Shown here one piece after another: positions 1-64,000 of a stretch of DNA of 64,000 nucleotides. A program made the translations under genes and the position numbers. The notes beneath the pieces were generated by a model. It saw only the letters and a program-made list of their open reading frames with translations. It was not told where the DNA came from and ran no database searches. Position 1 is the first letter of the stretch; every line of letters begins with the position of its first letter. This DNA comes from a virus, in IMG/VR virus record IMGVR_UViG_3300028412_000004, positions 1 to 64,000 of that record. The stretch is one strand, 5' to 3'.

Positions 1-1
1 A

Positions 2-124
2 AACTTCATCGAAGGAGTTGGTGGATTCGGCAAATCCCCGCTGCTCGCCCTGCAAAATCTCGTGGAAGAAATCGCCAAGCAGGAAGGTCACCCGTGCGAC
101 GACGCAAAGATATTTCTCCGATGA
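2..124 (+). CDS. C-terminal end of a protein entering from upstream
   Basis: Only the last 40 codons are present, read in the frame starting at base 2 and ending at TGA 122-124. The fragment contains GVGGFGKS, which fits a Walker A pattern, but too little remains to see an ATPase fold. It ends in a short acidic-basic tail. No function is assigned. Confidence 0.5.
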   Translation, partial: NFIEGVGGFGKSPLLALQNLVEEIAKQEGHPCDDAKIFLR

Positions 125-178
125 ACATCGAAGTGTCTCATGACTGAGGAACGAAGGAATTTAGACAACTGACTGGTT

Positions 179-472
179 ATGAAAAATTGGACTGAACGAG
201 GACTAGACAAACTATCGCTAAACGTGGCGAACCCAGTGGAACATGCCGCCGAAGAGTATTGGTGTGCTATGAAGATACTAGATGAACGAAACATTCCGAG
301 ATTCTACGAAGACGAAGAGCTTTCCCTTGTGGGGCGTATCGACTTCGCTATGGGCTGTTTTCATAACACCGAGGAAGGCCAGCTGAATGTCGCGGCGAGC
401 GGACAGAAAGAGGACGTTTGCAAGAAATGCGCCGAAATGGAAGAGGCAGTTACCAACTCGCCTACGCGCTAA
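179..472 (+). CDS. Small hypothetical protein, 97 aa
   Basis: The ATG follows an A/T-rich stretch without a Shine-Dalgarno site. The protein is acidic in the middle (YEDEEL) and ends with a cysteine pair (CKKC) and a short polar tail. The motif GRIDFAMGCF is distinctive, but I do not recognise the family. It opens a run of small unknown genes on the same strand. Confidence 0.55.
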   Translation: MKNWTERGLDKLSLNVANPVEHAAEEYWCAMKILDERNIPRFYEDEELSLVGRIDFAMGCFHNTEEGQLNVAASGQKEDVCKKCAEMEEAVTNSPTR

Positions 473-503
473 AAAAATACATCAACACAAAGAAAGATTA
501 ACT

Positions 504-968
504 ATGGCTAATTATTACTGCACTGCACGAACGAACTACTTCATGGTCAAAAGCCTCAAGGAGTTCGCCGAATCAATGTCCCGCTTCGACGTACAAATTA
601 TCTTCGAAGATCGACACTATAAGGAAGAGGAGTTGAAAGCCCACCTGGCTCAGGACATCCCCCACGAGGTCGGGCTATACTCCATCGACGAAAACAGCGG
701 AGACTGGTCCACCATCGACCCGGATGACGAATACTACGACTTGACGCAGGAGGAGAAGGACATGTCCTTCTACGAGATCGTCGCACAGCACCTCACCGAG
801 GACGCTGTTGCGGTGTTCCAGGAGGTTGGCGCAGAGAAGGCCCGATACCTGTGCGGCTACGCCGTAGCAATCCGGCACGACCTGAAGACGCTTGATGTCA
901 GTATCGACGACATCTTTGTCAAGGTGCAGGAACAATGGGGCAAGGAGCCCACACTCTGCCAATACTGA
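504..968 (+). CDS. Conserved phage-type hypothetical protein, 154 aa
   Basis: The frame is open from 387, but the ATG at 504 follows an A-rich tract like other starts here and gives a protein beginning MANYYCTARTNYF. That opening resembles small phage and plasmid proteins of the MANYxxTxRTNYF type (recollection only). The protein is acidic and looks globular, with no membrane segment. Function is unknown. Confidence 0.65.
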   Translation: MANYYCTARTNYFMVKSLKEFAESMSRFDVQIIFEDRHYKEEELKAHLAQDIPHEVGLYSIDENSGDWSTIDPDDEYYDLTQEEKDMSFYEIVAQHLTEDAVAVFQEVGAEKARYLCGYAVAIRHDLKTLDVSIDDIFVKVQEQWGKEPTLCQY

Positions 969-1042
969 TGGCGCTACACCGTATGGACGTCGATTACGGA
1001 CGTCTTATAGTAGAGACAAAAATAAAAAGAAAGAGAAATATT

Positions 1043-1438
1043 ATGGGAAGATCAGTAGAAACATCGAGCAGCGCCCTGAGCGTAACGTATACCACCTTTG
1101 AACCGGAGCCCGATGACGAGTTCGAATGGGATTGCTTTGTCGAGGATATACAGGAGTATTTGCCCACCTTTTACCCCTCACTTGAGAAGGCGGACGATTG
1201 GTTATGTTACCCCTACCAGGAGACTGCAATCATCCTGCAGAATGAACAGGTAAATATATGCCTGTCTGAATACTGCGGGGTGTGGGCCATCCAAGTCATT
1301 CCCCGGGAAGATCGAGACGATTCAGCGCTGGTTAAACGTAACGGGACCCTGATCGGGGATCGCATCGAATCAATCTGGGGTCAGCTTAAAAAGCTTGGCT
1401 CTTTTTCCAACGGCGAAGTCGTATTTGCCTCTGCTTAA
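1043..1438 (+). CDS. Hypothetical protein, 131 aa
   Basis: An upstream extension to 935 is open, but the ATG at 1043 has the local start context (AAAGAGAAATATT before ATG). The protein is acidic with many aromatic residues (EFEWDCFVEDIQEYLPTFYP). I see no catalytic motif or membrane helix. It is the next gene after the MANYY protein and precedes a 27-codon ORF. Confidence 0.6.
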   Translation: MGRSVETSSSALSVTYTTFEPEPDDEFEWDCFVEDIQEYLPTFYPSLEKADDWLCYPYQETAIILQNEQVNICLSEYCGVWAIQVIPREDRDDSALVKRNGTLIGDRIESIWGQLKKLGSFSNGEVVFASA

Positions 1439-1468
1439 ACTATCACCAACCACAAACGAAAGAGAAAA

Positions 1469-1552
1469 ATGAATGACCTAATTACATCAAACGCGATCAT
1501 CAACCGTAAGCTCAATCCTACCCGAACGTGGGTTGAGGAAATTTCTTTCTGA
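1469..1552 (+). CDS. Very small ORF, 27 aa
   Basis: ATG 1469 to TGA 1550-1552, preceded by AAAGAGAAAA, the same kind of A-rich leader as its neighbours. The peptide MNDLITSNAII is followed by a basic and aromatic end. It fills a gap between two genes, but coding potential cannot be judged from so short a frame. Confidence 0.35.
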   Translation: MNDLITSNAIINRKLNPTRTWVEEISF

Positions 1553-1579
1553 GAACCCCGAAGTAATTAAAACAATATC

Positions 1580-2176
1580 ATGAGCAGTAATAAAAAGAAA
1601 TACACCAGAGAGACCGCGGAAACGGCCCTATGCATTTGGGAGTGGGTGCTGGAAAACCGCCTACATAAAGCCAGCCGCAACGTTACTATCGAGACGTGGC
1701 TGTCTAAAGTCGGAGGAACGGTCTCGCTACGGGCGCACGTGTTGCAGCTTGCAGCATTCATGACGCTGTGTGAGCGTGAACTGGAGAAGTCGGAGAATAC
1801 CCTGGATCTATGGATCGCACCATTCGATTGGGAGATCGTTCCTAAAGTTATGGCACGCTACACTTGTGGTGAGTTCCCAGTTACCCTAGATAAAGCGAAG
1901 TTCCAATACGCAGTGGCGTTTACCTACGCCACTCAATACGACAGCAAAACAGGGAAATTCAAAATTCAAATACCATCACTGCGTGGGTGGGCTGATGTAA
2001 AAGTATCGGAGGACGGCGGCACTTATAAGGACAATCACTATGATAGTGCGCGAGAAGCCGGCGAGGAGTTGGATGGTATGATGCAGGATCTACCTGATTA
2101 CGTTGGGCGCGTTGTTACAGCAGACACGGAAGCCGACGAGGACCTATACGATACGGATGATGCAGCGCTACTATGA
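1580..2176 (+). CDS. Hypothetical protein with a KIQ-P-GWAD motif, 198 aa
   Basis: The N-terminal two thirds look helical. The C-terminal third has FKIQIP...GWADVK, a short pattern that recurs in the 103-aa protein at 12625 (YKIQVP...GWADLK), so both may carry the same small domain. The end is strongly acidic (EADEDLYDTDD). The stop overlaps the next start (2173). Function is not recognised. Confidence 0.65.
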   Translation: MSSNKKKYTRETAETALCIWEWVLENRLHKASRNVTIETWLSKVGGTVSLRAHVLQLAAFMTLCERELEKSENTLDLWIAPFDWEIVPKVMARYTCGEFPVTLDKAKFQYAVAFTYATQYDSKTGKFKIQIPSLRGWADVKVSEDGGTYKDNHYDSAREAGEELDGMMQDLPDYVGRVVTADTEADEDLYDTDDAALL

Positions 2177-2400
2177 GTGATAAAGTCACATTACTATTCG
2201 CCTGCGACGACGCGCACAAGAGCGACTCTATGTTGCTTCTAGGGTCGGCCTCGGACAGGCAGGAAGCTTATCTACTTCTTACAGGGTTGATCGAGAGGGA
2301 CGGTACCACACCTTTAAGCGCGGATGATGCGCGCCTGTTCCAGCTAATCGGCGAAGGGCAGTTCCACACCACAGAGCTAACAATCGGAGATAAATTATGA
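2173..2400 (+). CDS. Hypothetical protein, 75 aa
   Basis: It starts inside the last codons of the upstream gene and ends overlapping the next start (2397), so the three are probably translationally coupled. The sequence starts MSDKVTLLFACDDAH and has a helical middle. No motif is recognised. Confidence 0.55.
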   Translation: MSDKVTLLFACDDAHKSDSMLLLGSASDRQEAYLLLTGLIERDGTTPLSADDARLFQLIGEGQFHTTELTIGDKL

Positions 2401-2675
2401 AAATACAAGAAACAAACGAATTGAGCAAACCGACTGGTTCTGTGTCCGATGCAGCAAGGGGCGCAGTGGAGGTCTGTAACAAGACTGGTGTGAATCGAGT
2501 AATACCAGCAATTCACCACGGATGTCTTCGATTCCTTCTTTCAGAGGGTCCGGAGAATGTCGGCGGTATCGTGTTTCGAGACGATACCTATAACTACGAC
2601 GCGCTAAAAAAGCTGGCCGATGAAGTAAACGAAATTCTTACACGGAATAATGGCTTGGAGATATATAGCAAATGA
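2397..2675 (+). CDS. Hypothetical protein, 92 aa
   Basis: The ATG overlaps the preceding stop and the gene ends in a 4-base overlap with the next one (2672). The N-terminus is polar and A/T-rich in codons. The middle (VIPAIHHGCLRFLL) looks like a beta strand and helix. No family is recognised. Confidence 0.55.
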   Translation: MKIQETNELSKPTGSVSDAARGAVEVCNKTGVNRVIPAIHHGCLRFLLSEGPENVGGIVFRDDTYNYDALKKLADEVNEILTRNNGLEIYSK

Positions 2676-3211
2676 AACAATCAGAAGACAGAACTATTGA
2701 AGAATGGCATCAAATATTACCTGAAGCGGTGCGAGATATCGCGCTGGAAGAATGCCGCAAACAAGGAATCGATATGTATAGTGTGCGCCCATCGCTAAAG
2801 CAGGCGATTGATACTTTTACCTGGAGCAAAACTTCTCTTGGTTTCGGCTTTTGGGAAGCGATATCCCTACTAGCCTTAGAGTTCAAGCTCCACGCCCCTG
2901 ACTATTCGGATTTCCGGTCCGCCTGCCTCAAGGAACTTCATAGCGTTCAGGGACCCGTCGAGGAGAGCCACGAGAAATCAGCGCTGGAGACCCAGGAAGG
3001 AGGCTCACACTACAAAGACATGAAGATCAAAGTGGTGGAGTATATCGATATCGATATCAATGACATTGACTACCTTTCGGGCAACGTGATCAAATACGCA
3101 TCTCGTCACCGACACAAGAATGGGGCGGAGGATATCCGTAAGGCGATCCACTACTGCCAAATCATCCTTAAGCTGCAATATGCGGAGGACACGGGGGTCG
3201 ATGATGAGTAA
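2672..3211 (+). CDS. DUF3310-like protein, 179 aa
   Basis: The C-terminal ~65 residues carry the pattern of the DUF3310 family, which is common in phages: GGSHYKDM, then VEYIDID, then GNVIKYASRHRHKNG and EDIRKAIHYCQ. The N-terminal ~110 residues are an additional helical region with no motif I know. The DUF3310 domain is linked to phage nucleotide and regulatory genes, but its biochemical role is not settled. It is coupled to the upstream gene and overlaps the next start by a few bases. Confidence 0.75.
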   Translation: MKQSEDRTIEEWHQILPEAVRDIALEECRKQGIDMYSVRPSLKQAIDTFTWSKTSLGFGFWEAISLLALEFKLHAPDYSDFRSACLKELHSVQGPVEESHEKSALETQEGGSHYKDMKIKVVEYIDIDINDIDYLSGNVIKYASRHRHKNGAEDIRKAIHYCQIILKLQYAEDTGVDDE

Positions 3212-3467
3212 GGAGGAACCGACCGGATCTATTGGGGTCGGTGATCGCGTAAGGATAATCGGAGGCGGCCCGATGGCGAGAGGGCTTATTGGAGTCGTCC
3301 AGCGTCTCGACACATCACGGCAGGGGCGATGCTACGTCACGTCAGGCGGGAAAATCTCCCTTGGGGTTTTCGACTCCGAAGAATCCGCGAGAGAAGCCTG
3401 TGAAAGTCACTACCTAGCGAACAAAAAGACCGGCGGACACGAGCCGGCAACAATGAAATCTCAATAA
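3201..3467 (+). CDS. Small KOW/SH3-like protein, 88 aa
   Basis: The frame is open from 3120, but the in-frame ATGs at 3201 and 3204 sit at the end of the DUF3310 gene and give a sensible start (MMSKEEP). Residues ~15-60 read GVGDRVRIIGGGPMARGLIG, which resembles a KOW-like beta barrel that binds RNA or protein. The rest, with DSEESAREACESHYL, resembles the C-terminus of the 85-aa protein at 4913 (AQTFCENHYLEH). The role is inferred only from the fold resemblance. Confidence 0.55.
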   Translation: MMSKEEPTGSIGVGDRVRIIGGGPMARGLIGVVQRLDTSRQGRCYVTSGGKISLGVFDSEESAREACESHYLANKKTGGHEPATMKSQ

Positions 3468-3481
3468 ACCACAAAGATAAT

Positions 3482-3799
3482 ATGCAAAAAGAAGATACAA
3501 ACTCACCGCGAGATGAGGGGTTGCTGCCTCCCGAATTGTTAGCCTTTGTCCGAGTAATCCCACACCCGTGGAAGACAGGGGAAACGCGCAACGTGTACGA
3601 GTTCCCGGTGACTCGGAAAATCATCATCGAGGCTGATCCAACCATCCCGGCGGATGAAATCCTCGATATGGCGGCTCGCTGCCACGACAGGGAGCTAGGG
3701 TTAGATATTACGGGAGGCGCCCTGGTAGGCGGCTACAAGATGTCTCTTTCTCCGGCTAACACGCAGACTACTCAATCCGACAATAACACCAGAGTATAA
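3482..3799 (+). CDS. Hypothetical protein, 105 aa
   Basis: The first codons (MQKEDTN) and the bases just before them are identical over 26 nt to the start of the unrelated gene at 5605. The body contains VRVIPHPWKTGETRNVYEF and no catalytic motif I recognise. It follows the KOW-like gene by 14 bases. Confidence 0.55.
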   Translation: MQKEDTNSPRDEGLLPPELLAFVRVIPHPWKTGETRNVYEFPVTRKIIIEADPTIPADEILDMAARCHDRELGLDITGGALVGGYKMSLSPANTQTTQSDNNTRV

Positions 3800-3803
3800 C
3801 AAT

Positions 3804-4190
3804 ATGGGATTAGGAAATATAGACAAAATAACACCAAAGAAACGCCGCGACTCGGATTTGAGTATGTCGGCTGGTTCTAGGCTGGAACAGGCTATGCTAA
3901 TCCAGCGAGCGATCGACGCTCTAAGGGACTACGATAAACACACCCTGGAGCGCTGCCTCACGCGGGCCCTTTCGGAGGCGGTCAGGAACGCAGCCGACTC
4001 GCAACGCTTAGACTGGCTGCAAGATAACTGTGAGGTGGTAGTCTCGACAAACACGGGAGGCCGAGAGCTTTTCGGTTTTAACGCGCAGATGAGCAGCGAC
4101 TTCCCGGCTCTACGAGAGTTGATAGATGCACAAATTCTTTCCAAGAACACTGAGACCAGACAATCCGCAAACGGAAATAACCATAAGTAA
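3804..4190 (+). CDS. Hypothetical protein, 128 aa
   Basis: Mostly helical, with an ADSQRLDWLQDN segment typical of small phage proteins of unknown role. A 14-nt stretch of its 5' part (3847-3860) is repeated after the gene (4214-4227), suggesting a local duplication. It starts four bases after the upstream stop. Confidence 0.55.
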   Translation: MGLGNIDKITPKKRRDSDLSMSAGSRLEQAMLIQRAIDALRDYDKHTLERCLTRALSEAVRNAADSQRLDWLQDNCEVVVSTNTGGRELFGFNAQMSSDFPALRELIDAQILSKNTETRQSANGNNHK

Positions 4191-4227
4191 AACACCTAAT
4201 CAATCAACTACCAGCGACTCGGATTTG
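3847..4227 (+). repeat. 14-nt direct repeat flanking a gene end
   Basis: GCGACTCGGATTTG occurs at 3847-3860, inside the 128-aa gene, and again at 4214-4227, in the gap before the next start. Downstream similarity continues loosely, both copies reaching CTGGTT. The coordinates span from the first copy to the second. Confidence 0.6.
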
Positions 4228-4250
4228 TCTACATCGCCTGGTTATAAATA

Positions 4251-4508
4251 ATGGCTACAATACAATCTCACCTACAAGAACTCGAAGAATGCCTATCGAA
4301 AGGGCAACTTCTCGACTCGTTTGCCGTGCGGCCTGTGGTGCGCTCGCTAAAGTTCAGTCTGAAACAAATTGAGGCGATGCAAACGGCACTAGCCGACTGC
4401 TGGGAACTGCTCGACGAAGCCGAAAAAGACGAAATTAACATTCGTGACGAAATGGAAAAATGGGAAAGGGCTTACGGTCACTTCCTCCCTTCTAACGATG
4501 AGCACTAG
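4251..4508 (+). CDS. Small helical protein, 85 aa
   Basis: Almost entirely predicted helix with heptad-like spacing of hydrophobics and a highly charged C-terminal half (DEAEKDEINIRDEMEKWERA). It could form a coiled coil. The leader before the ATG is A/T-rich. Function is unknown. Confidence 0.55.
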   Translation: MATIQSHLQELEECLSKGQLLDSFAVRPVVRSLKFSLKQIEAMQTALADCWELLDEAEKDEINIRDEMEKWERAYGHFLPSNDEH

Positions 4509-4600
4509 CACGCAGAGAGAGAGGAACTAGCGAAAGGCATTGCCTGGCTCGGGCTTGATTGCCTCTACCATAGATCACGGAATCGGAGCTCAGCTAATGG

Positions 4601-4616
4601 CTTTAATTTAGAACGC
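4601..4616 (+). repeat. 16-nt repeat, copy 1 (CTTTAATTTAGAACGC)
   Basis: The same 16 bases occur at 7949-7964, where they form the end of a 47-aa gene and reach the next start. Here they lie in a gap between genes and may be the remnant of a similar gene end. The whole gap 4509-4710 otherwise holds only the pseudoknot. Confidence 0.5.
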
Positions 4617-4627
4617 CGAGTTATCTG

Positions 4628-4695
4628 ACCGCCAACCATAAAACAATAAAATTGAACAAGGACGCTGACTGGCGGTTCAAAGCGACGCCTTGTTC
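4628..4695 (+). promoter_or_regulatory. Candidate RNA pseudoknot, copy 1
   Basis: In this gap, 4628-4634 (ACCGCCA) can pair with 4670-4676 (TGGCGGT), while 4654-4661 (GAACAAGG) pairs with 4688-4695 (CCTTGTTC). The order A-B-A'-B' makes an H-type pseudoknot with an A-rich first loop. It ends 15 nt before ATG 4711. A related element with different pairing sequences lies at 9774-9842. This suggests a cis-regulatory RNA, but no ligand or class is recognised. Confidence 0.45.
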
Positions 4696-4710
4696 GGGAA
4701 TCAAATTATA

Positions 4711-4920
4711 ATGAAAATCGACATAGCGAAAGAAGACCTATGGTGGCTGCGCGAAGCCGTAAAACTATTCATCATCACGATGGAAAATTGCCCGAACCCA
4801 GCGGCGTACTCGAAATGCCCACATGTGGTGAGGAAGGCGTACAAGAAACTCTCGACAGCAATGAGGGGGTGGGATTATGAAGAAAGATATTTTCCGAACG
4901 TGGAGGTGAATCATGCATGA
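4711..4920 (+). CDS. Small hypothetical protein, 69 aa
   Basis: The ATG at 4711 is preferred over the in-frame 4690 because it follows AAATTATA, the local start context. The protein is helical (DLWWLREAVKLFI) with two cysteines. It sits directly behind the pseudoknot, so it is the likely regulated gene if that element is a riboswitch. It overlaps the next gene by 8 bases. Confidence 0.5.
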   Translation: MKIDIAKEDLWWLREAVKLFIITMENCPNPAAYSKCPHVVRKAYKKLSTAMRGWDYEERYFPNVEVNHA

Positions 4921-5170
4921 GCAGCATACTGGATTGAATCAAGTTCTTGGTTCGCTTTTTTGGAGACGGCGCTCGACTGGAACGCACCGCTATTTGAAAG
5001 TCCTGACGGATAGGGGATGTCGTGAAACTGGCTATTACATCTGGCCACATCTTAACGGAAAAACGTTCCATGCCTGTATCGAAGGTCGACAAGATCTAGG
5101 GAAGTTCAAGAACTCCTTAGAGGCGCAGACTTTTTGTGAGAATCATTACTTAGAGCACTGTGAATACTAA
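4913..5170 (+). CDS. Hypothetical protein, 85 aa
   Basis: Basic, with RRRSTGTHRYLKVLTDRG and a C-terminal AQTFCENHYLEH. That end resembles the KOW-like protein at 3201 (REACESHYLAN), so the two may be distant relatives. It overlaps the neighbours at both ends. Confidence 0.5.
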   Translation: MHEQHTGLNQVLGSLFWRRRSTGTHRYLKVLTDRGCRETGYYIWPHLNGKTFHACIEGRQDLGKFKNSLEAQTFCENHYLEHCEY

Positions 5171-5522
5171 TACACAGAAAGGCCGGGAGAAACCGACACC
5201 CAGGTACACCTTGCCAAGCCGGCTATCAAACTTCCTGGGAAGGTGGGGCGAGTATGACCTCTACTTCGACTCTGATTGTTGTATTGCTCGCTACGGCGAC
5301 AAGCCTCACGAGTATCTGGCGGGAGACTGGGAGACGTACAAAGAACAGGCACTCAGCGGTCGTGTATCCTTAGAAAACCAACACCGCAGCCCTACACTTG
5401 AGTGCTTCTTCAGGGCTTACCGCAACAAACTAATCATAGAGGTAGAATGCGCTTCGAATGGCAAGGGCGTTGCTCTGCCTGACGGCATACGAAAAGGACA
5501 GGGAGCGGAAAGAGCGCGGTGA
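5160..5522 (+). CDS. Hypothetical protein, 120 aa
   Basis: Starts at GTG 5160 inside the previous gene. Aromatic-rich middle (WGEYDLYFDSDCCIARYG, WETYKEQAL). The start codon is uncertain because no ATG fits. No domain is recognised. Confidence 0.45.
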   Translation: MNTNTQKGREKPTPRYTLPSRLSNFLGRWGEYDLYFDSDCCIARYGDKPHEYLAGDWETYKEQALSGRVSLENQHRSPTLECFFRAYRNKLIIEVECASNGKGVALPDGIRKGQGAERAR

Positions 5523-5604
5523 AATACCGCTACGAACAACCTACCCGCTGTAGAACACTACCCCGGTACAGCTACAAAATCTAACAACAAACCAAAAGGA
5601 TAAT

Positions 5605-5967
5605 ATGCAAAAAGAAGATACAAATGTAAATGTAGGCTCGGTAATGGGTCGGCTAGCTCGACTGGTTCGACTGGCAAGTAAATGGGCTTGGCGCGAAGAA
5701 TTAGGACGGTATCAAAACGTCACTGAGGACGCCCAGTCATTAGTTGACGCTCTTATGCGTGGAGAACCGGCAAACGCCTATTGTGGGTATGGTCGATACG
5801 GTCAAGCGTCAAACTACCGCGACGAACTGAAGTGTTCGCTCCGTGACCTGAAGTCGAACGATGAGGAGTTGGTAGCTCCCGCTAGTTATGTGAGACCGTC
5901 CACCCGAGGCGAGCTGCACGACAAGCTAGAACAGGGTATCGAGTGCGAGGTAGAGAATAGTGCTTGA
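5605..5967 (+). CDS. Hypothetical protein, 120 aa
   Basis: Shares its 26-nt start region with the gene at 3482, then diverges completely. It contains RLARLVRLASKWAWREELGR and GYGRYGQ. The last codons overlap the -35 box of the IS607 promoter, so the transposon sits exactly at its 3' end, and the native C-terminus may have been replaced on insertion. Confidence 0.5.
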   Translation: MQKEDTNVNVGSVMGRLARLVRLASKWAWREELGRYQNVTEDAQSLVDALMRGEPANAYCGYGRYGQASNYRDELKCSLRDLKSNDEELVAPASYVRPSTRGELHDKLEQGIECEVENSA

Positions 5968-5991
5968 CTACTTAGGCAAACCTAGCATAAT
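5964..5991 (+). promoter_or_regulatory. Promoter of the IS607 element
   Basis: TTGACT (5964-5969) and CATAAT (5986-5991) are spaced by 16 bp, a good sigma-70-type promoter. Between the boxes lies the inverted repeat TAGG-CAAA-CCTA (5973-5984). A repeat in the spacer is the usual operator position for MerR-type proteins, and TnpA carries a MerR-like N-terminus, so autoregulation is plausible (inference). Confidence 0.55.
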
Positions 5992-5999
5992 GTCTGTAA

Positions 6000-6617
6000 A
6001 TGGAGCAGAGATTAATAAAGATAGGGGATGCAGCTAAGCTGTTGGGAACCACCGTAGATACAATGCGCAAGTGGGATGCTTCCGGGGAAGTAGTTCCGGC
6101 GCGTAAGACTAGAGGGGGTACGCGCTACTACGATTACAATGAGCTGGTAGGCAGCTCCTCTAGTGAGCTGCCTACCATATGTTATGCTCGTGTGAGTTCT
6201 CACTCTCAGAAAGATGACCTAGAACGTCAGCACGCATCTCTCGAGGCCTACTGCGCCGCCAAGGGGTGGAGAAGTGAAACAATAAAAGATCTAGGCTCAG
6301 GGATGAACTACCGAAAGCGCGGGCTACATAGCTTGCTAGAAATGATCCTGCGTAAACGCATGAAGCGGCTTGTATTAACACACAAGGACAGGCTCCTGCG
6401 TTTCGGGGCCGAGCTGGTATTCGCTATGTGTGAACACCAAGGCATAGAAATTGTTATAATTCATAAAGGAGAGCAGCCTTCTTTTGAAGAAGAGTTAGCC
6501 TCCGATGTGTTGGAGATCATCACCGTATTCTCCGCGCGTCTGTATGGTTCAAGAAGCCACAAGCACAAGAAGCTACTTAACACTCTGGAGGAAGAATGTT
6601 CGCAGCCCACAAAATAG
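6000..6617 (+). CDS. tnpA: IS607-family serine transposase TnpA
   Basis: 205 aa, the usual length. Residues ~5-48 form a MerR-like helix-turn-helix (KIGDAAKLLGTTVDTMRKW, then TRYYDYNEL). Residues ~59-190 are a serine resolvase catalytic domain with YARVSS (catalytic Ser66 or Ser67), the LERQ segment and a DRLLRFG arginine motif. It cuts and joins DNA through a phosphoserine link to move the element. The linker between the domains is encoded by a perfect 13-bp hairpin. It overlaps tnpB by 22 bases. Confidence 0.9.
   Translation: MEQRLIKIGDAAKLLGTTVDTMRKWDASGEVVPARKTRGGTRYYDYNELVGSSSSELPTICYARVSSHSQKDDLERQHASLEAYCAAKGWRSETIKDLGSGMNYRKRGLHSLLEMILRKRMKRLVLTHKDRLLRFGAELVFAMCEHQGIEIVIIHKGEQPSFEEELASDVLEIITVFSARLYGSRSHKHKKLLNTLEEECSQPTK
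6145..6177 (+). other. 13-bp hairpin inside tnpA linker
   Basis: 6145-6157 (TGGTAGGCAGCTC) is perfectly complementary to 6165-6177 with a 7-nt loop. It encodes the junction between the MerR-like and resolvase domains (residues ~49-60). It may be an operator, a translation pause or a structural accident. Confidence 0.6.
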
Positions 6618-7777
6618 AACTACGCCCCACGCAAGCGCAGGCAGACTACATGGATCAGGCGTGTGGCAGCCGCAGGCATTGCTATAACCAGCTCCTAGCA
6701 CGCTTCAAGGAAGACGGTGTTAAGTGGAGTAAGAAGGACGCTTACGCCTACTATATGGAGACCATACGAACACAGTTTGATTGGTATGCGGAGGTGTCAT
6801 CCCGGGTAACCCGCAACGCGATTGATGACCTGGATGCCGCCTTTAAGCATTTCTTTAGGCGCGTAAAGTTGGGGCAGAAGCCGGGGTTCCCTACATTTAA
6901 GCGGAAAGACAGGAATGACTCATTCTCTATGCGTGAAGTTAGTAAGTTCACTGTAGCGGGGAGAACACTGCGTATCGAAAAGCTAAAGACCCGGATTAAA
7001 ATGCGACAACGCATTAGATTTAATGGGGGCGTTAAGCAGGTTACTATCAGTAAGCGGGCAGGTAAATACTTCGCCTCTTTTATGGTAGAGACCGCAGATG
7101 TGTCTGCTCCTCTAAATCAAGCAGGATCTGTTGGAGTAGATCTGGGAATTAAAGAACTTGCTGTATTAAGCGATGGGGCGGTAATCCCAGCTAGTCAGCC
7201 TTTAAAAAGATCCTTAAAGAAATTAAAGACAAAACAGAAGAAGTTGTCACGTAAGCAGAGTGGAAGCAACCGACGCGCAAAAGCCAAGTCGTCGATTGCC
7301 CTACTACATTACAGGGTGGCAAATCAACGAGCAGCAGTGTTGCACGAACTATCAGACTATCTAACGAAAACCTACAAGCGCGTAGTGCTGGAGGATCTAA
7401 ACGTCAAAGGTATGGTTAAAAACCATTGCCTGGCTCGTGCGATATCCGATGCAGGGTTTGGGATGTTTCGACAGATGGTTGAGTATAAAGCCAAATGGCG
7501 CGGGGTGGAAGTTGTCCTTGCAGACAGGTTCTTCCCTTCAAGCAAAACTTGCTCTGATTGCGGCGCGGTAAAGTCAATGCCCTTAAACCAGAGAACCTAC
7601 GAATGTTCGTGCGGTATGTTGAAGGACAGAGACTTAAACGCAGCAATTAACTTAAACAATTACGGTCGCGACACGCTAAAGCGAGACCTTAAACGAACAC
7701 AGGAGAAACGTCAGACTTGCAGAAATGTAAGCCGTTTTGTTAACGGTGTTAATTTACCAACGGCTAGATTAGCCTAG
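6596..7777 (+). CDS. tnpB: TnpB RNA-guided nuclease (IS607-associated)
   Basis: 393 aa, typical TnpB length. It begins with the family-type MFAAHKIELRPT. The RuvC acidic triad is present: Asp182 in GVDLGIKE, Glu266 in VVLEDLNV, Asp346 in DRDLNAAINL. The zinc-finger cysteines are there too (CSDC at 319-322 and CSC at 337-339). TnpB proteins use a transposon-end RNA to cut matching DNA and help keep the element in the genome. All catalytic residues being intact suggests recent activity. The gene has no start signal of its own and is probably translated by coupling to tnpA. Confidence 0.93.
   Translation: MFAAHKIELRPTQAQADYMDQACGSRRHCYNQLLARFKEDGVKWSKKDAYAYYMETIRTQFDWYAEVSSRVTRNAIDDLDAAFKHFFRRVKLGQKPGFPTFKRKDRNDSFSMREVSKFTVAGRTLRIEKLKTRIKMRQRIRFNGGVKQVTISKRAGKYFASFMVETADVSAPLNQAGSVGVDLGIKELAVLSDGAVIPASQPLKRSLKKLKTKQKKLSRKQSGSNRRAKAKSSIALLHYRVANQRAAVLHELSDYLTKTYKRVVLEDLNVKGMVKNHCLARAISDAGFGMFRQMVEYKAKWRGVEVVLADRFFPSSKTCSDCGAVKSMPLNQRTYECSCGMLKDRDLNAAINLNNYGRDTLKRDLKRTQEKRQTCRNVSRFVNGVNLPTARLA
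7730..7774 (+). ncRNA. Candidate 3' part of the omega RNA
   Basis: TnpB guide RNAs overlap the 3' end of tnpB and run to the element's right end. Here 7730-7736 (AGCCGTT) pairs with 7759-7765 (AACGGCT), and GGCTA 7762-7766 can form a small hairpin with TAGCC 7770-7774. The 5' limit and the guide boundary cannot be fixed by eye. Confidence 0.4.
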
Positions 7778-7815
7778 GTAATTATTAGCGGTTCTAAATC
7801 GACAACACTACGACT

Positions 7816-7959
7816 ATGAAATACAGCAAAGAGGTGAAATACAAAGGCGACATGCCGCAAAAGTCGGAATGGATGCTCGAAAATGAAAGACGATTTAAGC
7901 GCCGCCGCAAGATCATAAAGCTTTTGAAGCGGCTGCCATACCTACGGCCTTTAATTTAG
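7816..7959 (+). CDS. Small basic protein, 47 aa
   Basis: ATG 7816 with the usual ACT-ATG context, TAG at 7957-7959. Very basic in its second half (RRFKRRRKIIKLLKRL), which suggests nucleic-acid or membrane association. Its last bases form one copy of a 16-nt repeat also found at 4601. Confidence 0.5.
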   Translation: MKYSKEVKYKGDMPQKSEWMLENERRFKRRRKIIKLLKRLPYLRPLI

Positions 7960-7994
7960 AACGCATGAGTGAACCCATCCCCCGACGAAAAACT

Positions 7995-8441
7995 ATGAAA
8001 ACAGAAACGACTACCGAATCACCCGAAACTGCGACCTCTCCCGAAAAGGGGGATTGGCGTTCCACGTCTTGTTCGCTGTTCCGCGTCATTGTGCTTCACG
8101 GGGCACCAAAAGACTCCCACACATCGACCGAATGCTATTTGATCGCCGCCAGCGAGGAGGCTGTCGCCGCGTGGATCGACAAGGAAAAATGTTACGGCAA
8201 CTGGTTCGACGATGACGCCGAAGATGAACCGTCTATGCGCTACGCTGACGACGACTACGAGACAGAAATCCCCTTCAAGGATTGGGTGCTGAAAAACCGG
8301 GGGGATCTCAGCGACGATGAAGGCTGGGAGGATGCTTACTACGGCGTAACCAAGTGGGGATGGGAACCAGTCGAGGCAACTACCGACGACATCGAAACCA
8401 TGTTGCGCCTCGGAATCGCAATTCTCCCAGCGAACGCCTAG
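7995..8441 (+). CDS. Acidic phage hypothetical protein, 148 aa
   Basis: The frame opens at 7965, but ATG 7995 has the AAAACT-ATG context shared by many genes here. The body resembles small phage proteins with a DDDYETEIPFKDWVLKNRG region and paired tryptophans (KWGWEPV). Highly acidic. No catalytic motif. It lies directly upstream of the methyltransferase. Confidence 0.6.
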   Translation: MKTETTTESPETATSPEKGDWRSTSCSLFRVIVLHGAPKDSHTSTECYLIAASEEAVAAWIDKEKCYGNWFDDDAEDEPSMRYADDDYETEIPFKDWVLKNRGDLSDDEGWEDAYYGVTKWGWEPVEATTDDIETMLRLGIAILPANA

Positions 8442-8448
8442 CTCTGCC

Positions 8449-9242
8449 ATGACTACCGCGCCCAAAAGCTCCGACCTCGCCAATGACTCCTTCGCGGTAG
8501 CCATTGGTCAGCAGCGTCTTGTTCGTCATCTTGATTTATTCAGTGGGATCGGCGGATTCGCACTCGCTGCAAAATGGTGCGGATGGAAAACAATCGGATT
8601 CAGCGAAATAGAACCTTATGCAATACGAACTCTTCAATCAAACTGGCCAACCGTCCGAAACCACGGAGACATCTGCAAAATGCGAGGTGTCGAATGTGAC
8701 ATCATCACGGGAGGATTCCCGTGCCAGCCATACTCCGTCGCAGGGAAAAAACTCGGATCAAGTGACCCTCGCAACCTCTGGCCTCAGATGCTTAGAGTCA
8801 TCCGAGAATCAAGACCCGCTTGGGTTATTGGCGAGAACTCTCCTAACATCCGAACGATGGCACTCGACAAGATCATCTCTGACTTGGAGGCGGAAGGCTT
8901 CTCCTGCCAAACATTTGATATACCAGCTTGCGGCGTCGGGGCATGGCACAAGCGATCCCGATACTGGGTTGTGGCCTACTGCGAGCGTAACGACAACAGG
9001 GGGGCGACTGTCCTCGGTGGAGGGTCGGGAAACAAGAAGAAATTACAGAGATGGGGGCTGGCGAAAATGGCTACGGGGATAGTGAACCCGCAGTGGCTAG
9101 AATGGTTCATGGGGTACCCAACCAATCACACCGCTTGCGAGGACTCGGTAACGCAATCTTCCCCCAAGTCGCCTACGAAATAATGCGCGGAATTTCTCTG
9201 ACGAACGCTGAGCTTTCGCACAAGGAACGCCGCTGCGAATAG
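8449..9242 (+). CDS. DNA cytosine-C5 methyltransferase, frame-interrupted
   Basis: The first frame (8449-~9000) has motif I DLFSGIGGF (residues 29-37), the catalytic PCQ (Cys92), motif VI ENS (129-131, usually ENV) and the RSRYWVV region. The expected C-terminal motif, GLGNAIFPQVAYEI, is in another frame (9051-9242) with the typical ARMVHGVPNQSHRL lead-in. A one-base loss in the G6 run at 8999-9004 would explain the switch. Adding one G restores a single enzyme to TAA/TAG at 9242. A -1 ribosomal slip on the G run is an alternative. The enzyme would methylate host-type or phage DNA to evade restriction. Confidence 0.75.
8618..9183 (+). CDS. Second open frame nested in the methyltransferase gene
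   Basis: In the +1 frame, 8618-9082 is open and reads as a protein with ESSENQDPLGLLARTLL, STRSSLTWRRKASPAK and GLWPTASVTTTGG. From memory, such a sequence occurs in phage proteins annotated next to or as part of methyltransferases. Its expected ending (NPQWLEWFMGYP) lies in the methyltransferase's first frame (to 9183). Restoring one G in the run at 8999-9004 joins these halves, just as it repairs the methyltransferase. Whether it is translated is unknown. Confidence 0.4.
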
Positions 9243-9255
9243 CGGTCGGTTTTTT
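9229..9255 (+). terminator. Weak terminator after the methyltransferase
   Basis: GCCGCT (9229-9234) pairs with AGCGGT (9241-9246, one G-U pair) and is followed within three bases by a run of six T (9250-9255). The hairpin overlaps the last codons of the repaired methyltransferase frame. Confidence 0.45.
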
Positions 9256-9276
9256 GAGCTTTAACCAAACAAAACT

Positions 9277-9750
9277 ATGATACAAATAACCAAATCCGCC
9301 ACCGCAGACACACGGACCTGCGACTTCGCCAACACCGACAAGGAAACACTCCTCACCTCCAGCCGCACTCATATCAGTGACGTTGTAAAGGCTATGGCGT
9401 TCTTCATCGCCAAGCTCACGGAAGCAGCCGGGGAGCATGACTACGACAAGTTAACGGCCATCGACTGGTTCCATGAGGACTTTGTGACAGGCTTTAAGGA
9501 AACGGGATGGTGGGACAATCACCGGAAAATCCACCGCCACCATCTCGCGAAAGCGGACGGTGTGCCGGAAGACGTGAACCTGCTGGACGTGATCGAATAC
9601 ATCTCCGATTGCGTCATGGCTGGGATGGCTCGCAACGGAGAAGTCTATGACCCGGTCGCATCACCCGAGCTGTTGGAGCGAGCCTTCAAAAACACGGTTG
9701 CTATGCTGCAGGAGGAAGTCGTGGTCTCTGATTCGGAGCTGTCATCGTAA
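9277..9750 (+). CDS. DUF5662-like phage protein, 157 aa
   Basis: Residues ~33-125 show HISDVVKAM, HDYDKL, HRKIHRHHL and VIEYISDCVMAGMAR, a histidine/aspartate pattern I associate with DUF5662-type phage proteins (recollection). The spaced His and Asp residues could bind metal, as in HD-domain hydrolases, but activity is not known. It follows the methyltransferase after a weak terminator. Confidence 0.6.
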   Translation: MIQITKSATADTRTCDFANTDKETLLTSSRTHISDVVKAMAFFIAKLTEAAGEHDYDKLTAIDWFHEDFVTGFKETGWWDNHRKIHRHHLAKADGVPEDVNLLDVIEYISDCVMAGMARNGEVYDPVASPELLERAFKNTVAMLQEEVVVSDSELSS

Positions 9751-9773
9751 ATGGATGGCTACTACGCATCACC

Positions 9774-9842
9774 ACCAACCATTAAAATAAACACTAAATT
9801 GAACTTGGAACGGGCAGTCGGTTGGTCTGCGCCGCCTTGTTC
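9774..9842 (+). promoter_or_regulatory. Candidate RNA pseudoknot, copy 2
   Basis: 9774-9780 (ACCAACC) pairs with 9820-9826 (GGTTGGT). 9808-9814 (GAACGGG) pairs with 9836-9842 (CTTGTTC) using two G-U pairs. The A-B-A'-B' order, the A-rich first loop and the ending CCTTGTTCG match the element at 4628-4695, while the stem sequences differ. It ends 11 nt before ATG 9854. Confidence 0.45.
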
Positions 9843-9853
9843 GCCTTATTATT

Positions 9854-10126
9854 ATGAACAACTTAGAAACATGTGAATTTATAGAAGCTACCTCCATTGT
9901 CCCGCGTGAGTGGGATATGTGGTTCTGGGCTTTAATTAGCGTTAACGCTCCGTTCAGCTGGGGCGACAACAACCGCTCTATGGTGACGGCCAGTGATTTC
10001 CGGCGACACTGTGATGATCGCCTTCTTGACGCAGCCGACGACGAAGACGTCTCTCAGGGAGCCATAGACAGCTTCTTGAAGCGTCTTGAAGATCTTGAAG
10101 AGACCTACATTGATCTGGAAAATTAA
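9854..10126 (+). CDS. Hypothetical protein, 90 aa, paralogue of the 12943 gene
   Basis: Shares CEFIEA...W..W..LI, FSWGDNNRSMVTA and the ending LEDLEETYIDLEN with the C-terminal half of the 167-aa protein at 12943. Acidic, with no catalytic residues obvious. It lies behind the second pseudoknot. Confidence 0.6.
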   Translation: MNNLETCEFIEATSIVPREWDMWFWALISVNAPFSWGDNNRSMVTASDFRRHCDDRLLDAADDEDVSQGAIDSFLKRLEDLEETYIDLEN

Positions 10127-10158
10127 CTCTGCCGGATGCGGCGTTGGAAAATATACAC

Positions 10159-10632
10159 ATGAATAAAGAAAAAACAAATAGGACCCAGGCGCTGGCTAGG
10201 CTTCAAATCCAGATTGCGGATTGGATAGGCGATCACCTCGGCGAGCACCCGCACCACCGCGATGCTGCTGCGCTCGCTATGGCACGTGTGGCTTTAGCGG
10301 CGTGGGAAAATGACCGGGGCAGATATCCATCACCTAAGAAAGATAATAGTAAACGACTGCGGGAGTGGAGTATGGAAGCATATGGGCCGAAGGATGCCTT
10401 ACGCTCATCCTTACTCGCATCCTCCTATCTAAAACAGGTGGCGGACGCATATGAAGCAGATTTCTGCCGCAACCTATGTTACAAGCCTCAATCTATAAGG
10501 GTGGAGGTCGACAAGGTCCTACAGCATGTCAAATCCTGGCAAGAGTTCTTCAAAGAAACCTACACCACGGAGCACGCTGTATACAATCTGCACTTCTGCT
10601 ACATAACTGATGTAGCAGAAGAATCAAAATAA
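10159..10632 (+). CDS. Hypothetical protein, 157 aa
   Basis: ATG 10159 is chosen over 10144 by context (ATACAC-ATG-AATAAAG). Mostly helical, with HLGEHPHHRDAAALAMARVAL near the N-terminus. I do not recognise it. Confidence 0.55.
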   Translation: MNKEKTNRTQALARLQIQIADWIGDHLGEHPHHRDAAALAMARVALAAWENDRGRYPSPKKDNSKRLREWSMEAYGPKDALRSSLLASSYLKQVADAYEADFCRNLCYKPQSIRVEVDKVLQHVKSWQEFFKETYTTEHAVYNLHFCYITDVAEESK

Positions 10633-10636
10633 AATT

Positions 10637-10663
10637 ATGAACACAAAACAGAAAGAACTATGA
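10637..10663 (+). CDS. Eight-codon leader ORF
   Basis: ATG 10637 encodes MNTKQKEL and stops at TGA 10661-10663, overlapping the next ATG as ATGA. It may couple translation into the 47-aa gene. No nearby gene shows the same arrangement. Confidence 0.25.
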   Translation: MNTKQKEL

Positions 10664-10803
10664 AATTATCCGCGCGCTGGAAAATCAGCTTAGACCTGGT
10701 CCCGTATTACTTCACTTACAAGGACGGCACGCGGACTGCCGCGGATTTCACCGCCTTCGACTTGAAGATCAAAACGAGGTTTAAGCAGAGGCAAGACAAG
10801 TAA
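10660..10803 (+). CDS. Small hypothetical protein, 47 aa
   Basis: ATG 10660 to TAA 10801-10803, immediately before the helicase. Basic (about 11 Lys/Arg) with an aromatic core (VPYYFTYKDG). Too short for family assignment. Confidence 0.45.
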   Translation: MKLSARWKISLDLVPYYFTYKDGTRTAADFTAFDLKIKTRFKQRQDK

Positions 10804-10805
10804 TT

Positions 10806-12134
10806 ATGGCTACAACCAATATCACACTAAGTAAGGAGCAGGAGATGGTAGGGGAGATGGCGCGCAAAGGAGACAATCTCTTCATCACAGGCTCCGGCGG
10901 CGTCGGCAAGACCGCCCTACTACAGCACATGATCCGAAAGACACTCGGACACCTCAACGTAGAGGTGACAGCCCTTACCGGCGTAGCAGCTCTACCGATC
11001 GGCGGGACAACGCTCCACAGCTTCCTAGGGATACGTCCAGGCGACTACACCCCGGAGGACTATGTCTGGCAGGCCCGCGCAAAGAAACAAGCCAAACAGC
11101 GTATGCGAAACGCAGAGGTCCTGGTCATCGACGAGATATCGATGTGCGATGCTCAGCTACTCAACGTGGCCGACTTCGTGCTGAAATCTATCCGTGACAG
11201 CACCGAACCATTCGGCGGCGTCCAGCTCATCCTACTCGGCGACTTCCTGCAACTCCCACCCCCGGAGAAGGACTACACGCTGTGCTACGAAGCTCAGGCG
11301 TGGCGACAAGCGAAGATAAGAATCTGCGCCCTCAGGCAAGTGTTTCGGCAGGAAGACGAGGAGCTTATCGGACACCTAAACGCAGTCCGCATGGGCTCTA
11401 TCGGCACGGATACGACGATCTACTTCCAGCAGTTCGTACGCAAACCACAACCCGACGACCTCGTGACAGAGCTCTACGCCCATAACTCCGACGTCAATCG
11501 CCGGAACGCGGAAGAGCTCGCCAAGTTGCCTACGAATCTGCGTACCTACACGGCTCTCGACGAGGGTAACCCCTGGGCGATGAAGTTCCTGCAAAAGAGC
11601 TGCATCGCACCGACCGAGTTAGAACTCAAAGTCGGTGCTCGGGTAATGCTCCTGAAAAACCGCCCAAAGGAAGGCCTCTTCAACGGATCGATCGGCACAG
11701 TCGTCAAGCTGGAGCACGACCACGTCGTGGTAAACTTCCGCGTACGTGGAAGGCTAACAGACGTGAAGATAGGCACAGACACATGGGAATACATTGCTCG
11801 GGGAATCAGGGAGGCGTCGCGTGAGCAGATACCGCTACGGCTGGCCTACGCGCAGACGATCCACAAGTCGCAGGGACAGACACTACAAGCTGCCTACGTC
11901 GACATGGATAAGATCTTCGCACAAGGCCACGGATACACCGGGCTGAGCCGTATATCGAGGCCTGAGGGGCTGCACCTCTCCGGCTTCAACAGCCTCATGG
12001 TGAAAACCTGCGCCCGGACGGTGGAGCTATACCAGCTGATAGATAAAAAAGAGCCTGGCTTCTGTCTAGTAGACACGGATGCCAGCGTTAAACTGAAAGA
12101 AACCTATAAACACCCGGAGCAGCACATGGTCTAG
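10806..12134 (+). CDS. Pif1-like SF1B DNA helicase
   Basis: 442 aa. Walker A GSGGVGKT (residues 29-36), Walker B VIDEISM (Asp109, Glu110), the Pif1 signature region GDFLQLPP, the FNGSIGTV strand, QTIHKSQGQT and the final YTGLSR motif are all in the expected order. Proteins of this family unwind DNA 5' to 3' and serve phage replication and recombination, as Dda-type helicases do. The N-terminus is short with no accessory domain. It is followed by a 277-bp gap, so it ends its cluster. Confidence 0.92.
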   Translation: MATTNITLSKEQEMVGEMARKGDNLFITGSGGVGKTALLQHMIRKTLGHLNVEVTALTGVAALPIGGTTLHSFLGIRPGDYTPEDYVWQARAKKQAKQRMRNAEVLVIDEISMCDAQLLNVADFVLKSIRDSTEPFGGVQLILLGDFLQLPPPEKDYTLCYEAQAWRQAKIRICALRQVFRQEDEELIGHLNAVRMGSIGTDTTIYFQQFVRKPQPDDLVTELYAHNSDVNRRNAEELAKLPTNLRTYTALDEGNPWAMKFLQKSCIAPTELELKVGARVMLLKNRPKEGLFNGSIGTVVKLEHDHVVVNFRVRGRLTDVKIGTDTWEYIARGIREASREQIPLRLAYAQTIHKSQGQTLQAAYVDMDKIFAQGHGYTGLSRISRPEGLHLSGFNSLMVKTCARTVELYQLIDKKEPGFCLVDTDASVKLKETYKHPEQHMV

Positions 12135-12410
12135 CATTAGACCAAGTGTATTGGGACAGTATCGACGCCGCACCATAAATGTTTGACGAGTCCCTGCAGC
12201 TTGTTGTAATATAAACTCTTTGAGCATGACAACTGGTGCTTAAACAAAGATAAGTCGTGAGTGTCTAGCTAGCACGCTTTAATTAGTAAGCTTTTCTGCG
12301 CCGCCATTCGCCGGTGCGCTAACCACGACGCGAATAAATCCAAGACCTGGATACCGTAAAAAGTATCCAGGTCTCACAATTTCACCTAGTGCATCTTACA
12401 AAAAAATACA
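12135..12410 (+). other. 277-bp gap with a strong hairpin
   Basis: No convincing gene. Near its end, 12343-12354 (AGACCTGGATAC) is perfectly complementary to 12363-12374 with an 8-nt A-rich loop. No T run follows, so it may be a regulatory or processing hairpin rather than a simple terminator. The palindrome CTAGCTAG lies nearer the middle, and a CTGCGCCGCC string matches one in the second pseudoknot element. Confidence 0.6.
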
Positions 12411-12623
12411 ATGAAGAAAAGAACTATAATGAGCGGCATCAGCCGTATAGACAGCGGAACCACACACGGTTACTTCGTGCGCGGTTATAGAAATAGCAAG
12501 ACTTACTCCAAATTGTTCTCTGATCGCAAGATCGGAGGTAAGGGTAAGGCCTTAAAGGCTGCTAAGCTCCACAGGGACGCTATGCACGCCAAGCTGGCAA
12601 AAATACCAAAAATCACCCGATAA
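12411..12623 (+). CDS. AP2-like DNA-binding protein, 70 aa
   Basis: The whole protein matches the small phage AP2/ERF-like pattern: GISRIDSG...GYFVRGYRN, KLFSDRKIGGKGKALKAA, then HRDAMHAKL. Three strands and one helix would contact DNA. Such proteins often accompany phage homing or regulatory genes. Very basic, consistent with DNA binding. Confidence 0.65.
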   Translation: MKKRTIMSGISRIDSGTTHGYFVRGYRNSKTYSKLFSDRKIGGKGKALKAAKLHRDAMHAKLAKIPKITR

Positions 12624-12624
12624 C

Positions 12625-12936
12625 ATGACAAATAATGCTTTAATACTATTAGCGGCGTGCGCCTTAGCAGGAATTATCCTATGGCTTTCTAGGCGACAAC
12701 TGGTGATACAGTATAAGATACAGGTCCCCACCTCGGGTGGTTGGGCCGATCTGAAACACAAAACTTCCCGCGGTGAATTTGTACCGGTCCTATACTCTTC
12801 GCAATATCTCGCGGAGATGGAGCGACAGGAGCTACTTAACAGCTACTATCGCAATAGGGGTAGGACGGTCCCAGCCGCAACGCCGGAGGATGTATGCATC
12901 TACACATCAGAAACCTGCCGAGCACTTAGAAAATAA
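12625..12936 (+). CDS. Membrane-anchored protein with KIQ-P-GWAD motif, 103 aa
   Basis: Residues ~4-20 (ALILLAACALAGIILWL) form one transmembrane helix, followed by SRRQL and a soluble part with YKIQVP...GWADLK. That motif is shared with the 198-aa protein at 1580. It starts two bases after the AP2-like gene. Confidence 0.6.
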   Translation: MTNNALILLAACALAGIILWLSRRQLVIQYKIQVPTSGGWADLKHKTSRGEFVPVLYSSQYLAEMERQELLNSYYRNRGRTVPAATPEDVCIYTSETCRALRK

Positions 12937-12942
12937 ATTATT

Positions 12943-13446
12943 ATGAAAGAAGATAGAAATAAAAACCACTACCGCACACGGTTTGTGCTAAAGTCGGACT
13001 GCAAGGAGTACTGCCGGACGTATTTAGTGGAGGATAGGACAGCAGCGTTAGAGGCGCTTGAGGCCGACCACCCAGGAGACGTATCCTGGGTAGAGACTTC
13101 AATCTTACAAAAAGTCTTTGCGCCTGCTGCAGTCATGCGCGCATGTTCGTTCGTGGAAATCAGCGATTTATTACCCATGTATTGGGCAGAATTATGGTAT
13201 GCTATCCTCGAGAACGGTGCGTTCTCCTGGGGTGATAACAATCGATCCCTGGTGACAGCTAGATCTTTACGAGAGCATATCTCTAGCAGCTTCACATATG
13301 ACCTGTCCGCGCCTATATCTGAAGACGGGATTTCTGCGGTTATCAAACTTGAAGGGGTGTCGCAGCCTATAGTTTACGATGAATTCAAGCTTTTCATGAA
13401 TACTCTCGAGGAGCTTGAGGATACTTACATAGACCTGGAGAATTGA
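12943..13446 (+). CDS. Hypothetical protein, 167 aa, paralogue of the 9854 gene
   Basis: The C-terminal ~100 residues repeat the pattern of the 90-aa gene at 9854 (CSFVEI, FSWGDNNRSLVTA, LEELEDTYIDLEN). The N-terminal ~70 residues (RTYLVEDRTAALEALEADHP) are an extra domain. Function is unknown. Confidence 0.6.
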   Translation: MKEDRNKNHYRTRFVLKSDCKEYCRTYLVEDRTAALEALEADHPGDVSWVETSILQKVFAPAAVMRACSFVEISDLLPMYWAELWYAILENGAFSWGDNNRSLVTARSLREHISSSFTYDLSAPISEDGISAVIKLEGVSQPIVYDEFKLFMNTLEELEDTYIDLEN

Positions 13447-13447
13447 T

Positions 13448-14287
13448 ATGCAACAGAACTTGAGCGTAAACCAGATCACAAACCTGCTAGTAACTTCCCG
13501 CCACAAGGACGACCTGTGCGTCACCGAGTGCAAGGATGGGCCTAGTCATGGTAGGATATGCCGGCGGTTCGACCTATGGAGCATGAGACGCAGTTATTCC
13601 CGGCCGGGCTACTTCGGTTACGAGATTAAAGTATCCCGTGCGGACTTCCTGCAGGATAATAAGTGGCCGGAATACCTGCCAAACTGCAATCAGTTCTTCT
13701 TCGTGACACCCTGGAAGCTCATCATGCCTGAGGAGGTTCCGGATGGTTGCGGATTGATATGGGTGTCTAAAAACCTGACCAAGACCTATATCAAGAAGAA
13801 GGCTTCCCATCGTAAGATAGAGGAGCCTATCGCCTTGCTTAAGTATATCCTGATGTCTCGCACTTCGGTGGCTATGGAGCGTGACCCTGGTATGGAACGT
13901 ATAGCACGGATCAGGGCGTGGTTGGAGCAGGAGAAAGAGTTGGATGCGCTGGGGTATGACGTAGCCCGCAGATTTCAGGACTTCGTTCAGGTCCAGAAGA
14001 ATGAGAATTCTAAACTGCTTATAGAGCTTGAGTCCCTGAAATCTGTGAAGGAGTTCTGGTTAAAAGAACTCGAAGGAGATCCGGCAGACTTGCGTGCGCG
14101 TTATGGATTTTTGGTACGTCGACGCAACGAGGAAAGACTGTATAAGTTGAAGGAACTGATTCCTAAAACTCTGATACAAGAACTAAACAAAGCTGAGCAA
14201 CTGCTTAGCCACTTGGATAACCTACGCCCTGCACTAAAGGCGATTAAAGAATACACACCAACACCACTAAAAAATAATGGAAGTTAA
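13448..14287 (+). CDS. MmcB-like PD-(D/E)xK nuclease-fold protein
   Basis: 279 aa. Residues ~40-125 hold CRRFDLWSM, GYEIKVSRADF, KWPEYLPNCNQFFFVTP and GCGLIWV. This matches the DNA-repair family MmcB, with the likely active-site Asp before the EIK pair. The C-terminal ~140 residues are helical and charged. MmcB-type proteins act on DNA in repair; whether this one cuts is inference. It begins one base after the preceding stop. Confidence 0.7.
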   Translation: MQQNLSVNQITNLLVTSRHKDDLCVTECKDGPSHGRICRRFDLWSMRRSYSRPGYFGYEIKVSRADFLQDNKWPEYLPNCNQFFFVTPWKLIMPEEVPDGCGLIWVSKNLTKTYIKKKASHRKIEEPIALLKYILMSRTSVAMERDPGMERIARIRAWLEQEKELDALGYDVARRFQDFVQVQKNENSKLLIELESLKSVKEFWLKELEGDPADLRARYGFLVRRRNEERLYKLKELIPKTLIQELNKAEQLLSHLDNLRPALKAIKEYTPTPLKNNGS

Positions 14288-14711
14288 AAATAATGTTATA
14301 GTGTTAAAATCACTAGCGGATGCCATTGAACACAACTTAACAGCTCGCTCAAGTACAGACGCGGCTCGCGCTGCATAAGGTGCACAACTAGGAGGACATT
14401 TAAAAACGATGCGTGATAACTTTGAGTCACTGTTAGCGGTATCCACAGCCAACATTAGGGAACTGGATGGTATCCTGGTTGGACAGCGAGGCGCTCCATG
14501 CCGTGTAGCCGAGCACGACAATAAATACGGAACGCTGTTTGACTGTGCAAGTATGCAGGACACCTGCGTCGAGGAGGAGTTAAAGAATCACGGATTCTCC
14601 AAGGAGTTTTGTAAGATCATGAAGGACGCCTATAATTTAGGCTGTGCCTGGGTTTACTTCGACAAAGATGCCGAAGAACTCCCGAAAGAATACCCAACAT
14701 TCAACTGGTAA
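14277..14711 (+). pseudogene. Gene split by an in-frame TAA, or two coupled genes
   Basis: One reading frame runs from ATG 14277 to 14711, broken only by TAA at 14376-14378. The first part has 33 codons and ends TDAARAA. The second continues GAQLGGHLKT before the internal ATG 14409 and reads 100 aa from there. An AGGAGG at 14390-14395 sits 13 nt before 14409, so the second part may start independently. A nonsense mutation, readthrough or a real start are all possible. The 100-aa part has no recognised domain. Confidence 0.45.
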
Positions 14712-14718
14712 AAAAACA

Positions 14719-14982
14719 ATGACATGTGGAAACTGTAATTGCCCAGCCTGTGTTCAGGCTAGAGAGCTCAAGAAAGAGAATATAAGGAAGCACGCTTTGG
14801 AGTTGTTCGAGCAGAATCGACCAGCTGCGGCCGACCTATTAGAGGAAAAGTTAGAGGATGGACACATTGAAGAGTCTGACATGCAAAGTATCCTGGAAGA
14901 GTTAGGGGAGATCGGGGCGAGTCGCCGAGACCCCACTTTCGCGGAGCATGTGGATGAGATATACTATCACAATAAAAACTAA
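14719..14982 (+). CDS. Small cysteine-motif protein, 87 aa
   Basis: ATG 14719 gives a protein beginning MTCGNCNCPACVQ, with four clustered cysteines likely to bind zinc, followed by a helical acidic region. The frame is open upstream to 14644, but that part is poor in start context. It ends overlapping the next gene at 14982. Confidence 0.55.
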   Translation: MTCGNCNCPACVQARELKKENIRKHALELFEQNRPAAADLLEEKLEDGHIEESDMQSILEELGEIGASRRDPTFAEHVDEIYYHNKN

Positions 14983-15491
14983 TGAAAAAACACACTGAAG
15001 CAGACCAATCTCCTAACAACCCATCGGTTGTAGCAAAGGTTACGTTCGAGTATGATTTCTCTGAGCTGGTATTCGACGCCAACGATCAGAGGGAACGTGA
15101 GGGCGAGGAGCCTATGACAGAGGCCGAGATACGGGAGTTTATCGTAGACGACTTGAGCGACTTTGATTTCAGGTCGACTGTTGAGCGGCTACCGATCGAG
15201 ATTACACTCGATGGAGGTAGTGCAGTTCCTGCAGTTTCTGCAACAACTGAAGACTCTCACAGGCACGCACTTTCCTACATCCCGTGTAAACTCAATAGAG
15301 AGGGTGGGAACTTTAAGATCATCCTGTTTAACACCAACGAGGGCCAGCTCCCGAACGAGCTGGAGGAACTGGACTACTGGAACGCAGGACACCCAGAGTA
15401 TCCGAGGGCAGATTGGAGGCTTGAAGTTCTGGAAGGCAATACCCTACTTGGTTATTGGCACTGGGCTGCAATCCGTCAAGATGAGGATTAG
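14982..15491 (+). CDS. Hypothetical protein, 169 aa
   Basis: The ATG overlaps the previous stop. Acidic, with EREGEEPMTEAEIREFIVDDL in the first half. The second half (DYWNAGHPEYPRADWRLEV) is aromatic. I do not recognise it. It is the last gene before the first tRNA. Confidence 0.55.
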   Translation: MKKHTEADQSPNNPSVVAKVTFEYDFSELVFDANDQREREGEEPMTEAEIREFIVDDLSDFDFRSTVERLPIEITLDGGSAVPAVSATTEDSHRHALSYIPCKLNREGGNFKIILFNTNEGQLPNELEELDYWNAGHPEYPRADWRLEVLEGNTLLGYWHWAAIRQDED

Positions 15492-15517
15492 GAGTTAATA
15501 AATTAGGTGTAAACAAC

Positions 15518-15593
15518 GGGCTCGTAGCTCAGCGGTTAGAGCAGAGAACTCATAATTCTTTGGTCGCGAGTTCGAATCTCGCCGGGCCCACCA
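15518..15593 (+). tRNA. tRNA with CAT anticodon (Ile2-like)
   Basis: 76 nt including an encoded CCA at 15591-15593. Acceptor GGGCTCG (15518-15524) pairs with CGGGCCC (15583-15589, one G-U). The D-arm AGCTC, anticodon CAT at 15551-15553 and the T-arm GGTCGCGAGTTCGAATCTC are regular. The body resembles bacterial tRNA-Ile2 (AUA-reading after lysidine change) more than elongator tRNA-Met, so the true amino acid depends on the host enzyme TilS. Confidence 0.92.
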
Positions 15594-15621
15594 CACGAAT
15601 ACCAACAACAGAACTGTAAAA

Positions 15622-16233
15622 ATGAGTGAAGAACAATACAAAGGATACGTTATAAAGATAGAAGTAGACGACTGCGCCACCGATCCCTCCGAATGGGGAG
15701 ATGGGATACTAATAACCCACATGGCTGGAAGTCGTTACATACTCGGTAATACTCCAGTCTCAGACCCAGTACGATGGCGGGCCGACCGCTTAGCCGAGCT
15801 TCGCAGGGAAAGCCCTAAGACGAAGAAAGCAGATCTCATGTTCGAGTACCCGGTGTATGCATTAGTACACAGCGGGGTAGCTCTTTCGATGCATCCGTTT
15901 TCATGTCCTTGGGACAGCGGCCAGAGTGGCGTAATCTCTATAAGCCGGAAACAGGCTAAGGAATGTTTTCCGAGTATCAGAACGCGCGCTGCGTTGGAGG
16001 CGAAAGTTAGGGAGTTACTGGCTGGTTTTTTAAAGACGTTCAACCAGTACATCTCAGGAGAGGTGTATTCATACACTATAGAGGACCCTGAGGGTGAATC
16101 TATTGACTCCTGTGGAGGCTTCTACGGGATGGACTATGAAGCATCAGGACTACTAGAGACTGCTAGAGACGCTATAGACTCTATGCGAACACAAGCCGAG
16201 GAGTTAACTACGGAGGAGCAACCAAGTGAGTGA
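15622..16233 (+). CDS. Hypothetical protein, 203 aa
   Basis: Begins MSEEQYKGY. Contains YPVYALVHSGVALSMHPFSCPWDSGQ, which resembles a conserved phage protein without known role. Acidic C-terminus. It overlaps the next gene by 8 bases. The start bases match the start of the gene at 27830 over 16 nt. Confidence 0.6.
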   Translation: MSEEQYKGYVIKIEVDDCATDPSEWGDGILITHMAGSRYILGNTPVSDPVRWRADRLAELRRESPKTKKADLMFEYPVYALVHSGVALSMHPFSCPWDSGQSGVISISRKQAKECFPSIRTRAALEAKVRELLAGFLKTFNQYISGEVYSYTIEDPEGESIDSCGGFYGMDYEASGLLETARDAIDSMRTQAEELTTEEQPSE

Positions 16234-16726
16234 ACTGAGAGACATCTTACAGGGAGCATACGCCACCAGTGATAATACTGTACTATCTTACGGGCTAGCT
16301 CCGCACCAGCATGTATGCCACCACGGTACCGGCGAAGTTATAGTATGGGACTTTAATAAAACTATCAAAGCGTTTTATAAGCAGGCATTCCATATAACGG
16401 ACGCTACCTTGGAGGAGAAGGCGGAGCTAGATAAGCTGCACGCGGAAGCGCGAGCCTTATGGAGGAGCAAACTTATTACCCGGGCAGCGTCCATTCCAGA
16501 GAAAGCTTTAAAGTTTGAGCATCTTTATAAGGAGCAGTGGATAGCTAAAGTGAAAGGAGGGAGCGTCACGCTAAGCCCAACCACCCATGGAGTTCGCTTC
16601 ACTTGCAGCTTCGGCGCAAATAGTGACAAGTCCTTTTCAGGCTTCATGCCTGGTTGCGACTTAGAGGATGCTAAAAAATATGTCCACGCCTATTGCATGG
16701 ACAGTTTACCATCAGTTTACAACTAA
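16226..16726 (+). CDS. Hypothetical protein, 166 aa
   Basis: Overlaps the previous gene. Histidine-rich early segment (PHQHVCHHGTGE) and a later cysteine pair could bind metal, but I know no family. The middle is helical and basic. Confidence 0.5.
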   Translation: MSELRDILQGAYATSDNTVLSYGLAPHQHVCHHGTGEVIVWDFNKTIKAFYKQAFHITDATLEEKAELDKLHAEARALWRSKLITRAASIPEKALKFEHLYKEQWIAKVKGGSVTLSPTTHGVRFTCSFGANSDKSFSGFMPGCDLEDAKKYVHAYCMDSLPSVYN

Positions 16727-16781
16727 TATGCTCACACAAACACTATTAGGGAACTAGAAATACAACAAGAAAGGAATAATT

Positions 16782-17204
16782 ATGGGAGATAGATGCTATT
16801 TAGAAATAGAGGTACTTCATGTACCTAAAGACAAGCAGGCTGAATTTGCAGAAACTATGGCTGAATACTTCGGTATAGATGACTTAGTCGAATGCAACGT
16901 AGGTGGAGCTGGCGAGCCTGCTCGTTACGAGATCGAGGAGATTGACGCCGGAGGTGTGCCGTGGCTGCAGCTGCTCGCTGAACTCGGCGTGTGTGCCGAA
17001 GGTACGCGCGGTGATGGTAGTGATTATCACGCACGGGCATTCATCTTATTGAATCAGCAGGCGCGGTATAGCGAACTAGGCGGCCCGGTTGCTAGAGTGC
17101 ATACGGATGGTACATGCCATCCTGGCGATTTAAAGGAAGCCGCGGAGTGGTATGCCGCGCAGGCGGAACTGGAGGCTTTTAAGGAAGCGTATGCAGGAGG
17201 ATAA
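16782..17204 (+). CDS. Acidic hypothetical protein, 140 aa
   Basis: The start MGDRCYLEIEV and the region ECNVGGAGEPARYEIEEIDAGG suggest a small alpha/beta domain. No catalytic motif is visible. Strongly acidic overall. Confidence 0.5.
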   Translation: MGDRCYLEIEVLHVPKDKQAEFAETMAEYFGIDDLVECNVGGAGEPARYEIEEIDAGGVPWLQLLAELGVCAEGTRGDGSDYHARAFILLNQQARYSELGGPVARVHTDGTCHPGDLKEAAEWYAAQAELEAFKEAYAGG

Positions 17205-17249
17205 TTTATAGTTCCTCAAAACCACTAAACCAAAGTAGATTAGAAAATT

Positions 17250-17615
17250 ATGACACTTAAAGAAACAAAAGAACTGGCCGCAGTTATTTCGGCCGACATC
17301 AGAGAAGCAGTTAAAGAAGGGCGTCAAGCTGCTCGAAACATACGGGTGACCGACGGAGGTTCGTGTAACTTCGACAGTCCTATAATATGCTTCAAGGAAA
17401 AGTCTAAGAAGTTGCTGAAGTATGTAAGCATGCCAAGTGATTGCCGGGCTAGCCTATCCCACAGCTGGAAGTATTCATACTTCGTAGGGTTCGACCCGGG
17501 CGGACAGGCTGATATACGCACACAGCGCGCGGAGGCTATTGCGTCCGTGCTGAGTGATAGACTGAGTAAACACGCTGAGCATCTCCTTGTAACAGTATAC
17601 TACATGATGGATTAG
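17250..17615 (+). CDS. Hypothetical protein, 121 aa
   Basis: Helical N-terminus (TLKETKELAAVISADIREAV), then FVGFDPGGQADIRTQRA. Not recognised. The TAG at the end overlaps a GTG that could start the next frame. Confidence 0.5.
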   Translation: MTLKETKELAAVISADIREAVKEGRQAARNIRVTDGGSCNFDSPIICFKEKSKKLLKYVSMPSDCRASLSHSWKYSYFVGFDPGGQADIRTQRAEAIASVLSDRLSKHAEHLLVTVYYMMD

Positions 17616-17644
17616 TGTGTCTCAACACCAACACCAATAAAATA

Positions 17645-18226
17645 ATGACACATAAATTAACAGTAATAGCGTGGCTGGACACGCAAGATAAACCATGCGT
17701 ACGCACACGATCAGCCTGTCAAGAGGCCTTAGAAAAATATAAGGAGCAGCCGTTTCAATCTATCCTAACTGTAGACAATTGTCAAAAGCTGGGGCTGTGT
17801 GTGGAGGGTGTCAACGACGACTCCCTCATAGTGATGAATTACTTACAGTTTGTATTAAACGTAGATATGGCTCGCACGCGCGGAGTTTATATCCCGACCG
17901 TCGCAACCTGCAAAGACTTCAGCACAGAAGATATATCAGCGTGGACCCTGAAATGGGCGAGGGCTATGCAGCAGGAACTCGGCGAGCTGATCGACTCCTG
18001 CCCTTGGAAGTGGTGGAAGGATATGCCGTTCGATAAACAGAACGCCCGCGTAGAAGCTGTAGACATGCTGCACTTCTTGCTTTCGATGATGCAGACCTTA
18101 GGGATGACTCCTCGAGAGATACTAGAAGCCTACGTTGCCAAGAACATGGTAAACCATCAAAGACAGAATCAGACAGGCGGCTACACTCTAGAAAACAAAG
18201 ACCCACATGACAGCCGCCACATCTAA
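17645..18226 (+). CDS. Dimeric (MazG-like) dUTPase
   Basis: The C-terminal half carries the all-alpha dUTPase pattern: MQQELGELIDS, then PWKWWKDMPFD, NARVEAVDMLHFLLS and NMVNHQRQN. The acidic EEx...E/ExxD residues would bind magnesium. It would cut dUTP to dUMP, keeping uracil out of phage DNA. ATG 17645 is preferred to the upstream GTG 17615. The N-terminal ~100 residues are a less conserved addition. Confidence 0.8.
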   Translation: MTHKLTVIAWLDTQDKPCVRTRSACQEALEKYKEQPFQSILTVDNCQKLGLCVEGVNDDSLIVMNYLQFVLNVDMARTRGVYIPTVATCKDFSTEDISAWTLKWARAMQQELGELIDSCPWKWWKDMPFDKQNARVEAVDMLHFLLSMMQTLGMTPREILEAYVAKNMVNHQRQNQTGGYTLENKDPHDSRHI

Positions 18227-18521
18227 GGATGTACGTCAGTACGGACCTCTGGTTGTAGACATCGGAAGCCTGGGAGCTGGCGTACTTGCTATGGCGACCG
18301 AGCATAAAGACTCCGCCTGCTTAGCGCTCGGTATGATGCCGGCCGCGATTATGGAAATCTTAGAACGACAGTTAAAAGAAAAGATACCAGACGCTTACTA
18401 CTGGAGAGATGGAGGGCCCAATGTAGACGACAGGGTGCACGACGACGGAGCCGAAATCAGAGAGAGTATAACACGCGACGTGGTAGTTTACATACTGCGT
18501 AACGGACCAAACATACTATGA
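18207..18521 (+). CDS. Hypothetical protein, 104 aa
   Basis: Overlaps the dUTPase end by 20 bases. Alanine-rich helical first half, then YYWRDGGPNVDD. Not recognised. Confidence 0.5.
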   Translation: MTAATSKDVRQYGPLVVDIGSLGAGVLAMATEHKDSACLALGMMPAAIMEILERQLKEKIPDAYYWRDGGPNVDDRVHDDGAEIRESITRDVVVYILRNGPNIL

Positions 18522-18880
18522 AAGCTAGACCACTACGTATGCGCGGGGATGAATACGAGATTTGCAGTCCGAGCGACGCCAAATTTCTAGAGATTCACAT
18601 ACCCGGCAAAAATGTAAGACGTGTGATTCCTATCACAACGCACGATCTTGCAGAAGAAGAAGTCGGACCAGTGTGGGTGTGGAACGGGGATACAGAAAAA
18701 CCCACGTTGACCCCAGACATCGACACGCGCACTGCTAAGACAGGTCGCTGCCGGTGTAAGATACTAGAAGGTATGGTAGAGTTTCACATAGACAGTGAGC
18801 ACGAGTACGCTGGTGAAAAAATGAACCTGCTGGAGGTGGCTAAAGCTCTAGACGCAGAGAGTCTCCCTAAGGATCAGTAA
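18518..18880 (+). CDS. DUF6527-like phage protein, 120 aa
   Basis: VWVWNGDTEKPTLTPDI followed by a cysteine pair (CRCKI) and FHIDSEHEYAGEKMNL matches a widespread small phage family annotated DUF6527 (recollection). The role is unknown. Overlapping starts on both sides. Confidence 0.6.
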   Translation: MKARPLRMRGDEYEICSPSDAKFLEIHIPGKNVRRVIPITTHDLAEEEVGPVWVWNGDTEKPTLTPDIDTRTAKTGRCRCKILEGMVEFHIDSEHEYAGEKMNLLEVAKALDAESLPKDQ

Positions 18881-19263
18881 TGTCTCCTGCTACAAAAAAA
18901 CTAGTTCGGGAGATCTTTGTGGAAGCGGCGCAGACGCGTTACGAATTATGGTCCCAGGATGAAGATGGTTATGACGAAGACATAGGATACGGAGGCATCT
19001 GCTCCATTATAGCGGATGAGGCCATTTGTTATTATACAGAGGCAGGCTACGACGCGTGGCCTGTCTCTGACGAAGAACACACCTGGGTTGTTGTAATCGT
19101 CGATGGTGATGCTATCGAGGTGGACATACCTGCGTACGTTTATGAAACCGGCGCAGGCTATAACTGGACCAAACTCCCTGGAGTCATATACAGCGCCGCC
19201 GATGTGACGCTGCGGGCTTGTGAGGATGTGGATACCGTAATAGAATGCGCCCACTTAATGTAA
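18880..19263 (+). CDS. Small acidic protein with Cys-His-Asp pattern, 127 aa
   Basis: Cys41 (GGICSIIADEA), His68 (EEHTWVVVI) and Asp84 (VDIPAYVY) are spaced like a cysteine-peptidase or transglutaminase-fold triad, and the GAGYNW segment fits phage proteins of that look. The catalytic role is inference. Very acidic. Confidence 0.5.
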   Translation: MSPATKKLVREIFVEAAQTRYELWSQDEDGYDEDIGYGGICSIIADEAICYYTEAGYDAWPVSDEEHTWVVVIVDGDAIEVDIPAYVYETGAGYNWTKLPGVIYSAADVTLRACEDVDTVIECAHLM

Positions 19264-19274
19264 GTAATAAAAAA

Positions 19275-20135
19275 ATGAATGAACATATAGCATTTAAACT
19301 AATACCCGTAGATCGCGGTAGAGACGATCAGTCTGGAGACTTGGAAGTTTCCAGTATTACGTCAGAAGGATTCCTACGCTTAGTATCACACTTCGACGTG
19401 TTAAATAACACCGCTCCAAATGAGTTAACGGATCTGTTTAACAAACAGAAGTTCACACGCTTGTTGACAGGAAGCGCTGACTCGTCGGAGAGATCTTCCA
19501 GTTCGAAATATGAAGCATACTACTACCAACAAGCAGAGCTGGGAGATGATTTATTCCAGCCCTACCGGAAAGAGTATATAATGCGCACAGGTATGGATAT
19601 TCCAGACCAGTGCTTCCCTACTGTTGGAAATTGGTTAGGTGTATATCATACACACTTCCTGCAAGATCTTAGAATCGAGCACGGTAAGCTGAAAGCTTCT
19701 GGTTTTGTAAAAGTAGGGGATTGGAACGGTGTTGAGGCCTCCAAGCGCGCCCCGAGTCGTTTCAAAGAAGTTGCGCTTTCAAGGTTCAGCTTTCGAAGAA
19801 CTGAGCCGGAGTATATTGCATTTGCAAATGGGCTTTTCAAACACAACCCGGCATACGGTAACGGAAAACGCGCGCCGCTTGAACCCAGTTTGGAGGATGG
19901 TGAATTATTCACTATGCTGATGATACACTGGCTTGATAGATACGCTACCGACGCGCAGAAGGAAGTTGTGGCGACAGACGTTGCAACCATGAAGGAGGCG
20001 CGTTGTAAAGGTAACCTATTTACTACACGGCCCTGCGGTACAAACCTTATTAACGGGTGGGGAGTGGATAATACAATACACTGGTCAGAGTTTATAAAAC
20101 TCGGTAAGGTGTGTTCAAATGAATCCTCCAACTAA
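19275..20135 (+). CDS. Hypothetical protein, 286 aa
   Basis: ATG 19275 (MNEHIAFKLI) is preferred over the frame opening at 19245. Contains HFDVLNN, FKEVALSRFSF and KHNPAYGNGKRAPLEPS with no motif I recognise. Overlaps the next gene by 17 bases. Confidence 0.55.
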   Translation: MNEHIAFKLIPVDRGRDDQSGDLEVSSITSEGFLRLVSHFDVLNNTAPNELTDLFNKQKFTRLLTGSADSSERSSSSKYEAYYYQQAELGDDLFQPYRKEYIMRTGMDIPDQCFPTVGNWLGVYHTHFLQDLRIEHGKLKASGFVKVGDWNGVEASKRAPSRFKEVALSRFSFRRTEPEYIAFANGLFKHNPAYGNGKRAPLEPSLEDGELFTMLMIHWLDRYATDAQKEVVATDVATMKEARCKGNLFTTRPCGTNLINGWGVDNTIHWSEFIKLGKVCSNESSN

Positions 20136-20460
20136 AGATAGTTTACTGCCAGACGGCATACCCAAATACGTACGGTGTTACGACGACGAGAAATCGTCAG
20201 ATCGCTACGCCGTTGTATTTACAGGAGACTACGATTTGAAGTCTCTCGAAGATAAAGGTTGGGAAGGCGGCCATCCTCATTTGTTTATGAGCGCATGTCC
20301 GCTTTCCCCACGAGGGACACACTCCCTAGAGTCACGAACTAAGCAAGCAGATCTTAAGTCCAACGAAGCGTTGGGAACCCGGATTAAATTCCAAGATTTG
20401 CCAGAACCCTGCCAAGGGATGGTGTTAGATTACTACACCAGAATATGGAACCTAAACTAG
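20119..20460 (+). CDS. Conserved phage hypothetical protein, 113 aa
   Basis: The sequence RCYDDEKSSDRYAVVFTG, then the MSACPLSPRG region and DLPEPCQGMVLDYYTRIW, follows a small family common in phages (recollection), without a known function. Confidence 0.6.
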   Translation: MNPPTKDSLLPDGIPKYVRCYDDEKSSDRYAVVFTGDYDLKSLEDKGWEGGHPHLFMSACPLSPRGTHSLESRTKQADLKSNEALGTRIKFQDLPEPCQGMVLDYYTRIWNLN

Positions 20461-20471
20461 AAAGTTAAATT

Positions 20472-21218
20472 ATGAGTAAATTATTATTACATTGCGGCGG
20501 AGAGCGCGCAGACTTCGACGACGTAGAGTTGGTAGAAACCCCGGAAGCGACGGATACGCACTTCCCTCTGCCCCATGCAGATTTCATTAGAGGCGTGCGT
20601 CACCATCTCGAGGACGGTGGTTACAGTATCACATCACAAGAGCATGCGCTGACGAAAGACGGTCAGCGCTACTTCGGTGTTATCAGCCTAGGCACCACCG
20701 GGCGTGATGGGGATTACGGGTGGACAATCGGTTTGCGCAACTCCCATGACAAGGCCTACTCCGCTGGTATTGCTGCTGGGTCTAGGGTTTTCGTGTGTGA
20801 CAACCTTTGTTTCAATGGGGAGGTTACCGTGATGCGTAAGCACACACGTCACATCCGCGACGATCTGAATCAGCTGATGCCTCGGGCGATCGGACAGCTT
20901 GGAGGCATGCTCACACTGAATGATAACCGCTACAACCAATACAAGCAGCGGAATTTGGCAGATCGTGAAGTGAATCACCTGATGATCGGAGCCCTTGACG
21001 CCAAAATAATCCCAGCTACCCGGATACCACGGGTGCTGGAAAACTGGCGCGAACCTAAGCAAGAGGTGTGGAACGAGCACCGCGACGTGTGGGGTTTATT
21101 CAACGCCTTCACCGAGGACTTCAAGAACATCTCGGATGCAAACACCCTCCTTAAGCGCGGACAGTCTCTACACGGTCTTATGGATGCGTTCGTAGGGTTT
21201 AACCCATCAGTAAACTGA
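20472..21218 (+). CDS. DUF932-like protein, 248 aa
   Basis: Residues ~60-135 contain FGVISL, YGWTIGLRNSHDKAYSAG and GSRVFVCDNLCFNGEV, then a KHTRHIRDDL segment. These match DUF932/TIGR03299-type phage and plasmid proteins. The family is linked to DNA-related modules but its activity is unknown. It overlaps the next gene as TGATG. Confidence 0.75.
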   Translation: MSKLLLHCGGERADFDDVELVETPEATDTHFPLPHADFIRGVRHHLEDGGYSITSQEHALTKDGQRYFGVISLGTTGRDGDYGWTIGLRNSHDKAYSAGIAAGSRVFVCDNLCFNGEVTVMRKHTRHIRDDLNQLMPRAIGQLGGMLTLNDNRYNQYKQRNLADREVNHLMIGALDAKIIPATRIPRVLENWREPKQEVWNEHRDVWGLFNAFTEDFKNISDANTLLKRGQSLHGLMDAFVGFNPSVN

Positions 21219-21517
21219 TGTCTGGACTACGTTACTGGAAGAGCTGCGTTGACTTCTCTCCAGGCGACACCAGTGCGTTGTTTGAGATGATCGACGACGC
21301 TATAACCGTCACGCGGCGCACGTTCCTGAAGCACGTAGATGCAGCTTCGCGTCTACAGCTAGAGAAGGCGCTGAGTTACGAGACGCATGCGAAACGTGGT
21401 CTTACCTGTGCGGGGGACTACCACGTCAGCTACCACAGATCAAAATACAACGGACGGAGGGTTTACTTCATGAGGCACTCGTCCATTGAGCATATCTTCC
21501 GAGAGGAGGTTCCTTGA
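21218..21517 (+). CDS. Hypothetical protein, 99 aa
   Basis: The start overlaps the DUF932 stop. Basic, with YHVSYHRSKYNGRRVYFMRHS. Not recognised. Confidence 0.5.
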   Translation: MSGLRYWKSCVDFSPGDTSALFEMIDDAITVTRRTFLKHVDAASRLQLEKALSYETHAKRGLTCAGDYHVSYHRSKYNGRRVYFMRHSSIEHIFREEVP

Positions 21518-21822
21518 GCGCGGAGAAGGTAGACTCAGCGCGCCCAGAAACTTGGCGCTGGGTTAATGCCGGCACCCCCAAAGACCCCGCATCGCGCTTG
21601 TTGTGCCACGCTGCCATGAGTTTGAAACAATTCATTCTTATGGCGGAGGCTATACAAGTGCAGAAAAAAGGTCCGCGTACTTTTGTACAGCGGGCTCATA
21701 GTAAAGTATTTCAGAATAATCTGGAATACGCACAAGATTTAGCAGATGGTGCCCCCGTCCATACCTTCCAAAAGGATGGTCGGGACTATGTGTTAAAATT
21801 AACGCCGCAAGGCAAAAAATAG
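21514..21822 (+). CDS. Hypothetical protein, 102 aa
   Basis: TTG at 21514 overlaps the previous stop; the in-frame ATG at 21616 (MSLKQF) is an alternative. The C-terminus (YVLKLTPQGKK) is strand-like. Not recognised. Confidence 0.5.
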   Translation: MSAEKVDSARPETWRWVNAGTPKDPASRLLCHAAMSLKQFILMAEAIQVQKKGPRTFVQRAHSKVFQNNLEYAQDLADGAPVHTFQKDGRDYVLKLTPQGKK

Positions 21823-21828
21823 AGATAA

Positions 21829-22329
21829 ATGATTAAAAAACAAATATACCAAACCGACGACGGTAAGACGTTCGAAGACAAGAATAAGGCTGCCGCCCAC
21901 GAGCAGGGTCTGAAAGCAGAGAAGAGTTTAAAGGCTTTCCTCTACCGCTTCACCAGTGAGGCTAAGGACGCGGAGCTCGCAGAAGACGCGTCAGCTATGG
22001 AAACCCTGTATGCAGTTGTAGCAGCTCGCTTTGTTGACGCGAGCGTTCAGCCCACCAGTATGGCTGAACTCCTATGGGATGTTATGAAGGCACACCCTGT
22101 CGAAGCCGCGCAGGTGATTAAAGGAACGTTCGGGACGCGCGCCAAGAAGCGTGCTGCCAAGAAGAGCGCTACCAAAAAGAGCGCCGCCAAGAAGTCTACA
22201 CCCAAAACTAAGGGTGCGGAATCTTCGGCCAAGGAAGTGCCGGCGGCTCCGGCAAAGAAAATACCACCGGTACCGCCTGCAGCAGACGAAGGTGATACTT
22301 TCGTTCCTCCAGCTCCTCCTCCTGAGTAA
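21829..22329 (+). CDS. Protein with histone-H1-like lysine/alanine tail, 166 aa
   Basis: Residues 1-105 are a helical acidic domain. Residues ~106-140 are AKKRAAKKSATKKSAAKK and similar, an H1/AlgP-like DNA-binding tail, followed by a proline-rich acidic end. A second protein with this kind of tail is at 26586. Likely a nucleoid-type DNA-binding protein. Confidence 0.65.
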   Translation: MIKKQIYQTDDGKTFEDKNKAAAHEQGLKAEKSLKAFLYRFTSEAKDAELAEDASAMETLYAVVAARFVDASVQPTSMAELLWDVMKAHPVEAAQVIKGTFGTRAKKRAAKKSATKKSAAKKSTPKTKGAESSAKEVPAAPAKKIPPVPPAADEGDTFVPPAPPPE

Positions 22330-22451
22330 TGAAACGCTGGCTTAAAAGAAAGTTGAGCAGATACTCCTACACATGCATCATCGAGTTTTTCGTAGTGTGC
22401 TTGTTGGGAGGTGTCTTAGGGGTCTTGGCTTATTGGGCTTTAGGCCTGTAG
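22329..22451 (+). CDS. Small single-helix membrane protein, 40 aa
   Basis: ATG overlaps the previous stop (TAATG) and the frame ends at TAG 22449-22451. A basic start (MKRWLKRKLSR) is followed by the hydrophobic IIEFFVVCLLGGVLGVLAYW, a clear transmembrane helix. Too short to be assigned. Confidence 0.5.
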   Translation: MKRWLKRKLSRYSYTCIIEFFVVCLLGGVLGVLAYWALGL

Positions 22452-22461
22452 TAACTTGGAA

Positions 22462-22537
22462 GCGGGTGTAGCTCAGCGGATAGAGCAGCGGTTTTCTAAA
22501 CCGTAGGTCGGAGGTTCAATTCCTCCCACCCGTACCA
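22462..22537 (+). tRNA. tRNA-Arg (TCT anticodon)
   Basis: 76 nt with an encoded CCA (22535-22537). Acceptor GCGGGTG pairs with CACCCGT (one G-U), D-arm GCTCAGCGGATAGAGC, anticodon stem GCGGT/ACCGT with TCT at 22495-22497, T-arm GGAGGTTCAATTCCTCC. It reads AGA codons and may support phage codon use. Confidence 0.95.
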
Positions 22538-22567
22538 TTTCAAGCATTAAAATTAAAATAATAATAT

Positions 22568-22948
22568 ATGACAGATAAATTAAACTCTAGGGGATGCGAT
22601 GTTGCCTGGACACGCGATCAAATTTTAAGGGTGTGCGAAAAGTTGAACAGCACCGATAGCGTATTTAATAGGCGCCTAGCGGGCGCGTTAGAACACGCAG
22701 ATTCTGACAACCTTCGAGCAACAATAATTATGTTCGAAGAAATTATAGCTCCGTTGATTGAGGATAGGCTTTATCCCAACACATGGTCCCACAGCACTAT
22801 AATTGAGGCGTTAAGGAGTTTGCATAAGAGTGGAGGGAATTTCTCTCGCCACATAGCGGGGGCTATTTTAGCGAGTCCGTACAAGATTGATACTGCTAAG
22901 ATAGTCGCCTTATTTGGGGAACTAATAAAACCCCATTACCCACACTGA
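22568..22948 (+). CDS. Hypothetical protein, 126 aa
   Basis: Helical with two similar halves (ILRVCEKLNS...FNRRLAGALEHA; IIEALRSLHKS...FSRHIAGAIL), suggesting an internal duplication. Not recognised. The stop overlaps the next start. Confidence 0.55.
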   Translation: MTDKLNSRGCDVAWTRDQILRVCEKLNSTDSVFNRRLAGALEHADSDNLRATIIMFEEIIAPLIEDRLYPNTWSHSTIIEALRSLHKSGGNFSRHIAGAILASPYKIDTAKIVALFGELIKPHYPH

Positions 22949-23136
22949 TGGATGAAGAATTAGCGGCTCCCTTACGTAAATCTGGCCTAGTACTGCTCGT
23001 GATTATAGCTGTGCAGCTGATTATAGGTGTATTGGGAGCTCTCGGACCTATACTGGGTGTCATCTGGCCTGTAATACCAGTGGCTATTATAGTAGTTTTA
23101 TACATGAGGCAGAAAGGATCAAACCATGCGAAATGA
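22948..23136 (+). CDS. Two-helix membrane protein, 62 aa
   Basis: Two hydrophobic segments (GLVLLVIIAVQLIIGVLGAL; ILGVIWPVIPVAIIVVLY) separated by a short turn, with a basic tail. Small two-helix proteins of this type can be holin-like, but no lysis gene lies next to it, so the role is open. Confidence 0.5.
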   Translation: MDEELAAPLRKSGLVLLVIIAVQLIIGVLGALGPILGVIWPVIPVAIIVVLYMRQKGSNHAK

Positions 23137-23551
23137 TGTGGGAGTAGAGGAATATGTGTGGCTTGTCGCGACAGCGCAAATCGACAATGCTAGCAGAGAG
23201 ATTAGTTACACTTTGCTGCTTTTGGCGCGCACACCGCGGGATGGAACTAAAGTAGGAGTCTTAGGCTCTATTGTATTCGATAGCGAAGGAGCGCCTCAAT
23301 TCAGGTTTTGTGAAAGCTTTAAGCAGATAGACGCACGGACTGCTGCTGTGAACCCTATAGGTAAGGAAGAGATATCCATGTTCTGTGTGGCTACTGTAAC
23401 GGGCCTGCAGACCTGCGGTAGAACTTTCTGCGCAGAGTTCACGGAAGATATCGAAGCTGCGATAGAAGAGTGTCCTGCTATACTAGGCGGTATACTCTCT
23501 GCAGTTAAGCAACACAAAGAAACACAAGAAATGTTATGGCTATCTTATTAG
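23126..23551 (+). CDS. Hypothetical protein, 141 aa
   Basis: Starts inside the previous gene. A mostly beta-type sequence with REISYTLLLLARTPRDGT and cysteines late in the chain. Overlaps the exonuclease start by 16 bases. Not recognised. Confidence 0.5.
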   Translation: MRNDVGVEEYVWLVATAQIDNASREISYTLLLLARTPRDGTKVGVLGSIVFDSEGAPQFRFCESFKQIDARTAAVNPIGKEEISMFCVATVTGLQTCGRTFCAEFTEDIEAAIEECPAILGGILSAVKQHKETQEMLWLSY

Positions 23552-24261
23552 GAATAGATACAGAAACCACAAGTGCTGACTCAAAGAACTGTGAAATTAC
23601 AGAACTGGGTATGGCGCTGTGGGACACGCAAAAAAAGTGTCCCACGACTATGTTTAACGCACTGGTGTCGCCTTACGAGCGCGAGGTTTTAACAGAGGGC
23701 GCTTCAGAAGCTACAGGTATTACCGACGAGCTTAGAGAGACTTCAGGACTGCCGGTCTTGAACGTGTTCAACTATCTGTCGTTCTTGTTGAGTAAGGCTG
23801 ACTTCGTCGTCGCGCATAATGCGCCTTTCGACAAGGAAGTCCTTATCGAGAATGCGGTACATTTGGATTGTCAAGACCTAGCGACTAATCTCCGAGACCG
23901 TCCATGGATTGACACGATCGAGGACATCCCTTACCCGGGAGTGCCTTCTTCGCACAAGCTTGGACACTTGGCCGCGGATCATGGGTTTTTGAATCCATTT
24001 CCCCACCGTGCGCTATTCGACGTGATGACGATGCTGCGCGTCCTAGGCGAGTATGACTGGGACAAGGTCAAGACTTACTGGGGTGAAGAGGTGTTCGAAG
24101 TTACAGCTCATGTGAGTTATGATAACAACCACTTAGCTAAAGCTCTCAAATACAGATGGAATCCAGACCGTAAAATCTGGTTGAAAAACCTTCGAGAGTC
24201 AGAGCTATCGGAAGATTTACCTTTCCGGGTATCTAAGAGATCCCTAGGTAAAAAGGGGTAA
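23536..24261 (+). CDS. DnaQ-type 3'-5' exonuclease
   Basis: 241 aa. ExoI motif GIDTET (Asp8, Glu10), ExoII VAHNAPFDKE (Asp99) and ExoIII with His157 and Asp162 in FPHRALFD are all present. It would remove nucleotides from DNA 3' ends for proofreading or repair, alongside the ligase and helicase. The C-terminal ~60 residues (RWNPDRKIWLKNL) are a small extra domain. It is followed by the structured leader of deformylase. Confidence 0.88.
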   Translation: MAILLGIDTETTSADSKNCEITELGMALWDTQKKCPTTMFNALVSPYEREVLTEGASEATGITDELRETSGLPVLNVFNYLSFLLSKADFVVAHNAPFDKEVLIENAVHLDCQDLATNLRDRPWIDTIEDIPYPGVPSSHKLGHLAADHGFLNPFPHRALFDVMTMLRVLGEYDWDKVKTYWGEEVFEVTAHVSYDNNHLAKALKYRWNPDRKIWLKNLRESELSEDLPFRVSKRSLGKKG

Positions 24262-24274
24262 AAAGTGGTTATAT

Positions 24275-24545
24275 ATAGATGTAACACACCGTTACATCTA
24301 TCCCAAGCTCTCCTCACACTGCTCGATATAGTGTGCTTGGTTAGGCGTGTCCGCCTACGAGTTTGGGGAAGGGTATGGAAGTAACCCTAGTCCTAAAGGA
24401 CCCCGTCCGCGGGCGGTCTTCCCCCAGCCTGGTCATGCAGACGACATGGTCAGACTGGGTAATTTTAACCACCCGTCCGGCAGTAATATTAACAATCAAA
24501 TTAGAAAAAGTTATTATTGAGAGAGCTGCCTGGACGGGTCCTATT
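24275..24545 (+). promoter_or_regulatory. Hairpin-rich leader of the deformylase gene
   Basis: Consecutive stems are 24275-24285 with 24291-24301 (11 bp), 24315-24320 with 24330-24335, 24342-24347 with 24352-24357, 24370-24374 with 24384-24388, a nested set within 24423-24459, and 24471-24483 with 24526-24539 (about 12 bp with one bulge). The last stem ends six bases before ATG 24546 and covers GGACGG, the only Shine-Dalgarno-like bases. It could gate translation. An open frame passes through from 24363 but looks artificial. Confidence 0.6.
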
Positions 24546-25031
24546 ATGCTAAAACTAAAGTTAATACGCAGAGGGGATCCTGAAGAAGGGATCCTGTCAG
24601 AAAACCTCTTAACGTCTCATCCTGCGGACCCTGCAGAGGTCCGCAGGATTGTTAAGCAGGTGAAAAAGATATGCCGCCTCAAGAGAGGAGCTGGTTTATC
24701 CGCGAACCAGGTTGGTGTAAGGATGGCGTTTTTCTTTATATCTCCGGCGGCATGCGACACACGTAAAAACATGTTCGTATTAAACCCTATCATCACGGAG
24801 CTGGACGACGAGAGAACTACTCGTGTAGAGGGATGCCTATCACTACCTGGACGCGAGTTCGAGGTAGAGAGGCCGGCGGCTGTGACCGCTAGATATGAAG
24901 ACGAACATGGACGTCAACGCCTGGAGCGCTTCGCAGGCTGCGCTGCGCAGGTGTTTCTCCATGAATACGATCATCTCCTCGGGAAGACTCTCGAGGACAC
25001 AGGAAAGGAAATAAAAAATGAAGAAGAATGA
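24546..25031 (+). CDS. def: Peptide deformylase
   Basis: 161 aa from ATG 24546, close to the usual PDF length. Motif 1 GAGLSANQVG (48-57), motif 2 EGCLSLPG (Cys97), motif 3 HEYDH (His139, Glu140, His143). It removes the formyl group from new proteins using a bound metal. Phage deformylases often replace the host enzyme during infection. The first 110 bases can also form a 12-bp hairpin (24619-24649), so translation is probably controlled. Confidence 0.9.
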   Translation: MLKLKLIRRGDPEEGILSENLLTSHPADPAEVRRIVKQVKKICRLKRGAGLSANQVGVRMAFFFISPAACDTRKNMFVLNPIITELDDERTTRVEGCLSLPGREFEVERPAAVTARYEDEHGRQRLERFAGCAAQVFLHEYDHLLGKTLEDTGKEIKNEEE

Positions 25032-25404
25032 TTACGACGCCGCACAGACTGAGTTTGTGCTGGCTAAAGAAGGGCTCGAAGTCGCGCTCACGCGCTTCGA
25101 CTCTGCAGCGATAACGCTGGCTGAGATGGAGCCAAAGCAGGTCATGGCCGCGAGTGAAGATATGCGGAAGACGATAAATAGGCTGGTAAGGCACCTCGCC
25201 ACCCAGACCTACAAGAACGATTTTCGCGCAGCTTGGATCGACGCCTACAAAGTAATGGGACGCGTGTTCCACTACAACCCGGCAGCGAAAGCTGTAACTG
25301 CGAACCGTCCACATCTTGACATTTGCGAAGAGGACGGAAATTTGGACAAGCTGCTAAAAATTGTCCAGGCTATGATAGCCAACGAGGCGGCAGACGCTCG
25401 TTGA
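25018..25404 (+). CDS. Hypothetical protein, 128 aa
   Basis: Overlaps the deformylase end. Helical, with TRFDSAAITLAEMEPKQVMAA. Not recognised. It is followed by an A-rich leader before the next gene. Confidence 0.5.
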   Translation: MKKNDYDAAQTEFVLAKEGLEVALTRFDSAAITLAEMEPKQVMAASEDMRKTINRLVRHLATQTYKNDFRAAWIDAYKVMGRVFHYNPAAKAVTANRPHLDICEEDGNLDKLLKIVQAMIANEAADAR

Positions 25405-25434
25405 CAAACACAAATACAAATACATAAACACAAC

Positions 25435-25938
25435 ATGGATAAGAATAAGATTGTAGACCAACTACGTCAGTTTGGCGTACGGGAGGACCAGATACCATCC
25501 GTGTTGGCGGATGTGGCCTACCACCTGCAGGAGTTCGGCGTAGCTCAAATATTTGGCATGCCTGACGGAACGCTAAAGGTAGGGGCTACGAGTCCTGACG
25601 CTGGTGCACCTTTATCAGGAACAGACTGCAAGGAGGAGGCGTTTGAGGAGCACCCCAGTGATGTTATGCGTCGCGACCTTGCACTATACGCGGACATATT
25701 GTCCGTGTCAGAGCATACTACTGAAGCGCTGCGAGACAAGCTAGAGCGCATGAAGCAAGCTCTAGAAGTAAAATTGGGTGAAGATGTTGAAGACTACATC
25801 TCGCATACCCAGTTGGAGACGCATAAAGCGTCCGGGGATCGCGCAAAGGCGGAACTCCATGCATGGCAAGAAGCCGTGCACGGAGGCAATACAATGTTGT
25901 CCTTCCAAGACTGGAAGGACTCCTCCCTACCTGTATAA
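25435..25938 (+). CDS. Hypothetical protein, 167 aa
   Basis: Helical with an acidic coiled-coil-like middle (TTEALRDKLERMKQALEVKL). Its last codons are covered by a 7-bp hairpin (25927-25933 with 25941-25947), 13 bases before the terminator stem. Not recognised. Confidence 0.5.
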   Translation: MDKNKIVDQLRQFGVREDQIPSVLADVAYHLQEFGVAQIFGMPDGTLKVGATSPDAGAPLSGTDCKEEAFEEHPSDVMRRDLALYADILSVSEHTTEALRDKLERMKQALEVKLGEDVEDYISHTQLETHKASGDRAKAELHAWQEAVHGGNTMLSFQDWKDSSLPV

Positions 25939-25959
25939 TGCAGGTAGAATTATAATCTA

Positions 25960-25987
25960 GGCCGTACAATACTGTACGGCCTTTTTT
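25960..25987 (+). terminator. Strong intrinsic terminator
   Basis: GGCCGTACA (25960-25968) pairs with TGTACGGCC (25973-25981) around ATAC, then T6. A textbook rho-independent terminator closing the unit from the deformylase. Confidence 0.85.
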
Positions 25988-26071
25988 ATGTATCCATGGG
26001 CGCAGCTACCGCTCTTAACAAACAACAATAATTAGTAGCACAAGTAACCTCAACAGAGAGTAAATAATAAT

Positions 26072-26506
26072 ATGGCAAAAGTAGATATAGAAACCCTGAA
26101 GTTCATAGTCCAGCGTCACGAGCAGGACATAAGTAAAGTCAACAGCATCATGAAAGATATCGCGCTCGAGCTCAAAGCCGAGGAAGAAGAAAAGGCCAAC
26201 AGACCTCCTCCCGTCAAGAAGCAGTTCGTCGTCGTCATTGCAGACAATGAAGGCGCGCTGGCAGGTAAAGACCTACCAGCTTGGGTCGTGCAAATCCCGG
26301 AAGAGGATAGTGTATTAACCGCTCCAGAGCGTCTTGTCAGGGCCGCTCGTGAGTTCAACACCACCCCGAAAGGACGCCGCATGCCTGTGGAGTCGCTCGG
26401 GGAAGCCTGTGAGGTTGTTAGCGCCAAGTTATTTAAAGAGCAGGATATCTGGGTGAAGACCAAGGTTCCTGTCCTTGCGATACCGCATACCAACAAGCTC
26501 CAGTAG
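26072..26506 (+). CDS. Hypothetical protein, 144 aa
   Basis: Begins MAKVDIETLKF with a coiled-coil-like first 45 residues, then a beta-type part (QFVVVIADNEGAL). Not recognised. It begins a new unit after the terminator. Confidence 0.5.
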   Translation: MAKVDIETLKFIVQRHEQDISKVNSIMKDIALELKAEEEEKANRPPPVKKQFVVVIADNEGALAGKDLPAWVVQIPEEDSVLTAPERLVRAAREFNTTPKGRRMPVESLGEACEVVSAKLFKEQDIWVKTKVPVLAIPHTNKLQ

Positions 26507-26585
26507 AGCGCACAAAACTTGTTTGACAGTGTGATAATTGTAGTTTTAACTGTGTGTTTATTAAATTAACCCAATACGAAACACT

Positions 26586-26918
26586 ATGAGCCAACGACAA
26601 TCTTCTCTCTATTCGAAATCTTATCTCGCCTCAGTTGGCGGACCTGCCACTGCCTCTGACGCTAAGAAGCGCGCCGCAGCTAGGGCTGTTACGTTGAAAA
26701 AGGAGGATAAAAAGAGCGAAAGAATCGCTAAGCAAGGGGTTAAGAAGACAGCTACCAAGAAGACAGCTACCAAGAAGACAGCTACCAAGAAGACAGCTGT
26801 TAAGAAGACAGCTGTCAAAAAGGCTCCTGTTAAGCAGGTTGATAAAGAATTAGATCCTGTGGTTAATTCTACAACTCCGGAAGCAAAAGCTCCTGAAGGA
26901 ACTGAAGACTCCGAGTAG
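26586..26918 (+). CDS. Histone-H1-like basic protein, 110 aa
   Basis: The middle is a Lys/Thr/Ala repeat (KKTATKKTATKKTATKK, then KKTAVKKTAVKK) from five tandem 15-nt units at 26742-26816. The N-terminal ~55 residues are also basic and the C-terminus is acidic. It resembles bacterial H1-like tails and is probably a DNA-condensing protein. It is followed by a terminator. Confidence 0.7.
   Translation: MSQRQSSLYSKSYLASVGGPATASDAKKRAAARAVTLKKEDKKSERIAKQGVKKTATKKTATKKTATKKTAVKKTAVKKAPVKQVDKELDPVVNSTTPEAKAPEGTEDSE
26742..26816 (+). repeat. Five tandem 15-nt repeats
   Basis: AAGAAGACAGCTACC occurs three times in a row, followed by two variants ending GTT and GTC. They encode the KKTAT/KKTAV part of the H1-like protein and are prone to copy-number change. 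Confidence 0.9.
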
Positions 26919-26950
26919 TCAGACATTAACCTAGGATTATAGGCAATCTA

Positions 26951-26987
26951 AGCCGGCCATTACAAAGGCGTAGTGGCCGGCTTTTTT
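26951..26987 (+). terminator. Strong intrinsic terminator
   Basis: AGCCGGCCA (26951-26959) pairs with TGGCCGGCT (26974-26982) and runs into a T tract at 26982-26987. It ends the H1-like gene's unit. Confidence 0.85.
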
Positions 26988-27025
26988 GTTGCGCTGAAAC
27001 AGAGGGTAGTTGATTTTAATGTGCG

Positions 27026-27292
27026 ATGAGTGAAAGTAGCAGTAGATTATACGTCGGGAACCTCTCGTTTTCCGCAGATAAGAAAGACCTAAGAGCGTTG
27101 TTCGCTCTAGCTGGTCAGGTTGTCGATGTATACACGCCTTTTAAAGAAGGACAGAAGTTCCAACAAAACAGAGGTTATGGTTTCGTAGAGATGGGAACTG
27201 TTGCTGAGGCGGAACGTGCTGTAGCTATGTTAGATGGTGAAGGACGCATTCGCGGACGCGTCATCCAAGTGAAAAAAGCAGATATCAGGTAA
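27026..27292 (+). CDS. RRM-type RNA-binding protein, 88 aa
   Basis: A single RNA-recognition motif: RNP2 LYVGNL near residue 8 and RNP1 RGYGFVEM around residue 49, with normal strand spacing. Its length matches the small bacterial Rbp proteins found in cyanobacteria and some other phyla. It would bind single-stranded RNA. A phage RRM next to structured RNAs is worth noting. The next gene follows closely. Confidence 0.85.
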   Translation: MSESSSRLYVGNLSFSADKKDLRALFALAGQVVDVYTPFKEGQKFQQNRGYGFVEMGTVAEAERAVAMLDGEGRIRGRVIQVKKADIR

Positions 27293-27297
27293 AGACT

Positions 27298-27825
27298 ATG
27301 AGTAAAGAAAGAGACCAAGAAGAATTAGATAATTTTAACGCAGAACAGCAAGGCCCTGTAGAAGGGCTGAGCGTTAAGCACTTTGACGATGTACAGGATA
27401 AAGAGCAGCTGACCAGCAGGGGTAGTAAAAACATGACACCCTTCGAGGTGCAGCTGCCAGTTCAGTTTACTGCGGAGGACCCGCGAGTGTATTTCGTAGC
27501 CTATTATATACGCGCCCCTAGCCCGAACGCCGCGGCGCTAGTCGCAGGTCGTTGCTTTCTCCGCTGGGAGAAGGTAGATAAAGGTCTAGAGTTCCACAAG
27601 TTCCCCGACATCTTAGATACGGTAGAAGGTAGCTGCACAGTCCTAGATGACGGTGACTGGAGTATCGCGTGGGATAAAGCGCAACGCTTTCCCCACAAAT
27701 CGATCGGTCCTAAAGACAACCCAAGTATTTTCGTGTTCTGGCCTGAAGGTTATGGTCAAGCACCCGCAAACCCGGGGATTGTAGTCCCCTCAACTGAAGA
27801 AATAAAAAACCTAGGAAAGAAATAA
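27298..27825 (+). CDS. Hypothetical protein, 175 aa
   Basis: Acidic, disordered N-terminus, then FEVQLPVQFTAEDPRVYFVAYYI and two WDKAQRF-type segments. Not recognised; it may be a structural or assembly protein. It starts five bases after the RRM gene. Confidence 0.5.
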   Translation: MSKERDQEELDNFNAEQQGPVEGLSVKHFDDVQDKEQLTSRGSKNMTPFEVQLPVQFTAEDPRVYFVAYYIRAPSPNAAALVAGRCFLRWEKVDKGLEFHKFPDILDTVEGSCTVLDDGDWSIAWDKAQRFPHKSIGPKDNPSIFVFWPEGYGQAPANPGIVVPSTEEIKNLGKK

Positions 27826-27829
27826 TAAT

Positions 27830-28186
27830 ATGAGTGAAGAACAATCAGAACAAAATCAATATTCTCTAGAACAGCTTCAACACGCTATGTCGCGGAGCGC
27901 AAGTGAATTGATTCAGATGTCTTTCGCGGTGGCCGCCTCCGCGCAGAAAGGCTTTACGCACACTGCCGGTGTCGTATACCATAAGGAGGGGGAGCCTGAA
28001 AAAGGTACAGCTGTGTTATTACTGAACGCAGTCGGACCTGCTGTCGCGGACTTGGTTAAAGTCTTACGGGATGCAGGTGTAGAGGTGAAATTCGAAAGCT
28101 CCGTCTTGAAAGAAGTAACAAATACTTCGACTGAGTCGGAGCAGAAAGAGGAATCTTCCGAAAGTGAAGAAGAGCCAGCAACTTAA
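27830..28186 (+). CDS. Hypothetical protein with acidic Ser/Glu tail, 118 aa
   Basis: A helical core with SELIQMSFAVAASAQKGF, then a 25-residue Ser/Glu tail (TESEQKEESSESEEEPAT). The start bases resemble the gene at 15622. Not recognised. Confidence 0.5.
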   Translation: MSEEQSEQNQYSLEQLQHAMSRSASELIQMSFAVAASAQKGFTHTAGVVYHKEGEPEKGTAVLLLNAVGPAVADLVKVLRDAGVEVKFESSVLKEVTNTSTESEQKEESSESEEEPAT

Positions 28187-28466
28187 GCTGTGCTGCATCA
28201 CTACACTTAGTCCAACAGAACTTAGACTGCTAGAGTTAGTGGTTCGCAACCCAGGCATCTTTTTAGGTGACCTGGGTTTTTTGTTCTGGGGAAACCGTAA
28301 GCGCGGCTACCAGGGCCGAACGATGCCCACACTGAACAGGCTAGAAGCTAACAGCCTGGTAGAGGTGACACACACGAGGTGTGTGAAAACAGACAATTTG
28401 CAAAAGCAATACAGCGCCACCGAGAAAGCTCACGAGGTGCTAAATTCAAACACTATAATTTTATGA
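28164..28466 (+). CDS. Winged-helix-like protein, 100 aa
   Basis: TTLSPTELRLLELVVRNPG then a basic turn and RTMPTLNRLEANSLVEVTH, YSATEKAHEVL gives a MarR-like winged helix pattern. It probably binds DNA. A terminator-like hairpin (28248-28282) lies inside the coding part. Overlaps the previous gene end and the ligase start. Confidence 0.55.
   Translation: MKKSQQLKLCCITTLSPTELRLLELVVRNPGIFLGDLGFLFWGNRKRGYQGRTMPTLNRLEANSLVEVTHTRCVKTDNLQKQYSATEKAHEVLNSNTIIL
28248..28282 (+). terminator. Terminator-like hairpin inside a gene
   Basis: AACCCAGG (28248-28255) pairs with CCTGGGTT (28271-28278) and runs into six T (28277-28282). If active it would attenuate transcription into the ligase gene. It encodes part of the winged-helix protein, so it may also be chance. 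Confidence 0.5.
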
Positions 28467-30466
28467 ATGCATCAAAAAGAATTAAGGAGCTGGAAGAGCT
28501 TCTAACAGAGGCGGACACCTTTTACTACAACACTGAGTCAGTCATAATGGAAGACTGCGCCTACGACAAACTATACGAAGAGCTTAAAGATCTGACTGGA
28601 GGGCAAAGCAACTTCTTTTCTCGGGTTGGAGCGCCTATCGGCGGATCTTCGCTGGAGGAGGTTGCGCACCGGATACCCATGGGGTCGCTACATAAGGCTA
28701 AGACAGTTGAGGAAGTGACGGCCTGGGTTTACACACAAGGGCTGGCCGGGGATGTATTATTTATGTCTTACAAGATGGACGGAGCTTCGCTTTCGCTGGA
28801 ATACTTACATGGGGAGCTTGTTCGAGCTGCAACACGCGGCGACGGTGTTAAGGGTGAAGACGTCACGGCCAACGCTCGTCGCATGCTGGGTGTTCCTGTA
28901 AAAGTGAAAGATTTTACAGGTTTCGTGCGTGGTGAGGTTATCCTTACTAAGAACATGTGGCGTGTATTAGATCCAGACCAGCTCTCTAATCCTCGTAATC
29001 TTGGTAATGGTATCATGCGTCGAAAGAGTGGAGAGAATGCCGATTGTCTTCGATTCTACGCATTCGACACTACAGAAGCGCATGACTTGCGACATATGTA
29101 TGACCGTTGGTTTGAATCCGTAGGTTTCACACCAGCGCCAGGTATGCTACTCACAGGCAACGTAGAAGAAATTGAAGCTGCAGTCTGCTCTTGCTACGAT
29201 AAGGTTAACAAAATCCGCAACTCCCTAGATTTCGAGATTGACGGTCTTGTGATTGAGGTAAACGACATCGACAAGTTGAGAGAGTTGGGCGTAGCCCGTA
29301 ACTGCCCCCGCGGTATGATTGCTCTTAAGTTCGAAGCCCTCAGCGCTACAACCAAGCTCGTTGATGTTGAAGTGACCGTCGGACACACCGGTGCGATCAT
29401 TCCCACGGCCGTACTCTCCCCTGTTAAATTAGGCGGTGTGACCATCCGACGTGCGAGTCTGTGTAACTGGGAAGAGGTGAAACGTCTCGGAATAAAGAAG
29501 GGTGACAGCGTACTCGTTACTCGACGCAACGACGTCATACCAAAGATCGAGCGTGTCACCAGCAGCCCGGAAGGTGCGGAGCCTATTGAGGAGCCTACCC
29601 ACTGTCCTTGTGCTATGAAGTTTGCCGTCCTACGCAGGCCAAGCCTAGACGGGACGACGCAGGGTGCTATAACATACTGCTCTGGAGGCGCAGCTTGCGG
29701 TTTCCAGAAGCTTGGTAAAATCAAGCGCTGGGTAAGCTCCCTAGACATCAAGGGGCTGGGCGACGTTTATATTGCGGCGCTATACGCCACGCTCACAGCT
29801 GGTATCAGTTCGGAAGCTGGACTGCCGGAAGGTTACAAGCGTATGGTCGAGGACCCGTCCGATTTGTATGGGTTGCAGGCGGGCGGGTTGTCTAAGTTGG
29901 TAAATGCAGAAGGAACTGTAATAGGTACGAAGCAACTACTTAACATCTACGCAGAGTTGGACAAGACTCGTGAACTGACCGTCGCAGAGTTCCTGGGGTC
30001 GCTCGGTATCGATGGACTTGGAAAACGCCGAGTAGAGCAGATCATAGATGCTTCGAATGGATACCTGAACGACGTGGACAACTGGTTTGACTTCGCATAT
30101 TTTGAGCGAAACTGCGCAGAGCTGGGTATCCCTAATATGCACGAACGTATTACGAATGGTATTGTGGAGAACTCAGACCTGATGTCCAGGTTACGGGAGC
30201 ACATCGATGTTACAGAATCGGAGTCGGCCTACGAGACGGAAGATGCTGCATCGTTCTGCTTCACTGGGGCACTCCCGAATCCCCGGGATCATTATCGTGC
30301 GCTTTTGGAGGCAGCAGGGCATGTGTTTGTAGCCAGTTACAAGAAAGGTATTAATTACCTCGTTGCGGCAAATCCTGACAGCGGGAGTTCTAAACTCAAG
30401 AAGGCTAGGAAGGATGGCGTAGAGGTTATCAGTGTTGATATGTTCGAGAAAATTATAAATGGATAA
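28463..30466 (+). CDS. ligA: NAD+-dependent DNA ligase, complete
   Basis: 667 aa from ATG 28463 (in frame with an open extension from 28379). It has all LigA parts in order: N-terminal Ia region, KMDGAS adenylation motif (Lys104), OB domain, a four-cysteine zinc finger (CPC ... CSGGAAC), helix-hairpin-helix repeats and a C-terminal BRCT domain (FCFTGALPNPRDHY). It seals nicks using NAD+. Most phages carry ATP ligases, so a full bacterial-type ligase is less usual. Followed by a methyltransferase remnant. Confidence 0.95.
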   Translation: MNASKRIKELEELLTEADTFYYNTESVIMEDCAYDKLYEELKDLTGGQSNFFSRVGAPIGGSSLEEVAHRIPMGSLHKAKTVEEVTAWVYTQGLAGDVLFMSYKMDGASLSLEYLHGELVRAATRGDGVKGEDVTANARRMLGVPVKVKDFTGFVRGEVILTKNMWRVLDPDQLSNPRNLGNGIMRRKSGENADCLRFYAFDTTEAHDLRHMYDRWFESVGFTPAPGMLLTGNVEEIEAAVCSCYDKVNKIRNSLDFEIDGLVIEVNDIDKLRELGVARNCPRGMIALKFEALSATTKLVDVEVTVGHTGAIIPTAVLSPVKLGGVTIRRASLCNWEEVKRLGIKKGDSVLVTRRNDVIPKIERVTSSPEGAEPIEEPTHCPCAMKFAVLRRPSLDGTTQGAITYCSGGAACGFQKLGKIKRWVSSLDIKGLGDVYIAALYATLTAGISSEAGLPEGYKRMVEDPSDLYGLQAGGLSKLVNAEGTVIGTKQLLNIYAELDKTRELTVAEFLGSLGIDGLGKRRVEQIIDASNGYLNDVDNWFDFAYFERNCAELGIPNMHERITNGIVENSDLMSRLREHIDVTESESAYETEDAASFCFTGALPNPRDHYRALLEAAGHVFVASYKKGINYLVAANPDSGSSKLKKARKDGVEVISVDMFEKIING

Positions 30467-30811
30467 GATTAAACATGCAGAATTCATTGATCTGTTTTGC
30501 GGTGGCGGAGGTTCCGGTTCGGACATCGATGCCCCGTAGGTACTGTATTGAGTCGGGCACACATTGCGTTGTGTTCGCCGGTAGTACGTCTAAAAGGTAA
30601 GCACTTCCTTTTAGATATCCGGCTAAGGATGTTGGATACATCCGAGCTGGCACATGCGCAGGGATTCCCGGAGAACTACCTGTGGGCTGGTAACAATACC
30701 GCCAAAATGAAAGCGATTGGTAACAGTGTCTCGAGGTATGTTTCCCGAGCACTAACACTCGCAGCAATAAATCAACAAGAGGATATAAGAAAATGGACAG
30801 AGAAGAACTAG
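30459..30811 (+). pseudogene. Remnant of a second cytosine-C5 methyltransferase
   Basis: ATG 30459 encodes motif I (EFIDLFCGGGGS) and stops at TAG 30537-30539. Further on, in another frame (30497-30811), is a methyltransferase C-terminal part (DTSELAHAQGFPENYLW, then KMKAIGNSVSRYVSRALTLA). The region between, with the PCQ and ENV motifs, is missing, so an internal deletion is likely. The product cannot be active. Confidence 0.75.
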
Positions 30812-30987
30812 AAGAAAGATTCGGTAAAGGTAAAGTATGGGATACTAAAGAGCTTCAGGAGAAGTTCAAAGTGATTTCGTTTGCAGCCCCGTGGGCTATG
30901 GTTGAGGATAAGGAGACAGGAAATAGGGGGAGTGTTACTTTTCAACACGCCCCTCGTTTTTACTACGACTTCCAACCTAGCGACTAA
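30793..30987 (+). CDS. Small phage protein, 64 aa
   Basis: VWDTKELQEKFKVISFAAPWAMV then GNRGSVTFQHAPRFYYDFQ resembles a small protein seen in several phages (recollection). It overlaps the remnant's end. No function is known. Confidence 0.6.
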   Translation: MDREELEERFGKGKVWDTKELQEKFKVISFAAPWAMVEDKETGNRGSVTFQHAPRFYYDFQPSD

Positions 30988-31011
30988 AGGGTTGACGTAG
31001 CAGCTAGCTTG

Positions 31012-31031
31012 GCATTTTTTTAAAAAAATGC
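31012..31031. other. 20-bp perfect palindrome over a start codon
   Basis: GCATTTTTTT followed by AAAAAAATGC, with the ATG of the next gene (31028) inside the right arm. In RNA the start codon could be hidden in a hairpin, or the DNA could bind a dimeric protein. Confidence 0.7.
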
Positions 31032-31348
31032 AGCACGTTCAGAAGGTGGAAGATGAGCTTAGAAAACTTCGCTACGAACCCGGATACACTACTTGTCTCC
31101 GCGGTAATCTTTACCTGTCTCTATGCGTTACGCCATTTGAAGTACTTCCTATGTTTTTGGAGGTTTATAAAGAGCGTGGCGTATGGGAGTTTAATGTAGA
31201 CACCGAGTTGGATACTATACGGTATGCAACTCTTGGTCCACGTGTTAAGTTAATTCAGGCGTTACATTCATTCAGGGTGTTATCCGACGCTGTTACAAAG
31301 AGAGACAACTATCAAGATGAGCAGTCCTGCGAATACTCCCCAACCTAA
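31028..31348 (+). CDS. Hypothetical protein, 106 aa
   Basis: The start lies inside a palindrome. Contains LYLSLCVTPFEVLPMFLEVYKERGVWEFN. Not recognised. The end overlaps the next gene by about 30 bases. Confidence 0.5.
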   Translation: MQHVQKVEDELRKLRYEPGYTTCLRGNLYLSLCVTPFEVLPMFLEVYKERGVWEFNVDTELDTIRYATLGPRVKLIQALHSFRVLSDAVTKRDNYQDEQSCEYSPT

Positions 31349-31598
31349 AGGCAGTGTCCATAGGGCTGTAATAAAAATAATACTCAGCGAGTGGTATGCT
31401 GAGTTCAGATCGAACGACGGCATCACACACCGACTACCTATTACGGAGTTGGATGCCTGGAACTTCGATGTAGAGAACAACCTCCCAGTAGACATCTGTT
31501 TCTACCGAGGACGCGTCCAGATACTCAAGAAAGTGGTGGGCAATAAACGATACGTATTAACGACGGAGAGTAATATATTTCTCCAACAAAACCTATGA
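31317..31598 (+). CDS. Hypothetical protein, 93 aa
   Basis: SSPANTPQPKGSVHRAVIKIIL then an aromatic part and NKRYVLTTE. Not recognised. The long overlap with its neighbour makes the true start uncertain; a later start is possible. Confidence 0.45.
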   Translation: MSSPANTPQPKGSVHRAVIKIILSEWYAEFRSNDGITHRLPITELDAWNFDVENNLPVDICFYRGRVQILKKVVGNKRYVLTTESNIFLQQNL

Positions 31599-32323
31599 GT
31601 GAACAATCAATTAAAAGAACTACCCTCTCGATGAAGCAGGGTAATGCAAAGTTAGATAAATCAATTACAATATTCTCCATACCTGCAGGTTTTACCTGCC
31701 CTGGAGCTAAACAATGTCTTACTAAGGCAGACCCAGACACAGGGAGAGCGATGCTAGGAGCGCACGCCGAATTCAAGTGCTTTGCTGCTACGGCCGAGGC
31801 TAGACCTGGTGTGCGAAAGTCACGCTGGAGTAACTTTGAGCTACTCACATCTGCTAAGACGACGCTGGGAATGGCGCGCCTTATTCAGAAGTCTATCCTC
31901 AAAGGAACGCAGAAGTTGCGGATTCACGAGTCGGGTGACTTCTTCAGCCAGCGATACTTCGACGCTTGGCTTGTTGTAGCCAGGCGTAACCCAGATATCA
32001 CATTCTACGCCTACACCAAAAGCTTGAAATTCTGGGTGAACCGCATGATCTACATCCCTAGTAACCTCCGCTTGACAGCAAGCAGAGGAGGTACGCACGA
32101 TCACCTCATCGATGATCTACAACTCCGAAGCTCTGAAGTAGTATTTCACCCGGATGATGCTAAAGGTATGGAGATCGATCACGACGACAGCCATGCATAC
32201 GGGGACAGTAAGAAATCATTCGCATTACTACTTCACGGGCAGCAGCCCAAGGATACACCCGCGGCTGCTGCCATCAAGCGGTTAAACAAAGAGAAAATAA
32301 AATATAGCTATGCCAAAACGTAA
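31595..32323 (+). CDS. gp88-like phage protein, 242 aa
   Basis: Contains FTCPGAKQCLTKADP, a later cysteine, KLRIHESGDFFSQRYFDAW and FYAYTKSLKFW, matching the phage "gene product 88" family with conserved cysteines and SGDF motif. The biochemical role is unknown. Basic tail with NKEKIKYSYAKT. Confidence 0.7.
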   Translation: MSEQSIKRTTLSMKQGNAKLDKSITIFSIPAGFTCPGAKQCLTKADPDTGRAMLGAHAEFKCFAATAEARPGVRKSRWSNFELLTSAKTTLGMARLIQKSILKGTQKLRIHESGDFFSQRYFDAWLVVARRNPDITFYAYTKSLKFWVNRMIYIPSNLRLTASRGGTHDHLIDDLQLRSSEVVFHPDDAKGMEIDHDDSHAYGDSKKSFALLLHGQQPKDTPAAAAIKRLNKEKIKYSYAKT

Positions 32324-32576
32324 ATCTACAAAAAAAGAAGATGAGTTCACAGTACCTAAGCCTGACTCGGCTGAGGCAGGTCGCTTCCTGAACTCCATTA
32401 ACCACAAGAACGCGCACCGGGTTAACCGGGAAATTGTTTGGCTTAAGGATTTTGACATGTATGAGGTTCAATTCGCAGGTCCTCAGCTCTCTGCGATAAT
32501 GGACACCTTCACGTTCAAACATAAGGAGTCGGCGCAGAAATGCATCGATCACGCGAGTAGATTAAAGCCTGCATGA
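32310..32576 (+). CDS. Hypothetical protein, 88 aa
   Basis: Basic N-terminus (MPKRKSTKKEDEF) and a compact domain with FLNSINHKNAHRVNREIVW. Overlaps both neighbours. Not recognised. Confidence 0.5.
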   Translation: MPKRKSTKKEDEFTVPKPDSAEAGRFLNSINHKNAHRVNREIVWLKDFDMYEVQFAGPQLSAIMDTFTFKHKESAQKCIDHASRLKPA

Positions 32577-32821
32577 CACCAGCCGTACGCAGGATGATAT
32601 ACGATAAGGCCGTTTATCGTATGCAGTTATTTCGACGGGCGCAGGCTGTGTTGCTTTGGTATTTGCTGAGCTTGATACCTATCATACACTTACTCGACCT
32701 GCATGAAGCAGATGTTCCATTATTCGGGACAGGTATTATCCTGCTGGCCGTCGCACATTACAGACGCCTCTATTGGAGGAAGGTCGCTTGCAATCACGAA
32801 ACACAAACACACCAAAACTAA
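32573..32821 (+). CDS. Two-helix membrane protein, 82 aa
   Basis: Two hydrophobic stretches (AVLLWYLLSLIPIIHLL; LFGTGIILLAVAHY) between basic ends. A membrane protein of unknown role. Confidence 0.5.
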   Translation: MTPAVRRMIYDKAVYRMQLFRRAQAVLLWYLLSLIPIIHLLDLHEADVPLFGTGIILLAVAHYRRLYWRKVACNHETQTHQN

Positions 32822-32831
32822 GTAGATTAAA

Positions 32832-33125
32832 ATGGAAACAACCAAAGAAATAAAACTAAAGGAAGTGCTCGCGAATACTCTTTTCGCAACTGGCGACAAC
32901 GCAGAGGTGGACACATGGCGGAGTGACGGAGACGTCCGTAATGCTTACCGCCGGATAGCCGACGAGTTCCTGGAGAGTCTGACCGAAGCAGGTCTGCGCG
33001 TAAGTGTGAAGAACTCGAAGAAAGTCGACGAGGCCCTAGAAACCATAATCACCGTCCCGGCAGTACACGCTTACACCTTAGATGAGTTGGGATTAAAGAA
33101 GTCGCCTTCATCAATACTGGAATAA
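32832..33125 (+). CDS. Hypothetical protein, 97 aa
   Basis: Charged, with LESLTEAGLRVSVKNSKKVDEAL, followed by VPAVHAYTLDELGLKK. Not recognised. It is followed by a hairpin terminator at 33211. Confidence 0.5.
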   Translation: METTKEIKLKEVLANTLFATGDNAEVDTWRSDGDVRNAYRRIADEFLESLTEAGLRVSVKNSKKVDEALETIITVPAVHAYTLDELGLKKSPSSILE

Positions 33126-33210
33126 GCCCTACCGCAGACCTCATATAGGCGGGTGCAAAAATACCCGTTGTTGCGTTATATAGAAATAGGAGAACCGCCA
33201 CATCTCCATC

Positions 33211-33245
33211 AAGCGCCCAGCGAATTAGACAATCGTTGGGCGCTT
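33211..33245 (+). terminator. Terminator-like hairpin before the hairpin-tiled gene
   Basis: AAGCGCCCA (33211-33219) pairs with TGGGCGCTT (33237-33245), with a further three pairs inside, then TTTCGTCT. A smaller stem (33189-33193 with 33203-33207) precedes it. Confidence 0.55.
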
Positions 33246-33283
33246 TCGTCTGTGGTATGTTATAACAAGCAAGGAAGGAAAAT

Positions 33284-34204
33284 ATGGACCCCAAGAAGAA
33301 AATGAAACTAAACGGGTTAGAGAGCGCCATGAGCGCCCTCAAACCCGTTCACAGCCGCCGGCGCTCCAAGCCTGCAGGGCGAGCGGTACATAAAAAGTCC
33401 ACCAGCGTGGTGGACTTAGAGTGCACGGAAGTCCACCAGGACTTCCTGGTCGTAGTTAAGGCGGGGCTTTGCCTCGTCTTGGATGCTGCGAACAAATCCG
33501 GGGTGACGACCTCGGATCTGTACGGCAAGGTGCCGTATCACAAGTTAGCGGCGGATTACTTCCGCCAAAATTGTGACGCTACACCTTTCTCGGTTATGCG
33601 CTTTTATAAGAAAGCGCGTCGCTGGGCACTCTCCCCTCAGACCTTCCCCTTAAAACAGGGAGAGTCTAACAACTCTAAGACAAAAGTCTTAGAGTTGCGG
33701 AGGGCTCCGACGGCCCTGTACGTCTTCCGCGGGGTAGCCCGCGCTGCCTCCAAGGCAGGCATTACTGAGACAGCCAATACACGGCTGGCGCAATACAAAA
33801 ATCTGCCTCTAGGACTTTTTCACAGCTTGTACAAGCTGGAAAATAAAATGGTCGCAGAATACGCGACCATGCGAGGTAATCCACCTGCGGAGCTGGTCAC
33901 CCCGCAGGTGATTGAAAAAGCTGAGGAGCTGGCTCCTAAAGCTGAGGAGCCAGCTCCTAAAGCTGAGTCCACAGCGCAGCTGCACTCAATCCGGGTGCAG
34001 TTAGCGGAGTATACTGACGACGGTCAGTATATTCAAAACTGGCAAGAGGAGTGGGACATCGAGGCCCCCTCCCACGCTGCGGCTTGCGCCTCAGCGCGCC
34101 AGCGCATAGAAAACAGGGATCCAGACTGGGTCCCTGTTAAGAAAGGTTCCGATTACCAACAGGTCATCGGAACCATATTGACGGACGCAGTTGCGTCCGT
34201 CTAG
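33284..34204 (+). CDS. Unrecognised protein encoded by hairpin-tiled RNA, 306 aa
   Basis: A basic, helical N-terminus (RRRSKPAGRAVHKKS), a middle with DYFRQNCDATPFSVMRFYKKARRW, an acidic repeat (KAEELAPKAEEPAPKAE) near residue 215, and a last domain with IRVQLAEYTDDGQYIQNWQEEW. I do not know the family. The coding sequence is packed with inverted repeats (separate entry), which may constrain the protein or be its reason for being. Its palindromes are in frame and no stop interrupts them. A strong terminator follows nine bases after the stop. Confidence 0.55.
   Translation: MDPKKKMKLNGLESAMSALKPVHSRRRSKPAGRAVHKKSTSVVDLECTEVHQDFLVVVKAGLCLVLDAANKSGVTTSDLYGKVPYHKLAADYFRQNCDATPFSVMRFYKKARRWALSPQTFPLKQGESNNSKTKVLELRRAPTALYVFRGVARAASKAGITETANTRLAQYKNLPLGLFHSLYKLENKMVAEYATMRGNPPAELVTPQVIEKAEELAPKAEEPAPKAESTAQLHSIRVQLAEYTDDGQYIQNWQEEWDIEAPSHAAACASARQRIENRDPDWVPVKKGSDYQQVIGTILTDAVASV
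33311..34201 (+). other. Tiled array of about 24 RNA hairpins
   Basis: Stems I checked by hand include 33395-33404 with 33408-33417, 33427-33434 with 33439-33446, 33458-33467 with 33471-33480 (two G-U), 33496-33504 with 33509-33517 (one G-U), 33521-33527 with 33531-33537, 33670-33681 with 33686-33697 (12 bp), 33848-33855 with 33863-33870, 33882-33890 with 33902-33910, 33924-33937 with 33945-33958 (14 bp), 34010-34018 with 34023-34031, 34112-34122 with 34128-34138 (one G-U), 34145-34153 with 34166-34174 and 34180-34189 with 34192-34201. All differ in sequence. The G-U pairs occur on the + strand, so pairing is preserved in the mRNA rather than in its complement. Confidence 0.85.
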
Positions 34205-34213
34205 GTTCATTTT

Positions 34214-34250
34214 CACCGCGGGGGACTGGAGACAGTCCCCCGCGGTGTTT
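34214..34250 (+). terminator. Very strong 15-bp terminator
   Basis: 34214-34228 pairs perfectly with 34233-34247 around GAGA, GC-rich, then TTTGAATTTT. It closes the hairpin-tiled gene and separates it from the late region. Confidence 0.8.
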
Positions 34251-34307
34251 GAATTTTACCTATCAGCTGAGAATTGACTTATCGAGTTGAGTCGCTTCAA
34301 TACCTTT

Positions 34308-34745
34308 ATGTATTACATTGAGGAAGCCAGGTTTGTTAAGTCCGCAGGGAGCTCATCCAGCTACACACTGGATCCGCAGAAGCTGCAAGAATGTGAAGGT
34401 ATCATGGATCAGATCTACCAGGAAAATCCTAACTACTGGCCCTACGGGCTGAGCCCCTCCCACATGGATGGAGGTCTCTACATGGTAAGACAGGCATCCG
34501 ACAACTCCCCGGTCGGGTTCGTAGGTTGGCAGGAGCGTAAGCGTGGGCATGAGAAGATCGGATACTACTCGGTTGGTATCCTGCCACAACACCGTAAGAT
34601 GGGTTTCGCTAAAGAGGCGGTTCGGCGTCTCATAGCTAAGAAAGCATCCGGGGTGGATCGTGTGGTGGCTATGATTCTGAAAGGAAACGAAAAAAGCGAA
34701 GGGCTTGCGCGTAATCTAGGGGTTGCGGTGGAGAGCGTCGGATAG
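34308..34745 (+). CDS. GNAT-family acetyltransferase, 145 aa
   Basis: Strand-helix pattern with VGFVGWQERKRG, KIGYYSVGILPQHRKMGFAKEAVRRLI (an acetyl-CoA-binding Q/RxxGxG/A-type turn in HRKMGFAKEA) and NLGVAVES. ATG 34308 is used, although TTG 34287 is in frame. The protein substrate is unknown. The N-terminus has KSAGSSSS, a motif shared by many late proteins here. Confidence 0.7.
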   Translation: MYYIEEARFVKSAGSSSSYTLDPQKLQECEGIMDQIYQENPNYWPYGLSPSHMDGGLYMVRQASDNSPVGFVGWQERKRGHEKIGYYSVGILPQHRKMGFAKEAVRRLIAKKASGVDRVVAMILKGNEKSEGLARNLGVAVESVG

Positions 34746-34755
34746 TGTTCCTGCG

Positions 34756-34792
34756 TTGACACTTACTAAACAGAGCGACAATTTACTATAAT
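34756..34792 (+). promoter_or_regulatory. Candidate late promoter region
   Basis: TTGACACTTACT begins at 34756, and TATAAT (34787-34792) abuts the next ATG. The same TTGACACTT occurs before the gene at 46268 (46226) and TTGACAGTT before 61863 (61812). Their spacing to any -10 box does not fit sigma-70, so this may be a phage-polymerase signal (inference). Confidence 0.3.
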
Positions 34793-37057
34793 ATGAACCC
34801 AACACTTTTAAATGCGATTAAACCGACTGGCTCAACCAAGTCCGCTTCCAAGGCCTCCATCCTAAAGCAGCTGGCGGGTTACAGCGGCGGCGGTGTACTG
34901 GGTTCTGCATTCTACGACCAGCTCCAAGGGCACGACATCCCTACCTCCTTAGACGACATCTCAAAGCAACGCGCTCTGAACTTTTTGTTCAATGCCGCTC
35001 TGGTCGGCGGAGGCTCTAAGATGCTGCGAAGTGGTCTAACCGGCGCAGGTAATACAACGCAGGCTTTAGCAGGATCCGCTACGGTGTTTTCACCTCCGTT
35101 CAAGGACCTTGCGCTGGCCGCCACTAAGCCGGTTATGAAGCTGTCGGATACCATGGATTCTCTCAAGGATAACCGCACCAGTAAGTTTTTAGCTGGTGGC
35201 GCTCTAGGGTTAGGTACTCTGGGGTTGGGCATGTATGGTCTTAGTAAGTATAAAGACCACGTCAAAGACGAAGAGGGTAACATAGAGATAGCACTTCCTA
35301 CTCGGGATCCGAACGACACTGAAACGGTTGTCCGCATGCCTATGTCACAAGTAAATATGTCCAAGAGTATGCGAGATAACATTGAGCGAGATATGCGTCG
35401 ACGTCTCCGGGCTGGCGGTAGTGAACGTACGAAGAAACGCGATCCGCAGACCGGAGACCTTATATCCAAATTTGAATACCAGCAGAAGTATGCAGCCTCC
35501 ACACCTCCTGGATCTATTACGCCTGCACCACCTCCTCCGCCTAATGCGCCTGCTGCAGGAGCTATGCTGCCTGCTAGTGTGCGCCAGCCAGCGCCTGTGG
35601 TTGATGCAGAAGTGCCCCAAGTAGACCCTGCTTTAGAGGCTGCACAGACTGAAGCCGCGCAAGCCGCGCAAGCCATACAGAGTGCCACGATGGAGAGGGA
35701 ACATCTGAAACTGGAGAACGAGAAACTGAAGGCTAAAGCTGAGGTTGCTGCCGGCGTTCCCGAAATACCTAGCGCAGAACTTTCTCCTGCGTTAAAAGCC
35801 CAGGCCTCCAGGGCTATGAAAGCAGTAGGAGGCGTTAAGATGGGCAGCAGCTCCGTATTCCTTCTGGCTCACGCGATCGCGGAAGTATACAGCACAAAGC
35901 GCGCACATTTCAAATCGGCTTCCGCCCGAGTTCCGTCGTCTTTAGGAAACAGTCCCGCTGTAGCCGCTGCGGAGGGTGTTAAGCCCAAAGTGAACAAGAT
36001 TACTAAACAAGTAGGGCCCAACAGTATGGCGCAGCCTGCAACTGCGCGTAACGCCGGAGGAGACTCTAAAGGTTACCTGCCTTACAACCGCGCAGACTAC
36101 GCAAACCTTACCGAATCACAGAAGGCGGAGCAGAGTGCTGCTCTTACTAAATACCACCGAGCGCAGATGGTAGAACCAAACTGGTTCGATAATATGACAA
36201 ACCGCGCAGGACGTGGTGAGAATATTTTCGGCGTAACTGAGGACGCATCAGGTTTTGCGAGAGGTGCCGGTGCTGTAGGAGACTTTTTAATAGGTACCCC
36301 CGTACGAGGTTACACACAGGCCGCTGACGCCTACGGACGCGCCGATGCAGCGCAGAGTCGTGGAGAAGAAATAGGTGCGCGTTACGATGGTTATAAAGGC
36401 CCAGGTGCGAAGCTGTGGAGCGATCTTACTAATAGGATAGAAGGTCGAAACGAATTTAAAGCCTACCAGGAAGAGATGGATGCTGCCAACGCGCTGACTG
36501 GTTTTCAAGGCCGTTTAGGTAAATTAAAAGCCCAAGCAACAGGGGGTCTTACGGCCGCAGGCGCCGCGGCGTCTGTTATACCGGCCACACGTCTTGCTTC
36601 AGGTCTAGGCACAACGGCAAGGGTTGGACTCAGCGCGTCCGGTATGGTGCCCGGGATGCTGTTCTCTAAAGGAGGTGTAAACCCGAACGATATCAGCGAC
36701 AGTGCAGCCAGAGATTACTTCTCACAAGCAGGCTCAGGTAGACCTGACATGCTGATGCCGCGACAGGGTGGAGGTTACTCTAATTATGCGCTCAACAACA
36801 TGAACGGTAATCCTTACCACAACGCCTTTTCGGGCGCGTCCAACTACGGCGGTAACGGTTGGTTAAACGCAGGCGTAAACCAAATCCTGCCGACTGTCAT
36901 GGGATACGCTGGGCAGAACCCTTCGTGGAACAACACAATGTCAGGAATGTATAGCGGCGGGTCACCACAGCGTAATCAAATGATGCAGGCCTTAAACTCT
37001 GGGATCAACCTTGGCGGAGGTTCGTTTAATCAAAAACTCTGGCCCGCAGCAGTATAA
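34793..37057 (+). CDS. Large putative virion protein, 754 aa
   Basis: Starts MNPTLLNAIKPTG and carries KSASKAS. It has two hydrophobic glycine-rich parts (GGALGLGTLGLGMYGLSKY; TAAGAAASVIPA), long charged coiled-coil-like stretches and an Asn/Gly-rich C-terminus. It lies directly upstream of the polymerase beta gene. A structural or ejection role is likely, but no family is recognised. Shares the GLGMYGL segment with the protein at 59383. Confidence 0.55.
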   Translation: MNPTLLNAIKPTGSTKSASKASILKQLAGYSGGGVLGSAFYDQLQGHDIPTSLDDISKQRALNFLFNAALVGGGSKMLRSGLTGAGNTTQALAGSATVFSPPFKDLALAATKPVMKLSDTMDSLKDNRTSKFLAGGALGLGTLGLGMYGLSKYKDHVKDEEGNIEIALPTRDPNDTETVVRMPMSQVNMSKSMRDNIERDMRRRLRAGGSERTKKRDPQTGDLISKFEYQQKYAASTPPGSITPAPPPPPNAPAAGAMLPASVRQPAPVVDAEVPQVDPALEAAQTEAAQAAQAIQSATMEREHLKLENEKLKAKAEVAAGVPEIPSAELSPALKAQASRAMKAVGGVKMGSSSVFLLAHAIAEVYSTKRAHFKSASARVPSSLGNSPAVAAAEGVKPKVNKITKQVGPNSMAQPATARNAGGDSKGYLPYNRADYANLTESQKAEQSAALTKYHRAQMVEPNWFDNMTNRAGRGENIFGVTEDASGFARGAGAVGDFLIGTPVRGYTQAADAYGRADAAQSRGEEIGARYDGYKGPGAKLWSDLTNRIEGRNEFKAYQEEMDAANALTGFQGRLGKLKAQATGGLTAAGAAASVIPATRLASGLGTTARVGLSASGMVPGMLFSKGGVNPNDISDSAARDYFSQAGSGRPDMLMPRQGGGYSNYALNNMNGNPYHNAFSGASNYGGNGWLNAGVNQILPTVMGYAGQNPSWNNTMSGMYSGGSPQRNQMMQALNSGINLGGGSFNQKLWPAAV

Positions 37058-37080
37058 ACAACTAGAAGGATCTCAATATT

Positions 37081-40035
37081 ATGCCACTGGGTATTAAAGA
37101 CAACGTCATTCAAGATGTTCTGGAAGAAGATGTAGACGTAGAGTTCACCAACTCGAATAAATTCTTTGGGTCGCACGCTAATCTGGTCCCGCTACAGTCG
37201 GCTGTGGCAGCCCCGCGTATATTCTACGGATCCCGCTTCATGAACCAAGCCCTCCCACTTATAGGAGCAGAGGCTCCTTTAGTGCAGAATCTCAACAGTG
37301 ACGATGAGCAGGGTCGCTCGTTCGACGAGCTGCAAGGCCGCGCGTCCGGCGCAGTGTTCTCGGACAGCGATGGACGTGTGAAGGATATTACGCCGGACTA
37401 CATCACCCTCGAAACTCCCGACGGTAAAGAGGTTCGTAGAAACCTCTACAACAACTTTATTTTCAACCGGAAAACTTCCATACATAACACGCCTCTAGTA
37501 GAGCTGGGGCAGTCGGTGAAAGCAGGACAGCTTTTAGCTAAGTCAAACTTCACAGATGATAAAGGCACGCTAGCGATGGGTCGTAATGCTCGCGTAGGCG
37601 TGGTTCCCTACAAAGGCTTCACAATGGATGACTCGATCGCAATTAGCAGCGACTTCGCCGGGAAGCTGTCTAGTGAGCATACCGAGACCTACAGCTTGGA
37701 GAAGGACAAAGTTATTAAAAGCGGCCTAAACCACTTCATCAGCCTGTTCCCGGATAAATACACCAAAGCGCAGAGAGCCACTATAACGCCCGACGGTGTT
37801 GTTAAAAAAGGTACTATCTTACAGGAGGGAGATCCTATGATACTCGCCTCTAAACCTCGTATGGTATCCAGCTCCGCCTCTCAGATGGGTAAGTTGTCGA
37901 AGGTCATGCGGGAGTCCCGCACAGATGCCAGCCAGCTGTGGGAATCCTCGAAGCCTGGTAAGGTGTTGGATGTCGTCAACACGCCCAAAGGTATTAAAGT
38001 TGTTGTACAGTCGATTAAACCTGCAGAGGAAGGTGATAAGATAGTCTACCGCTCCGGTCAGAAAGGGATCATATCTAAGATTATCCCAAACGAGCACATG
38101 CCTCGCACCACTGATGGTAAGCCTCTAGAGGTGCTGCTTAATCCACTCAGCATACCCAGTCGCGTGAACAACTCGATCATCTACGAGATTCTTTTAGGAA
38201 AGATCGCGCAGAAGACTGGTAAACCTATCAAGATGCCTGGCTTCACAAAACCTGGAGAAGAATGGTTCGACATCATACAGCGTGCTCTTGATGAAGCAGG
38301 TCTATCTGACACAGAGGAAGTATTTGATCCAATGTCAGGTAAGACACTGCAGAACCCGATCACCGTCGGCAACGGCTATGTCTTAAAGCTGCACCACACC
38401 GGTGCGTCGAAAGCATCCGCGAGAGGACAAGGAAGTTACTGCTACGACGAAGAAACTGAAGTACTCACTGACACAGGTTGGACAGCGTGGCCTGCTGTAA
38501 ACGCATCTCACAAATTGGCAACTCTCGACGATAGTGACAGTATTGTATTCCAGAAGCCTTCTGAACTCATAGCACAGGACTACTCAGGTGAGATGTATGG
38601 GTTCAAGGAGAGTAATTACATAGACTACCTAGTTACACCAGAACACGACCACTGGGTTAAGTTCCGCGGACCCGTATCTGAATACAGGAGGGTGAAAGCT
38701 AAGGATCTACACGGTAAAATGTTTTATGTAAAGCGGCAGGGCTTTAAATACACAGGAGGAGTAGATCCTAAGAGTACCACCATCCTGGAAGACGGACACG
38801 TCGAGCCTATAAAATTCGACTGGGGCGACTATGTTGAATTCATGGGTTGGTGGCTTACGGAAGGGTCTGTGCGTTTAAATGAGAACACCTCAGAGAATGA
38901 GGTCTACATACGGCAGAGCAAGCACACCAGTGAAGCTAACTTTTACAGAATCCAAAAACTTCTGGATCGTGTGGGCATCGCATACAGGGTCCACACAAAC
39001 AAAGAAAAGCAGAGTTTGGGATTCTGTATGAGCAGTAAGGCGCTGGCTCGACATCTTAAAGAATCCTGCGGTGGATCCGAGTGTGGTAATAAATCCATCA
39101 CACACACACTACTACACGCCTCGTATGCTAGTAGGATGCTTCTATACAATGTCATGATGCTGGGCGATGGTTGTCTAAGCACAGGAGTATACACCACATC
39201 ATCTAAAGCTCTCATAGACACTTTCCAGATCCTGGTAACAGGCTTGGGCTGGTCCGCAGTACCGCACTGCAGGGAAGTAAGGCCGACGACAGATGGCCCT
39301 GTATCGAACCCGGTCTACGAGACTACTACGTCGAAGAAGCGCGCTAACGCGCTGATACAGCAAGCACCTAGATACTCTGGAAAATTTTACACGAAACACT
39401 ACGAAGGTAGAATATATTGCGCAGTCATGGGAGGACGTGGATTACTCTACGTGCGTAGGTGTGGTAAGCCAATGTGGTCCGGTAACTCGCTCGACCAGCA
39501 GCCACTCAAAGGTGGTAGTGAAGGAGGTAAGGCTAAACGCTTCTCCGGGCTAGAGGTCGGCTCAATGCTGTCGGCCGGTGCCTACAAAACTTTACGGGAG
39601 GGCTCCACACTTCGCGGACAGCAGAATGACGAGTATTGGAGGCAGCTACGCCAGGGTAAAACACCCAGACGCCCCGGTGAACCTTTTGTTTGGCGTAAGT
39701 TCCAGACCTTGTTACAGGGCGCTGGTATGAATCCTCGCGACATGGGCGGAGGACAATTACGACTAGGCCCGCTCACCGAGACAGAGCTGCAAAAACGCAA
39801 ACCTTTCGAAATACGCAATGGGAAGATGGTTAACCTAAACTCGCTGGAACCTGAAGCTGGCGGGTTGTTTGACCCCGCTTTGGTAGGGTCTGGTAAGTGG
39901 GGCAAGATTCCGCTCGACATGGCTCTACCAAACCCTGCTTTCGAAAAACCTATACTGCGTTTACTGGGACTTACTCAGAAAGATTTCAACGCTATCATGG
40001 CTGGCGAAATGGAATTACCAGAGCGGTTGCGATAA
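37081..40035 (+). CDS. rpoB: RNA polymerase beta, C-terminal half, with intein
   Basis: 984 aa including a 349-aa intein. The extein part matches bacterial beta from about E. coli residue 650: FFGSHANLVPL, GRNARVGVVPYKGF then DDSIAIS, GDKIVYRSGQKGIISKI and LLNPLSIPSRVNNS. After the intein comes SLDQQPLKGG, the normal QQPLGGK region. The N-terminal half of beta is absent and must be a separate gene outside this window. It would build part of a phage-encoded multisubunit polymerase. Found among virion genes, so it may be packaged. Confidence 0.93.
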   Translation: MPLGIKDNVIQDVLEEDVDVEFTNSNKFFGSHANLVPLQSAVAAPRIFYGSRFMNQALPLIGAEAPLVQNLNSDDEQGRSFDELQGRASGAVFSDSDGRVKDITPDYITLETPDGKEVRRNLYNNFIFNRKTSIHNTPLVELGQSVKAGQLLAKSNFTDDKGTLAMGRNARVGVVPYKGFTMDDSIAISSDFAGKLSSEHTETYSLEKDKVIKSGLNHFISLFPDKYTKAQRATITPDGVVKKGTILQEGDPMILASKPRMVSSSASQMGKLSKVMRESRTDASQLWESSKPGKVLDVVNTPKGIKVVVQSIKPAEEGDKIVYRSGQKGIISKIIPNEHMPRTTDGKPLEVLLNPLSIPSRVNNSIIYEILLGKIAQKTGKPIKMPGFTKPGEEWFDIIQRALDEAGLSDTEEVFDPMSGKTLQNPITVGNGYVLKLHHTGASKASARGQGSYCYDEETEVLTDTGWTAWPAVNASHKLATLDDSDSIVFQKPSELIAQDYSGEMYGFKESNYIDYLVTPEHDHWVKFRGPVSEYRRVKAKDLHGKMFYVKRQGFKYTGGVDPKSTTILEDGHVEPIKFDWGDYVEFMGWWLTEGSVRLNENTSENEVYIRQSKHTSEANFYRIQKLLDRVGIAYRVHTNKEKQSLGFCMSSKALARHLKESCGGSECGNKSITHTLLHASYASRMLLYNVMMLGDGCLSTGVYTTSSKALIDTFQILVTGLGWSAVPHCREVRPTTDGPVSNPVYETTTSKKRANALIQQAPRYSGKFYTKHYEGRIYCAVMGGRGLLYVRRCGKPMWSGNSLDQQPLKGGSEGGKAKRFSGLEVGSMLSAGAYKTLREGSTLRGQQNDEYWRQLRQGKTPRRPGEPFVWRKFQTLLQGAGMNPRDMGGGQLRLGPLTETELQKRKPFEIRNGKMVNLNSLEPEAGGLFDPALVGSGKWGKIPLDMALPNPAFEKPILRLLGLTQKDFNAIMAGEMELPERLR
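38440..39486 (+). other. Intein in RNA polymerase beta, 349 aa
   Basis: Starts at Cys454 (CYDEETEVLTDTGW) and ends RRCGKPMWSGN before Ser803. It has a block-B TPEHDHW, a LAGLIDADG-type pair (FMGWWLTEGS; NVMMLGDGC) and the typical last block. It interrupts the GSY/SLDQQP junction near the clamp end of beta. Splicing blocks and both endonuclease motifs are present, so it may be active and homing-competent. The penultimate residue is Gly rather than His. Confidence 0.92.
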
Positions 40036-40105
40036 GCTCCAAGGATTGGATTTTCATACATCCTCGGAAATACGCAAAAACGAGTGTTTTCAGGTTATAT
40101 AAAAA

Positions 40106-40343
40106 TGTAGAGTAGTGGTTCTATCTACACCACTTTGTTGGAACATGACCTGTGTGTGTTCCTAAAGCCCGCGCCGACCTCCTTACACGTCACACTGTAG
40201 TGGTTTGGATTGATTCTCTATTCCATTAGGGAGGTCGGCGTCTGGTAATTTTAAACCCTCCTCGGGTTAATAGAGGGTAGCAATCCGTAAAGCTACGTTC
40301 TGAGATTTCACTCAGATGGTTCTAACTCTCCCTGTCGGAGAGT
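40106..40343 (+). promoter_or_regulatory. Structured leader RNA, multiple hairpins
   Basis: 40114-40119 pairs with 40129-40134, and 40106-40111 with 40124-40129 (the two cross, so a pseudoknot is possible). 40140-40145 pairs with 40157-40162. 40172-40182 pairs with 40230-40240 (11 bp). 40299-40304 pairs with 40311-40316, and 40325-40331 with 40337-40343. The gap 40036-40404 has no gene. It precedes the hairpin-rich gene at 40405, so it may be one structured transcript. An AAGGAG at 40387-40392 lies 12 bases before that start. Confidence 0.6.
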
Positions 40344-40404
40344 CCACTCACCTATAATCAATGGTGCTGACAAAAAAGATCGGAAAAAGGAGCTAAGCAA
40401 AACT

Positions 40405-40797
40405 ATGAAAAAAGGAATCAAAAAAGCTGGCCGCATGGCCACATCCGCAGTAATCACATCCTCTGCTTTCACAGGTAAATACCTGTGTTTAGGGCTCGCC
40501 GCCCCGCTGACTCTGATCTCCGCCACGGCGGAGCTCGGGCGGAAGCCCCTAAAAAAGGGCCAGGCAAGCTGCACGGAGGTGCTCGACCTCACAGAGGTCG
40601 AACGCTCGGAGGTGCGAATCATCCGCGCGAAGGCGCGGCTGATTCGCGCTAACGAGCGCCTCGAGTGCGCGAAGCACCGCGCCCTCGAGGTAGAAGCAGC
40701 GCGTGAGCAACGCGCTGCTGCGCGTGAGCAGCGCGCAGCAGCAAAGGAGGCAGTAGCGGCTAACGCCGCAACTGTCGGCGATCTCGTCAACGCCTAA
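40405..40797 (+). CDS. Unrecognised small protein from hairpin-rich RNA, 130 aa
   Basis: A basic start (MKKGIKKAGR), a hydrophobic stretch (YLCLGLAAPLTLISATA), then a strongly charged helix (ERSEVRIIRAKARLIRANERL) and a repeat (AAREQRAAAREQRAAAKEA). Coiled coil is likely. Its coding sequence contains hairpins: 40470-40477 with 40480-40487, 40518-40524 with 40527-40533, 40584-40590 with 40594-40600, 40614-40620 with 40641-40647, 40659-40665 with 40684-40690, 40697-40704 with 40710-40717 and 40718-40724 with 40732-40738. Function is unknown. Confidence 0.5.
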   Translation: MKKGIKKAGRMATSAVITSSAFTGKYLCLGLAAPLTLISATAELGRKPLKKGQASCTEVLDLTEVERSEVRIIRAKARLIRANERLECAKHRALEVEAAREQRAAAREQRAAAKEAVAANAATVGDLVNA

Positions 40798-40805
40798 CCT
40801 ACACA

Positions 40806-40850
40806 GGAAAGTGGTGGAGGGCTTCGGCCTTCCACCACTTTCCTTTTTTT
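40806..40850 (+). terminator. Very strong terminator with UUCG loop
   Basis: 40806-40822 pairs with 40827-40843 (17 bp, one G-U) around a cUUCGg loop, followed by seven T. It is among the most stable terminators in the window and closes the second hairpin-rich unit. Confidence 0.9.
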
Positions 40851-40906
40851 AGCTATCAGCAGAATTAGGCTTGAAAATTTAAGAGACGCCTGCGAGTTTA
40901 CACCGT

Positions 40907-41581
40907 ATGGATGTGAACGATTTACCTAGGACAGGTATACACAGTGAAGTAGCGAAGCCCTTATCATCAGGGCTTGCGTTGTTCCTCGCCTCTATCGCTA
41001 ACAGTACGGCGCAAAAAACATACCTGGAGGCTGCTCGCGACAAACTTACAGGTTCAGGATTTAAGGACTGGGGAATTCGTAAATTGATTCAAGCGCGCGC
41101 CCTGGCGAACGGTTACATCCCTCATAACGTGGATAAGCCGGAACACTCCGCGATCATGAATTTTAAAAAGCCTAAATCGATCGGTCCGTTCGAGCTGAAA
41201 GGCGTGCTTGCATCCTCCAAGGATACAGGCCCAGGCGTTATGGCCCACGAGATGGGTCACATACTGCAGAATACTCACCTCCCGACATACTCCCTTTCGC
41301 AACAGGCCCCGTCTTTAGGTACGCTAGGCGTAGCACTACTTCCCGGCAGGCGTGCGAAGTTAACATCTGCAATAGCTGGAGCTGTCGGCGGGCTTCCTAC
41401 ACTAGGTTACGAAGTAGATGCCTCGCGTAGAGGCAGTAACATCTTAGAGAGCTTGGGTTACGACAGCCCAGGCACGGCGTATGTCGGAGTCCCAACTTAC
41501 GCCCTCAATGTGGGTATGCCACTGGGTGCTTACGGCATACGGCAGGCTGTACTCAAAGCATTGACCAAAGGCCGGGCTTAG
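40907..41581 (+). CDS. Zinc metalloprotease-like protein, 224 aa
   Basis: HEMGH (His114, Glu115, His118) and a downstream Glu169 in GYEVDASRRG fit a zincin with an HExxH...E metal site, similar to the YugP-type neutral zinc peptidases. It lies between the polymerase beta and beta-prime genes. It might process virion proteins or act at entry; both are inference. Two hydrophobic stretches near the C-terminus (TLGVALLPG; GVPTYALNVGMPLG) could contact a membrane. Confidence 0.7.
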   Translation: MDVNDLPRTGIHSEVAKPLSSGLALFLASIANSTAQKTYLEAARDKLTGSGFKDWGIRKLIQARALANGYIPHNVDKPEHSAIMNFKKPKSIGPFELKGVLASSKDTGPGVMAHEMGHILQNTHLPTYSLSQQAPSLGTLGVALLPGRRAKLTSAIAGAVGGLPTLGYEVDASRRGSNILESLGYDSPGTAYVGVPTYALNVGMPLGAYGIRQAVLKALTKGRA

Positions 41582-41595
41582 GGCACACTTCGCAA

Positions 41596-42747
41596 ATGAC
41601 ATCCGTAGATTCAGTAGAAAACGTAGATACGCCTAAACCTAAGCTGACAGGCCCAGCCGCGATTGAGCACGCGCTCACTGGCCTTGATCTTGGTAAATTG
41701 GAGGCGGAGCAGCGCGACATTATTAATAAGAAGCTGGTATCCAAAAGACCTAAGGCTGTGCAGGTGCTTAACGTTCTGGAAGGTCTGAAGCGTAACAACG
41801 TGCAGCCTACTGACTTTCTTATAAAGAACGTCCCTGTGATTCCATCTGAGTTTAGACCGTTCACTGCTATGGGAAACACTTTTGTAGCTGGCGACGCTAA
41901 TGAGCTTTACCGGGACTTAATTGATATGCGAGACGCCCACCGCGAGGAGCGCAGTGTTTTTGGGGATGAGGGTGCAGGGGACTCTAGGATGGGACTCTAT
42001 AACGCGGTTAAAGCGACTTACGGCTACGGAGACCCCGTCAAGACAAAGACCCGGCAGCGCGGTGTGTCAGGGTTTCTTAAAAAGGTAACTGGTAGTAATC
42101 CTAAACATGGTTTTTTCCAGCAGAAGCTTATAGGTAAGACGCAGGATAATGTAGCACGCGGGACCATCGGCGTTAATCCTGACCTCTCCATGGACCAGAT
42201 CGATTTACCTAAAGACATGGCTTGGCGTATGTATGCTCCTTACATTCAACGTAGGCTTGTGCGGGCGGGTGTTGGACCTATGGATGCCATTAAAGGTATT
42301 CGTGATAGAACACCTCTAGCAGAGCGGGCGCTGCAGAAAGAGGTCGAGGAGCGACCGGTTATTTACTCTCGATCGCCAAGCTGGCATAAATACAACGTGC
42401 TCGCAGGACGTCCTAATCTGATCGACGGGGATGCTATCCGTATTAATCCATTCGTAACAACAGGTTTAAATGCTGACTTCGACGGCGATGCCATTAATGT
42501 GCACGTCCCTAGTGAAAGCGAGGTGGTAAAAGAAGCTCTAGAAAAGCTGGCACCTTCAAAACAACTCCTGTCTACGCGAGATCCTACGAGGGTTGTTCCT
42601 TCCTTAAAGCACGAACAGATACTCGGGCTCTACACGGCGAAGCACCGCAAAGGGAACAAGTTTCAATTTTCATCCAAGGAGGCGGCGCTGGCTGCTATCA
42701 AACGAGGTGAAGTATCTCTCAACGATGACATCGCTATAATGAGTTAA
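41596..42747 (+). CDS. rpoC: RNA polymerase beta-prime, N-terminal part
   Basis: 383 aa. It holds the conserved FLIKNVPVIPSEFRP, LIGKTQDNVARGTI and catalytic NADFDGDAINVHVP (Asp294, Asp296, Asp298, binding the catalytic magnesium). It starts near E. coli residue 240, so the clamp zinc ribbon is missing, and stops after the ADFDGD region at about residue 560. The rest of beta-prime is the gene at 50056. Split polymerase genes are known in phiKZ-like giant phages, though the sequences here look more bacterial. Confidence 0.92.
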   Translation: MTSVDSVENVDTPKPKLTGPAAIEHALTGLDLGKLEAEQRDIINKKLVSKRPKAVQVLNVLEGLKRNNVQPTDFLIKNVPVIPSEFRPFTAMGNTFVAGDANELYRDLIDMRDAHREERSVFGDEGAGDSRMGLYNAVKATYGYGDPVKTKTRQRGVSGFLKKVTGSNPKHGFFQQKLIGKTQDNVARGTIGVNPDLSMDQIDLPKDMAWRMYAPYIQRRLVRAGVGPMDAIKGIRDRTPLAERALQKEVEERPVIYSRSPSWHKYNVLAGRPNLIDGDAIRINPFVTTGLNADFDGDAINVHVPSESEVVKEALEKLAPSKQLLSTRDPTRVVPSLKHEQILGLYTAKHRKGNKFQFSSKEAALAAIKRGEVSLNDDIAIMS

Positions 42748-42797
42748 TCTAGCAGTCTACGCTTGCATACTTAGAGGTGTTATTTTTCAATGTAAGT

Positions 42798-43337
42798 ATG
42801 ACCACTAGCATATACTCCTCTGAAAAAGCTCTTAACCTTTTAGCGAATCTATCTTCGTTTAACAAACGCGCATTTCAACCGGCTCCGCCGCCGCAGGGCG
42901 CGATGCCTCCTGGTGTGGATCCCTCAATGATGCCCCCTGGTGCGATGCCTCCTGGTGTGGATCCCTCAATGATGCCTCCTGGTATGGATCCCTCGATGAT
43001 GCCTCCTGGAGCGATGCCCCCTGGCGCGATGCCTCCTGGTGCGATGCCCCCTGGCGCGATGCCTCCTGGTGCGATGCCTCCTGGTGCGATGCCTCCTGGT
43101 ATGGATCCCTCGATGATGCCTCCTGGAGCGATGCCTCCACAGCCTGCTGGCGTTAACCCAGAAATAGAAACCATGCTCAGTGAAGTGTTGGGCGGCATGG
43201 AGCAGATGGCATTGGTGTTGGAGCAGGAAAAAGCCGAGAAGGCTGAAATGGCACAGCGTCTTGAGAGTATGTCTTCACGAATGAATCAACTGGAATCTTT
43301 TTTTAAACAATCGGACAGCGCTCCAGCAGGAGTTTAA
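42798..43337 (+). CDS. Pro/Met/Gly repeat protein, 179 aa
   Basis: Residues ~35-120 are repeats of MPPGAMPPG and MPPGVDPSMM type. The C-terminal ~60 residues form a coiled coil (LEQEKAEKAEMAQRLESMSSRMNQLE). ATG 42798 is preferred to GTG 42777. Possibly a virion or assembly protein, with repeat number prone to change. Confidence 0.55.
   Translation: MTTSIYSSEKALNLLANLSSFNKRAFQPAPPPQGAMPPGVDPSMMPPGAMPPGVDPSMMPPGMDPSMMPPGAMPPGAMPPGAMPPGAMPPGAMPPGAMPPGMDPSMMPPGAMPPQPAGVNPEIETMLSEVLGGMEQMALVLEQEKAEKAEMAQRLESMSSRMNQLESFFKQSDSAPAGV
42900..43135 (+). repeat. Imperfect 15- and 27-nt repeats
   Basis: GCGATGCCTCCTGGT units alternate with GTGGATCCCTCAATGATG-type units over about 235 bases. They encode the MPPG repeats. 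Confidence 0.85.
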
Positions 43338-43339
43338 TT

Positions 43340-43552
43340 ATGATTAGAATGCGTAAAACAGATGGCACTTTTGTCACACTGAGAGATGAATTCAAGTTTG
43401 TGGAGCTATGCGACTTGGACGGTAACATAGGAGAACTTCTGCTAGATCAAGACGATGGAAGTATTCAACGTGTGTCGGCAGACAGTCCGGAGGCCAAGCG
43501 CTACGCGAGCCTCTTCGGAGTTGATTTCTGCGAGATGAAACAATTAGATTAA
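43340..43552 (+). CDS. Small hypothetical protein, 70 aa
   Basis: A short beta-rich protein (FVELCDLDGNIGELLLDQDDG). It starts two bases after the repeat protein, so probably the same unit. Not recognised. Confidence 0.5.
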   Translation: MIRMRKTDGTFVTLRDEFKFVELCDLDGNIGELLLDQDDGSIQRVSADSPEAKRYASLFGVDFCEMKQLD

Positions 43553-43576
43553 CAACACAGCAACGGTAGAACTGAG

Positions 43577-44173
43577 ATGCACCACTTCATAGTAGTATCA
43601 GGCTTCACGCAGAAGAAATGGGCGAAGCACGGCAACGGCAGTATAAACATATACCGCAACGTCCGTGACATCCTCAAGGGTGTAGGTAATATTGAGTTCG
43701 CGCTACTAGAGTGGCACAACGACCCGGAAGGGTATGCCAGGTTCGTAGCGCAGCACTACGTGTCGGGTGATACAATCGTGTTAGCGGGTTACAGCTATGG
43801 GGGCGGTTACTGGGCGCGTGAATTTCTTAAGACTCTTAAGAGTATAGCACCTCACATCAAAGTGAATACCGTCATATTGTGTGACCCTGTATATCGTCAC
43901 CCGTTCTTCTTAATGAGATTTCTTGCATTGTTCTCAATCAAACTCAAAATTAATTTTGGGAATGTAGATAACCTTGTGCATTTTTTCCAGACTAAGGATA
44001 AGCCGGGTAACAATTCTTTGATACTCGACGAAGGTGTTAATTATGCCGGACCATGTGAGCTTGACTATCATCATGTGAAGATGGATAACTCGGTGGAGTA
44101 TCACGACGCGGTATTAGAAGCTGCGGTTAAGCATTTCCTAGAAGAAAAGAGAGAACACCATTGTGAAGTTTAA
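43577..44173 (+). CDS. Alpha/beta hydrolase, lipase-like, 198 aa
   Basis: GYSYGGG (nucleophile Ser73) after a strand (TIVLAG), an early HFIVVSG strand, and later a VILCDP Asp-containing strand and His in LDYHHVKMDN give a serine-hydrolase triad. It could act on lipids during cell lysis, because the next genes are lipoproteins and a peptidase. A substrate is not known. Overlaps the next start by 11 bases. Confidence 0.7.
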   Translation: MHHFIVVSGFTQKKWAKHGNGSINIYRNVRDILKGVGNIEFALLEWHNDPEGYARFVAQHYVSGDTIVLAGYSYGGGYWAREFLKTLKSIAPHIKVNTVILCDPVYRHPFFLMRFLALFSIKLKINFGNVDNLVHFFQTKDKPGNNSLILDEGVNYAGPCELDYHHVKMDNSVEYHDAVLEAAVKHFLEEKREHHCEV

Positions 44174-44450
44174 ACTGCTAATACTTACAGCGCTATGCGG
44201 CGTGGCGTTCCTGTCCGGATGCCAAAGCGTTACTGTTAACATTTACCTCCTGCCTGAAGGGGAGGAAGATTCCCCAGGGGTGCATCTTGCAGACTTGGAG
44301 GAGTTAGGAGCCAAGTTATCTGGGGTCAGAGTGAATCAGTCTATGTACAAGGCAAACGCCGGCGTAGGTAACTGGTTGGATCAAGATACAGACGCGTCTG
44401 CCACAATTCCCGCCTCCATTCTAGGGGGCCCTCAAAACGTAAGAAAATAA
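44163..44450 (+). CDS. Small lipoprotein, 95 aa
   Basis: A signal peptide with lipobox (LTALCGVAFLSGC) and a mature part with QSVTVNIYLLPEGEED. Probably an outer-membrane lipoprotein; by position a candidate spanin or lysis accessory. Confidence 0.7.
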   Translation: MKFKLLILTALCGVAFLSGCQSVTVNIYLLPEGEEDSPGVHLADLEELGAKLSGVRVNQSMYKANAGVGNWLDQDTDASATIPASILGGPQNVRK

Positions 44451-44455
44451 AAACC

Positions 44456-45118
44456 ATGAAATCAGTAAAAATAAACATGCTATTAGCTCTACTCACTGGG
44501 CTAGTATTCGGGTGTACCACTATACAAAACAACCCCATCATAGCGAAAGGTGTTATTCAATACGGCGCCTACGAGCTATTCGAAGCCTCCGACGACAGTA
44601 TCAGGAGTGCGGAAAACGTGCTGGATATTTCGAAGAAGTTGGCGGACTCCAGCGCCGAAGCTGTTACCGTGAAGGTTCTGGCAGACCTGGCGCGTGCCGA
44701 GGTAGCTAAAAAGAATCTGACTCCCGAACGACAAGCCGCGGCTGATGTTTTTATCACGGCTATTAAGGATCAGATCGATAAACGTATTGCGGCGAACTTC
44801 TTAAGCCCGGAGGACCTTGTTACTATTAATCAGGTATTCGTATGGACTCGAGAAGCTGCGGAGCTTTATCTAGCGTCTCGCGAAAAGACTATGGAGGCTG
44901 CACGAGTGCCGGCACTCGCGGTGTCTGCTGAACAGACTTCCGTGTATCAAGCACCATTATGGGCGCATTGGAAATACGGGGAGCATTGGTCTGACTCTCT
45001 GTGGGATACCACTTCTTGGTTCTCAGGTTGTGATAGTTACGCAAGCTTCCGCGCATTTCACAGCTACGGACTGACCGATGCAGAGCGGAGTGCCTTTGCT
45101 CAACAAACTGCTAAGTAA
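44456..45118 (+). CDS. Lipoprotein, 220 aa
   Basis: Signal peptide with lipobox (LLALLTGLVFGC), then a helical domain with many alanines (KKLADSSAEAVTVKVLADLA). Second of three consecutive lipoproteins. Role in envelope disruption or phage exclusion is possible. Confidence 0.7.
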   Translation: MKSVKINMLLALLTGLVFGCTTIQNNPIIAKGVIQYGAYELFEASDDSIRSAENVLDISKKLADSSAEAVTVKVLADLARAEVAKKNLTPERQAAADVFITAIKDQIDKRIAANFLSPEDLVTINQVFVWTREAAELYLASREKTMEAARVPALAVSAEQTSVYQAPLWAHWKYGEHWSDSLWDTTSWFSGCDSYASFRAFHSYGLTDAERSAFAQQTAK

Positions 45119-45387
45119 TGAAAATAACAGCACTCTACTTACTAGCAGCGCTGTTACTTGTCGGCGGTTGCGTTAATCCTGGAAATCGCGCAGGTACGCT
45201 ACCGCCGACTCCGGCAGAAGTTTACGCTTCTACTGGATGGCAGGCCAACACTGTCACTGCGCTGGCCTTCGACCTTAGGGAAGATGGCAAGTTTGACTAC
45301 GTATGGGCGGAGGACGTCCCGCAAGACCTCCGACACAAGCTCGAACTCAGAGCCATACACCTGAATAAAAACTGGGACGGAGAATAA
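45118..45387 (+). CDS. Small lipoprotein, 89 aa
   Basis: Overlaps the preceding stop as TAATG. Signal peptide with lipobox (LLAALLLVGGC), then PGNRAGTLPPTPAEVYA. Third of the lipoprotein series. Confidence 0.7.
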   Translation: MKITALYLLAALLLVGGCVNPGNRAGTLPPTPAEVYASTGWQANTVTALAFDLREDGKFDYVWAEDVPQDLRHKLELRAIHLNKNWDGE

Positions 45388-45393
45388 TTACTA

Positions 45394-46212
45394 ATGCCTA
45401 AGCTCAAGAGATCACACAACCTTTACTTAAAATCCAGGGCCTTAGTGGGTATGCCTCCACTGCCCGAAGAGAAGTTGGGGCTTAAAGGTCCGGACCCTGT
45501 GGACGTTAATGACTTTATACGAGAGCCTGCCGGCGATCGGTTAACGCCCATAAACCTACTGGATACCTACCCGGTACCTGTAATGGACCAGGGACGCACC
45601 AACCGCTGCGGGCCTTACTCCGGGGTTAGTGGGATGTCCATATTGATGCAGAAAGCCACGACGGAACGTACGCCTATGAGCGTGAACGACCTGTATAGGT
45701 TTTGCAGCAGAGACATCACAGTGGACGAGGGTGTTTATATGCGCGACCTTATGGCGGGTATGGCCGAGCACGGGGCCCTGCCAGAAAGAATGTGGCCTAA
45801 CCATAGAAGGTTCGACGAACTTCCGAAAGGTCTAGACGAAACCCACGCCTGGGACCCTATGCGATTTCGCATACGCGGCGGTTACTGGCGTATACGTGAT
45901 GCAAAAGACGCTGCTCATATTCTTTCCGCAGAGCAGTTACCAATCTGGGTTGGGTGCACTCTTTACAAGAACGTGGTCGACGCGGCTATGTATGACGGCG
46001 TGTTTAAGATGCCCTCCCCGCGAGACACGATTATAGGAGGTCATGCTATGTTGGTGGTAGGGTGGTTATACAAGAACGGCGTGCGTTACTTCATCCTACT
46101 CAATTCCTGGGGATACAACGTAGGCTTACGTGGACTTTTCCTAATGCCGGACTCTTATGTGGACGAGAATATCTGTACCGACCTATGGACAGTGGCTAGA
46201 GACATGTTTTAG
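45394..46212 (+). CDS. Papain-like cysteine peptidase (C1 fold), 272 aa
   Basis: MDQGRTNRCGPYS supplies the oxyanion Gln66 and catalytic Cys72, GGHAMLVVGW the His217, and LLNSWG the Asn237: the full papain set in order. No signal peptide. It may cleave peptidoglycan-linked or virion proteins; in phages such enzymes are unusual. It lies among likely lysis genes. Confidence 0.85.
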   Translation: MPKLKRSHNLYLKSRALVGMPPLPEEKLGLKGPDPVDVNDFIREPAGDRLTPINLLDTYPVPVMDQGRTNRCGPYSGVSGMSILMQKATTERTPMSVNDLYRFCSRDITVDEGVYMRDLMAGMAEHGALPERMWPNHRRFDELPKGLDETHAWDPMRFRIRGGYWRIRDAKDAAHILSAEQLPIWVGCTLYKNVVDAAMYDGVFKMPSPRDTIIGGHAMLVVGWLYKNGVRYFILLNSWGYNVGLRGLFLMPDSYVDENICTDLWTVARDMF

Positions 46213-46267
46213 TAAAATAGTACCGTTGACACTTTAGCGGTTTAACCAATAACATACTTGCTAAATT

Positions 46268-46837
46268 ATGACACCTGAAGAACGCAAAGACCTCGCTAAG
46301 GATTTCCACGAAATAGCCCGAGCCACTGTTAGTCAAAGCAAACGCCCTTGGTGGTTGAGTTGGGGTATCCCATTGCTTGTACTAGGGCTTTTGGGATGGT
46401 TTACCAACGAGATGTACCAGAACCTTAAGGACGGGCAGAATGCTACAATGCAGTCTCAGAAAGAAGCTTCGCAAACGAATGCTGCGCAGAATGAATCCCT
46501 CGCAGTCACGGCGCGAGTCCTGCAAGGGCTTCAAAAGGATATTACAGAAACAAGAGCCTACACTAAAGAAGAATCCCTAGCTCTGCGACAGGAGATACAA
46601 GCGGCTAGAGCTGATCCGTGGACCGCAACAGACGACGCCCAAACTCGTAGAGACATGCATGATTTAGTCGAACGCGGGAATATCGTCCTACAAACACAGA
46701 TCGGGAGGCACAGCGATATCTTAGATAAACACGCAGTCCGACTAGACCGACTAGACAACTTCAACACAAGCACCCGGATAAACACAGAGCGTATTAACGG
46801 AAAGTTAAACACACTCTTAGAAAACATTAAAAATTAA
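46268..46837 (+). CDS. Membrane protein with coiled coil, 189 aa
   Basis: One transmembrane helix at ~30-47 (WGIPLLVLGLLGWF) followed by a long coiled-coil outer part. This is the layout of an inner-membrane spanin (Rz-like) or a holin-like protein. With the lipoproteins just upstream it could form a two-part spanin (inference). Confidence 0.65.
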   Translation: MTPEERKDLAKDFHEIARATVSQSKRPWWLSWGIPLLVLGLLGWFTNEMYQNLKDGQNATMQSQKEASQTNAAQNESLAVTARVLQGLQKDITETRAYTKEESLALRQEIQAARADPWTATDDAQTRRDMHDLVERGNIVLQTQIGRHSDILDKHAVRLDRLDNFNTSTRINTERINGKLNTLLENIKN

Positions 46838-46862
46838 TGCCGCTGCCAGCACCCATAACAAT

Positions 46863-47060
46863 ATGTTTGGAAGACAAATAGCTTTTGCAATATTTAGGAC
46901 CGCATTTAGACCTATCGCGGAGCCTGCTGCTGGGCGCAATGTCCCTGTTTTTGACAACGACCCGTCTACCTACACAGACACTGGCTGGATTTTAGCTTAT
47001 GGATCTTGGGATGACTCAAAGGTGTGGATGGATTCAGAAACTTTCAACACAAACCCTTAA
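46863..47060 (+). CDS. Small hypothetical protein, 65 aa
   Basis: FDNDPSTYTDTGWILAYGSWDDSKVW. Not recognised. It lies in a gap before the fibre gene. Confidence 0.4.
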   Translation: MFGRQIAFAIFRTAFRPIAEPAAGRNVPVFDNDPSTYTDTGWILAYGSWDDSKVWMDSETFNTNP

Positions 47061-47158
47061 AATGAACACCGCAGCACTTTCCTACCAGTTTGGAGTCCTT
47101 GAGACTTTTAATAAGTTGTTGCTTAAATAGACTTATTCTACTTTAACACCTAAACATT

Positions 47159-48229
47159 ATGATCGAAGATATTGAAAATGGAGAATCCGGCGCAGTCGTC
47201 CGGGGTAAACTGAATGCCGCTTTAGCTGAAATCAATAACCTCGGCACCGCCGCGCTGCTCGACACTGGTAGCGGGATTGGGGAAGTAATCATCTCTGAAG
47301 CTACAGCACCCGTCACCCTGCAGCCCGTCGTATGGGGAGCAGCAGGAGGTGTTGATCAATCGACGTTCCCAGAGTTTCTTAGTAATCTGAACGCCGCCCG
47401 AGGCGTAGATCTGCTCGATGAGAATACTGGATTCACTCAGGCACAAATTCAAGCATCCGAGGCAGTCATCCAGGACGAGTTGACCGCCCTCGACGCCGCG
47501 ATCACGCAGACGGATGCCGACACTGTAGCGGCACTTGCGCTCAAGCAAGACATACTGGCAGAAGGCGCGTTCGTGGATGGCGATAAGGACAAACTGGATG
47601 CCGCTTTCGCCAATCAACTTAACCTCACCCTCTTAGTAGGTGCAGCAGACGCAGTGACAGGCTTCGCTCTGGATGCTATTCCTGATTATTGGAAAAGCGG
47701 CGTAACCACGATCACCGCTGCTCATATCGGAAACAGCGTAACGAGCATCGGCAGCTCCGCATTCTACAGCTGCACTGCCCTAACCTCCGTCACTATCGGA
47801 AACAGCGTCACAACCATCGGCAGCTCCGCATTCTACTCCTGCACTGCCCTAACCCCCATCACCATCCCAGACAGCGTCACAACCATCGACAGCTACGCAT
47901 TCCATTACTGCACTGCCCTAACCTCCATCACCATCCCAGACAGCGTAACGAGCATCGGCATGTCCGCATTCGGCTTGTCTGGTCTAACCTCCATCACCAT
48001 CCCAGACAGCGTCACAACCATCGGCAGCTACGCATTCCAATACTGCACTAGCTTAACATCCATCACCATAACAAGCGTGCCTGCCGCCGCTTGGACAGGA
48101 ACAAACGGGCTTTTAAGCACAACATTACTTACCGACATCAATATCACGGCAGATGTGTTCGCTCAGTATGACGGGGCATGGCGCACCGCTCAAAGCGTTG
48201 ATCCTAGCGTAACCCTCAACTCAATCTAA
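47159..48229 (+). CDS. BspA-type leucine-rich-repeat fibre, 356 aa
   Basis: Residues 1-60 start like phage tail fibres (GAVVRGKLNAALAEINNLG). Residues ~190-310 are five 23-aa repeats (SVTSIGSSAFYSCTALTSVT type, LRR_5/BspA) that form an adhesive solenoid. The C-terminus has a repeat-free part with AAAWTG. It probably recognises a cell-surface receptor. The repeated DNA allows the number of repeats to change. Confidence 0.8.
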   Translation: MIEDIENGESGAVVRGKLNAALAEINNLGTAALLDTGSGIGEVIISEATAPVTLQPVVWGAAGGVDQSTFPEFLSNLNAARGVDLLDENTGFTQAQIQASEAVIQDELTALDAAITQTDADTVAALALKQDILAEGAFVDGDKDKLDAAFANQLNLTLLVGAADAVTGFALDAIPDYWKSGVTTITAAHIGNSVTSIGSSAFYSCTALTSVTIGNSVTTIGSSAFYSCTALTPITIPDSVTTIDSYAFHYCTALTSITIPDSVTSIGMSAFGLSGLTSITIPDSVTTIGSYAFQYCTSLTSITITSVPAAAWTGTNGLLSTTLLTDINITADVFAQYDGAWRTAQSVDPSVTLNSI

Positions 48230-48230
48230 T

Positions 48231-49031
48231 ATGGCTAAACAAATACATTATACCAGCGGCTTACCGCGAGCTTGTAGCACACTCCTGCAAAATCTACTTG
48301 CTCAAAATCCTCTTGTTCACGCAACAGCTACGAGTGGGGTGCATGAGATTATGTATCTATCAAAAGCGTTCTTCAAGACGGATGAGTTTCGCACACTCCC
48401 TAATCCCTTGGATGGTGAGAGATTATTTGGCGACTTTATGCGAGCCGGTATTGCCAACTCATTTGAAAGTTTAACAGATCGACCTGTGGTGGTAGATAAG
48501 TGCCGTTCATGGATTGGTAGTGCCAACCTACTGTTTAAGCTCTATCCAGATGCCAAGCTATTAATCCCTGTTCGCGACATTCGTGGGGTTCTCTCAAGCA
48601 TGGAAAAGAAGTTTCAAGCACACCCAGAATTTCAATTGGAGGCGACACAGCAAGACACTGGCCGCATCCAAACTATCGAGGGTCGTTGCCAGTTCTGGCT
48701 AGATAGTGCCCCTGTCGGTATCGCTATTCAACGCCTCCATGAGATAGTCCGACTCCATAAGGACAAGGTTCACTTCGTTCATGCGGAAGACCTCACCAGC
48801 GACCCACAAGGCACGATGAGTCAGGTGTGGGATTACTTAGGTATGGAGCCATTCATCCATAACACAAGCAACGTGGAGCAATACACCACAGAGCACGAAC
48901 TCGGTTTCCCATACGGGGATCACTCAGTTCGCTCCGAAGTTAAGCCACTCAAACCAGATTGGCATGAAACTCTCGGCAGAACATTATCAGAACAAATCAA
49001 CCAAAAATTTAACTGGGTAAACACCTTATGA
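48231..49031 (+). CDS. Sulfotransferase-family protein, 266 aa
   Basis: The N-terminal SGLPRACSTLLQNLL is the 5'-phosphosulfate loop, and PVRDIRGVLSSMEK is the 3'-phosphate-binding strand-helix. It would transfer sulfate from PAPS to a sugar or protein. Sulfotransferases occur in marine and cyanophages. Its position right after the fibre gene suggests it modifies the receptor-binding part or a host glycan (inference). Confidence 0.85.
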   Translation: MAKQIHYTSGLPRACSTLLQNLLAQNPLVHATATSGVHEIMYLSKAFFKTDEFRTLPNPLDGERLFGDFMRAGIANSFESLTDRPVVVDKCRSWIGSANLLFKLYPDAKLLIPVRDIRGVLSSMEKKFQAHPEFQLEATQQDTGRIQTIEGRCQFWLDSAPVGIAIQRLHEIVRLHKDKVHFVHAEDLTSDPQGTMSQVWDYLGMEPFIHNTSNVEQYTTEHELGFPYGDHSVRSEVKPLKPDWHETLGRTLSEQINQKFNWVNTL

Positions 49032-49603
49032 AATACGCCATAGTAAACATTGAACGCAGACGCATAAATCGTGTCACAGACGAGACCCCGCAATTTGTCG
49101 GAGAGCAAATGGAAGTCGTTGAGATTACCGACGAACAAGCTGCCGCGATTGCTGCATCAGATACGCCGAGTTTTTTAATCGACGGAGAGCTTAAATCTAT
49201 GCCAGAAGTCATGGCAATCCGCCATGCTGAACGTGAGGCGACGCGTCTCACAGAACTCTACGCAGCAGACCCTGAAGCGGCCAAAGCAGCAAAGATTAAC
49301 CAGCTACGTTCAGCACGCGATGCAGTAGAGTTTGGGGGCATCACCTTTAACGGACTGCCCGTGCAGACCAACATGGTGACTCAGGCGCGATTAACCAGTG
49401 CTCTCTCCCTAGTGGCTCTTAATCCTGCTACAGTAATCAAGTGGGAGTTCCCCGATGGTAGTATTGTCGATCTGGACAAAGCCACCATTGAGGCTCTCGC
49501 AGCAGTGGTGTTCGGTCACGTTCAGCAAACGAGAACAGATTTCGCGGCTGCTAAAGCATTGGTTGAAGCCGCTACGACCACTGGGGAACTGGTAGCGATC
49601 TAA
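49028..49603 (+). CDS. DUF4376-containing tail-type protein, 191 aa
   Basis: The C-terminal ~110 residues, INQLRSARDAVEFGGITFNG and later HVQQTRTDFAAAKALVEA, match DUF4376, found in tail-fibre-related phage proteins. The N-terminal part is a short beta domain. It overlaps the sulfotransferase by four bases. Confidence 0.75.
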   Translation: MKYAIVNIERRRINRVTDETPQFVGEQMEVVEITDEQAAAIAASDTPSFLIDGELKSMPEVMAIRHAEREATRLTELYAADPEAAKAAKINQLRSARDAVEFGGITFNGLPVQTNMVTQARLTSALSLVALNPATVIKWEFPDGSIVDLDKATIEALAAVVFGHVQQTRTDFAAAKALVEAATTTGELVAI

Positions 49604-49661
49604 CCCTCACACGCTCGCAGCACCGTAGATGTTAGGATTGACTGTAAGAGTGCAGAGGCTT

Positions 49662-49697
49662 AACTTAAGTTGAACAATAGCAGTGGCGTCGCCGCTG
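49662..49697 (+). other. Short palindrome and hairpin before the 49719 gene
   Basis: AACTTAAGTT (49662-49671) is a perfect palindrome. CAGTGGC (49681-49687) pairs with GCCGCTG (49691-49697) with one U-G pair. The 115-bp gap holds no gene. Confidence 0.45.
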
Positions 49698-49718
49698 TAA
49701 ACCAACAGCAGCAATATC

Positions 49719-50045
49719 ATGATCCTAAAAAACAACTCCGGTTTAACCACCCTCTTCAAAGACAATACTGAAGCGAATGCCAGCAGCCCGATACTGCCCT
49801 GCAGCTCTTTTGAGATGCACAGCGTGCAAATCGTTAACTCGGGAGGAGAGACGGTTAAGATCATGGGCAGTAACAGCCCTGAGAACACAGATGCTGATAT
49901 CGAGTTCGTGCAGATTGTAACGAACATCGTTGGTAGTGAGATTGTCATACTGGACGGAACCATACGGTGGCTGCGTATAGACCGAGGACCTGGCACAACA
50001 CCCGTAACCGCTTATGTTCTAAGCTCCGCTCTTAACGTCGGATAA
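49719..50045 (+). CDS. Probable virion protein, 108 aa
   Basis: A beta-sandwich-like protein (SSFEMHSVQIVNSGGETVKI; IVGSEIVILDGTIRWLRID). Size and position suit a head decoration or tail protein, but no family is recognised. Confidence 0.5.
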   Translation: MILKNNSGLTTLFKDNTEANASSPILPCSSFEMHSVQIVNSGGETVKIMGSNSPENTDADIEFVQIVTNIVGSEIVILDGTIRWLRIDRGPGTTPVTAYVLSSALNVG

Positions 50046-50055
50046 GAAGGTATCT

Positions 50056-53000
50056 ATGAAAGCGGTTGATCTGCTCATAGACTCACTCCTACCAGAGGAG
50101 CTACAAGGCACGGTAAAAGACATGGACTCCAAGTCATTGGATATCCTGATGTCAGCTATCGCCACCAAATACCCGGATAAATACGAAGCTATCTCTAAGG
50201 GTATCGCCGACGCTGGTAGGAATGCCAGCTATCTACAGGGTGAGACTATCACCCTCAACGACATGCGCACGCCGTTCGACAAGTCGAGCATACTGGCTGC
50301 CATGGACAAAGAGCTGGACCGGGTTAGACAGGCTAATCCGGAGACATTTCCCAAGACCCGAGTAAAGGTTTGGGAGAAGTATAATGACATCATGCAGAAT
50401 ATGACGAGTCAGAGTGCTCGTGAGAAGAACAATAATTTAGCCTACAGTGTCGTCTCCGGTGCGCGTGGTAAGCCTGCTCAACTTAAAGCTATGCTGGCTA
50501 CACCAGGCTACTACGCCGATTATAAGGGCGACACCATTCCCCTGTTCGTCCGTAACAGCTTCGGCCAGGGACTACGCCCTGCAGAGTTCCTTGCAGGCAC
50601 TTACGGCGCGCGGACTTCCGTCTTGTCGACAAAGAACTCCACCGCCCGTGGTGGGGATTTCGCAAAGCAGCTTGGGCAGAGTGCCGCTTCCACCATTGTG
50701 ACGATGTTGGATTGCGGTGTTAAAAATGGCATAGATCTGGAGCTGGAAGATAGTTCAATGCGCGGGCGTGTGCTGGCAAGAAGCACCGCAGGGGTGCCGG
50801 CCGGTACCATACTGGACAAGCACGCGCTCGGACAACTTCGTAGAAGTAAATCGGATACGGCCGTAGTGCGATCCCCCTTAACCTGTCAGGCTAGGGAAGG
50901 TGTGTGTGCTAAGTGTGTAGGCCAGTTCCACAACAACAAGCTCCCCTCGGTGGGAGATGCTGTAGGTATTACGGCCGCGCAATCGATCTCCGAACCAGTT
51001 ACGCAAGGCGCTCTGAACTGTTTAGCAGAGAACACCGAAGTTCTCATGGGCGACTTTTCCTATAAAAAAATCCAAGACGTCAGAGTTGGGGACATGGTAA
51101 TGGGGGCGGACGTCGAAGCACACTTATTCCCGGTAAAGGTAACACATACATGGGATCAAGGTTTACAGCCCGTCCAGACGTATGGTTACAAGCTGGGGCA
51201 GACGAAGGATATCCGGGAGGTTGTTTGCACAGAGGAGCACAAAATTTTACAGATTACGACCTACAGTAACGCAAAAGAGGGAAAGTTTAATTTCACCCCC
51301 AGGATACTTAAAGCAGGACGCCCCGCTGGGTTACCTTCCGCCGTATTACCCTCTGGGTTCAAAGAAGGTGTAGGAATTGAGGAGGATTTCGCCACGCTTT
51401 ATGGGTTCCACCTGGGAGACGGCATCCGCTTGAGTCCAGAGTGTTTACAAGCCTCCGTGTGTGTTTCTTGCGCTTGCTCCGAGACAGCAGCCGATCTTAA
51501 AACAGAGATGGCTAAGTTGGGCCTCACGATGAAGAAACGTAAGCGTAGCCACGACTGGGCTGTGTCGGATCTACAGAAAGGAACTAGTCTTGTAGACGCT
51601 AAGGGGCAGTTCGAGAAAGGTTTCCATAATCGTTATAAGCTGCTGCTCCAATCATTAGGGGCTTTGCATGAATGCTACCACAATAAAGTAATAGCACCTG
51701 TGGTTTGGGAGTGGGATAACAAGTCTATCGCCAAAATGATTGCCGGGTTTGTGTCCGCGGACGGATCTGTATACAGAGTCAAGGAATTGACACCAGGTGT
51801 GTCTTTTGGATCTACGGCGCTGTCGATGCTGGAAGAGTTGAAGCGCTTACTTGAATTAAGGTTTGGCATCTACAGCACACAACTCACACGAACGTCCCTA
51901 GCCTCTAAGAGCGAAACAAGGAAGCACGACGGCTGGCAATTCTGTATCACACGCCGAGATCAGCTTAAAAAGTTCAACGAACTCATAGCACCATTTATAC
52001 CAGGCCCTAAAAGAGAAAAACTGAGACAATACCTAGAGGAGGCTCCAAAGTCTCACTACGAGACGTCCACTTTCTATAAAGGCCGCCGTATTTACGCCGA
52101 ACCCAAAGGTATGACGCAGTGCTACGACATAACCGTGGACCACAAGGATCATTTGTTCGTGTTAAGAAATGGCTTAATTGTAAGCAACTCCAAGCACACT
52201 GGCGGTATGGCTTCCGGTAAGCGTGAGTATTCTGGCTTCGACGTCATCAATCAACTCGTCCAATCCCCCGAGGTGTTCCCCGACCGCGCCACCGTCGCAC
52301 ATGAGGCCGGTCGCGTGGAGTCCATCACAGAAGCCCCGCAGGGTGGTTTCTACATTAAACTAAATGGGAAGGACCTATACGTACCCGCTGGTTACGACGT
52401 CACTGCAAAGGTCGGTGATAAGGTGGAGGCTGGCGACCAACTCTCCGACGGTATTGTCGACCCTGAGGACATCATGAAGTTGAGAGGGCTGGGGTCCGGT
52501 CGCCGGTATTATGCCGAGCGTCTTAATAAGGCTTTGACCGATTCAGGTATGGCCGTCGATCGTCGCAACGTGGAGCTCGTATCTAGAGGAGCGTTCGATC
52601 ATGTGAAGATACAGGACGACGAGGGTATGCCAGGCTACCTCCCGGACGACGTAGTTAGTTACAATAAACTCACATCACATGCAGCTCCTGCGAAGGACGC
52701 GAAAGGCATGCGCCCGAGTCAGGCTGTGGGTAAGTTCCTGGCGACGCCAGCGCTGCACTACTCGATAGGTACTAAAATCACACCTCGAATGGCAGATAGG
52801 TTAGAGAAGTCTCACTACGATAGCATCTACACCTCCGATAGGGAGCCTAGTTTTACACCACAGTCAGTACGGCTACGCACTGCTGCGCACAGTAATCCTG
52901 ACTGGCTCGCATCCATGGCCACTTCTTACTTGAAAACTCAGCTAGAGCATGCTGCAATACGGGGAGACGATACCAATGTTAACTCAAACGTGCACTTCGG

Positions 53001-53061
53001 ACCTCGTCTAGCAAGAGGGACAGAGTTCGGCAAGGATGTCGCAACAACAGGTAAATTTTAA
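50056..53061 (+). CDS. rpoC: RNA polymerase beta-prime, C-terminal half, with intein
   Basis: 1001 aa including a 390-aa intein. The extein carries a four-Cys zinc site (Cys220, then Cys277, Cys284, Cys287), SGARGKPAQLKAML, NSFGQGLRPAEFLAGTYGAR and GDAVGITAAQSISEPVTQG. It continues from the 41596 gene. It retains trigger-loop sequence after the intein (SKHTGGM). It completes the catalytic beta-prime part of a phage polymerase. Confidence 0.95.
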   Translation: MKAVDLLIDSLLPEELQGTVKDMDSKSLDILMSAIATKYPDKYEAISKGIADAGRNASYLQGETITLNDMRTPFDKSSILAAMDKELDRVRQANPETFPKTRVKVWEKYNDIMQNMTSQSAREKNNNLAYSVVSGARGKPAQLKAMLATPGYYADYKGDTIPLFVRNSFGQGLRPAEFLAGTYGARTSVLSTKNSTARGGDFAKQLGQSAASTIVTMLDCGVKNGIDLELEDSSMRGRVLARSTAGVPAGTILDKHALGQLRRSKSDTAVVRSPLTCQAREGVCAKCVGQFHNNKLPSVGDAVGITAAQSISEPVTQGALNCLAENTEVLMGDFSYKKIQDVRVGDMVMGADVEAHLFPVKVTHTWDQGLQPVQTYGYKLGQTKDIREVVCTEEHKILQITTYSNAKEGKFNFTPRILKAGRPAGLPSAVLPSGFKEGVGIEEDFATLYGFHLGDGIRLSPECLQASVCVSCACSETAADLKTEMAKLGLTMKKRKRSHDWAVSDLQKGTSLVDAKGQFEKGFHNRYKLLLQSLGALHECYHNKVIAPVVWEWDNKSIAKMIAGFVSADGSVYRVKELTPGVSFGSTALSMLEELKRLLELRFGIYSTQLTRTSLASKSETRKHDGWQFCITRRDQLKKFNELIAPFIPGPKREKLRQYLEEAPKSHYETSTFYKGRRIYAEPKGMTQCYDITVDHKDHLFVLRNGLIVSNSKHTGGMASGKREYSGFDVINQLVQSPEVFPDRATVAHEAGRVESITEAPQGGFYIKLNGKDLYVPAGYDVTAKVGDKVEAGDQLSDGIVDPEDIMKLRGLGSGRRYYAERLNKALTDSGMAVDRRNVELVSRGAFDHVKIQDDEGMPGYLPDDVVSYNKLTSHAAPAKDAKGMRPSQAVGKFLATPALHYSIGTKITPRMADRLEKSHYDSIYTSDREPSFTPQSVRLRTAAHSNPDWLASMATSYLKTQLEHAAIRGDDTNVNSNVHFGPRLARGTEFGKDVATTGKF
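51019..52188 (+). other. Intein in RNA polymerase beta-prime, 390 aa
   Basis: Starts at Cys322 (CLAENTEVLMGDF) and ends LRNGLIVSN before Ser712. LAGLIDADG-type motifs YGFHLGDGI and IAGFVSADGS are present. It lies between Asn321 and Ser712, immediately before the trigger-loop His (SKHTGG), equivalent to E. coli His936. Removal is needed for an active polymerase, so splicing is essential if the gene is used. Confidence 0.92.
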
Positions 53062-53073
53062 TAAAGAAAACAC

Positions 53074-54226
53074 TATGAAAAACACTATGAAAAACACTGA
53101 ACTACTCACCTCGTCATTTTCTAGCGCCCCCGCTAAATCTGCTGCTGCTTTTGATGCTGCTACTGCTGCTACTGCTCTTGCTTCTGCCCCTCTAATTGGT
53201 GCAGCTGTTGGCGGGTCTTCTGGCCTTTTAAATGGTCTAATTAACGCACGCCCCGGACGCGTTGCGCAGGATAGTGCTTACGAGACAACTTATGGAACTG
53301 GTACCGGGCTAGGTGCAGGACTGGGTGTACTTGGCGGCGGCAGTCTTGCGGCGGGCCTGACGCACGGTGTAGATAGCAAGGCGCTTCGCGCATTACTTAT
53401 AAGTCTCGGTGTTGTTGGCGGTGGTGTTGGTGGGGCTGGGCTAGGAGCTAAATTAACTGATCTTGCCGTCGCTCGTGACTCGGCCAAGCTAGAGGAACGC
53501 AGGCGTCGCAGGGAAGAGAAGAAGGCATCCAATCAAGAACTACTCGCCGCATCCTTCGTCGTGAAAGAAGCCATGGAGAAGGAGGCATCTCTCGGCAAGC
53601 TGGGACTTTCAGCAGGTAAGGCCCTCTTGAGTGGAGGCGCTAACAAGCTACTATCCGGCGCAGCTAAGACGTGGTCTTTGCCTATGCGATTTATCGGAAG
53701 AGGTATGGGGCCTAAGAGTACAATAGGTAAGGCACTCGATGGAGCAGGCCGGCGCGTCGCTACCGTCGGAGCTAAAGCAACGCGGCGAGCCAGGCATGCT
53801 GAGAATGCGTTCGCTAAAGACGTAGCAAAAAATACTGCGGAAGATGCTGCCAAGAAGGTGGTAAGGCGTCGTGCGCAGAAGGCTATGGGGTATGGAACAG
53901 GTGCAGCAGGTCTGGCGGGTCTTGTAACAGCCCCAGCAGTAGCCGGCGCCACAGGTATACCAGGAGTTGGAGCAGCGACAAACCTTGCCGCCTTCGGCCC
54001 TATGTGGTATGGCGCAGGGAAAGCCTTAGATATAGGCCGTAACGTAAAGCAGCGAGGCGCTCAGCAAGCAACAGGCGCTTTGCTGAATCAGATGCAGAAC
54101 GCTTCGTTTATGGATCGTATGGGTTACCTGATGGCACCTGGAGCAGCTACCGGCAAGGTCCGAGGTATGGCAAACCAATACCTACCAGGATTCGAAAAAT
54201 ATTACAACCAAACATACGGCGGCTAA
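53074..54226 (+). CDS. Glycine-zipper membrane/virion protein, about 384 aa
   Basis: The ATG at 53074 or 53086 follows the polymerase stop. It has glycine-zipper hydrophobic segments (GTGLGAGLGVLGGGSLAAGL; ISLGVVGGGVGGAGLGA), a basic coiled coil (KLEERRRRREEKKAS) and a KSAAAFD motif. Possibly an ejection or membrane-pore virion protein. Confidence 0.55.
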
Positions 54227-54270
54227 GTTAAGCATTGCCGACAAGCTTACACTAGTATTAAACATTGAAT

Positions 54271-56505
54271 ATGGATACTCTAACTCACGACTGGAAAAAG
54301 AAAGCAGCTGCAGCTTCTAGTGCAGCAGATTCCGAAGCGATCGAAAAAGCTTTCATGGATCAAGCCTACACCTTCGTAGCCAACAAGGCTGGAGATTTGA
54401 TGACAGACCCATACAGACTCGGGTTCGAGGTCGTCTACAAGAACGACGACAACACCCGGATGGTCGGTATATTTGCCTTCCGTATCGATGATGAACTGCT
54501 CTACGTTCCTTGCTTCTTCCTGTCGGGAGAGATCAAAGGCACTGACCTACTTTACCGCCATGACTCCAAGAAGTTCGTCCCGCTCAACCGGGATTGGGTT
54601 GCGTTCCTTTTAGAAAAGTCCGAGGCTTTCGAAGGGAAAGGTATCGACAAGGACCATCTACGTAAGATGCCTACGGATGTTAACCTGCGAGAGCTTGCAT
54701 CGCCGCCTTCCCGAGGCGGACGTGGTATTGGAAAATACGCCTCTGTTGAGGAAAAGCCTACCTTTAAGGATCTAGAGAAAATGGCCGGCGCGCACGTCGA
54801 AGCTTTCAAACCTGTGTTGAAGTCATTCCTGCAAGAGAATGGTATGGAGGCTTTCGACAAGCTTGCAGGTTGGATCGGGGAAAGTCCCCGCTTCACTAAA
54901 ACTCTACTCGAAAACGTAGCTGAGAGCGAGTTCCTACTCGACGATCTCGACTATCCTGTCAAAGAAGCTGCAGCAAAGTCAGGCAGCCTTCGCCTTATTA
55001 CCGGAGCTATCCCAGAGGAAGGGATCAAGTCGGCGTCCGAGGCTGAAGATTTCTTCAAGCGAGGCTTCGCCTTACTGGACGATCGCAGTAAAGATCTTTC
55101 CGTCATCACACAAGACGACACCGAGCAGTTCCAGGGTATCAGCGAAGCTGGTATCTACGACATCATCATGGGGGACGGATCTCTTGAGGAAGCCCTCGTC
55201 ACTAACGGCGAGTGTGTCGCCTTCCCGAGTCGGACGAGTCTATGCCCATCCAGTAACTACGAACCGGGATGCTATGCCAATGAGGTTAATGAAAGTGTTG
55301 TGGTTCTGCGTAAATCCAAGGAGTCTGGAGTACACTCTGAGGTGGTGGGTATTCAAAAGAAGGACATGCATACCACCCTCGCAGACGAGGACATGCTCAA
55401 AAAGACCATGTCCAGCGGAAAGACCTACCGTATTTTCGACACCAAGTCTGGTGCGCTTACAGACCCTATCTACTGTAAGGAATCCAAAACTAAGAATGGC
55501 ATCAAGTGCTACTCTGTATGCACTAGTTACGAGCAACCCTGGACTTTAAAGGTAAATCCTGATTATGATGGGTTCGACTTAGAGGCTTGTGTAATTGGCG
55601 GTAACAACCGGTTTGTGGAAATCGCCGCCAAAATCTCTGCTGTAGAACACTCACCGCAAGACGAAGTCAGGATCGATGTAAAGCCTACGCAGAACGTTGG
55701 TAATATGAAACACTTACTGTTCCGTATCTCGGAGGCGGGATATAAGAGAGCTTGCGTTGTTCGGACTTCGGAAGATTTCTACCGTATACACACCGGATCC
55801 AAATACCTCGCGGAAGAAGTAGGATTCAAATCTGCATGTGTTGGGCTGGCCAAAGGCTTAGCTATTCCAGGTGAGCAGGCTTTGGCTATTATGGACAAGG
55901 TCGCTGCCGATGGTAAGTTTGCATTCTTTATCCAACCTTGTGGGACTAAAGAAGCCTCTGTCATCCGTACTTTAAATGAACCCGCTTTCGAGAATACCTA
56001 CGATAATGACTTTGGTGTGGAGGTTGAGCCTGTGCAGCAATACACCGTTGATACTGAGGCAGACTTTGAGGACGTACCAGAGCAACGTGTGGGCGATGCT
56101 ATGGATCCAAGAGTGCCTGGCGGAATCCCTGGTAATGGAGACAGCGTCCCTATGGATGTCCTCCGATCGGCACCTCCGGAGGCTCTGGCGCAGTATGCAA
56201 AAATGCATAATCTTCCCAATGTGTTCGAGCACGGACTCGTAGGTTCACTTGTAAAGACCTACGACAGTGTCGCCATGATCGATAAATACGTACCTGAGAT
56301 TGAATCAGCTCTCGACAGTATCGGACGCATCCTATTCCTCTTCTGGTGGAAGCCGGGTGATTTCCAGGAAGCCTACGGCGTCGACGATATGACCAATCTT
56401 GAGCATGAGTTACTTTCCAACTTCAAGTCTGTTGGAGAACTCACACTGGACTTGATCAAACGCTCTAAGAAGCACACCAGGGGCACACCACCACTGCCCA
56501 GTTGA
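54271..56505 (+). CDS. Large putative structural protein, 744 aa
   Basis: ATG 54271 (MDTLTHDWKKK) rather than TTG 54265. An N-terminal domain with FEVVYKNDDNTRMVGIF, a long helical part, KSASEAE and FKSACVG motifs, and a C-terminal coiled part. No family recognised; by position between the polymerase and head genes it is probably a virion component. Confidence 0.6.
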   Translation: MDTLTHDWKKKAAAASSAADSEAIEKAFMDQAYTFVANKAGDLMTDPYRLGFEVVYKNDDNTRMVGIFAFRIDDELLYVPCFFLSGEIKGTDLLYRHDSKKFVPLNRDWVAFLLEKSEAFEGKGIDKDHLRKMPTDVNLRELASPPSRGGRGIGKYASVEEKPTFKDLEKMAGAHVEAFKPVLKSFLQENGMEAFDKLAGWIGESPRFTKTLLENVAESEFLLDDLDYPVKEAAAKSGSLRLITGAIPEEGIKSASEAEDFFKRGFALLDDRSKDLSVITQDDTEQFQGISEAGIYDIIMGDGSLEEALVTNGECVAFPSRTSLCPSSNYEPGCYANEVNESVVVLRKSKESGVHSEVVGIQKKDMHTTLADEDMLKKTMSSGKTYRIFDTKSGALTDPIYCKESKTKNGIKCYSVCTSYEQPWTLKVNPDYDGFDLEACVIGGNNRFVEIAAKISAVEHSPQDEVRIDVKPTQNVGNMKHLLFRISEAGYKRACVVRTSEDFYRIHTGSKYLAEEVGFKSACVGLAKGLAIPGEQALAIMDKVAADGKFAFFIQPCGTKEASVIRTLNEPAFENTYDNDFGVEVEPVQQYTVDTEADFEDVPEQRVGDAMDPRVPGGIPGNGDSVPMDVLRSAPPEALAQYAKMHNLPNVFEHGLVGSLVKTYDSVAMIDKYVPEIESALDSIGRILFLFWWKPGDFQEAYGVDDMTNLEHELLSNFKSVGELTLDLIKRSKKHTRGTPPLPS

Positions 56506-56508
56506 GTT

Positions 56509-57435
56509 ATGAATGCTACGCGTATTAAACAACTGGCTTGGTATCTGCCGGACGGAGACACAAATCCTCTCCGCAGAACCCAGTTCAAAGAAAATGAAAA
56601 CATCCCAGAGTGGTTGGAGGGTGACGTGTTGCATTTCACAGCCTGCTACTCCGATTTAAAGTTCGGATGGACACTCGTAAGATCCCTGGCTTCTCGCGGC
56701 GCTCCGATGCCTTGCATCGTAGACGGTGATGATACGGTCCTCTGGAGAGCGTACTACCACCTAAACGGTTTCCATGATAGCATTATAGCGTCTGCCATGC
56801 AGTTAACGACAACTGCTATGGAGCAGACCCGAATGTCTCTGGAAGCAGCCCTACTCACCTCGCAAGGTGTGGACGATAAAGAAAGCTGGCTGCAGGTAGT
56901 TTGCAAAGAGCATACACTTTCCAGGGACGTGGTGATTGCTTACGAGAAGCTTTTCTTCAACATACTCGATCGCCTCGGCGATGAGAAATTTATACGCCAG
57001 ACCGTATACCCGGGATCAAGGATGGTGGAGATGATGGAGAATTACATTCAAAACGAAGGTATTGGATCCATCATGCGCCGCACTGGTTATAACAACGGCC
57101 TCAGCGATCTGATGTATCTCATGGGCGACCGTCGCAACCCCTTGAACAACTCAGACAGCAGACAGTCTGCTGCTATGCTGGAAAAGACCATGATGGTTAA
57201 CGGACTTTACCTTGCCCGAAACGGCTGGTTGAACCAAATGCAAAACTCCGCAGGACTTATGCACTCAAGACAGCTCATGCAGGCGGCCAAAGCCGGCGGC
57301 GAGTCTGATCAACCTGTATCGCCCATCTCATCGCTTGGTGATATTCTTATAGGAGAGATCCAAACCATGCACGAGAAAGAGAGTGGAGAACGTGCAATAC
57401 TATCTCGAAATGTTATGCGGCCCGAGAATACTTAA
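56509..57435 (+). CDS. Unrecognised late protein, 308 aa
   Basis: WLEGDVLHFTACYSDLKFGWT and YLMGDRRNPLNNSDSRQSAAM are distinctive. It is helical and has a moderate charge. It begins three bases after the previous stop. Head or tail protein by position only. Confidence 0.5.
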   Translation: MNATRIKQLAWYLPDGDTNPLRRTQFKENENIPEWLEGDVLHFTACYSDLKFGWTLVRSLASRGAPMPCIVDGDDTVLWRAYYHLNGFHDSIIASAMQLTTTAMEQTRMSLEAALLTSQGVDDKESWLQVVCKEHTLSRDVVIAYEKLFFNILDRLGDEKFIRQTVYPGSRMVEMMENYIQNEGIGSIMRRTGYNNGLSDLMYLMGDRRNPLNNSDSRQSAAMLEKTMMVNGLYLARNGWLNQMQNSAGLMHSRQLMQAAKAGGESDQPVSPISSLGDILIGEIQTMHEKESGERAILSRNVMRPENT

Positions 57436-57486
57436 CTGCGGCAATACAAGCTTGATATAATATTACTTTCACACTTTAATGCCATT

Positions 57487-59010
57487 ATGAATCAGCAAGA
57501 AGCCATCGGTTATATACAGGATATTCTTCCCCAGATCTCTCACAGCTCAGAAGCTGAGGATGTTCTACTAAAGTTCGCACACGCTAAGAACTTAGCACCT
57601 GCGCAAGTAGAAAGGCTTGGACAAGTCTTCAACAACGCCAAAACGCTCACATTCCTCGAGAAATCGGCGAACAGAGGAGGATCGTTCCCGGTGATAGATA
57701 CAGAGAACCTCGTAGCACGCTATACTGACCTTCCAACTAAACGCAGCATTCAGCAACCAGGCCGTAGTGCTGAGGTGAGCGAGTGGTGTGGTGACGACCT
57801 TTCAAAGTCGGCTTCAGAATACGAGGAGCTTTCCTCTTTCCCCTCGCTGGAAGCGTTGCAAAGCTCCGAGCCTCGCTTCGTTGGAGAGCCTGATGCGTGC
57901 ACAAGTAAAGAAGCGTCCGAATTGGAGGAGCGTATACAATTCTTCCGCAAGCATGCGGCTCATGCTTGTATGCGTATCGACGAAGAATTCCTCGACATGT
58001 TTGAAGACGAGCAAAGAGATATCATCCGGGATAAGGTTGCTTCCATAGTAGACTCTGGGCGTTCTTCGACTCTTGACTTTAAGTCTGCCATCAAAGCAGC
58101 TGCCTACTTACTGGGACCAGAAACCTACGGGGAAGTCCAAGGTATTTTGAAAAGCGCTTCCAACGGCCGGTTAAATGCTGTTGATATGGACTTCAAGCAA
58201 CTTGACGAGGAATACGCGTTCAACCCAGAAGCCCGGCAAACGGAGGAAGTGGTTGATCTGCACGACAAACTGGCATCCATTCTTCATTCTTACGATCTGC
58301 TAAGAATCGCCCGTGAAGAACGTGAAAGTATCATAGGAGAAAAAAGCGCCGCCGTCGCCACTGGTTACGGCGATACTGCGCAGCAAAGTAAAGCTAAGAT
58401 GCATTACAACCAGTCTACACACAGTCCTCAAAGCTCCAGTAAGACGACTAAAAGTAACCCAAAAGGTAAACCACGTGGCACCCCGTCCAGCCGCGGTAAT
58501 GGTGGCAATGGTGGTGGTGGCAATGGTGGTGGTGGCAATGGTGGTGATGACAAGGACAAGAAGGACAAGAAGGATAACAAAAAAAACACCGCAGACGAAA
58601 TCCTTGAATCTCTAGTCGGTGTCATGAACCCCTCGAATGTAAACAGTAAAGTTAAAGAACTCATCAACGATTTTAAATCGCCGAACAAGAGTCAGTATGC
58701 CGTAGACACCGCGTTATCAGACTCTGCAGCCCACGTGGCTCTGACCAAAGCTCTACGAGATCCGATTGTATCGGAGGCGGATCCAGAAACAGTCGTTTCG
58801 TTGTTTAACTCTATGCGTGCTGCTAACCCTGCGTTCGTGGAGGACCCAAACAATCTTGTTATGGCACTGCGTGAAGCGGTGCAGTATGACTCCATCCCGA
58901 TTCACACACTTAAGGAGTTGCTGGACATGAGCCTGTCACAGGCTAAGATTAAAGATCTTAACGACAAGGCATATCAATCTAACTACGGAAACGTTCCACG
59001 TAAGGCATGA
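57487..59010 (+). CDS. Late protein with KSA motifs and Gly-Asn linker, 507 aa
   Basis: Four KSA-type motifs (LEKSANRGG, LSKSASEYE, ILKSASNG, GEKSAAVATG) punctuate helical segments. Around residue 340 it has a Gly/Asn linker (GNGGNGGGGNGG) and a Lys/Asp-rich stretch (KKDKKDNKKN). The C-terminal ~140 residues form a compact helical domain. Likely a structural or scaffold protein. Confidence 0.6.
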   Translation: MNQQEAIGYIQDILPQISHSSEAEDVLLKFAHAKNLAPAQVERLGQVFNNAKTLTFLEKSANRGGSFPVIDTENLVARYTDLPTKRSIQQPGRSAEVSEWCGDDLSKSASEYEELSSFPSLEALQSSEPRFVGEPDACTSKEASELEERIQFFRKHAAHACMRIDEEFLDMFEDEQRDIIRDKVASIVDSGRSSTLDFKSAIKAAAYLLGPETYGEVQGILKSASNGRLNAVDMDFKQLDEEYAFNPEARQTEEVVDLHDKLASILHSYDLLRIAREERESIIGEKSAAVATGYGDTAQQSKAKMHYNQSTHSPQSSSKTTKSNPKGKPRGTPSSRGNGGNGGGGNGGGGNGGDDKDKKDKKDNKKNTADEILESLVGVMNPSNVNSKVKELINDFKSPNKSQYAVDTALSDSAAHVALTKALRDPIVSEADPETVVSLFNSMRAANPAFVEDPNNLVMALREAVQYDSIPIHTLKELLDMSLSQAKIKDLNDKAYQSNYGNVPRKA

Positions 59011-59396
59011 AGTTGAGTAAGACTATACGTTTTTACAACAACGCCTACCACGTGATCTTAAAGATTCAGTGGTCTGGCGATAGCCTGAGCGAAAAAGAAA
59101 AAGAGGTGTTTGAAGCCGGCGCAGAGGTAGAACTGGACGTAGGTGGGTGTTTTGAATCAGAAAGGCCTGATGTTGATTTCTGTATACCTGCAGACATACG
59201 CAAGTTCCCTTTCAAAGCAGAGATACGTCAAGTATTTGGAGGCTCGGATGATTGCTCCCTTGAAAGAGCCAACCTTAAGGCTATAGTTTACTTCACACAA
59301 CTGAGAGATCGGATAGTTAACGCACGTGACAGACTGATCGCAGAACACTCCAGACAAACTCAAAATTCAAAAGAAGCCTATTATGACAAATACTGA
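59007..59396 (+). CDS. Small late protein, 129 aa
   Basis: Overlaps the previous stop as ATGA. Contains SLSEKEKEVFEAGAEVELDVGG and a few cysteines. Not recognised. It overlaps the next gene start. Confidence 0.5.
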   Translation: MKLSKTIRFYNNAYHVILKIQWSGDSLSEKEKEVFEAGAEVELDVGGCFESERPDVDFCIPADIRKFPFKAEIRQVFGGSDDCSLERANLKAIVYFTQLRDRIVNARDRLIAEHSRQTQNSKEAYYDKY

Positions 59397-60300
59397 GATG
59401 CAGAAGGAAGCCTTTGCTGATAGGATCAGCGATCTTACAGACACCGCAAAAGATAAGCTGGGGGAAGTCGGGACACGTATGGGGGACTTGGATCCTAAAA
59501 TACTAACAGCCCTTCTTGCAAGCGGCGCTGGTGCAGGCCTTCTAGGTGGCTACCTAACTTCACGTGGACGTGAGCGTCGTGGTGAATCTTCAGGAGCCCG
59601 GCGTCGGCGCATTCTACGCAACGCGCTGCTGACGGCTGGCGCTGGCGCTGGCGCTGCTGGGTTGGGTATGTATGGCCTTAACCAGTTAAATACTGCACTC
59701 CCTGAAGGCGATGAGGATCCTGCAAGTAAGTTCTTCACCTCTAACCTTATGCGCGGCGGTTACGGTTACACCGGTTACCAGCTCGGTGACATGATGTCTG
59801 GTATGGGAGCGCAGGGTTCGCGCGCAAAAACTATTTTAGGTAATGGAGGATTTGCTGGATATGAATCACGCATGTCCAACTCCGCAGCGCGTAACCAACT
59901 ACGCTCACTTGCTGGAACTACCAACAAAACCGACCTGGCAAGGCTTACGCGGGCCGGAGACAAGGCGCTAATGCGTGCAGGCTTGGATCCTACTAAGGTG
60001 CAAATGAAAGGATTAACTCCAGAAGAAGCATTCCCTTGGCTCTTAGGCAAGACTAAGGATGTGCGCGGTCGTATTGGAGCTTCTCCCCTAGGACAAACAA
60101 TTTCTAACACCGCAAAAAAAATCCCTGGGGTGAGTAAGGTGCCTAAAACGCTCGGCGGTCTTAGAGGTGTCGCCAACGCGGCCGGTGGTAGAAAGGCAGG
60201 ACTTGGAGTAGCTCTAGCAGGTTTGTTACTACCGGAAGTCCTCGGCACTGCTAAATCCTTGGGAGGTTTAGCAACGTCTAACCCTTTTAAAGGAGAGTAA
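59383..60300 (+). CDS. Glycine-rich membrane/virion protein, 305 aa
   Basis: Two hydrophobic segments (LLASGAGAGLLGGYLTS; LTAGAGAGAAGLGMYGL), a basic arginine stretch (RGRERRGESSGARRRR) and a glycine-rich C-terminus. Its AGLGMYGL resembles part of the protein at 34793. Possibly an inner-core or ejection protein. Confidence 0.55.
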   Translation: MTNTEMQKEAFADRISDLTDTAKDKLGEVGTRMGDLDPKILTALLASGAGAGLLGGYLTSRGRERRGESSGARRRRILRNALLTAGAGAGAAGLGMYGLNQLNTALPEGDEDPASKFFTSNLMRGGYGYTGYQLGDMMSGMGAQGSRAKTILGNGGFAGYESRMSNSAARNQLRSLAGTTNKTDLARLTRAGDKALMRAGLDPTKVQMKGLTPEEAFPWLLGKTKDVRGRIGASPLGQTISNTAKKIPGVSKVPKTLGGLRGVANAAGGRKAGLGVALAGLLLPEVLGTAKSLGGLATSNPFKGE

Positions 60301-60306
60301 AGCATT

Positions 60307-61815
60307 ATGATTAAAGTACACTATCAGGATGATCAGGACGAGCTGCGCCAAGCTTGTGGCGGCGTCATGACGTCCCTAATCGAAACAGACACCGGTATAA
60401 AGTCCGCAGCCTCAGATCTAATCGACGCAGGCACCCTGGAACGCTATCGCCCGGACAAGGACCACTTCATGATACACTGTATCGCTATGGGTGATCAAGA
60501 AACTTACGGGCCTAATAAAAATGGCGATGGGTGGCCTAAGGAAGCTCTCGAGCGGAGACATCAAACTTTCGTCGAGTGTGGTCACATGTTTGAGGAACAC
60601 CGCAACCGGGATCCTAAGAAGAAGATAGGCGATATCAAATACGCGGCCTACGACCCCAACGGCATGCGCCGTGTCGAACTTATTATGCATGGGCATAAGA
60701 AGAAAGCTTCTGAGTATTACGAGAAGGCTCGCAGCGGGGAAGAGTTATCTTTTTCTATGTCTGCGCGAGTTCCAGAGGACATTTGCTCATGCTGTGATAA
60801 TCACGCCAAATCTCCGGCGAGTTACTGCGATCACTTAAAGTATGCCATGCTGCAATACAAGCCGGAGTTCAAGAAGTATGCTTTCGCTATAAACCCAGAC
60901 CCGACTTTCTTCGACAACTCTGTAGTTGGACGTCCTGCGGATCGTATCGCTCGCTACCTGGAATACAAATTTAACGATGTTGATATGCGCAAAGCGGCCT
61001 CTGACGGAGGTCAGGTTATCACTGGTACAGACTGGGCGGAGTTCGAAGGCGTGGCAATTCCAGACGGTTATGCTATTGGAGGTCCTAAGGGAGATCTACT
61101 GCGTAAGATGGCCGCCCTGGAAGCAGAGGTCGCACAACTCTCACAAGAGGATACGAAGCACAACCATAAGGCTGCTTTCGCATTCAACTGCGCACCTCTT
61201 GCCATGGCTGAAAACGTTACAGCCAAGGAGCTGGATGCTATGAAGGATGTTCGTCCAGGCACGCTATTCAGAGAAATGGCTAAGGCCGGCTGTGTGCTTC
61301 CGTTTCCTGCATTCGCCGCGTACTTATCCAACAGTGATGCTAAATCAGCCTCAGAAGATGCTGTCACTAAAAGAGCCGCGCAACTTATGCCCGGTATCTT
61401 TTCTAAGTTGTCGGAGTGCGGATGCTCCGGGGATATGATGAACATGTTTGATGCTGACTCTGAATTCAGTTCCAGTTGCGACCCTGCACGCAGTGATCTT
61501 ATAAATGAAATGATGTCTAAAGCAGACGAGCGTTTCGCAGTAGATCCGGAAGGGGTTAAGAACCGCGTGACAGTCATTATAATTAAACAAGGTAGCAACC
61601 TTAACATCGACCAGTATCGTGCAGACTGTGTTGCTGCTGGTAAGGAACTTGTTAAGAACGCTTCTTTCGATGCGCGGGCTTCTGTGCTTGCAGAAGCCTA
61701 CGCGCAGTATCAACTTTCAGCAATTACAGATATCGAAAATATAAAAGGCGCGTCTATAGATGAAGCTCAAAGGCTAGTATTTATCGGACATAACGCTCAC
61801 TGTATTTTCGGTTGA
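60307..61815 (+). CDS. Prohead protease-like protein, 502 aa
   Basis: The first ~190 residues contain DQETYGPNKNGDGWPKEAL, then GHMFEEHRNRDPKKK (candidate His), ELSFSMSARVPEDICSCC (candidate Ser, and a Cys set) and YCDHLKYAM. This fits the head-maturation protease type with a Cys-rich insert. The remaining ~300 residues are a helical acidic extension with KSAASD and AKSASED motifs. It would cut scaffold and shell proteins as heads mature. Confidence 0.75.
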   Translation: MIKVHYQDDQDELRQACGGVMTSLIETDTGIKSAASDLIDAGTLERYRPDKDHFMIHCIAMGDQETYGPNKNGDGWPKEALERRHQTFVECGHMFEEHRNRDPKKKIGDIKYAAYDPNGMRRVELIMHGHKKKASEYYEKARSGEELSFSMSARVPEDICSCCDNHAKSPASYCDHLKYAMLQYKPEFKKYAFAINPDPTFFDNSVVGRPADRIARYLEYKFNDVDMRKAASDGGQVITGTDWAEFEGVAIPDGYAIGGPKGDLLRKMAALEAEVAQLSQEDTKHNHKAAFAFNCAPLAMAENVTAKELDAMKDVRPGTLFREMAKAGCVLPFPAFAAYLSNSDAKSASEDAVTKRAAQLMPGIFSKLSECGCSGDMMNMFDADSEFSSSCDPARSDLINEMMSKADERFAVDPEGVKNRVTVIIIKQGSNLNIDQYRADCVAAGKELVKNASFDARASVLAEAYAQYQLSAITDIENIKGASIDEAQRLVFIGHNAHCIFG

Positions 61816-61862
61816 CAGTTTTTATAATCACCAGCAAAGTTAATCCACAACCAATAAACACC

Positions 61863-62984
61863 ATGCCAAGAAAATACGAAGACATCACAAAGAGAGTAGC
61901 CGACATTCAGACTAAACGAGCTTCGGCTGCTAAGTCTGCTTCGGAGACTCCTGACGCAACCGACCCTACTGAAAAAGGAACGGTTACTCCTCCTAACCAC
62001 CCTGATGGTGACAGCGCTGCGAAGAAGAATCTTCCAGAAGGCACTGCCAACACTAAGGGCGATACCGCGCTTCCCGCAGGCACGACCACCAACCCATCTG
62101 GACACGGTGAGAATGTGCCGGGAGATGTTTGCAGTGGGGATGCTAAGGACGTGCAGGCTACTAAGCCCAACGACCCAATTTCAAAAATCGCCGGTATTCT
62201 AGGACGCATTAATAAGCTCCGTGATACTGATGCCGATGCTAAGCAAGCTGGCGCACCTGCTTCCAAGACAGAACGTGAGTCTGAGGGTTCGCAACTCTCT
62301 TACGAGGTTCGCGTCAAGCTCGCCAATGAGATCTGCGCTTCTGAGGATGGCATGCTATTAGCAGAGCAAATTCTTAAACAAGCGTCCGGACGGGATGCCG
62401 CTCTTGAACTGATTAAGTCAGCGCACGAAGAATACGGTGCGCATCTGCAGCACATCCACCAAGAGGACGAGCAACAAAAGCAGGCGTCGCAAGAAATGGA
62501 AGCCTTGAATGGTTACTACGACGAGCTGACCAAGAATGCTTCTGAGGAGGATATGCAGAAGATCGCCAAGTTTCAGAAAGTTCACTCTGCTGTAATTGAC
62601 TCGCTCGAATACGACTTCGAGAAACAAGCTTACTTCAAATCCGCCATGGATGCCGCAGCCATGGAAGACGCTATGGTCGCAGGTGCTGCTCCTGAAGAAG
62701 CAATGATTCCTGAAGGTGGCGAAGAGCCCCTTTCTCCGGAAGCCATCATTGAACTTCTGGAAGCGCTTGTAGCATCTGGGCAGATGGATGAGGCGACTGC
62801 AGCCGCAGTAGCAGCTGAGATTCTCGGAGGTGGTGAAATGCTGCCTCCTGAAGCAGGTATGGAAGCAATGCCTCCTGAAGCAGGTATGGAAGCAATGCCT
62901 CCTGAAGCAGGTATGGAAGCAATGCCTGAGGAAGTTAAGGCTGCCAACGTAATCCTCGCAGAGCTAGAAGCGGAGAGTAAGTAA
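61863..62984 (+). CDS. Scaffold-like late protein, 373 aa
   Basis: ATG 61863 (MPRKYEDITKR) with a KSASETP motif early. The middle is acidic and helical with coiled coil, and the end has three 27-nt repeats encoding PPEAGMEAM. Its position right after the prohead protease fits a scaffolding protein that the protease removes. Confidence 0.65.
   Translation: MPRKYEDITKRVADIQTKRASAAKSASETPDATDPTEKGTVTPPNHPDGDSAAKKNLPEGTANTKGDTALPAGTTTNPSGHGENVPGDVCSGDAKDVQATKPNDPISKIAGILGRINKLRDTDADAKQAGAPASKTERESEGSQLSYEVRVKLANEICASEDGMLLAEQILKQASGRDAALELIKSAHEEYGAHLQHIHQEDEQQKQASQEMEALNGYYDELTKNASEEDMQKIAKFQKVHSAVIDSLEYDFEKQAYFKSAMDAAAMEDAMVAGAAPEEAMIPEGGEEPLSPEAIIELLEALVASGQMDEATAAAVAAEILGGGEMLPPEAGMEAMPPEAGMEAMPPEAGMEAMPEEVKAANVILAELEAESK
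62844..62924 (+). repeat. Three 27-nt tandem repeats
   Basis: Three identical 27-bp units encode PPEAGMEAM near the C-terminus of the scaffold-like protein. Confidence 0.9.
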
Positions 62985-63019
62985 GCTCCGCTGCATCATC
63001 CCCGCACCGATTTATAATC

Positions 63020-63475
63020 ATGGCCAAAAAAGATACATACAAGAAAGCTGAAGTAGATCCTATTTTACAGGAAACTATGGAAGCGACGCAAGTACTCCTG
63101 GAGGACAACCAAAAGCAAGCGCAAGAGATTGAAGCCCACAAGGCTAGAATCTTAGAGCTTGAAAAGGCTTCCAATGTCTCGGAGGAAAGTAAGATCAACT
63201 TGGAAAAGGTAGCAGGCACAGACGGTCCAAAACTGGACATGAGCCTGGTCAACAACCTTGTGGATCAATTGGCCGACCTGGGCTTCGTTGAGACGAGCAA
63301 AAGTGCTCGCGAGGAGCTTATAAATCACATCAAGGAAGACCCTTCAACTCACGCGCTGAAGCTCGCTTCACGCGTTATAAAACTTTCTTCTCCAGCCCCG
63401 GACTCGGGGTTTGGCGTTGAGAAATCGGCATCGGCGCCCGAAACGGAAAATTCAGACTGGCAAGAATGGATCTAA
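63020..63475 (+). CDS. Late protein with coiled coil, 151 aa
   Basis: First half a coiled coil (QKQAQEIEAHKARILELEKA), second half a compact helical domain with VEKSASAPETE near the end. Together with the scaffold-like gene it may be part of head assembly. Confidence 0.5.
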   Translation: MAKKDTYKKAEVDPILQETMEATQVLLEDNQKQAQEIEAHKARILELEKASNVSEESKINLEKVAGTDGPKLDMSLVNNLVDQLADLGFVETSKSAREELINHIKEDPSTHALKLASRVIKLSSPAPDSGFGVEKSASAPETENSDWQEWI

Positions 63476-63522
63476 GTTACGCAACCGGTGATTTACACTA
63501 ACAAAACAACACAGGACTAGTT

Positions 63523-64000
63523 ATGCCAACATACGGTACAATACAGAGGGTAAACCCCTCGAAACCACGGCTGGAAGTTCTCAGAGGGTTTAATCCCAAT
63601 GAGCCTTTTCAGCAGTCGGCTACGCACCCTGTCCAAGATGATGTTAACATCGCGAGCGGACAACTCATCGTGTTAGTCGGGGAAGAACTTTCCCCTACTG
63701 GATACGAATGGATTGTTTGCCCGACTGATTACTCTGGAGGCGCGGTATACGTGGCTCAAAAGGATTCAGAAGATGAAGACATTTTATCTGCTGGCAATAT
63801 GTCCGGGCTCTCATGCGCCGGCCAATACGAATTAGAAATGGCTTTCTTTGATGGAGCTGCAACTGACTACACAGAAAGCGTCTACCTGACGCCTTCCGAC
63901 ACAGTTGCAGGTAACGTTATGCCTATAGCAGCAGCAGCAACCACCAATTTCCCGGCGGCTGCAGAAACTGTAATCGGTCAGATCACCCGCAAGGCTGGCA
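63523..64000 (+). CDS. Head protein, cut by the window end
   Basis: ATG 63523 begins MPTYGTIQRVNPSKPRLEV and the frame stays open to the window end. Beta-rich and neutral to acidic. It follows scaffold genes, so it could be a major capsid or decoration protein, but too little is visible to tell. Its true end is outside. Confidence 0.6.
   Translation, partial: MPTYGTIQRVNPSKPRLEVLRGFNPNEPFQQSATHPVQDDVNIASGQLIVLVGEELSPTGYEWIVCPTDYSGGAVYVAQKDSEDEDILSAGNMSGLSCAGQYELEMAFFDGAATDYTESVYLTPSDTVAGNVMPIAAAATTNFPAAAETVIGQITRKAG

What the first reader, a model, noticed from the sequence alone, without database searches (positions are those of the whole stretch)
33311..34250. An open reading frame tiled with two dozen different RNA hairpins
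Within 890 bases of the 306-aa ORF I find about 24 local inverted repeats with 5-14 bp stems and mostly 2-12 nt loops, one following another with little gap. By my own count roughly 390 of the 890 bases lie in these stems. The stems do not share sequence, so this is not a repeat family. Several have G-U pairs on the + strand (for example 33458-33480 and 34112-34138), which would be mismatches in the complement, so the structure appears to matter in the transcript. A 15-bp terminator follows. I see nothing comparable in the ligase or helicase genes. Possible roles are an RNA decoy or sponge, a structured mRNA with a dual function, or mutation by template switching.
Basis: partly seen in the sequence, partly recalled or inferred. 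Interest (0 to 1): 0.88.

Follow-up and report, generated by a model that had tools for sequence, protein, structure and literature searches.

The report
Phage gene packed with coding hairpins
A 306-codon orphan gene of a large, uncultured bacteriophage is written so that its message folds into about two dozen perfect little hairpins, far beyond chance, and distant relatives of the phage keep similar hairpins inside other genes; whether the hairpins do a job in the RNA or are left by a copying error of the DNA is not yet settled.

Summary
The ORF 33284-34204 is a real coding gene and the most palindrome-rich of 905 ORFs screened in this phage and its relatives: 24% of its bases lie in perfect inverted repeats of 7 bp or more, against a mean of 1.7%. 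Its local folding energy (-424) was never approached by 300 codon-preserving shuffles (mean -271, best -311; z -13). Ligase and helicase genes show nothing similar. The stems are mostly perfect Watson-Crick, strictly local (arms less than 45 nt apart), and almost as strong on the antisense strand (z -11). A modest bias of G-U pairs to the sense strand (p about 0.013) points to the transcript. No homologue of the protein was found, so covariation cannot be tested on this gene. In six relatives, two other genes near rpoB carry coding hairpins whose stems change on both sides and stay paired, so coding hairpins are maintained in this phage group. Best reading: an mRNA whose hairpins are kept for the transcript and are probably created or perfected by local template switching. 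The main rival is neutral template switching in a weakly constrained orphan gene. Decoy and sponge roles are untested.

The parts
33284..34204 (+). 306-aa orphan ORF tiled with coding hairpins
   Evidence: codon-usage log-likelihood 0.174 bits per codon in frame against -0.24 and -0.09 in the other frames, like other genes of the phage
33271..33279 (+). AAGGAAGGA, Shine-Dalgarno-like; the first ~27 nt of the ORF are almost unpaired
   Evidence: sequence; fold
33211..33245 (+). hairpin upstream of the gene (13-nt arms, 92% complementary); possible terminator of the preceding unit, weak T run
   Evidence: I5
33311..33349 (+). hairpin, 17-nt arms 88% complementary
   Evidence: 0.2% of random synonymous versions as stable
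33395..33438 (+). AAGTCCACCA / TGGTGGACTT / AAGTCCACCA: three copies of one 10-mer in alternating orientation
   Evidence: D3, I13, I14
33427..33446 (+). 8-bp hairpin, loop ACCA
33458..33480 (+). hairpin with two G-U pairs on the + strand
33598..33617 (+). 7-bp perfect hairpin (longer with G-U)
33670..33697 (+). 12-bp perfect hairpin, loop AAAA
33823..33838 (+). CAGCTTGTACAAGCTG, 16-nt perfect palindrome
   Evidence: I11
33848..33870 (+). 8-bp perfect hairpin
33882..33910 (+). 9-bp perfect hairpin
33917..33958 (+). two 21-nt tandem units (KAEExAP) that differ only by TG versus CA in the palindrome centre; together they form a 14-bp perfect hairpin at 33924-33958
   Evidence: D1, I4
34007..34034 (+). 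12-nt-arm hairpin (one G-U), over the predicted beta turn of the C-terminal domain
34112..34138 (+). 13-nt-arm hairpin with one G-U
34145..34174 (+). 13-nt-arm hairpin, loop AACA
34180..34201 (+). 9- to 10-bp perfect hairpin ending just before the stop codon
34214..34247 (+). 15-bp hairpin, loop GAGA, then TTTGAATTTT: intrinsic-terminator-like
40405..40797 (+). second, weaker hairpin-rich gene (130 aa); a tandem AREQRAA repeat at about 40699-40740 whose units differ only by synonymous codons, giving an 11-bp perfect hairpin (40714-40742)
   Evidence: codons read

Best explanation
A genuine protein-coding gene whose sense transcript is kept highly folded. After an almost unpaired ribosome-binding and start region, the mRNA folds as it is made into a string of 20-25 short, independent hairpins, ending at a terminator. 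The stems are probably created and repaired at the DNA level by local template switching between near-palindromic arms, which makes perfect Watson-Crick stems in one step, and are then retained because a folded transcript is advantageous. The most likely advantage, which is inferred and not shown, is protection of the message from single-strand-specific RNases together with slower, paced translation. Shown: the excess of structure, its locality, real coding, a modest sense-strand bias, and maintenance of coding hairpins by paired changes in relatives. Inferred: template switching as the source, and mRNA protection or pacing as the benefit.
For: Energy z is -13.1 on the sense strand, with 0 of 300 codon-preserving shuffles near it; 13 perfect hairpins of 7 bp or more against 1.2. 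It ranks first of 905 ORFs for perfect inverted repeats, so it is gene-specific and not a genome-wide mutation bias. T4, lambda and phiKZ genes reach at most -3.9, -6.1 and -3.9 on the energy-excess scale where this gene scores -9.8. Wobble energy is biased to the sense strand here (p 0.013) and in 40405 (p 0.037). Coding potential is normal, and part of the C-terminus is predicted as a beta-beta-alpha unit from one sequence (residues 228-284 pLDDT about 80; isolated 80-aa domain mean 71). The start region is almost unpaired. In 40405 the two heptad repeats differ only by synonymous codons, which complete a perfect stem. In relatives, hairpin H1 (FWMAAIVAAIQ) is paired in 98.5% of cells with 5 of 13 pairs changed on both sides and covariation above all 500 shuffles; H3 in the zinc-ribbon gene likewise.
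Against: Antisense structure is nearly as strong (z -11.1) and G-U pairs are scarce (6.5%). Stems use the three codon registers about equally (7/10/8), unlike what selection on RNA under a fixed protein would favour; in L036:4686-5276, a clearly sense-biased gene, the same register counts (1-1, 3-3, 2-2 types) are 6/2/8 and mismatches are 11 G-U to 1 A-C. Across the 20 most palindromic ORFs the wobble bias is not significant (-0.58 +/- 0.34 against -0.20 +/- 0.27). There is no homologue of this gene, hence no covariation test on it. No data on transcript abundance, decay or translation.
Confidence: 0.48

Rival explanations
1. Neutral template-switch mutagenesis: a polymerase folding back on nearby inverted repeats repeatedly converts imperfect palindromes into perfect ones. 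The gene is a fast-evolving orphan that tolerates the resulting multi-base changes, so palindromes accumulate without any RNA function.
For: Stems are mostly perfect, local (arms under 45 nt apart; no excess at 45-200 nt), nearly strand-symmetric and indifferent to codon register. One 10-mer is present three times in alternating orientation, and two 21-nt tandem units differ by exactly an inversion of the palindrome's central TG/CA. Template switching is known to homogenise inverted-repeat arms and invert spacers in yeast coding DNA (PMC8604942) and to create perfect RNA stems (PMC8794818).
Against: Only two genes of about 144 in this genome are affected strongly, although many are small orphans; a general mutational process should mark more. 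The sense-strand wobble bias is not expected. The 40405 repeat perfects its stem by synonymous changes only.
Confidence: 0.33
2. DNA-level function: the palindromes act as cruciforms or single-strand DNA hairpins (protein docking, origin or packaging region), with the coding sequence written around them.
For: Strand symmetry of the structure and perfection of the stems.
Against: No shared stem sequence that a sequence-specific protein could read, the palindromes stay inside one ORF plus its flanking hairpins, the sense wobble bias, and similar hairpins lie in unrelated genes of relatives.
Confidence: 0.08
3. The transcript is a decoy or trigger for a host factor that binds short hairpins (RNase III, a defence sensor), or the encoded basic-N-terminal protein binds its own hairpins.
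For: Many diverse hairpins in one transcript. [quoted passage not shown] The N-terminus of the protein is lysine- and arginine-rich.
Against: Nothing tested here points to a specific binder; fold and family searches of the protein gave no significant match.
Confidence: 0.07
4. Chance, composition or assembly artefact.
For: Low-complexity coding and whole-genome amplification can create false inverted repeats (general knowledge).
Against: Codon-preserving shuffles exclude composition. The ORF stays open with normal codon usage for 306 codons and ends in a terminator. Similar hairpins recur in independent contigs with compensatory changes.
Confidence: 0.02

Closest known systems
Coding palindromes in nematomorph mitochondrial genes (PMC6649704)
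   Same: Perfect inverted repeats embedded in translated genes, with no shared repeat sequence; template switching and selection both proposed; function unknown.
   Different: There the repeats are long (up to 284 bp) and the codon-pairing phases are unequal. Here they are short (stems up to 14-15 bp), very dense in one gene of a dsDNA phage, and codon phases are about uniform.
Template-switch-generated hairpins and arm homogenisation (PMC8794818, PMC8604942)
   Same: Perfect arms, spacer-inversion-like repeat, local scale.
   Different: Those are scattered single events inferred from relatives; here some 20 hairpins are concentrated in one gene and no ancestor is available for comparison.
Selected mRNA structure in coding regions (viral mRNAs, PMC6563262; genome-wide ordered structure of RNA viruses and ssRNA phages, from general knowledge)
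   Same: Folding far beyond codon-preserving controls, with a sense-strand bias.
   Different: Single gene of a dsDNA phage, almost exclusively local perfect hairpins, few G-U pairs.
Rickettsia palindromic elements (selfish inserts in ORFs; cited in PMC6649704)
   Same: Palindromes inside open reading frames.
   Different: Those are copies of one element; here the stems do not share sequence.
Structured RNA from staphylococcal phage terminase genes that activates a CBASS cyclase (PMC10686824)
   Same: A structured RNA transcribed from phage protein genes, with a biological consequence.
   Different: No sensing partner is known here and the structure covers a whole orphan gene.

Membership tests
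Selected structured mRNA | Folding more stable than codon-preserving shuffles | tested here: met
   z -10 to -13, 0 of 300 shuffles near
Selected structured mRNA | Sense-strand specificity (G-U kept, A-C not) | tested here: inconclusive
   wobble asymmetry p 0.013, but mismatches 6 G-U to 3 A-C and antisense z -11
Selected structured mRNA | Compensatory changes in homologues of this gene | not testable with these tools
   no homologue in viral contigs, phages or genome contigs; met for other coding hairpins of relatives
Template-switch-generated hairpins | Perfect local inverted repeats, strand-symmetric, any codon register | tested here: met
Template-switch-generated hairpins | Multi-base change or spacer inversion relative to an ancestor | not testable with these tools
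   no relative; only an internal hint, 21-nt units differing by the inverted centre TG/CA
Template-switch-generated hairpins (neutral) | Excess expected in weakly constrained genes generally | tested here: not met
   strong palindrome excess confined to 33284 and 40405 in this genome
Nematomorph-type coding palindromes | Perfect inverted repeats within translated ORFs | tested here: met
   (translation itself is inferred from codon usage)
Nematomorph-type coding palindromes | Long arms (repeats up to 284 bp) and unequal codon phases | tested here: not met
   longest perfect stem in the ORF 14 bp; phases 7/10/8
Rickettsia palindromic elements | Copies of a common repeat family | tested here: not met
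   17 inverted repeats without common sequence
Known RNA family | Match to an Rfam model | tested here: not met
   only two tRNAs in the window
Intrinsic terminator (34214-34247) | GC-rich stem followed by a T run | tested here: met
   15-bp stem, TTTGAATTTT

The most novel reading that the evidence does not exclude
Phages with multisubunit RNA polymerase repeatedly write some of their genes as strings of perfect coding hairpins that are maintained over long evolutionary times, so that one DNA stretch serves both as a protein gene and as a structural RNA. This gene is the extreme example.
Probability: 0.3. Interest if true: 0.82.

Novelty: new variant of a known kind. Interest (0 to 1): 0.62.

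Why it matters
Coding sequence and strong structure normally compete. A gene that satisfies both over its whole length, with relatives showing paired changes in other coding hairpins, gives a tractable case for asking whether perfect hairpins arise by selection on RNA or by template switching, a question usually studied only in rRNA, microRNA genes and mitochondria. If the transcript is the target, it may reveal an mRNA-protection or timing strategy in phages that carry their own RNA polymerase.

Tried and rejected
Homologue searches for the 306-aa protein, its middle part and its C-terminal domain in viral contigs, phages and bacterial or archaeal genomes: none. Pfam, PHROGs, NCBIfam and PDB by sequence: nothing convincing (phrog_899 at E 0.012 only). 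AlphaFold on the single sequence: mean pLDDT 44, but a beta-beta-alpha unit at residues 228-284 of about 80; Foldseek against the PDB: no match below E 0.4. The closest relative, L008, has the neighbouring acetyltransferase gene in place but no counterpart of this gene; it has a few hairpins in a largely intergenic stretch nearby. Counting single-mismatch hairpins by type gave too few events. Ranking genes by sense energy and then comparing strands is circular; it was replaced by selection on symmetric palindrome density, which removed the group-wide sense bias. Long-range repeats as a sign of duplication: no excess at 45-200 nt, a slight one at more than 200 nt. Artefact and chance were rejected for the reasons given under rivals.

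Full report
WHAT WAS CHECKED. The window is the first 64 kb of a 125,531-bp viral record of a phage with its own multisubunit RNA polymerase: rpoB and rpoC pieces at 37081, 41596 and 50056, two of them carrying LAGLIDADG endonuclease domains. Its RpoB is at most 52% identical to any relative found. The flagged ORF, 33284-34204, is preceded by a Shine-Dalgarno-like AAGGAAGGA and followed by a 15-bp terminator hairpin. Codon usage is that of the phage's other genes in this frame only (0.174 bits per codon against -0.24 and -0.09), so it is most likely a translated gene and not a non-coding RNA that happens to be open.

IS THE STRUCTURE REAL? Yes. Folding without G-U finds 25 helices of at least 5 bp and puts 38% of the ORF's bases in such stems, against 14% for the average stretch of the window. 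Shuffling synonymous codons among their own positions, which keeps protein, codon usage and composition, never approaches the native energy: -424.1 against -271.1 +/- 11.7, best of 300 shuffles -310.7. Thirteen perfect hairpins of 7 bp or more are seen where 1.2 are expected. Of 20 hairpins picked from the fold, 19 are more stable than at least 97% of random synonymous versions of the same peptide; the choice was post hoc, so this is descriptive only. Ligase and helicase genes are ordinary. Among 905 ORFs of this phage and about 80 relatives this gene has the largest fraction of bases in perfect inverted repeats, 24.3% against a mean of 1.7%; the second is the same genome's ORF region at 40.4 kb. 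On the sense-energy scale it ranks fourth of 1,340 ORFs, and the stretches of T4, lambda and phiKZ examined have no gene like it.

RNA OR DNA? The evidence is mixed. For RNA: when G-U pairs are allowed, the energy gain is larger on the sense than on the antisense strand compared with shuffles, z -2.3, p 0.013 here and p 0.037 for 40405; the start codon region is almost free of structure; the gene is a gene-specific outlier. For DNA: the antisense strand is nearly as structured (z -11), G-U makes up only 6.5% of pairs, mismatches inside stems are 6 G-U, 3 A-C and 9 others, and the stems fall about evenly into the three codon registers. A contrasting gene in another phage, L036:4686-5276, shows what clear sense-strand selection looks like: 11 G-U to 1 A-C mismatches, wobble z -5.1, and one register depleted. 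The inverted repeats are strictly local: 36 8-mer inverted pairs within 45 nt against 2.8 expected, and no excess at 45-200 nt.

HINTS OF HOW THE STEMS AROSE. One 10-mer occurs three times in alternating orientation at 33395-33438. The longest perfect hairpin of the ORF (14 bp, 33924-33958) is made of two tandem 21-nt units that differ only by TG versus CA in the middle, that is, by an inversion of the palindrome's centre. Both are what template switching produces, as described in yeast genes (PMC8604942) and RNA genes (PMC8794818), but neither proves it without an ancestor. In the second gene, 40405-40797, two tandem copies of the heptad AREQRAA differ only by three synonymous codon changes (CAA/CAG, GCT/GCA, GCT/GCA), and these help complete an 11-bp perfect stem (sequence). 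That points to retention of the stem while the protein is kept.

RELATIVES. Screening the relatives led to a more informative case. In six distinct contigs (L096, L098-L102; RpoB about 34-37% identical to this phage) two small genes read away from rpoB contain coding hairpins. In the end of a small membrane protein, FWMAAIVAAIQ, a 13-bp stem with a 3-nt loop is found in five contigs: 64 of 65 cells are Watson-Crick pairs, 5 of 13 pairs show changes on both sides, often in the paired third codon positions, and no G-U occurs (covariation above all 500 shuffles and all slid controls). At the start of the neighbouring zinc-ribbon protein (GRLRxRLxAExGGxP) a nested stem covaries likewise, with 9 G-U to 2 A-C cells in its inner helix. 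A third stem between them is not significant. These are few sequences, and paired changes could also come from template switching, but they show that near-perfect coding hairpins persist in this phage group while the DNA changes. A further separate example is a MYG1-family gene of the phage contig L036 (Pfam E 2e-31): a recognisable conserved protein written with many palindromes and without sense bias.

JUDGEMENT. The most economical account is a combination: stems are formed and perfected at the DNA level by local template switching, and in this gene they are retained because the folded sense transcript is useful, most likely by shielding the message from single-strand RNases and pacing translation. 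The first half is inferred from form; the second rests on gene-specificity, the modest wobble bias, the synonymous completion of the 40405 stem and the relatives. The exact benefit is a guess. Purely neutral template switching in a tolerant orphan gene is the main rival and cannot be excluded; its weakness is that the many other small orphan genes of the genome are not affected. Decoy, sensor or self-binding roles are possible but untested.

KNOWN OR NEW? Perfect palindromes inside translated genes are known from nematomorph mitochondria (PMC6649704), where they are longer and their codon phases are unequal, and selected coding structure is known from RNA viruses. A dsDNA-phage gene tiled end to end with short, unrelated, near-perfect coding hairpins was not found in the literature searched here, which is limited to open-access papers. 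I therefore rate it a new variant of a known kind.

Noticed in passing
L096, L098-L102 around 1413-1545 (also L042, L045, L047, L057, L062, L069): Two small genes read away from rpoB in relatives carry coding hairpins with strong compensatory changes, including synonymous third-position pairs; a good system for separating RNA selection from template switching.
   Followed up: partly
L036:4686-6630: Two adjacent hairpin-rich genes in another phage: one (4686-5276) with a clear sense-strand G-U signature, the other (5374-6630) a MYG1-family gene full of palindromes without strand bias.
   Followed up: partly
40405-40797: Second palindrome-rich gene of this genome: a heptad repeat (AREQRAA) whose units differ only by synonymous changes that help perfect a hairpin.
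   Followed up: partly
21514-21822, 24363-25031, 25435-25938: Further ORFs, one with a peptide deformylase domain, with folding well below synonymous shuffles and somewhat sense-biased.
   Followed up: partly
37081-40035 and 50056-53061: RNA polymerase subunit genes interrupted by LAGLIDADG (and Hint) domains, i.e. likely inteins in split rpoB and rpoC.
   Followed up: no
6000-7777: Pair of ORFs that read like an IS607-type serine recombinase and a TnpB-like protein (from sequence, not tested).
   Followed up: no
42777-43337 and 47159-48229: Collagen-like MPPGAMPPG repeats and BspA-like SIGSSAFYSCTALTSV leucine-rich repeats in ORFs of the structural region (from sequence).
   Followed up: no
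33395-33417, 33848-33870, 33924-33958 (minus strand): Three of the coding hairpins are followed by T-rich stretches on the minus strand and score as terminator-like for antisense transcription; the number in the region is not above chance.
   Followed up: no
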